20,050 nt of DNA from positions 1 through 20,050 of the IMG/VR virus record IMGVR_UViG_3300025310_000228. The stretch is one strand, 5' to 3'. Numbering within the stretch: position 1 is the first letter of the stretch; each line of letters starts with the position of its first letter. Shown here one piece after another: positions 1 through 20,050 of the stretch. The stretch comes from a virus. The notes under the pieces are model-generated. The model was not told the DNA's origin, searched no databases, and worked only from the letters and a program-made list of their open reading frames with translations. Position numbers and translations under genes: made by a program.

Positions 1-729
1 ATGGGCGACACCGCACGGGATGCGGTGTGGAGACGGCTGTCCGAGCTGATCGACGAGACCTGGACGCACGAATCCGGCAACCAGGTTCCGCTGGCGCGCT
101 TCGCACTCGACACCGGTTTCGCCACCCAGGAAGCCTACGCCTTCGTGCGTGCTGTGCGTGACACGCGCCTGATGGCGATCAAGGGCGTCCCGCGCGGCGC
201 GGCCCTGATCGGCACGCCCACCGCCGTCGATGTGTCGCAGGGCGGCAAGAAGCTGCGCCGGGGCATCAAGGTGTACTCGGTGGCGGTGGGACTCGCCAAG
301 CTCGAGTTCTACAACAACCTGCGCAAGAGCGCGGATGTGGCCGGCGACGGCACCACACCGATCTATCCGCCAGGCTTCGTCCATCTGCCCAAGGTCGACG
401 CCGAGTACGTCCAGCAGCTCTGCGCAGAGCAACTGATCACTCGCCGCGACCGCAACGGCTTCCCGGTGCGGGAGTGGCAGAAGATGCGCGAACGCAACGA
501 GGCGCTGGACTGCTACGTGTACGCCCGCGCCGCCGCGGCAGCGAGCGGTCTCGACCGCTTCGATGAGCGTCACTGGCGTGAGCTGGAAAGGCAACTGGGC
601 ATCGCCGCACCGCCCGAGCAGGACGAACATACCGTAATCACAGAAGATGCCCACGACTCCGTGGGCGTCGTCGTTTCGGGCCGACGCATCCGGCGCCGGT
701 CCGTAATCAAGAGTCGATGGATGAGCTGA
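1..729 (+). CDS. Phage terminase large subunit, GpA family (3' part, 5' end outside window)
   Basis: This is the ATP-driven DNA packaging motor and cutting enzyme; the visible 242 residues correspond to the C-terminal nuclease half. The stretch around residues 31-50 (LARFALDTGFATQEAYAFVR) matches the GpA-family pattern in which the Asp of ALDTG (about residue 37) is a metal-binding nuclease residue. The segment ALDCYVYARAA near residues 168-178 and the basic tail ending in SRWMS are typical of the family C-terminus. Family members usually have about 600-700 residues, so the ATPase domain lies upstream of base 1 and the ATG at base 1 is probably an internal methionine. The 3' end overlaps the next gene by 13 bases. 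The lambda-type order that follows (gpW, portal) supports the call. Confidence 0.9.
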   Translation: MGDTARDAVWRRLSELIDETWTHESGNQVPLARFALDTGFATQEAYAFVRAVRDTRLMAIKGVPRGAALIGTPTAVDVSQGGKKLRRGIKVYSVAVGLAKLEFYNNLRKSADVAGDGTTPIYPPGFVHLPKVDAEYVQQLCAEQLITRRDRNGFPVREWQKMRERNEALDCYVYARAAAAASGLDRFDERHWRELERQLGIAAPPEQDEHTVITEDAHDSVGVVVSGRRIRRRSVIKSRWMS

Positions 730-1181
730 AGATGATATTGGAAGGCACCTACTACAACTCGACCACCGGGCAAGACGAAACCCGCTGTATCCGTTGCAAC
801 TCGTCGGGATACCTGATTGGCGCACCGACCCTTGCTTTTACCTACGATGTGGGAGCCCTGCCCGCCAATGGCTCCATCAATACCGACGTGGTAGATCTGG
901 GTGAGGGGTCCATCTACACGCTGCTGATAGCCCGCAAGAGCGGCATCGCATCGAGTCAGGAATCTATGAGTATCAATAGTTCTATTGACGGCGTGCGTTG
1001 GCTGGTTACGGCGAGCGCCAATTTTAATCCGAATCTTGCCTGGCACTCACCCAGTGGCAGTAACAACCAATTCGTTGTTCAGGGTCGGCCCATCGGCCGC
1101 TTCGTGCGCATTAACTTCAAGAATGGCAGCACGAACCAGACCAATTTGGTCCTTGAGCTGGCTGCATTGGCGGGTGTCTGA
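717..1181 (+). CDS. Hypothetical beta-rich virion-like protein of low GC
   Basis: A 154-residue protein that I do not recognise. It starts inside the last codons of the terminase gene; a second in-frame ATG at 732 is also possible. The sequence is rich in Asn, Ser, Thr and Gly and looks beta-stranded. The C-terminal third (GRFVRINFKNGS, then alternating hydrophobics in LVLELAAL) resembles the last strands of a jelly-roll or discoidin-like sandwich, a fold often used by phage decoration and fibre proteins. No signal peptide or membrane segment is seen. GC is roughly 50%, clearly below the flanking terminase and gpW genes. In lambda nothing separates terminase from gpW, so this gene looks like an acquired insert. 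A virion decoration role is only an inference. Confidence 0.7.
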   Translation: MDELKMILEGTYYNSTTGQDETRCIRCNSSGYLIGAPTLAFTYDVGALPANGSINTDVVDLGEGSIYTLLIARKSGIASSQESMSINSSIDGVRWLVTASANFNPNLAWHSPSGSNNQFVVQGRPIGRFVRINFKNGSTNQTNLVLELAALAGV

Positions 1182-1183
1182 CC

Positions 1184-1390
1184 ATGGCCTACACGGCGGC
1201 CGATCGCGAGGCGCTGGAGCGGGCATTGGTGCGCGGCGAGCGGCGTGTCACCTTTGGCGATAAAACTGTGGAGTACCGCTCGGTGGACGAGCTGCGCGCG
1301 GCGCTGCGCGAGATCGATGCGGCGCTCGCCCGCGAGTCTGGCCGACACAAGGTGCGCCAGATCCGGGTCACCACGGGCAAGGGGCTGTGA
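1184..1390 (+). CDS. gpW-like head-tail joining protein
   Basis: A 68-residue protein, the same length as phage lambda gpW. It has the same design: an N-terminal helix (TAADREALERALVRGE), a short beta hairpin (RVTFGDKTVEYRS), a second helix (VDELRAALREIDAALARES) and a basic tail. In lambda, gpW sits below the portal after DNA packaging and prepares the head for FII and the tail. It starts two bases after the previous stop and precedes the portal gene, exactly as W precedes B in lambda. The gene is back at the high GC of the head module. Function rests on family length, secondary-structure pattern and position. Confidence 0.88.
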   Translation: MAYTAADREALERALVRGERRVTFGDKTVEYRSVDELRAALREIDAALARESGRHKVRQIRVTTGKGL

Positions 1391-1461
1391 TGCAAAACAT
1401 CCCTGTTTTGCCCCCTGACGGGCGCGCTGGCGCGCGTCCAAAACCTCTCCCGGAGGTTTTG
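1391..1461 (+). repeat. Run of three hairpins between gpW and portal genes
   Basis: The 73-base gap between the gpW and portal genes is almost wholly made of inverted repeats. The first is GCAAAACA/TGTTTTGC (1392-1399 with 1404-1411, loop TCCC). The second is GC-rich: GAC plus GCGCGC pairs with GCGCGC plus GTC (1417-1438, loop TG, with a GG bulge). The third is CAAAACCTC/GAGGTTTTG (1439-1447 with 1453-1461, loop of 5). Two hairpins carry AAAAC...GTTTT arms. A related hairpin lies inside the portal gene at 2894-2916. The design is that of modular palindromic repeats scattered in proteobacterial genomes, but I cannot name the family from sequence alone. No T-run follows, so these are poor candidates for intrinsic terminators. 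Confidence 0.75.
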
Positions 1462-1464
1462 TGA
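1439..1464 (+). promoter_or_regulatory. Portal ribosome binding site enclosed in a perfect hairpin
   Basis: The Shine-Dalgarno sequence GGAGG (1452-1456) lies seven bases before the portal ATG at 1464. Bases 1453-1461 form the 3' arm of a perfect 9-base-pair stem with 1439-1447. In the folded mRNA most of the ribosome binding site, and the alternative GTG at 1461, would therefore be paired. Ribosomes leaving the gpW stop codon at 1388-1390 would only partly cover this region. The structure could thus hold portal translation low, which is plausible because a head needs just 12 portal copies. The pairing is seen directly; the regulatory effect is inferred. Confidence 0.55.
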
Positions 1465-3026
1465 TGGGCTTCTGGACCCGCCTCAAGCTCGCCTTCGGCG
1501 CGACGCCCACCTACGACGGCGTGGGCACCGGGCGACGCGCGCTCGCCTGGATGCCGGGCAACCCCGGCGCGGTGGCCGCGCTGCTCACGACCCAGACGGA
1601 GCTGCGCGCCAAGAGCCGTGACCTGGTCCGGCGCAACGCCTGGGCGGCCGCCGGCATCGAGGCCTTCGTGGCCAACGCCATCGGCACCGGCATCAAGCCG
1701 CAGTCGCTGGTCGAGGACCCGGGCATGCGCGAGACGATCCAGGCCCTCTGGCGAGACTGGACCGAGGAGGCCGACGCCCAGGGGCTGACCGACTTCTACG
1801 GTCTCCAGGCCCTGGCCTGCCGCGCCATGCTCGAAGGCGGCGAGGCGCTGATCCGGCTGCGCTACCGGCGGCCGGACGACGGTTTGCCGGTGGCCCTCCA
1901 GATCCAGGTGCTGGAGCCCGAGCACCTGCCCGTGACGCTCAACCGGCTGGCCGAGAACGGCAATGTGATCCGCGCCGGCATCGAGTTCGACCGGCTCGGG
2001 CGGCGCGTGGCCTACCACCTGTACCGCTCGCACCCGGAGGACGGCCTGCTCGCGCCCATGTCCGGTGGCGGAGGCATGGAGACGGTGCGCGTGCCCGCCG
2101 CCGAGATCGTGCATCTGTTCCGGCCCTTGCGTCCCGGGCAGATCCGCGGCGAGCCCTGGCTCGCGCGGGCCTTGGTGAAGCTCAACGAGCTCGATCAGTA
2201 CGACGACGCGGAACTGGTGCGCAAGAAGACCGCCGCCATGTTCGCCGGCTTCGTCACCCGCGACCAGCCGGAGGACGCCCTGATGGGCGAAGGGCCGGCC
2301 GATGCCGCGGGGGTGGCCCTGGCGGGGCTGGAGCCGGGCACCCTGCAGATCCTCGAACCGGGCGAGGACGTGAAGTTCTCGCAGCCGGCCGACGTGGGCG
2401 GCTCCTACGCCGAGTTCATGCGCCAGCAGTTTCGCGCCGTGGCCGCCGCGATGGGCGTGACCTACGAGCAGCTCACGGGCGACCTCACCCAGGTGAACTA
2501 TTCCTCCATCCGCGCAGGGCTGCTGGAATTCCGCCGCCGCTGTGAGGCGATCCAGCACGGCGTCATCGTTCACCAGCTCTGCCGCCCGGTGTGGCGCGCG
2601 TGGATGGCGCAGGCGGTGCTGGAGGGACGACTCGATCTCCCCGGCTTCGCCAGGGATGCCGCGCGGCGCCGCGCCTGGCTCGCGTGCAAGTGGATTCCCC
2701 AGGGCTGGCAGTGGGTCGATCCGCAGAAGGAGTTCAACGCCATGCTCACCGCGATCCGGGCGGGGCTCTTGTCCCGCTCGGAGGCGGTGTCCTCCTTCGG
2801 CTACGACGCCGAGGACGTGGATCGGGAGATCGCCGCCGACAACCGGCGCGCCGATGCGCTCGGCCTCGTCTTCGATTCCGACCCGCGCCACGACAAAACG
2901 GCAGGAGGCCGTTTTGCACAGCCGAAGGCTGCCCGAAGGGCGAGCCACAGGGACGTGGCGAGTGACCGCAACCCACCCGCGGCGGCCTCCGACCCGGCAC
3001 CGCCGCAAGACATCCAGGACCTCTGA
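1464..3026 (+). CDS. Phage portal protein, lambda family (gpB-like)
   Basis: A 520-residue portal protein that would form the dodecameric ring at the capsid vertex through which DNA passes. The N-terminal segment at residues 48-80 (RAKSRDLVRRNAWAAAGIEA, then the FVANAIGTGIKPQ run) is the hallmark of the lambda-type portal family. Later family-like parts include QVNYSSIRAGLLEFRRRCE and KWIPQGWQWVDPQKE. The ATG at 1464 is preferred over GTG at 1461 because it lies seven bases after GGAGG. Lambda gpB has 533 residues, so the length is normal. The last 44 or so residues (from about 477) are unusual: they are encoded by a palindromic repeat, are basic and low in complexity, and look appended to a core ending near ADALGLVFDSDPR. 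The protease gene starts one base after the stop. Confidence 0.95.
   Translation: MGFWTRLKLAFGATPTYDGVGTGRRALAWMPGNPGAVAALLTTQTELRAKSRDLVRRNAWAAAGIEAFVANAIGTGIKPQSLVEDPGMRETIQALWRDWTEEADAQGLTDFYGLQALACRAMLEGGEALIRLRYRRPDDGLPVALQIQVLEPEHLPVTLNRLAENGNVIRAGIEFDRLGRRVAYHLYRSHPEDGLLAPMSGGGGMETVRVPAAEIVHLFRPLRPGQIRGEPWLARALVKLNELDQYDDAELVRKKTAAMFAGFVTRDQPEDALMGEGPADAAGVALAGLEPGTLQILEPGEDVKFSQPADVGGSYAEFMRQQFRAVAAAMGVTYEQLTGDLTQVNYSSIRAGLLEFRRRCEAIQHGVIVHQLCRPVWRAWMAQAVLEGRLDLPGFARDAARRRAWLACKWIPQGWQWVDPQKEFNAMLTAIRAGLLSRSEAVSSFGYDAEDVDREIAADNRRADALGLVFDSDPRHDKTAGGRFAQPKAARRASHRDVASDRNPPAAASDPAPPQDIQDL
2894..2959 (+). repeat. Modular palindromic repeat read in frame in the portal C-terminus
   Basis: Four hairpins follow one another within 66 bases: CAAAACGGC/GCCGTTTTG (2894-2902 with 2908-2916, loop AGGAG), CAGCC/GGCTG (2919-2923 with 2927-2931, loop GAA), GCCC/GGGC (2931-2934 with 2938-2941, loop GAA) and GCCAC/GTGGC (2944-2948 with 2955-2959, loop of 6). 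The first has the same AAAAC...GTTTT arms as the hairpins upstream of the portal gene. The element is translated as about 22 residues of the portal protein without a stop or frame change. This looks like a mobile or spreading palindromic element that has been tolerated at the 3' end of an essential gene. Confidence 0.7.
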
Positions 3027-3027
3027 C

Positions 3028-4269
3028 ATGCAGCTCGTACACCTGGCGTCCCGTCTCTACGGGACGCCGCTTCTCATCGCGCGTTCGAAGCTGGACGTGA
3101 TCCTCTCCGTGCTCGGTCTCCGCATCGGTCTGCCCGACGTTGAAGCCGCCGTACCGGCGGTGATGCCCGCGAGCCCGGAGGTGGCGGCACCGCCCGGCAT
3201 CACCGTGATCCCGATCCACGGCACGCTGGTGCGCCGAACCCTGGGGCTGGAGGCCGCTTCCGGCCTCATGAGCTACGGCGAGATCGGCGCCCGTCTGGAT
3301 GCTGCGCTCGCCGACCCTGCCGTGTCCGGCATCCTGCTCGACGTGGACTCACCCGGCGGCGAGGCGGGCGGCGTGTTCGAGCTCGCCGAGCGCATCCGCG
3401 CGGTCGACGCCGTGAAACCGGTCTGGGCGATCGCCGCCGACTCCGCCTTCTCGGCCGCCTACGCCATCGCCTGCGCCGCCTCGCATCTCGCCGTCACGCG
3501 CACCGGCGGCGTGGGCTCGGTCGGGGTCATCGCCATGCACGTCGACCAGTCGGTCCGCGACGCCCAGCAGGGCTATCGCTACACGGCGATCACCGCCGGC
3601 CGGCACAAGAACGACTTTTCGCCCCACGAGCCGCTGGACCACGAGGCTTTGGTGCGCCTCCAGGCGGAGGTGGATCGCCTCTACGGCCTGTTCGTCGGGC
3701 ACGTGGCGGCTATGCGCGGGCTGGACCCCGACGCCGTGCGCGCCACGGAGGCCGGGCTCTTCTTCGGCGAGCAGGCGATAGGCAGCGGGCTCGCCGACGC
3801 CGTGGCGAGCCGCGACCAGCTGCTCGCCGTCTTCGCGACCTTCTTGAACCCGCAGGGCCGTTCGCGGAACCCGGCCCCCCGCACGCGTCCCGGTTCCGCC
3901 TACGCCAAACAGGAGAACGACCCGATGCGATCCCCCGATCCGACCCCCGAAGTCCCCGAGACGGACCTCATCGCCGCTGCTGCCTCCTCGGCGCCCGCGC
4001 CCGAGACGCCCGCCGCCCCCGTGGCGGACCGGCGCGAGGCCGTGGCCATCGCCGAGCTGTGCCAGCTCGGCGGCTGCCCGGAGCGCACCGCCGAGTTCCT
4101 GGCCGCAGGTCTTTCGGAAACCGATGTCCGCCGCGCGCTGCTCGCCGCCCGCACCCAAAGCCCCGAGATCGGCTCGGCGATCCATCCGGATGCGCACGCA
4201 GCGCACCGCGCTTCCCCCGAACACAACCCGCTGATCAAGGCGGTCAAGCACCTCGCCGGAAAGGAGTGA
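3028..4269 (+). CDS. Prohead protease, S49 (SppA/lambda gpC) family, with C-terminal scaffold domain
   Basis: A 413-residue capsid maturation protease. Residues 58-70 carry the first strand of the S49 fold (ITVIPIHGTLVRR); VDSPGGEAGG at 106-115 is the typical oxyanion-loop motif. Ser142 in DSAFSAAYAIA is the likely nucleophile and Lys194 in GRHKND the likely general base. The protease domain ends near residue 275. A Pro/Ala-rich linker (about 280-335) and a helical scaffold-like tail (336-413) follow. This matches lambda C, whose 3' part doubles as the Nu3 scaffold gene. The ATG at 3028 is chosen because it lies one base after the portal stop; the same frame is open further upstream, but that part lies within the portal gene. 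It should cleave scaffold and portal ends inside the prohead. Confidence 0.94.
   Translation: MQLVHLASRLYGTPLLIARSKLDVILSVLGLRIGLPDVEAAVPAVMPASPEVAAPPGITVIPIHGTLVRRTLGLEAASGLMSYGEIGARLDAALADPAVSGILLDVDSPGGEAGGVFELAERIRAVDAVKPVWAIAADSAFSAAYAIACAASHLAVTRTGGVGSVGVIAMHVDQSVRDAQQGYRYTAITAGRHKNDFSPHEPLDHEALVRLQAEVDRLYGLFVGHVAAMRGLDPDAVRATEAGLFFGEQAIGSGLADAVASRDQLLAVFATFLNPQGRSRNPAPRTRPGSAYAKQENDPMRSPDPTPEVPETDLIAAAASSAPAPETPAAPVADRREAVAIAELCQLGGCPERTAEFLAAGLSETDVRRALLAARTQSPEIGSAIHPDAHAAHRASPEHNPLIKAVKHLAGKE
3925..4269 (+). CDS. Nested capsid scaffold protein (Nu3-like), internal in-frame start
   Basis: Inside the protease gene an in-frame ATG at 3925 is preceded by AGGAG (3911-3915) with a nine-base spacer. 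Translation from here gives a 114-residue product that begins in the linker after the protease domain. It ends with the same helical tail, including the segment AVAIAELCQLGGCPERTAEF and a basic C-terminus (IKAVKHLAGKE). In lambda the scaffold Nu3 is made this way from within C, so that scaffold is produced in excess over protease. The internal ribosome binding site and the domain boundary agree with that arrangement. Expression from this start is inferred from the sequence. Confidence 0.7.
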   Translation: MRSPDPTPEVPETDLIAAAASSAPAPETPAAPVADRREAVAIAELCQLGGCPERTAEFLAAGLSETDVRRALLAARTQSPEIGSAIHPDAHAAHRASPEHNPLIKAVKHLAGKE

Positions 4270-4272
4270 ACC

Positions 4273-4647
4273 ATGCCGACCCTAGTTGAACCGATGAACC
4301 TGGGCGACCTGCTGAAGTACGAGGCGCCCAACCTGTACTCGCGCGACCCGGCCACCGTCGTCGCCGGCCAGGACCTCGTCCTGGGTAGCGTCGTCGGCCG
4401 CGAGACCGCCACAAACAAGCTGAAGGCGCTCGACCCGGCCGCCACCGACGGCACCGAGCTGCCCGCCGGCGTGCTGATCGCCGATGCGGACGCCACCGCC
4501 GCCGACTGTGACGCGGTCATCGTCGCGCGCCACGCCATCGTCGCCCGCCATGCGCTGATCTGGCCTGCCGGCATCACGCCCGCGCAGCAGTCCGCCGCCA
4601 TCGCCGCCCTCGAGACGCGCGGCATCCTCGTTCGTGAAGGAGCCTGA
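4273..4647 (+). CDS. Head decoration protein, lambda gpD family
   Basis: A 124-residue homologue of the lambda head decoration (capsid-stabilising) protein. The family pattern is visible as an N-terminal arm (PTLVEPMNLGDLLKYE), then SRDPATVVAGQDLVLGSVVG near residues 23-42, and LPAGVLIADADATAADCDAV in the middle. The C-terminus is IAALETRGILVREG. gpD trimers plug the three-fold positions of the expanded capsid. A clear ribosome binding site (AAGGAG, overlapping the end of the protease gene) precedes the ATG. Its position between the scaffold and the major capsid gene is the same as in lambda. Confidence 0.92.
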   Translation: MPTLVEPMNLGDLLKYEAPNLYSRDPATVVAGQDLVLGSVVGRETATNKLKALDPAATDGTELPAGVLIADADATAADCDAVIVARHAIVARHALIWPAGITPAQQSAAIAALETRGILVREGA

Positions 4648-4649
4648 CC

Positions 4650-5654
4650 ATGCAGAATCCCTTTTCCAATCCCGCCTTCTCGATGGCGAGCCTCACCGCC
4701 GCCATCAACCTGATCCCCAACCGCTACGGGCGGCTGGAGACCCTGGACCTGTTCCCCATCAAGCCGGTACGTACCCGCCAGGTCGTGGTGGAGGAGATGC
4801 ACGGCGTGCTGAACCTGCTGCCGACCCTGCCGCCCGGCTCGCCCGGCACCGTGGGCAAGCGCGGCAAGCGGGCGATGCGCGCCTTCGTCGTGCCCCACAT
4901 CCCGCACGACGACGTGGTGCTGCCCGAGGAGGTCCAGGGTATCCGCAGCTTCGGGCAGGAGACCGAGACCGAGAGCGTGGCCGGCGTGCTCGCCCGGCAC
5001 CTGGAGACCATGCGCAACAAGCACGCCATCACCTTGGAGCACCTGCGCATGGGGGCGCTGAAGGGCGAGATCCTCGATGCCGATGCCACGCCGCTGGTCA
5101 ATCTCTACACCGAGTTCGGCATCACGCCCAAGAGCGTGAACTTCGCCCTCGGCAACGCCAACACCAACGTCAAGGGCAAGTGCGCCGAGGTGCTGCGCCA
5201 CATCGAGGACAACCTCTCGGGCGAGTTCTCGACCGGGGTGCACTGCCTGTGCTCGCCCGAGTTCTTCGACACGCTGACCGGCCACGCCAAGGTCGAGGAG
5301 GCCTACAAGAACTGGCAGCAGGGCGCGGTGCTCATCAACGACATGCGCCGCGGCTTCACCTTCGGCGGCATCACCTTCGAGGAGTACCGCGGCCAGGCGA
5401 GCGACGCCTCCGGCACCACCCGGCGCTTCATCGCGGCGGGCGAGGCCCACTGCTTCCCGCTCGGCACCGTCGACACCTTCGCCACCTACGTCGCGCCCGC
5501 CGACTTCAACGAGACGGTCAACACCCTGGGTCTGCCGCTCTACGCCAAGCAGGAGCCGCGCAAGTTCGACCGCGGCACCGACCTGCACACCCAGAGCAAC
5601 CCGCTACCCATGTGCCACCGGCCCGGTGTGCTGGTGAAGCTGACGGCAGCGTGA
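4650..5654 (+). CDS. Major capsid protein, lambda gpE family
   Basis: A 334-residue major capsid protein, close to the 341 residues of lambda gpE. Family features include the N-terminal segment SLTAAINLIPNRYGRLETL (about residues 13-31), RAFVVPHIPHDDVVLPEEVQ (about 71-90), and the C-terminal half with CSPEFFDTLTGHAKVEEAYK (about 191-210) followed by FTFGGITFEEYRG. The protein would form the HK97-fold icosahedral shell. It begins two bases after the decoration gene and its stop overlaps the next start by one base. Confidence 0.95.
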   Translation: MQNPFSNPAFSMASLTAAINLIPNRYGRLETLDLFPIKPVRTRQVVVEEMHGVLNLLPTLPPGSPGTVGKRGKRAMRAFVVPHIPHDDVVLPEEVQGIRSFGQETETESVAGVLARHLETMRNKHAITLEHLRMGALKGEILDADATPLVNLYTEFGITPKSVNFALGNANTNVKGKCAEVLRHIEDNLSGEFSTGVHCLCSPEFFDTLTGHAKVEEAYKNWQQGAVLINDMRRGFTFGGITFEEYRGQASDASGTTRRFIAAGEAHCFPLGTVDTFATYVAPADFNETVNTLGLPLYAKQEPRKFDRGTDLHTQSNPLPMCHRPGVLVKLTAA

Positions 5655-5935
5655 TGACGCAGGTGACGGATCTCTACGAGGCCGCCGGCCGCGCCGGGCT
5701 GCTCACCGACGTCGTGGTGGGCTCGCTCACGGTGCAGTGCGTCTTCAGCGCCCCGGACGAGCTGGCGCTCGACGGGCTGGCTCTGAACCGCGACTACCAC
5801 CTCGAGTACCCGAGCGCCTGGCTCACCCTCGCCGCCGGCGACACGGTGGAGATCGCGGGAAGCCCGTATCGGGTGCGCGAGGTCCGCCAACTGCGCGACG
5901 GCCCCGAGATGCAGGCCAAGCTGACCCGGCTATGA
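5654..5935 (+). CDS. Head-tail connector, lambda FII-like
   Basis: A 93-residue protein in the slot of lambda FII. The second half (YPSAWLTLAAGDTVEIAGSP followed by YRVREVRQLRDG) shows the same strand pattern as FII, where a hydrophobic strand is followed by a GDT turn, a strand and VxxV. FII attaches below gpW and forms the interface for the tail. The start ATG overlaps the capsid stop by one base and the stop overlaps the next start by four bases, so translation is likely coupled. No FI-like gene is present between capsid and FII. Length is a little below lambda FII (117 residues). Confidence 0.75.
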   Translation: MTQVTDLYEAAGRAGLLTDVVVGSLTVQCVFSAPDELALDGLALNRDYHLEYPSAWLTLAAGDTVEIAGSPYRVREVRQLRDGPEMQAKLTRL

Positions 5936-6360
5936 CGCCCTCCGTCCGCGAGCGCCTGGTCCGGGCGGTCGTGGCGCGCATCGGTCCCGCGATCGCACCG
6001 ACGCCGCTGCATCGCCAACCTACCGTGCCGCTCCCGCGCGAGGCGAGCCCCGCGCTTCTGCTGTTCATCGAAGGCGATCAGGTCCTCGCGCAGGCGAACG
6101 ACCGGTGTGAGCGCGCCCTGACGCTGAGGCTCGTCGCGCTCGCGCGCGAAAACGACGCCTTCGACGTGGCCGACGCGCTCATCGTCTCCGCGCACGGCGC
6201 GCTGATGCTTGAGCCGAGCCTCGGCGGGCTGGCCCTGGGCGTGCGCGAGATCGACTGCGAGTGGGACGCGGAGGACGCAGACAGCCAAGCCCTGGCCGTA
6301 CCTGCCCGCTACGAGATTCGCTACCGGACGCTCGCCTCCGACCTCACCCAAAAAGGATAG
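5932..6360 (+). CDS. Probable tail terminator or tail completion protein (gpU/gpZ position)
   Basis: A 142-residue protein that starts with an ATGA overlap on the connector gene. It has an N-terminal helix (VRERLVRAVVARIGP), then a strand-rich body: LLLFIEGDQVLA near residues 42-53, ALTLRLVALARE and ALIVSAHGALM. The end is YEIRYRTLASDLTQKG. The layout of helix, strands and a final YxIxYRT strand fits the tail terminator family, which caps the tail tube and joins it to the head. Position between connector and tail tube genes agrees. I cannot separate a gpU-like from a gpZ-like role. Confidence 0.6.
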   Translation: MTPSVRERLVRAVVARIGPAIAPTPLHRQPTVPLPREASPALLLFIEGDQVLAQANDRCERALTLRLVALARENDAFDVADALIVSAHGALMLEPSLGGLALGVREIDCEWDAEDADSQALAVPARYEIRYRTLASDLTQKG

Positions 6361-6365
6361 TCACC

Positions 6366-6533
6366 ATGCACATCGAACTCATCGAACCGCACACCCATGC
6401 GGGCCAACTCCACGCCCCCGGCGAGATCCTCGATCTCGACGAGGCAGCCGCCCAATGGCTGATCGAGCGCGGAGCCGCACGGCCGGCCGACCCCCAACCC
6501 CAGACCCCGATCAAGACCCGTAAAGGAGACTGA
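6366..6533 (+). CDS. Small conserved phage protein (DUF7210-like)
   Basis: A 55-residue protein. The N-terminal 40 residues follow a pattern common in phage tail regions: a short strand, THAGQLHAPGEILDLDEAAA, and QWLIERGAAR. This suggests a small barrel-like fold ending in a helix. The last 15 residues are Pro/Thr-rich and probably disordered. It starts five bases after the tail terminator candidate and ends two bases before the tail tube gene, whose AAAGGAG ribosome binding site lies in its 3' end. The role is unknown; the place suggests tail assembly. Confidence 0.65.
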   Translation: MHIELIEPHTHAGQLHAPGEILDLDEAAAQWLIERGAARPADPQPQTPIKTRKGD

Positions 6534-6535
6534 CC

Positions 6536-7288
6536 ATGCCTTACTTTTCCGGACAGGGGCGCGTCTATATCGGCGCCCGCGATTCACTCGGCAACCCGCA
6601 GGGTTTGACCTATGTGGGCAATGTGCCCGAATTGAAAATCTCACTCTCGGTGGAAACCATCGAGCATCAAGAATCGGTGAGCGGACAACGCCTCACCGAC
6701 CTTCAGCTCATCAAGACCAAGAAGGGCGAGTTTTCCTGCACCTTGGAGGAGCTCATTGCGACCAACCTGTCGCTCGCTCTCTACGGCACCACCACCAACC
6801 AGACTAGCGGCACGGTCACTGCCGAAGCGCTGCCGAATCCGATCACTACTGGCGCGCTTTACCTGCTTGCCAAGCAAAATGTTTCGTCCGTGGTGGTCAA
6901 AGATTCTAGTGCCACGCCGAAAACGTTGCCCGCGACGCAGTATTCCGTGAATGGAAAGCATGGGTCTCTGGTAATCAACGACGCCACCACTGGCGGCCCG
7001 TATACTCAGCCGTTCAATGTTGACTACGCCTATGGCACGGCATCTGTCACTGCGATGTTTACTCAGCCTTTGCCGGAGCGCTGGGTGCGTTTCGAGGGGC
7101 TCAACACTGCCGACAGCAACCGCGAGGTGGTGATCGACCTCTACCGCGTGGCTATCAACCCGGCCAAGGAGCTCTCGGTCATCACCGATGACCTGCTCAA
7201 GTTCGAGCTTTCAGGCCAGGTGCTGGCCGACACGCTCAAGTCAGCCTCCGGTGACCTAGGCCAGTTCGGACGCATCGTGCTGCTGTGA
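6536..7288 (+). CDS. Major tail tube protein (gpV-like)
   Basis: A 250-residue tail tube protein. The start (GQGRVYIGARD, then YVGNVPELKISLSVETIEHQ) is typical of siphophage tube proteins, in which the LKISLSVE strand belongs to the tube barrel and the EHQES loop follows it. The repeated strands RWVRFEGLNTADSNREVVID and ELSVITDDLLKFELSGQVLAD close the barrel. Hexameric rings stacked on the tape measure form the tail shaft. A strong ribosome binding site (AAAGGAG) precedes the start, as expected for an abundant protein. The first 500 or so bases have only about 50% GC, well under that of the neighbours, while the 3' end returns to high GC. Confidence 0.85.
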   Translation: MPYFSGQGRVYIGARDSLGNPQGLTYVGNVPELKISLSVETIEHQESVSGQRLTDLQLIKTKKGEFSCTLEELIATNLSLALYGTTTNQTSGTVTAEALPNPITTGALYLLAKQNVSSVVVKDSSATPKTLPATQYSVNGKHGSLVINDATTGGPYTQPFNVDYAYGTASVTAMFTQPLPERWVRFEGLNTADSNREVVIDLYRVAINPAKELSVITDDLLKFELSGQVLADTLKSASGDLGQFGRIVLL

Positions 7289-7299
7289 GGGGGATGACG

Positions 7300-7722
7300 A
7301 TGAGTGGCTCCGATCTGGATGTCCTCGTGCCGCAGCCGCAAGTTGTGGATCTGGCCGGCCAACGCCTCGCGATCAGCCCGCTGGTGCTCGGCCAGCTGCC
7401 GGCGATGCTCAAGGCCGTGCAGCCTTTCGCGCAACGACTGGCGGGCGAACCGGACTGGCTCGCCTTGCTCTCGGACCACGGCGATGCGTTGCTCACCGCG
7501 TTGGCGATCGCCAGTCGCCAACCGCGCGAGTGGGTGGACGCGCTGGCTCTCGACGATGCCATCACCCTGGCGGCGACCGTGTTCGAGGTGAATGCGGATT
7601 TTTTCGTGCAACGGCTGGCGCCGGCCGTGCAGCACGCGGCCGCGCGGGTGAACGGCCGGCTGAGTGGGGCGACGCCTTCCACCGTCTCATCCGCTCCGGG
7701 CACCGCCTCCCCGACGTCCTGA
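7300..7722 (+). CDS. Tail assembly chaperone, gpG-like (zero frame)
   Basis: A 140-residue protein in the place of lambda gpG, between the tail tube and tape measure genes. It is mostly helical: VDLAGQRLAISPLVLGQLPA, then helices covering LKAVQPFAQRL and DALLTALAIASRQ, and an end that becomes Pro/Ser/Thr-rich. The ATG at 7300 is preferred because the G-rich ribosome binding site at 7287-7293 has proper spacing to it; GTG 7285 and ATG 7294 are alternatives. Chaperones of this type coat the tape measure protein before the tube polymerises. Codons 101-102 lie in the slippery run T TTT TTC, where a fraction of ribosomes should move to the overlapping frame. Confidence 0.8.
   Translation: MSGSDLDVLVPQPQVVDLAGQRLAISPLVLGQLPAMLKAVQPFAQRLAGEPDWLALLSDHGDALLTALAIASRQPREWVDALALDDAITLAATVFEVNADFFVQRLAPAVQHAAARVNGRLSGATPSTVSSAPGTASPTS
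7599..7605 (+). other. Candidate -1 ribosomal frameshift site, T TTT TTC
   Basis: The heptamer T TTT TTC fits the X XXY YYZ rule in the frame of the gpG-like gene: the P-site TTT (7600-7602) and A-site TTC (7603-7605) can both re-pair after slipping back one base. The -1 frame is then open to the stop at 7875-7877. A GC-rich potential stem at about 7622-7641 (GGCCGTG against CACGCGGCC) lies downstream, although at a longer distance than usual. The gpG/gpT pair of lambda uses the same logic with a different heptamer. The predicted fusion has 192 residues. Confidence 0.7.
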
Positions 7723-7877
7723 ACTACACCCTCGCCCAAATGGAAGCCTTTCTCGCGGCCGAGGCGCGCGACGAGCGCGAGCGCCTCAACGCCATGCTCG
7801 TGGTCACCGCCGTCGGCAGCCAGGGCGACCGGCGTGCCATCGAACGGCTGCAGCGGGAGCTCGGCCGTGCGGATTAG
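7605..7877 (+). CDS. Tail assembly chaperone extension, gpT-like (-1 frame)
   Basis: This is the part of the predicted gpG-gpT fusion that lies in the -1 frame: 90 residues added after codon 102 of the chaperone. The first 20 residues form a low-complexity Gly/Ala/Arg linker. The rest, from WGDAFHRLIRSGHRLPDVLN onward with YTLAQMEAFLAAEARDER, is a helical domain of the type found in T-domains that bind the tape measure protein. No good independent start precedes the domain, so frameshifting is the simplest way to make it. Strong third-position GC in this frame begins only near 7660, downstream of the slip site. The stop TAG overlaps the GTG start of the next gene. Confidence 0.72.
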   Translation, partial: RATAGAGRAARGRAGERPAEWGDAFHRLIRSGHRLPDVLNYTLAQMEAFLAAEARDERERLNAMLVVTAVGSQGDRRAIERLQRELGRAD

Positions 7878-8508
7878 CCTCTCGGCCACCGGCCTGTTCG
7901 ACCCGAGGCAGCTCAAAGCCTGGTCGGCCGAGCGCCGCAAGGCCATCCACAAGGCGGTCGCGCGCGGCATGCAGTCGGGCGGGCGCGAGGTGCGCGATGC
8001 GGCCCGTGCACAGATGCGCACGGCCTTCCAGGTGAAGCGCGCGAGCTTCGTATCGAGCATGCGGGCGAAAGTCCTCGACAAGAAGCCCGAGCGACTGCCG
8101 GCCCTACTGGTGGGCAGCAAGATCCCCTGGCTGGGCGCGCACGAGCGGGGCGGCACGGTGGCCGGCAATCTGCTGATCCCGCTGCTGCCCGGGCGCATCG
8201 GCCCGAAGCGCTTCCGCCAGGTGGTGGATGCGCTGATGCGCTCCGGCAACGCCTTCTTCGTCGAGAAGGACGGCAAGGTCATCTTGATGGCCGAGAACAT
8301 CCGCGAGAACGCCGCAGCGCTCGCCCGTTTCAAGCGCGCCGAGCGTGCCCGCACCGGCGCCAAGCAGATCAAGCGCGGCCAGGAGATCCCCATCGCCGTC
8401 CTGGTCAAGTCCGTGACGCTCAAACGACGCCTCGACCTCGCCGGCTCCGTGCGGCGGACGCTGCCGCGCCTCGCGGGCGCGATCCAGAACGAACTGACGA
8501 AAGCCTGA
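7867..8508 (+). CDS. Conserved tail-region protein of unknown function (possibly DUF6441)
   Basis: A 213-residue protein between the tail chaperones and the tape measure gene. The GTG at 7867 is chosen because GGGAG (7855-7859) lies seven bases upstream and the gene then overlaps the chaperone stop. It begins MRISLSATGLFDPRQLKAWS, followed by a basic helical stretch (ERRKAIHKAVARGMQSGGRE) and a central part with GSKIPWLGAHERGGTV. It has many Lys and Arg residues and no membrane segment. The N-terminal pattern recalls the DUF6441 phage family, an assignment from memory. A minor tail or tail completion role is inferred from position. Its stop overlaps the tape measure start (TGATG). Confidence 0.65.
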   Translation: MRISLSATGLFDPRQLKAWSAERRKAIHKAVARGMQSGGREVRDAARAQMRTAFQVKRASFVSSMRAKVLDKKPERLPALLVGSKIPWLGAHERGGTVAGNLLIPLLPGRIGPKRFRQVVDALMRSGNAFFVEKDGKVILMAENIRENAAALARFKRAERARTGAKQIKRGQEIPIAVLVKSVTLKRRLDLAGSVRRTLPRLAGAIQNELTKA

Positions 8509-11012
8509 TGGCCAACAACCGCGCACAACTCCTGATCACCGCCGTCGACCAGACCCGGGGCGCGTTCGACTCGATCAAGCGCAATCTCGGCGGCCTGGGC
8601 ATTGCTGCGCGCTCCCTCAACGGGCTGCTCGCGAACCTCGGCGTGGCCGTCTCGGCGGCTGGGCTCGGGGCGATGGTCAAGTCCTCGCTGGAGTCGGCGG
8701 ACGCGCTCAGCAAGCTGTCCCAGCGGGTCGGCATCACCGTGGAGTCGCTGTCGACCCTGATACCGGCCGCGGACCTGTCGGGCGTCTCGGCGGAGAAGTT
8801 CGAGGGCGGGCTGCGCAAGCTCGCCACCCGCATGCTGGAGGCGGCCACCGGCACGGAGGACGCGGCCCGCAGTTTCGCCGCCATCGGTGTCGCCTTCCAG
8901 AACCAGGACGGCACGCTGCGCTCCACCGACCAGGTGCTGCTCGACCTGGCCGACCGCTTCAAGGTGCTGCCCGACGGCGCCGAGAAGACGGCGCTTGCGG
9001 TCGAGATCTTCGGCAAGTCGGGCGCGGACCTGATCCCCTTCCTCAACCAGGGACGCGAGGGCATCGGGGCGCTGACTGCGGAGCTGCAATCTCTCGGCGT
9101 GCAGATCGGGGGCGACACCGCCGCCCAGGCGGAGGTCTTCAACGACGCCTTGGCCCAGGTGCGCTTGGGCCTAACCAGCATCGGCAACCGCATCATCAAG
9201 GCCTTCCTCCCGGCCATGAACGAGATGGCGCTCGGCATGGTGGAGTCGGCCAAGGAAGGCGGGACGCTGCGAGCGGTGCTGGACGGCATCCTGCTGGCAT
9301 TGAAGACGGTGGCGCTGGGCGCGGCCACCGTGGGCAAGGCCTTCGTCGCCCTGGGCGAGGCCATCGGGGGCGGCATGGCGGCCGCCGTCGAGGCCCTCTC
9401 CGGCAACGTCTCGGGGGCCAAGGCCATCATCGCCGAGCTCAAGGGCAGCCTCGTCCAGCGCCTGGACGAGCTGGCGCAGTTCCGCGACAGCCTGTTCGAG
9501 CCCAAACCCATCACGGTCCGGGCTCCCGCGATCAAGGCCGATCCCGCCCTCGTCGAGCGCCTGAAAGCCCCCGGCAAACCGGCGGCGGACACCGGCGCCG
9601 CCCGTTTAGGGCTGGCGAAGTCGCAGGCGGACGCGGAGCTGAAGCTCCTCAAGGAAACGCTGGACGCCCAAGGCCGTGCGCTCGACCGGGCGCTCGAAGA
9701 CCGGCTGATCTCCATCCGCGACTACTACGCGGCCAAGACCGCGCTGGAGACGCGCGAGATCGATGCGGAGATCGCGCTCCTGCAGGGCCTGCTGGCCGAG
9801 CAGCGGCGTCTCTCGACCACCGGACGAGACGAAGGCGCGCGACTGCGAGCCCGGGCGGAGGTCGCCAAGCTCGAGGCCGATCTCATCCTGCTCAACAACA
9901 AACGCGCCGACGTCGAGGTCGCCAGTGCCCGCAAGGCCATCGAGGCCGAGCGCGGCCTGCGCGAGGAGCTCGCCCGCGTGCGGGAGGAGTTGCTTGATCT
10001 GACGGGCGTTGCTACGGCGGACGATCGTCGCGCCGCGATCGAGCGGCAGTACCAGGGCCTCATCGAGCGCCTGCGCGCCGAAGGCGACACCGAAGGCGTG
10101 GCGACCATAGGCCGCCTGATCGACGTCAAGGCCGCGGCTGCGGACCTCGCCGCCTACGAGCGGCAGTTCAACGAGGCGCTGGCGCGCATGCGCGCCGCCG
10201 AGGAGTCGATCAACCTGCAGCGGCAATCGGGGCTGCTCACGGAATCCCAGGCCCGCCAGCAGATCCTCGCGCTACATAGGGAGACCGGGACCGCGCTGGA
10301 AGGATTGTTGCCGCAACTGGAGGCCGCCGCCACCGCCATCGGCCCCGAGGCGGCGGCACGCGTGCAGGCGTGGAAGAACGAGATCGCGCAGGTGAAGCTC
10401 GTGGTGGACGACGTCGCGGTCGCCATCGACGGGGCCGTGCAGGACGGCTTCGCGCAGATGTTCGAGGCCATCGGCAGCGGCGCCAAGTCGGCCAAGGACG
10501 CCTTCGCCGACTTCGCCCGCTCGGTGCTCGCCGCCATCAACCGCATCGCCTCGCAGAAGCTCGCCGAGGCGCTCTTCGGCACCCTGTTCGGGGGCGGTGG
10601 TGCGGGCGGTGTCAGCCTGGGACCAATCGTCTCGTCGTTGTTCCAGGGCTTCGCCGGCGGCGGCTACGTCACCGGTCCGGGCACCTCCACCAGCGACTCG
10701 ATCCCGGCCCGCCTGTCGGCCGGCGAGTTCGTGCTGAACGCCGCCGCCGTAAAACGGGTGGGCGTGGACTTTCTGCAGTCACTCAACGGCCTGTCCGGCG
10801 GGCCGCGCGTATCCGGTCGCACCCTGGCGTTCGCCGCGGGCGGGCTGGTGCCGGAGACGCCGGCCCCGCAGGCCCAGGGCCAAGGCGTGCGCATCGTCAA
10901 CGTAGTCGACCCGGCCATGGCCGCCGACTACCTCAACTCGTCCGCGGGCGAGAAGACCATCCTCAACATCCTGCAACGCAATGCGGGAGCCGTCAGACAG
11001 GTGCTTGCATAA
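8508..11012 (+). CDS. Tail tape measure protein (gpH-like)
   Basis: An 834-residue tape measure protein that sets tail length and is ejected ahead of the DNA. The N-terminal part (about 1-240) is the typical helical start with SADALSKLSQRVGITVESLS and EKTALAVEIFGKSGADLIPF. Residues 365-570 are rich in Glu, Arg, Ala and Leu and likely form long coiled coils. Residues from about 643 (QDGFAQMFEAIGSGAKSAKD) match the lambda tape measure C-terminal domain. GGYVTGPGTSTSDSIPARLS and AGEFVLNAAAVKRVG from about 718 are also typical. Lambda gpH has 853 residues, so a tail of similar length, roughly 125-140 nm, is expected. The start overlaps the previous stop. Confidence 0.92.
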   Translation: MANNRAQLLITAVDQTRGAFDSIKRNLGGLGIAARSLNGLLANLGVAVSAAGLGAMVKSSLESADALSKLSQRVGITVESLSTLIPAADLSGVSAEKFEGGLRKLATRMLEAATGTEDAARSFAAIGVAFQNQDGTLRSTDQVLLDLADRFKVLPDGAEKTALAVEIFGKSGADLIPFLNQGREGIGALTAELQSLGVQIGGDTAAQAEVFNDALAQVRLGLTSIGNRIIKAFLPAMNEMALGMVESAKEGGTLRAVLDGILLALKTVALGAATVGKAFVALGEAIGGGMAAAVEALSGNVSGAKAIIAELKGSLVQRLDELAQFRDSLFEPKPITVRAPAIKADPALVERLKAPGKPAADTGAARLGLAKSQADAELKLLKETLDAQGRALDRALEDRLISIRDYYAAKTALETREIDAEIALLQGLLAEQRRLSTTGRDEGARLRARAEVAKLEADLILLNNKRADVEVASARKAIEAERGLREELARVREELLDLTGVATADDRRAAIERQYQGLIERLRAEGDTEGVATIGRLIDVKAAAADLAAYERQFNEALARMRAAEESINLQRQSGLLTESQARQQILALHRETGTALEGLLPQLEAAATAIGPEAAARVQAWKNEIAQVKLVVDDVAVAIDGAVQDGFAQMFEAIGSGAKSAKDAFADFARSVLAAINRIASQKLAEALFGTLFGGGGAGGVSLGPIVSSLFQGFAGGGYVTGPGTSTSDSIPARLSAGEFVLNAAAVKRVGVDFLQSLNGLSGGPRVSGRTLAFAAGGLVPETPAPQAQGQGVRIVNVVDPAMAADYLNSSAGEKTILNILQRNAGAVRQVLA

Positions 11013-11945
11013 ATGGCGTTCGAAATCGGCACGGCCAGCGATTACCGCGATCTGCTGGACCGCTTCCATGCCTTCCTCACCGCTCACCCAAATCTGGTCG
11101 CCGCAGGCCAACAGTGGCAGGCGCTGCGCTGGACGACGGACGCCGCCACGAAAGAGCTCATCCTCAAGGCACCGGGACTCGCCGGTGCCGAGGAGATCTA
11201 CTGCGGCATCCGCGCTTACGAGAACGCCACGGCCGGCTACTACATGTGGGACCTGAACGGCTTCATCGGCTTCAACCCGGCCAACGATTTCTATACGCAA
11301 CCAGGCGCGATCAGCGGCTGGCTGCCAATGATGTCGCTCTGGAACACGGCGATCCCGTACTGGTTCGTGGCAAACGGCCGGCGCGCCGTGGTGGTGGCGA
11401 AGATCTCGACCGTCTACCAGGCGGCGCACCTGGGCTTCGTCCTGCCCTACGCGACGCCGGGTCAGTACCCGTATCCGCTGCTCGTCGGCGGCTCGATGAC
11501 CGGCCAGCGCGGCCGCAACTACAGCGTGACCTCGCCCAACCACCGCCATTTCGTCGACCCCGGCGAGGATGGGCAGAACAACGCCAACACCGCCTGCATG
11601 CTGCGCGGCCCCTCGGGCGCCTGGCTGCCGTTCCAGAACCTCGCCTACTCGTCGTCCGAGTATCGCTACGACGGGCCGCGCCCGGTCTGGCCGACGAACT
11701 ACACCTATCTCGGCAACCTGCGCGAGGCGCCGGACGGCACCTACGTGCTCTCGCCCGTGGTGCTCACGCAGAACAACTCCGGCACCGATCACGACCTCTT
11801 CGGCGAGCTGGAGGGCATCTATCACGTCTCCGGATTCAACAACGCCGCCGAGAACCTGATCACGGTGGGCGGCGTGGACCACCTCGTGGTGCAGAACGTG
11901 TATCGCACCAGCGTGCGCGACTACTGGGCGCTGCGCCTGGAGTAA
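11013..11945 (+). CDS. Aromatic-rich virion protein, tandem paralog 1
   Basis: A 310-residue protein directly after the tape measure stop; I do not recognise a named family. It begins MAFEIGTASDYRDLLDRFHA and is very rich in Tyr, Trp, Asn and Gly (for example AGYYMWDLNGFIGFNPAND near 74-92). This favours a beta-stranded, surface-exposed virion protein. The next gene is a divergent paralog: both open with MA-x-x-x-GT-(A/S) and a helix containing LLD, share a block with (V/I)xxxAx(I/V)S and a following Tyr, and end with a strand containing A(L/V)RL. It lies where siphophages keep tail-tip or side-fibre components. A role in the distal tail or host attachment is inferred. Confidence 0.72.
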   Translation: MAFEIGTASDYRDLLDRFHAFLTAHPNLVAAGQQWQALRWTTDAATKELILKAPGLAGAEEIYCGIRAYENATAGYYMWDLNGFIGFNPANDFYTQPGAISGWLPMMSLWNTAIPYWFVANGRRAVVVAKISTVYQAAHLGFVLPYATPGQYPYPLLVGGSMTGQRGRNYSVTSPNHRHFVDPGEDGQNNANTACMLRGPSGAWLPFQNLAYSSSEYRYDGPRPVWPTNYTYLGNLREAPDGTYVLSPVVLTQNNSGTDHDLFGELEGIYHVSGFNNAAENLITVGGVDHLVVQNVYRTSVRDYWALRLE

Positions 11946-11951
11946 ACAACC

Positions 11952-12941
11952 ATGGCCTACCAGACCGGCACCTCCGCCAACCCCGATCAGCTGCTCGATG
12001 CCCTGCGCGTGTTCGCGGTGGCCAACGGCTGGACCCAGCTGCGCTGGGTCCCCGACGGCACCGGGCAGACCCTGTCGCTCGCCAAGGGCGGGCTCTACGT
12101 CCATCTGCGCTCCGCGGTGAACGAGCGCCTCTCCACGCGCTACAACACCGTCACCGGCATCTGGCTGATCGGCTCGACGGGATTCGATGCCGGCAAGCCC
12201 TGGTGGGATCAACCCGGCTCGATCGTCAACGCCAGCTACGTGAGCAACACCACGAGCTACCGCGCCGAGGCCTGCGGCCTGTTCGAGGTGGGCACCGCCA
12301 ACACCTACCACCTACTCTCGGCCGCCACGCCCGAACTGATCATGTGTGTGGCCGAGGTCTCGCCCGGCGTCTATCACCATCTCGCCTTCGGGGATCTCGC
12401 GAAGTTCGGCAGCTACGGCGGCGGGGCGTTCGTGTCGGGCGCGTTCGGCCCGGACGCCTACACCTATACGTACAGCGGCTTCAACGACTACGTTTTCGGC
12501 TACCCCTACGATCGGCACGGCGGTCTGCCGTTCAACGATTACAAAGGCTACGGCCAGACTTTCGTGCGCGGCACGGTGGATTCGGCCGACACCTGGTTCT
12601 CGGTCTGCCAGAACTCGCCATTGACCGGCAAGCGCTCCAAGTCCATGTGGGAGGGTGGCACAGGCACGTCGCGCGACAGTCTGGCGCGCTACTGGTGGGG
12701 GCACGTGCCCAACACCTTGAACGGCGTGACGCCGATGCTGCCGTTCTACCTGTTCGTGGCGCGGCCTTCCGGCTTCTTCTCGCCCTTCGGCCACACCGCT
12801 CACCTGCGCTACCTCAACATCACCCACTACGCGCCGGCCGAGGTCTTCGCCCTGGGCGCCGAGCAGTGGATGGCCTTCCCGGCCCACTCCAAGAACGGAA
12901 AGAGCGGCGTGCACGGCTATGCCGTGAGACTCATCCCCTGA
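11952..12941 (+). CDS. Aromatic-rich virion protein, tandem paralog 2
   Basis: A 329-residue protein starting six bases after its paralog. It opens MAYQTGTSANPDQLLDALRV and shares with the first copy the N-terminal helix and a middle block: LLSAATPELIMCVAEVSPGV at 121-140, aligning with the segment of copy 1 that contains ANGRRAVVVAKIS. The C-terminal strand is GYAVRLIP, against YWALRLE in copy 1. It also has repeated aromatic stretches (AYTYTYSGFNDYVFGYPYD near 169-187). The two probably arose by an old duplication and may form a hetero-oligomer or serve as alternative tip parts. No transmembrane or signal sequence is seen. The ATG is preceded by only a weak ribosome binding site (GAGTAAAC), so coupling to the gene upstream is likely. 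Confidence 0.72.
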   Translation: MAYQTGTSANPDQLLDALRVFAVANGWTQLRWVPDGTGQTLSLAKGGLYVHLRSAVNERLSTRYNTVTGIWLIGSTGFDAGKPWWDQPGSIVNASYVSNTTSYRAEACGLFEVGTANTYHLLSAATPELIMCVAEVSPGVYHHLAFGDLAKFGSYGGGAFVSGAFGPDAYTYTYSGFNDYVFGYPYDRHGGLPFNDYKGYGQTFVRGTVDSADTWFSVCQNSPLTGKRSKSMWEGGTGTSRDSLARYWWGHVPNTLNGVTPMLPFYLFVARPSGFFSPFGHTAHLRYLNITHYAPAEVFALGAEQWMAFPAHSKNGKSGVHGYAVRLIP

Positions 12942-12948
12942 GCGGATC

Positions 12949-14646
12949 ATGCCGACCTTACCCGGTTTAATTCTGCCCGGTTCATCCATCCAGGAGCCGC
13001 CGTCCTGGCCGCGCTCGCCTGAGATTTCTGAGTATGAGCGAGCAACGTTCCCTGTTGTTCAAAGCGCTAGTTCACTTCCGTACTTTGGCGCTCTGGTCAA
13101 TACACAGCCAGTCGATGAGCTGCGACTAAACAAGGTCGGGGCTAGTCTGCCGGCATTCGGATTTGATTGGTACAACCGCATTCACGTTATCCCTTCTGTT
13201 ATCGATCTCGGCAACCTGGTGAGTCCGGTCGAGCGGGTGCTGGAGGTGTGGAACGCCCGGTTCGACGCGCAGACGCTCAATGCCATTGAGATAACAGGGG
13301 TCGGGGCTGATGGGTTATTGCTGTCTGGACAGCCGACGCCCCCGCTCGCCTTCGGGCCGCTGCAATCGCGCCTCTATACATTCGTGGCTGATATACGCGG
13401 CGCGCCGGTTATTGATGCGGTTTATCGGTTTGTTTTCGGCGGCGGTATTATTGCGCTGCTGACGGTAACTGGCCGCCGCGTGGTCGTTTTCGGTATGCGC
13501 CCGGACTGGTCGCAAGGGATCACCGAGCGGCTGGAATGGCTCACCGAGGTACTGGAGTCCTACGACGGCACCGAGCAGCGGGTGCGCCTGCGCCAGATAC
13601 CACGGCGAGGGTTTGAGTACGGATTTCTGATCGAGGGCCGGGACTCGCAGGTGCTAGATCATCTGTTGTTCGCATGGGGCGCACGCATCTACTGCCTGCC
13701 GGTGTGGACCGACGGCTCCACCCTTGCGGGCGAGGTCGCCATCGGCAGCACCGCGCTCACCGTGCAGGATGCAGCCAACAGAGACTACCACGCGGGCGGG
13801 TTTGCCGTATTGTGGCGCTCCAACACGCGGCACGAGGCGGTGGAGATTCTCTCCATCGCCGGCAACACGCTGACCCTCAAGCTCCCCCTGGCCGGGAGCT
13901 GGCCGGCCGGTACGCGGGTGTTCCCGGCGCGGCTCGCCCGCCTCGAGGGCGAGGTGGCCGTGGCGCGTCCCACCGACACCATCGCCGTCGGCCGGTGCCG
14001 ATTCGGCGTCGAGGACATCACGGCGCCCGCGGTCGCCGACGCGGGTCCGGCCTATCATGGCTACCGGGTGTTTGACTGGCGGCCCAACCGGAGCACAGAC
14101 CTCGAGGACAGGTGGCGGAGGAAGCTCTCGATCATCGACTACGGAACGGGACTGTCGACCTTCGACGACGAGTCGGGCGCCCCGCTCATCGGCCGCACGC
14201 TGACCTGGCTGCTCACCGACCGGAGCGCGGCGAATGCCTTCCGGGGCTGGCTCGCCGCACGCGCGGGACGGGCGAATCCCTGCTGGTTGCCGACCTTCGA
14301 GTCCGACTTGGAGGTCACCCGTACTGTGGCGGCCACGGATGCCGGCCTCGTCGTCCGCAACGTCGGCTATGCCCGCTTCGTCGCCGCCGATCCCTTGCGG
14401 CGCGACCTGCGGCTCCTCACCACGGCCGGCACCTTCCATCGCCGTATCACCGGGGCGAACGAGATCTCCGAGGACGAGGAGCTGCTCTCCCTGGACGCGC
14501 CGCTGGGCGTGACCCTCGATCCCCAGCAGTTCCTGCAGGTCTCGTACCTGGAGTTGGCACGGCTCGACCAGGACGCGGTCGAGCTGCATTGGGAGACGGA
14601 CAGTGTAGCGCGCGTGCAGCTCTCCACCAGGACGTTGAGATCATGA
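12949..14646 (+). CDS. Tail-tip / distal tail-like protein, mosaic
   Basis: A 565-residue protein between the paralog pair and the DUF2163 hub gene, the slot held by distal tail or DUF2460-type proteins in related phages. The C-terminal half has TWLLTDRSAANAFRGWLAAR and GRANPCWLPTFESDLEVTR (about 424-460), a pattern common in tail-tip components where a ring-forming domain contacts the tube. LESYDGTEQRVRLRQIPRRG (about 197-217) marks the start of the conserved part. The first 185 or so residues are encoded by DNA with clearly lower GC and look like an exchanged module that may carry the receptor-facing or decoration part. Its stop overlaps the next start (ATGA). The exact role is not certain. 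Confidence 0.7.
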   Translation: MPTLPGLILPGSSIQEPPSWPRSPEISEYERATFPVVQSASSLPYFGALVNTQPVDELRLNKVGASLPAFGFDWYNRIHVIPSVIDLGNLVSPVERVLEVWNARFDAQTLNAIEITGVGADGLLLSGQPTPPLAFGPLQSRLYTFVADIRGAPVIDAVYRFVFGGGIIALLTVTGRRVVVFGMRPDWSQGITERLEWLTEVLESYDGTEQRVRLRQIPRRGFEYGFLIEGRDSQVLDHLLFAWGARIYCLPVWTDGSTLAGEVAIGSTALTVQDAANRDYHAGGFAVLWRSNTRHEAVEILSIAGNTLTLKLPLAGSWPAGTRVFPARLARLEGEVAVARPTDTIAVGRCRFGVEDITAPAVADAGPAYHGYRVFDWRPNRSTDLEDRWRRKLSIIDYGTGLSTFDDESGAPLIGRTLTWLLTDRSAANAFRGWLAARAGRANPCWLPTFESDLEVTRTVAATDAGLVVRNVGYARFVAADPLRRDLRLLTTAGTFHRRITGANEISEDEELLSLDAPLGVTLDPQQFLQVSYLELARLDQDAVELHWETDSVARVQLSTRTLRS

Positions 14647-15440
14647 GCTATCTGGACATCGAACAATCCGTCCATAGCGGCCAACCGCAGGAGTTATATC
14701 GGTTTTCCCAGGGCACGCAGCGCTGGCTCTACACCTCTGGGCAGGTTGCGGTGGACTACCAATCCGAGACCTATCAGCCGGCGACGATCTCGCGCGGCGG
14801 CATCGAGCAGAGCAACGAGCTCGCGCGGCTGGGGCTGGAGATCCGCATGCCGCGGAGCCTTCCCGTGGCGAGTCTGTTTCTCGCCGCCCCGCCCGAGGGT
14901 GTCGTGAGCGTGACCATCTACCGGCGCCACATCGATGATGCCGAGTTCATCACCTACTGGAAGGGGCGCGTCACCGGTGCGCGGCTGTCCGGCTCAGAGG
15001 CCACCCTCAGCTGCGAGCCGATCACAGTGAGTTTGAAACGATCCGGTTTACGAGCTCGGTATCAGTTACTGTGCCGCCACGTGCTATACTCCAGCGGATG
15101 CGGGGCGCTGAAGGACAGCTTCCGCGTGGACGGCACCGTAGCGGCGGTGAGCGGCGTGACCGTCCAGGTCGCCGTCGCCGCCAGCCGGCCGGACGGCTAC
15201 TTCGTGGGCGGCATGCTCGCCACCACCGCCGGCGCGCGCATGATCGTCGGTCACGCCGGGATCGACCTCACCCTGGTCGCTCCCATGGTCGGCCTCACGG
15301 CGGGCGATGCGGTCCAGCTCTATGCCGGCTGCGACCACACGATGGCGCATTGCAAGGACCGTTTCGGCAACCTAGACAACTTCGGCGGCTTCCCCTTCAT
15401 CCCGGTGAAGAATCCCTTCACCGGCGACGCCATCGTGTGA
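14643..15440 (+). CDS. Tail-tip hub protein, DUF2163 family, with gpL-like cysteine site
   Basis: A 265-residue protein of the DUF2163 (BR0599-type) family, which is the first hub protein of gene transfer agents and related siphophage tails. The N-terminal domain (RWLYTSGQVAVDYQSETYQP near 27-46) and the C-terminal domain (CKDRFGNLDNFGGFPFIPVK near 237-256) are diagnostic. Four cysteines, C144, C153, C230 and C237, are spaced 9 and 7 residues apart within their pairs. This is the kind of arrangement that holds the iron-sulfur cluster in lambda gpL and its relatives. The protein would join the tail tube to the tip fibre protein encoded at 15889. The start is translationally coupled to the previous gene. 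Confidence 0.85.
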   Translation: MSYLDIEQSVHSGQPQELYRFSQGTQRWLYTSGQVAVDYQSETYQPATISRGGIEQSNELARLGLEIRMPRSLPVASLFLAAPPEGVVSVTIYRRHIDDAEFITYWKGRVTGARLSGSEATLSCEPITVSLKRSGLRARYQLLCRHVLYSSGCGALKDSFRVDGTVAAVSGVTVQVAVAASRPDGYFVGGMLATTAGARMIVGHAGIDLTLVAPMVGLTAGDAVQLYAGCDHTMAHCKDRFGNLDNFGGFPFIPVKNPFTGDAIV

Positions 15441-15449
15441 GGCTTTCCC

Positions 15450-15692
15450 ATGTGGCAGCAGATCATAGTCTGGGTCGTCACCAAGGTGCTGTCGGCGCTG
15501 CTCGCGCCTCGCCCCAAGGTGCAGGATGCCCAGCCAGGCCAGATCGGCGACAAGGACGTGCCCATCGCCTCCCAGGACGCCCCCATCCCGGTGCTGTTCG
15601 GGACTCGCGTGATTTCCGGCCCAAACGTGGTCTGGTACGGCGACGTCCAGGTGCGCCCGATCCGCAAGTCCTCCTCTGGGGGCAAGAAGTGA
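15450..15692 (+). CDS. Small tail-tip protein with an amphipathic N-terminus
   Basis: An 80-residue protein. The first 19 residues (MWQQIIVWVVTKVLSALLA) are hydrophobic or amphipathic and could insert in a membrane or pack in the tail tip. The middle, with IPVLFGTRVISGPNVVWYGD near 46-65, is a motif seen at the N-terminus of many phage tail-tip proteins. The Lys/Ser-rich end (KSSSGGKK) is basic. It stands between the hub gene and the large tip protein where many relatives encode an NlpC/P60 peptidase; no peptidase motif is present. It may be a detached N-terminal piece of the tip protein. The gene is well supported by spacing and frame; its role is inferred. Confidence 0.65.
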   Translation: MWQQIIVWVVTKVLSALLAPRPKVQDAQPGQIGDKDVPIASQDAPIPVLFGTRVISGPNVVWYGDVQVRPIRKSSSGGKK

Positions 15693-15892
15693 CCACCGAG
15701 GTCATCGCTCGACTGGAGCATGCCCGCGCCCTGGGCTACTGCGCCCGCGGGATGCGGCGTTGGTTCGAGGGACGTGAACACACCTGGGCCGAATTCGTGG
15801 AGCGAGGGGTCCCCGCCGATTGGCTACGTGCCACGGGGGACGCGATGGCAATCCGTGTCGCCGAGGAAGCCGAGAAGGAGCGGGCACGATGA
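15689..15892 (+). CDS. Small conserved phage protein of the tail-tip cluster
   Basis: A 67-residue protein starting at GTG 15689, which overlaps the stop of the previous gene; a G-rich ribosome binding site (15678-15682) lies seven bases upstream. The sequence (ARLEHARALGYCARGMRRWF, then WAEFVERGVPADWLRATGDA, AMAIRVAEEAE) folds as three short helices. Similar small proteins occur next to tail-tip genes in other siphophages, where their function is unknown. The stop overlaps the next start by three bases, so it is part of the translationally coupled chain. A tail assembly factor is possible. Confidence 0.68.
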   Translation: MTTEVIARLEHARALGYCARGMRRWFEGREHTWAEFVERGVPADWLRATGDAMAIRVAEEAEKERAR

Positions 15893-18090
15893 GCGGCGGC
15901 GGCAAGGGCAGTCAGGAGTACACGGTCGGATATTGGTACGGCCTCGGCGCCCACCTCGCCCTGTGTCACGGCCCGCTGGACGCCATCACCGAGATCCGGG
16001 TGGGCGAGCGCGTCGCCTGGTCGGGCAACGTCACCGGCAACACCACCATCACCATCGACAACCCCAATCTCTTCGGCGGGGAGGAGCGCGAGGGCGGCGT
16101 GCAGGGGCCGGTGGACATCCTGATGGGCGGGCCGACCCAGGGACGCAACGCCTACCTGCAGGAGCGCCTCGGCGCCGACGTTCCGGCCTTCCGCGGCGTG
16201 GTGTCGCTGATCCTGCGCCGGGTGTGGGTCGCAGCCATGAACCCCTACATCAAGCCCTGGTCGGTGCGCGCCAAGCGGGTGCCGAGGCAGTGGTACGCGG
16301 CCAAGGCCGAGATCTCCGGCGACGCCAACCCGGCCCACATCGTGCGCGAGTGCCTCACCAACGGCGAGTGGGGCATGGGCTACCCGACGAGCGACATCGA
16401 CGACGCCAGCTTCACGGCGGCCGCCGGCACGCTCCATGCCGAGGGTTTCGGGCTGTCGCTGCTGTGGAACAAGGAAGAGACCATCGAGGACTTCATCCTG
16501 TCGGTGCTCCGGCACGTGGACGGACTGCTCTACGTCCATCCGCGCACCGGGCTCTTCACCCTCAAGCTCGCGCGCGCCGATTACACGCTCTCCAGCCTGC
16601 CGACCTTCGATCCGGGCAACATCCTGCGCATCGAGGAATTCACGCGGCCCTCCTGGGGCGAGATCACCAACCAGGTGACCGTCGTCTACCGCGACGGCGC
16701 CACGGACAAGGACGGCAGCGTCACGGTGCAGGACATCGCCGCCGTGCAGCTCAACGGCGGCGTGGTGGCGACCACGGTCAACTACCCCGGCATCAGCCGA
16801 GCGGAGCTGGCCAACCGGGTGGCCATGCGCGAGTTGAAGCAACTCGTAAGCCCCCTCGCCAAATGCACCTTCGTCGCCAACCGCCAGGCCTCCGGCCTCA
16901 ACATCGGCGACGTGGTGAAGCTCTCCTGGCCGCCCTACGGCATCGACCAGATGGTGATGCGCGTCGCGCGCATCGCCTATGGGGAGCTGGCGAACGGGGC
17001 GGTGCGAGTGGAGTGCGTGCAGGACATCTTCGGCCTGCCGCAGTCGGTCTACTCGGCACCGCCGCCCTCGGGCTGGACGGAGCCGACCAGTCTGCCGGCG
17101 CCGTGCCCCCACCAGACCCTGTTCGAGGTGCCGTACTGGTCGGTGGTCAAGGACTTCACCGGCGAGTCCCAGAGCCTGCTCGGCGACATCGGTGATCTCG
17201 ACGGCCTGGTGGCAGCCTGCGGTTCGCGCTCATCGTCGGACGCCTTCGGCTTCAAGGCGCTGGCCCGCGTCAGCGGCAGTTTTACCGACAAGGGCTTCGG
17301 CATCTTCACGCCGACGGCCGTCCTCACCGCCATGCTGCCGCAGGCGGCCACCCAGGTGGGCGTGGCGCTGACCGCCGGCATCGGCCTGGAGGAGGTGGAC
17401 GCAGGCAGCCTGGCGCTGATCGACGGCGAATGGCTCAAGGTGGTGTCGCTCAACCTCGCCACCCAGACCGTCACCCTGGAGCGCGGAATGCTCGATACGG
17501 TGCCGGCGAGCCACCCAGCCGGCAGCCGCATCTGGTTCGTGGACGGCTTCCGCCACTACCTCACGCCGGAGTATGTGGCCGGGGAGACGGTGCGCGTGAA
17601 GCTCCTCACCCGCACCGCACGCGGCACGCTGCCCGAGGCGGCGGCCACCGAGATGAGCCTGCCGCTCAACAAGCGCTTCATCCGTCCGTACTGCCCGGGC
17701 AACGCCCAGGTCAACGGCAAGCGCTACCCGACGGTGGTGGCCGGCGAGATCAACGTGAGCTGGGCCACGCGCAATCGCCAGTCCCAGACCGCCTACCTCG
17801 TGCTGCAGACCGAGGGGGCGATCACGCCGGAGACGGGCCAGACCGTCACCGTGCGCTTCTACAACGAGAACGGGCAGCTCGCGCGCACGGTGAGCGGCAT
17901 CACCGGCAACGCTACCACCTGGCCTCTGGCGCAGGAGCTTGGCGACTCCGGCCTGGGGCGCGTCAACGCGCACGTCAAGGTGGAGATCGAGGCGAGCCGC
18001 GACGGCCATGTGTCCTGGCAGAAACACGTCATCGAATTCGACCGTACCGGCTACGGCCTGCGTTACGGCGACTACTACGGGGGTGCCTGA
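15889..18090 (+). CDS. Large tail-tip / host-specificity protein (GTA gp15 / J-like)
   Basis: A 733-residue tip protein. After a Gly-rich start (MSGGGKGSQEYTVGYWYGLG), residues 25-125 form a hub-like domain with GPLDAITEIRVGERVAWSGN and VSLILRRVWVAAMNPYIKPW. Residues of about 200-390, with DGLLYVHPRTGLFTLKLARA, WGEITNQVTVVYRDG and GDVVKLSWPPYGIDQMVM, resemble the central phage-tail domain shared by lambda J and GTA tip proteins. From about 600 the sequence (INVSWATRNRQSQTAYLVLQ) looks like fibronectin-type III strands. The protein should form the tail spike that contacts the receptor and opens the tube. The start overlaps the gene upstream (ATGA) and has AAGGAG close by. It is shorter than lambda J (1132 residues). 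Confidence 0.88.
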   Translation: MSGGGKGSQEYTVGYWYGLGAHLALCHGPLDAITEIRVGERVAWSGNVTGNTTITIDNPNLFGGEEREGGVQGPVDILMGGPTQGRNAYLQERLGADVPAFRGVVSLILRRVWVAAMNPYIKPWSVRAKRVPRQWYAAKAEISGDANPAHIVRECLTNGEWGMGYPTSDIDDASFTAAAGTLHAEGFGLSLLWNKEETIEDFILSVLRHVDGLLYVHPRTGLFTLKLARADYTLSSLPTFDPGNILRIEEFTRPSWGEITNQVTVVYRDGATDKDGSVTVQDIAAVQLNGGVVATTVNYPGISRAELANRVAMRELKQLVSPLAKCTFVANRQASGLNIGDVVKLSWPPYGIDQMVMRVARIAYGELANGAVRVECVQDIFGLPQSVYSAPPPSGWTEPTSLPAPCPHQTLFEVPYWSVVKDFTGESQSLLGDIGDLDGLVAACGSRSSSDAFGFKALARVSGSFTDKGFGIFTPTAVLTAMLPQAATQVGVALTAGIGLEEVDAGSLALIDGEWLKVVSLNLATQTVTLERGMLDTVPASHPAGSRIWFVDGFRHYLTPEYVAGETVRVKLLTRTARGTLPEAAATEMSLPLNKRFIRPYCPGNAQVNGKRYPTVVAGEINVSWATRNRQSQTAYLVLQTEGAITPETGQTVTVRFYNENGQLARTVSGITGNATTWPLAQELGDSGLGRVNAHVKVEIEASRDGHVSWQKHVIEFDRTGYGLRYGDYYGGA

Positions 18091-18440
18091 TGGCTTTGAA
18101 TGATCCGAACCTGGGACTGACCTACGGTTGGGCCCAGGGCGAACACAACTGGAACGGCGGCATGGACGCCAACCTGAAGCGCCTCGGCGCCGTGGTCGGG
18201 CTGTCGGTCAAGGACCGCGACCTCGCCACGCCGCCAGCGACACCCGTGGACGGCGATCGCTACATCGTGCCGGCAGCGGCCACCGGCGTCTGGGCGGGCC
18301 GCACCGACCAGATCGCGGTACGCATCGCGGGCGTGTGGGAATACCACGTCCCCAAGATCGGCTGGACCTGCTTCGTCGAGGACGAGGGCGTGCTCTCGGT
18401 CTACAAGGCGACCGGCTGGAGCCCCGGCATCGCCGTCTGA
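18090..18440 (+). CDS. DUF2793 family phage tail-associated protein
   Basis: A 116-residue protein that fits the DUF2793 pattern: LGAVVGLSVKDRDLATPPAT, then DGDRYIVPAAATGVWAGRTD, AGVWEYHVPKIGWTCFVEDE and a final YKATGWSP. DUF2793 proteins accompany tail-tip genes in many phages and in gene transfer agents, and their short length suggests a small accessory domain of the tip or fibre. The start overlaps the tip gene stop (TGATG), so they are probably translated together. It is the last gene before the hairpin at 18465. Confidence 0.85.
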   Translation: MALNDPNLGLTYGWAQGEHNWNGGMDANLKRLGAVVGLSVKDRDLATPPATPVDGDRYIVPAAATGVWAGRTDQIAVRIAGVWEYHVPKIGWTCFVEDEGVLSVYKATGWSPGIAV

Positions 18441-18464
18441 ACCCATCCCTTTCCTTCATCCACC

Positions 18465-18493
18465 GAACCCGCCACCCGGCGGGTTCTTCGTTT
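18465..18493 (+). terminator. Probable intrinsic terminator of the structural operon
   Basis: A perfect 9-base-pair stem, GAACCCGCC (18465-18473) with GGCGGGTTC (18478-18486) around the loop ACCC, is followed by a mixed T-rich run (TTCGTTT). It stands in the only gap longer than 20 bases between 1464 and 19779, between the DUF2793 gene and the lysis cassette. The short U-tract suggests partial termination, so lysis genes could be expressed by read-through at a lower level. Confidence 0.65.
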
Positions 18494-18506
18494 CCGGAGA
18501 CCAACG

Positions 18507-18797
18507 ATGAGCCCACCCACCCTGCACGACGGCATGGTCGTCATGCCGCGCGACGAGTTCGAGGAACTGCTCGCACGCGCCGCCGAGCGCGGCGCGAGGC
18601 GCGCCCTGGCCGACGTGGGCCTCGACGGCGAGGACGCCGCCCACGACATCCGCGAGCTGCGCGGCCTGCTCGAGGCCTTCAACGCCGCCAAGCACACCGC
18701 CTGGCAGACCGTGGTCCGGCTCGTCACCACCGGCTTCCTGCTGGCCCTGGTCGCCGGCGCCGTCATCAAGCTCAAGGTGTTCGGAGGTGACCAATGA
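18507..18797 (+). CDS. DUF6127-like single-span membrane protein of the lysis cassette
   Basis: A 96-residue protein. The N-terminal half is charged and helical (MPRDEFEELLARAAERGARR, then ALADVGLDGEDAAHDIRELR), matching the DUF6127 pattern. Residues 68-88 (TVVRLVTTGFLLALVAGAVI) form one clear transmembrane segment, followed by a short positive tail. It is placed just before the holin and endolysin genes and overlaps the holin start by four bases. It could be a holin partner or antiholin, or a membrane anchor. It has GGAG (18496-18499) seven bases before the ATG. The family assignment is from memory; the membrane topology is read from the sequence. Confidence 0.72.
   Translation: MSPPTLHDGMVVMPRDEFEELLARAAERGARRALADVGLDGEDAAHDIRELRGLLEAFNAAKHTAWQTVVRLVTTGFLLALVAGAVIKLKVFGGDQ
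18783..18790 (+). promoter_or_regulatory. Full-length Shine-Dalgarno sequence for the holin
   Basis: GGAGGTGA is complementary over eight bases to the 3' end of 16S rRNA and stands three bases before the holin ATG at 18794, which itself overlaps the upstream stop. The spacing from the GGAGG core to the ATG is six bases. This is the most complete ribosome binding site noted among the gene starts examined here and suggests strong holin translation. Confidence 0.7.
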
Positions 18798-19270
18798 TCG
18801 AGACCCTGCTCGGCGGCCTCCTCGGCGGGGCCTTCCGCCTCGCTCCCGAAATCCTCAAGTGGCTCGACCGCAAGGGCGAACGCGGCCACGAGCTGGCGAT
18901 GCAGGACAAGGCGCTGGAGTTCGAGAAGCTGCGCGGCGCCCAGCGCATGGCCGAGATCGGCGCTGCTGCCGATGCCGCGTGGAACGCCGGGGCCATCGAG
19001 GCGCTGAAGGAAGCCGTCGCCTCACAAGGGCAACGATCCGGCGTGCGCTGGGCGGATGCGCTGTCGTCGAGCGTGCGGCCGGTGATCACCTATTGGTTCA
19101 TGGCGCTCTACTGCGCCGCCAAGACGGCAGCCTTCGTCGGCGCGATCGATGCGGGCGTGGAGTGGATTCCGGCCATCCAGGCCGCCTGGACCGAGGCCGA
19201 TCAGGCGCTGTGGGCCGGCGTGCTCAACTTCTGGTTCCTCGGCCGCGTCTTCGACCGAGTGCGTCCATGA
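18794..19270 (+). CDS. 3TM-type holin
   Basis: A 158-residue membrane protein of the GTA/phage 3TM holin type. Residues 1-21 form a hydrophobic N-terminal segment with LLGGLLGGAFRLAPEIL. Residues 25-75 are a charged helical loop (KGERGHELAMQDKALEFEKL). Residues 95-118 (RPVITYWFMALYCAAKTAAF) and about 139-153 (LWAGVLNFWFLGRVF) are further membrane segments. The RPVITYW motif is characteristic of the family. The holin permits or triggers the release of endolysin to the cell wall. The endolysin gene starts within its stop (ATGA), as in the lysis cassettes of many phages. Confidence 0.86.
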   Translation: MIETLLGGLLGGAFRLAPEILKWLDRKGERGHELAMQDKALEFEKLRGAQRMAEIGAAADAAWNAGAIEALKEAVASQGQRSGVRWADALSSSVRPVITYWFMALYCAAKTAAFVGAIDAGVEWIPAIQAAWTEADQALWAGVLNFWFLGRVFDRVRP

Positions 19271-19779
19271 TCGACGTGCCATTGGCTGCGGTCGGCCTGG
19301 CAAAGCGATTCGAGGGATTCCATCGGGTGCCCAAGCACGATCCGCAGCGCCGCGCGCACCCCTATATTTGCCCGGCAGGGTATTGGACGATCGGCTACGG
19401 ACACCTTTGCAAGCCTGACCATCCGCCGATCACCGAGGATGAGGGCGAGATCTATCTGGCTCAGGATCTGCGAACCGCGCTCGCCGCCACACTGCGCTAC
19501 TGTCCGGTGCTGGCGACGGAGCCCGAGGAACGGCTCGCGGCCATCGTGGACTTCACGTTCAACCTCGGCGCAGGGCGGCTGCAGACCTCGACTCTACGGC
19601 GCCGGGTCAACCAGCGCGACTGGTCGAGCGCTGCCAGGGAGCTGCGCCGGTGGGTGTATAGCGGCGGGAAGGTGCTGCCCGGGTTGGTAGTAAGGCGGAG
19701 TGCCGAGACCACGCTTCTACTCTCATCTAGACCTACGACCTCCGACTCGACCCCGCCTAATCAGGACAGTTCGGCATAA
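19267..19779 (+). CDS. Endolysin, GH24 phage lysozyme
   Basis: A 170-residue muramidase of the T4-lysozyme family that cleaves peptidoglycan. Glu16 in KRFEGF is the acid catalyst; Thr41 in WTIGYGH belongs to the active-site triad. The position of the T4 Asp20, six residues before that Thr, is Cys35 (YICPAGYWTIGYGH), as in a known CPAG subgroup of these enzymes. The segment IVDFTFNLGAGRLQTSTLRR (about 96-115) and the RR near 154 are typical of the fold. No signal peptide or signal-anchor is seen, so export should depend on the holin. The last 20 or so residues are Ser/Thr/Pro-rich and of lower GC, and look like an appended tail. The gene closes the phage cassette; no spanin gene follows. Confidence 0.9.
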   Translation: MIDVPLAAVGLAKRFEGFHRVPKHDPQRRAHPYICPAGYWTIGYGHLCKPDHPPITEDEGEIYLAQDLRTALAATLRYCPVLATEPEERLAAIVDFTFNLGAGRLQTSTLRRRVNQRDWSSAARELRRWVYSGGKVLPGLVVRRSAETTLLLSSRPTTSDSTPPNQDSSA

Positions 19780-19790
19780 AACCGGTTTTA
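19777..19790 (+). promoter_or_regulatory. 14-base perfect palindrome, possible operator
   Basis: TAAAACCGGTTTTA is a complete 14-base palindrome. It overlaps the endolysin stop and lies about 60 bases ahead of the HTH gene, the only real intergenic space at this end of the window. Perfect short palindromes with AT-rich flanks are typical of repressor or regulator binding sites. It also shares AAAAC...GTTTT arms with the hairpins at 1392, 1439 and 2894. No convincing -35/-10 pair could be fixed beside it. Confidence 0.4.
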
Positions 19791-19849
19791 ATCCCGCTGA
19801 AGCTATGGCAGAATCACTGATCATGGGTGTCTATGCTGTGGGAACCACC

Positions 19850-20050
19850 ATGTCCGACCGATGGTTGTCCGTCGAGGAAATCGCCGAATACCTCGGGGTC
19901 AGCAGGGACACGGTCTATGCGTGGATCGGGAAAAAGGACATGCCGGCCCACAAAGTAGGGAGGTTCTGGAAGTTCAAGGCCGATGAAGTCGACGAATGGG
20001 TGCGATCCGGCAAGGCGTCGGAAGAACCCGACGATGCGTCGAGCCGATGA
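19850..20050 (+). CDS. Excisionase-type helix-turn-helix DNA-binding protein
   Basis: A 66-residue protein of the small winged-helix excisionase/MerR-like type. Residues 6-26 (SVEEIAEYLGVSRDTVYAWI) form the helix-turn-helix. The wing follows as HKVGRFWKFKADEVDEWV, the usual signature of this family. ATG 19850 is chosen because the conserved domain begins directly after it; ATG 19805 in the same frame would add 15 unconserved residues. The ribosome binding site is weak (GGGAA near 19840). The gene is separated from the phage late genes by 70 bases and could be a phage excisionase or regulator, or the first gene of a host or defence operon that continues beyond the window. Confidence 0.78.
   Translation: MSDRWLSVEEIAEYLGVSRDTVYAWIGKKDMPAHKVGRFWKFKADEVDEWVRSGKASEEPDDASSR

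Follow-up and report, generated by a model that had tools for sequence, protein, structure and literature searches.

The slip site of the phage lambda G/G-T gene is G GGA AAG, and that of the phage P2 E/E' gene is T TTT TTG. The lambda gpG/gpG-T gene lies between the tail-tube and tape measure genes and combines a chaperone with a T domain through a shift in the -1 direction; G binds the tape measure protein, T binds the tail tube, and both are absent from virions (PMC5009743). P2 is a myophage with other chaperone sequences, and its frameshift efficiency is 2- to 3-fold higher (PMC5009743). The dnaX signal couples a slip run, A AAA AAG, to an upstream Shine-Dalgarno (SD)-like stimulator (PMC3711429) and to a downstream hairpin.

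Two groups of phages carry closer relatives of the gene studied here. In the D3112/DMS3/MP42/PaMx73 group of Pseudomonas phages (Casadabanvirus), G is homologous and the same T TTT TTC is found: it was predicted in core ORF35, the homologous gene of the PaMx73/D3112-group phages (PMC4378225), and the record of phage MP42 marks TTTTTTC as a slippery sequence at the homologous place. The Stenotrophomonas phages DLP_5 and Summit (Delepquintavirus) encode a homologous tape measure chaperone (G 28%, T 41%) with GAT TTT TTT at the slip position, so that the heptamer reads T TTT TTT and not T TTT TTC. The joined G-T product is annotated in the records of Summit, MP38 (gpG and gpGT) and MP42.

We analysed a virus record of 20,050 bases, hereafter the window, whose gene at 7300-7877 almost certainly encodes, as judged by sequence comparison, a two-product G/G-T chaperone made through a -1 slip at T TTT TTC. 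This gene is a new member of the phrog_1442 group that would work like lambda G-T, with a type of signal that has already been described. An earlier note on this DNA had set its heptamer apart from that of lambda, a contrast that is right yet not new in light of the ORF35 prediction and the MP42 annotation. The T-run slip site resembles that of P2, whose T TTT TTG also occurs in one member of the window's family.

A predicted chaperone gene between the tail tube and tape measure genes

The window shows a siphophage-type order of head and tail genes (Table 1). The candidate gene sits between the tail tube and tape measure genes, as in lambda, with a DUF6441 gene intervening. Its upstream open reading frame is a tail chaperone homologue by profile, and the phrog_1442 match is shared by all 20 aligned family members. 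GAGGGGG precedes the start codon at 7300. The AlphaFold2 model of gpG has a mean pLDDT of 84, and its predicted-structure neighbours are named tail assembly chaperone or pre-tape measure frameshift protein G.

Table 1. Features of the chaperone locus and its neighbors in the window
Feature	Position	Strand	Details
Major tail (tube) protein with Ig-like domain, 250 aa	6536..7288	+	phrog_807, E 3.6e-86
gpG-type tail assembly chaperone, zero frame, 140 aa	7300..7722	+	phrog_1442 'tail assembly chaperone', 1.4e-39; PF20336 DUF6631, 5.4e-13
Shine-Dalgarno-like GAGGTGA	7585..7591	+	7 nt before the heptamer; could pair with the 16S rRNA end
Slippery heptamer T TTT TTC	7599..7605	+	Zero-frame GAT TTT TTC GTG, gpG codons 100-102
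-1 frame extension	7605..7877	+	Linker 7605-7661, T-like helical domain 7662-7874, stop 7875-7877; fusion 192 aa
Possible hairpin ACGGCTG[GCGC]CGGCCGT	7611..7628	+	Weak; 5 nt past the heptamer; -10.2 kcal/mol, z -1.8 by itself
DUF6441 protein	7867..8508	+	PF20039, 6.4e-96; phrog_6367, 1.2e-78
Tail tape measure protein, 834 aa	8508..11012	+	phrog_13338, E 0; phrog_2335 'tail length tape measure protein', 1.9e-69

The second domain lies in the -1 frame and matches phrog_13355 (8e-23) and also phrog_14432. Together, the phrog_1442/DUF6631 profile match, a T TTT TTY heptamer and a T domain in the -1 frame place the gene in this chaperone family. The helical nature of the T-like domain suggested by the earlier note was borne out by prediction, with a mean pLDDT of 86. 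Profile matches of T to alphaRep proteins, short and repeat-like, were discounted.

Similarity to described proteins is graded. Both the G and T profiles match MP42, MP38 and DMS3, and the VW-6B member of the G family is 41% identical to MP38 gpG. The Casadabanvirus group differs from the window in its GGT before the heptamer (GAT in the window), in its tape measure gene directly following T, and in its T domain, which is only weakly similar. In DLP_5 and Summit, the stretch from T to the tape measure gene gave no DUF6441 match. A tblastn search of the phage collection with the window G gave no match, and divergent members of the G family were used as queries instead. Lambda-type Pfam chaperone models matched neither G nor T at E up to 1, PDB structure searches with the T and G models returned no match, and a literature search on DUF6631 found no paper.

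Homologues follow the order tail tube - G - T - (DUF6441) - tape measure, as in the window. In most relatives the DUF6441 gene (PF20039) separates T from the tape measure gene; in the window it starts just before the T frame closes and is preceded by GGGAG.

The slip site is conserved in sequence and in phase

The heptamer was found where the earlier note had placed it, in the proper zero-frame phase, and the predicted products of 140 and 192 residues were both reproduced (stops at 7720-7722 and 7875-7877). A single T6Y per window is unremarkable, with 0.43 expected and one present in 26 of 100 shuffles; since a lone T6Y is not significant by itself, the weight falls on conservation among homologues, the check that the earlier note had proposed. 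We gathered G and T relatives from virus contigs, bacterial genomes and phage records. The check was passed throughout: T TTT TTY occupies the slip position in all 94 distinct close G-T homologues (T TTT TTC in 69, T TTT TTT in 25), and a heptamer in the zero-frame phase X XXY YYZ is likewise conserved in 39/39 sequences of a wider, diverse phrog_1442 set.

Phe-Phe is conserved in the protein itself, so independent evidence comes only from the third bases and from the preceding T. In the diverse set, the codon before Phe-Phe is GAT, AGT, GGT, CGT, CAT or ACT, encoding D, S, G, R, H or T. Its third base is T in 39/39, and the T before Phe-Phe is thus kept while the amino acid varies. Sequence pairs that agree in the residue at D100 or F101 always agree in its codon too (1.00 versus 0.51 expected from codon use), and outside the slip site TTC is more frequent than TTT (75 versus 34). 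The slip site is real, and its reading as a -1 frameshift signal is well supported by these comparisons. For the Val codon directly 3' of the heptamer (7606-7608), same-residue pairs almost always agree on GTG, 0.99 versus 0.43 expected.

The constant phase also bears on slippage at the level of transcription, in which RNA polymerase would add a base on the T run and yield a fused mRNA. A T run is present, reaching T7 in some relatives, and T runs longer than 8 are listed as slippage sites in a study of frame transitions (PMC3711429). The run is, however, only T6 in the window and never exceeds T7 in relatives, and its phase is always the X XXY YYZ that ribosomal tandem slippage requires, which makes the transcriptional route very unlikely.

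No examined homologue kept the two-frame arrangement while lacking the heptamer. The nearest such case, L226, has AAT TTT TTG (456), in which Phe-Leu replaces Phe-Phe and T TTT TTG is still slippery. Wherever both domains were found, T lies in the -1 frame of G, with one exception: in L123, a prophage of Thermomonas sp. S9 on a canu long-read contig, T7C stands for T6C at 2431-2437 and places G and T in one frame, either as a natural fusion or as a homopolymer error. A distant, weak G-like match (L224, 1498-1857, E 4e-4) has neither the heptamer nor a T frame before a tape-measure-like ORF.

The predicted change of frame lies at or just after the heptamer

In the window, the open stretch of the -1 frame begins at about 7260 and ends at 7877, in agreement with the earlier claim that it opens well before the heptamer. 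The homologues locate the change of frame more closely. In the 66 nt leading up to the heptamer the -1 frame contains stops in 16/39 sequences, compared with 0/39 in the next 60 nt (p = 4e-6, a value that overstates the weight of the difference, as p-values do here, the homologues being related and not independent observations); the +1 frame has stops in those next 60 nt in 21/39. The -1 frame of one homologue (L059) is closed immediately ahead of the heptamer, and in another (L114) the zero frame ends 46 nt past the heptamer, with the T domain starting at 75. These two cases confine the change of frame, family-wide, to the stretch between the heptamer and 46 nt past it.

The earlier note had cautioned that strong third-position GC (GC3) appears in the -1 frame only near 7660 and that the slip could be close to that point. 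The late rise in GC3 holds, and the intervening linker is predicted with low confidence: the structure model gives low confidence to the first 16-20 residues after the slip, up to about 7653-7662, followed by a helical domain modelled with confidence. The family comparison nevertheless speaks strongly against a slip near 7660. The zero frame of L114 stops before the start of T, the linker is free of -1 stops in 39/39 homologues, an openness that a later slip would not need, and the T run is the conserved site, no tandem slip site being conserved near 7660. We consider such a late slip extremely unlikely. Zero-frame G coding runs past the heptamer, and the late GC3 rise likely reflects a poorly constrained linker that overlaps the still-coding end of gpG.

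Alternatively, T could be a separate protein that needs no frameshift, translated either from a start of its own or by ribosomes that re-initiate past the G stop. An ATG at 7740 sits 18 nt past the G stop, and phrog_13355 is a T-only family of 58 positions, which suggests that gene callers place such starts. This ATG, however, is inside the conserved T domain, and neither it nor a GTG at 7530 has an obvious Shine-Dalgarno sequence before it. Among 24 family representatives, 22 have no T-frame ATG, GTG or TTG between the heptamer and the T domain, and a separate T would give no reason for the frozen codons of the heptamer. Independent translation of T is accordingly exceedingly improbable. The statement of the earlier note that T has no start codon of its own is nearly right for the window, where the T frame holds only that GTG, which precedes the heptamer, and the ATG within T.

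An upstream SD-like element accompanies the heptamer

As in dnaX, the slip run in the window is preceded by an SD-like element. Averaged over 39 homologues, pairing with the anti-SD is strongest for the 9-mer that ends 6-7 nt before the heptamer (z -6.8), with a mean of -9.46 kcal/mol versus -7.22 +/- 0.49 kcal/mol for synonymous randomisation (0/2000). Several divergent homologues have no SD-like element. GAGGTGA is a probable upstream stimulator of frameshifting, a role we grade only as probable because the sequences are related and several divergent members lack the element.

Unlike dnaX, the window site shows no conserved downstream hairpin. The possible hairpin of the window is absent from the minimum-energy fold of a longer stretch, and across homologues the downstream RNA (45 nt) has a mean z of -0.69 against -0.68 for the upstream control, with no conserved stimulator found. 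Downstream structure was rejected as general evidence, since it folds no better than this control.

Proposed mechanism and significance

The observations comprise the sequence and how far it is conserved, the openness of the -1 frame, the constrained slip codons and the order of the genes; from these we infer the occurrence and rate of slippage, the role of the SD-like element and the functions of the proteins. Most ribosomes would read the gene in the zero frame and produce gpG. A minority would pause at GAT TTT TTC, probably aided by pairing with the upstream GAGGUGA, and both tRNA-Phe would step back by one base, from TTT to TTT in the P site and from TTC to TTT in the A site. Translation would then continue in the -1 frame through the linker and the helical T domain to give gpG-T. 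By analogy with lambda, the G part may coat the tape measure protein, while the T part of the rarer fusion may recruit tail-tube subunits.

The comparisons give firm support to a frameshift missed by gene callers and tie DUF6631 to tail chaperones. The T domain has no Pfam model, is of 'unknown function' in PHROGs and is omitted from many records, that of DMS3 for example. The slip codons, frozen family-wide, and the SD-like element form a clean natural set for testing the requirements of T TTT TTY.

A mosaic junction lies 5 nt before the heptamer

A sharp mosaic junction falls at 7594 in the window, 5 nt short of the heptamer. L007 and L008 share 98.7% identity with the window over the 300 nt ahead of the heptamer and 64-66% beyond it. 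L021, by contrast, is 66% identical upstream and matches the window base for base from 7594 on, over at least 2.6 kb. We used only the window's own comparisons, as an all-pairs mosaic scan was noisy (poorly aligned pairs, near-zero identities). The junction could be a site of recombination or an assembly chimera.

A broader reading extends to the whole phrog_1442 family. It would combine a conserved upstream SD-like element and T TTT TTY, with no conserved downstream structure, and would make the block around the signal a crossover point at which the G domain is swapped while the heptamer, the T domain and the tape measure module are kept. We regard this conjunction as possible but rather unlikely.

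The junction, in a source that is a virus fragment, also raises the question of whether the two frames are an artefact of sequencing error or a broken gene. The idea is refuted, and left with a practically negligible chance, by 94 distinct sequences that share the two-frame layout, isolate phages and bacterial genomes among them. Because the heptamer and the arrangement of the frames are the same in relatives on either side of the junction, the conclusion on the frameshift is independent of how the junction arose. One related contig, L088, has its first base precisely at 7594 and matches the remaining 12,457 bases of the window with 100% identity.
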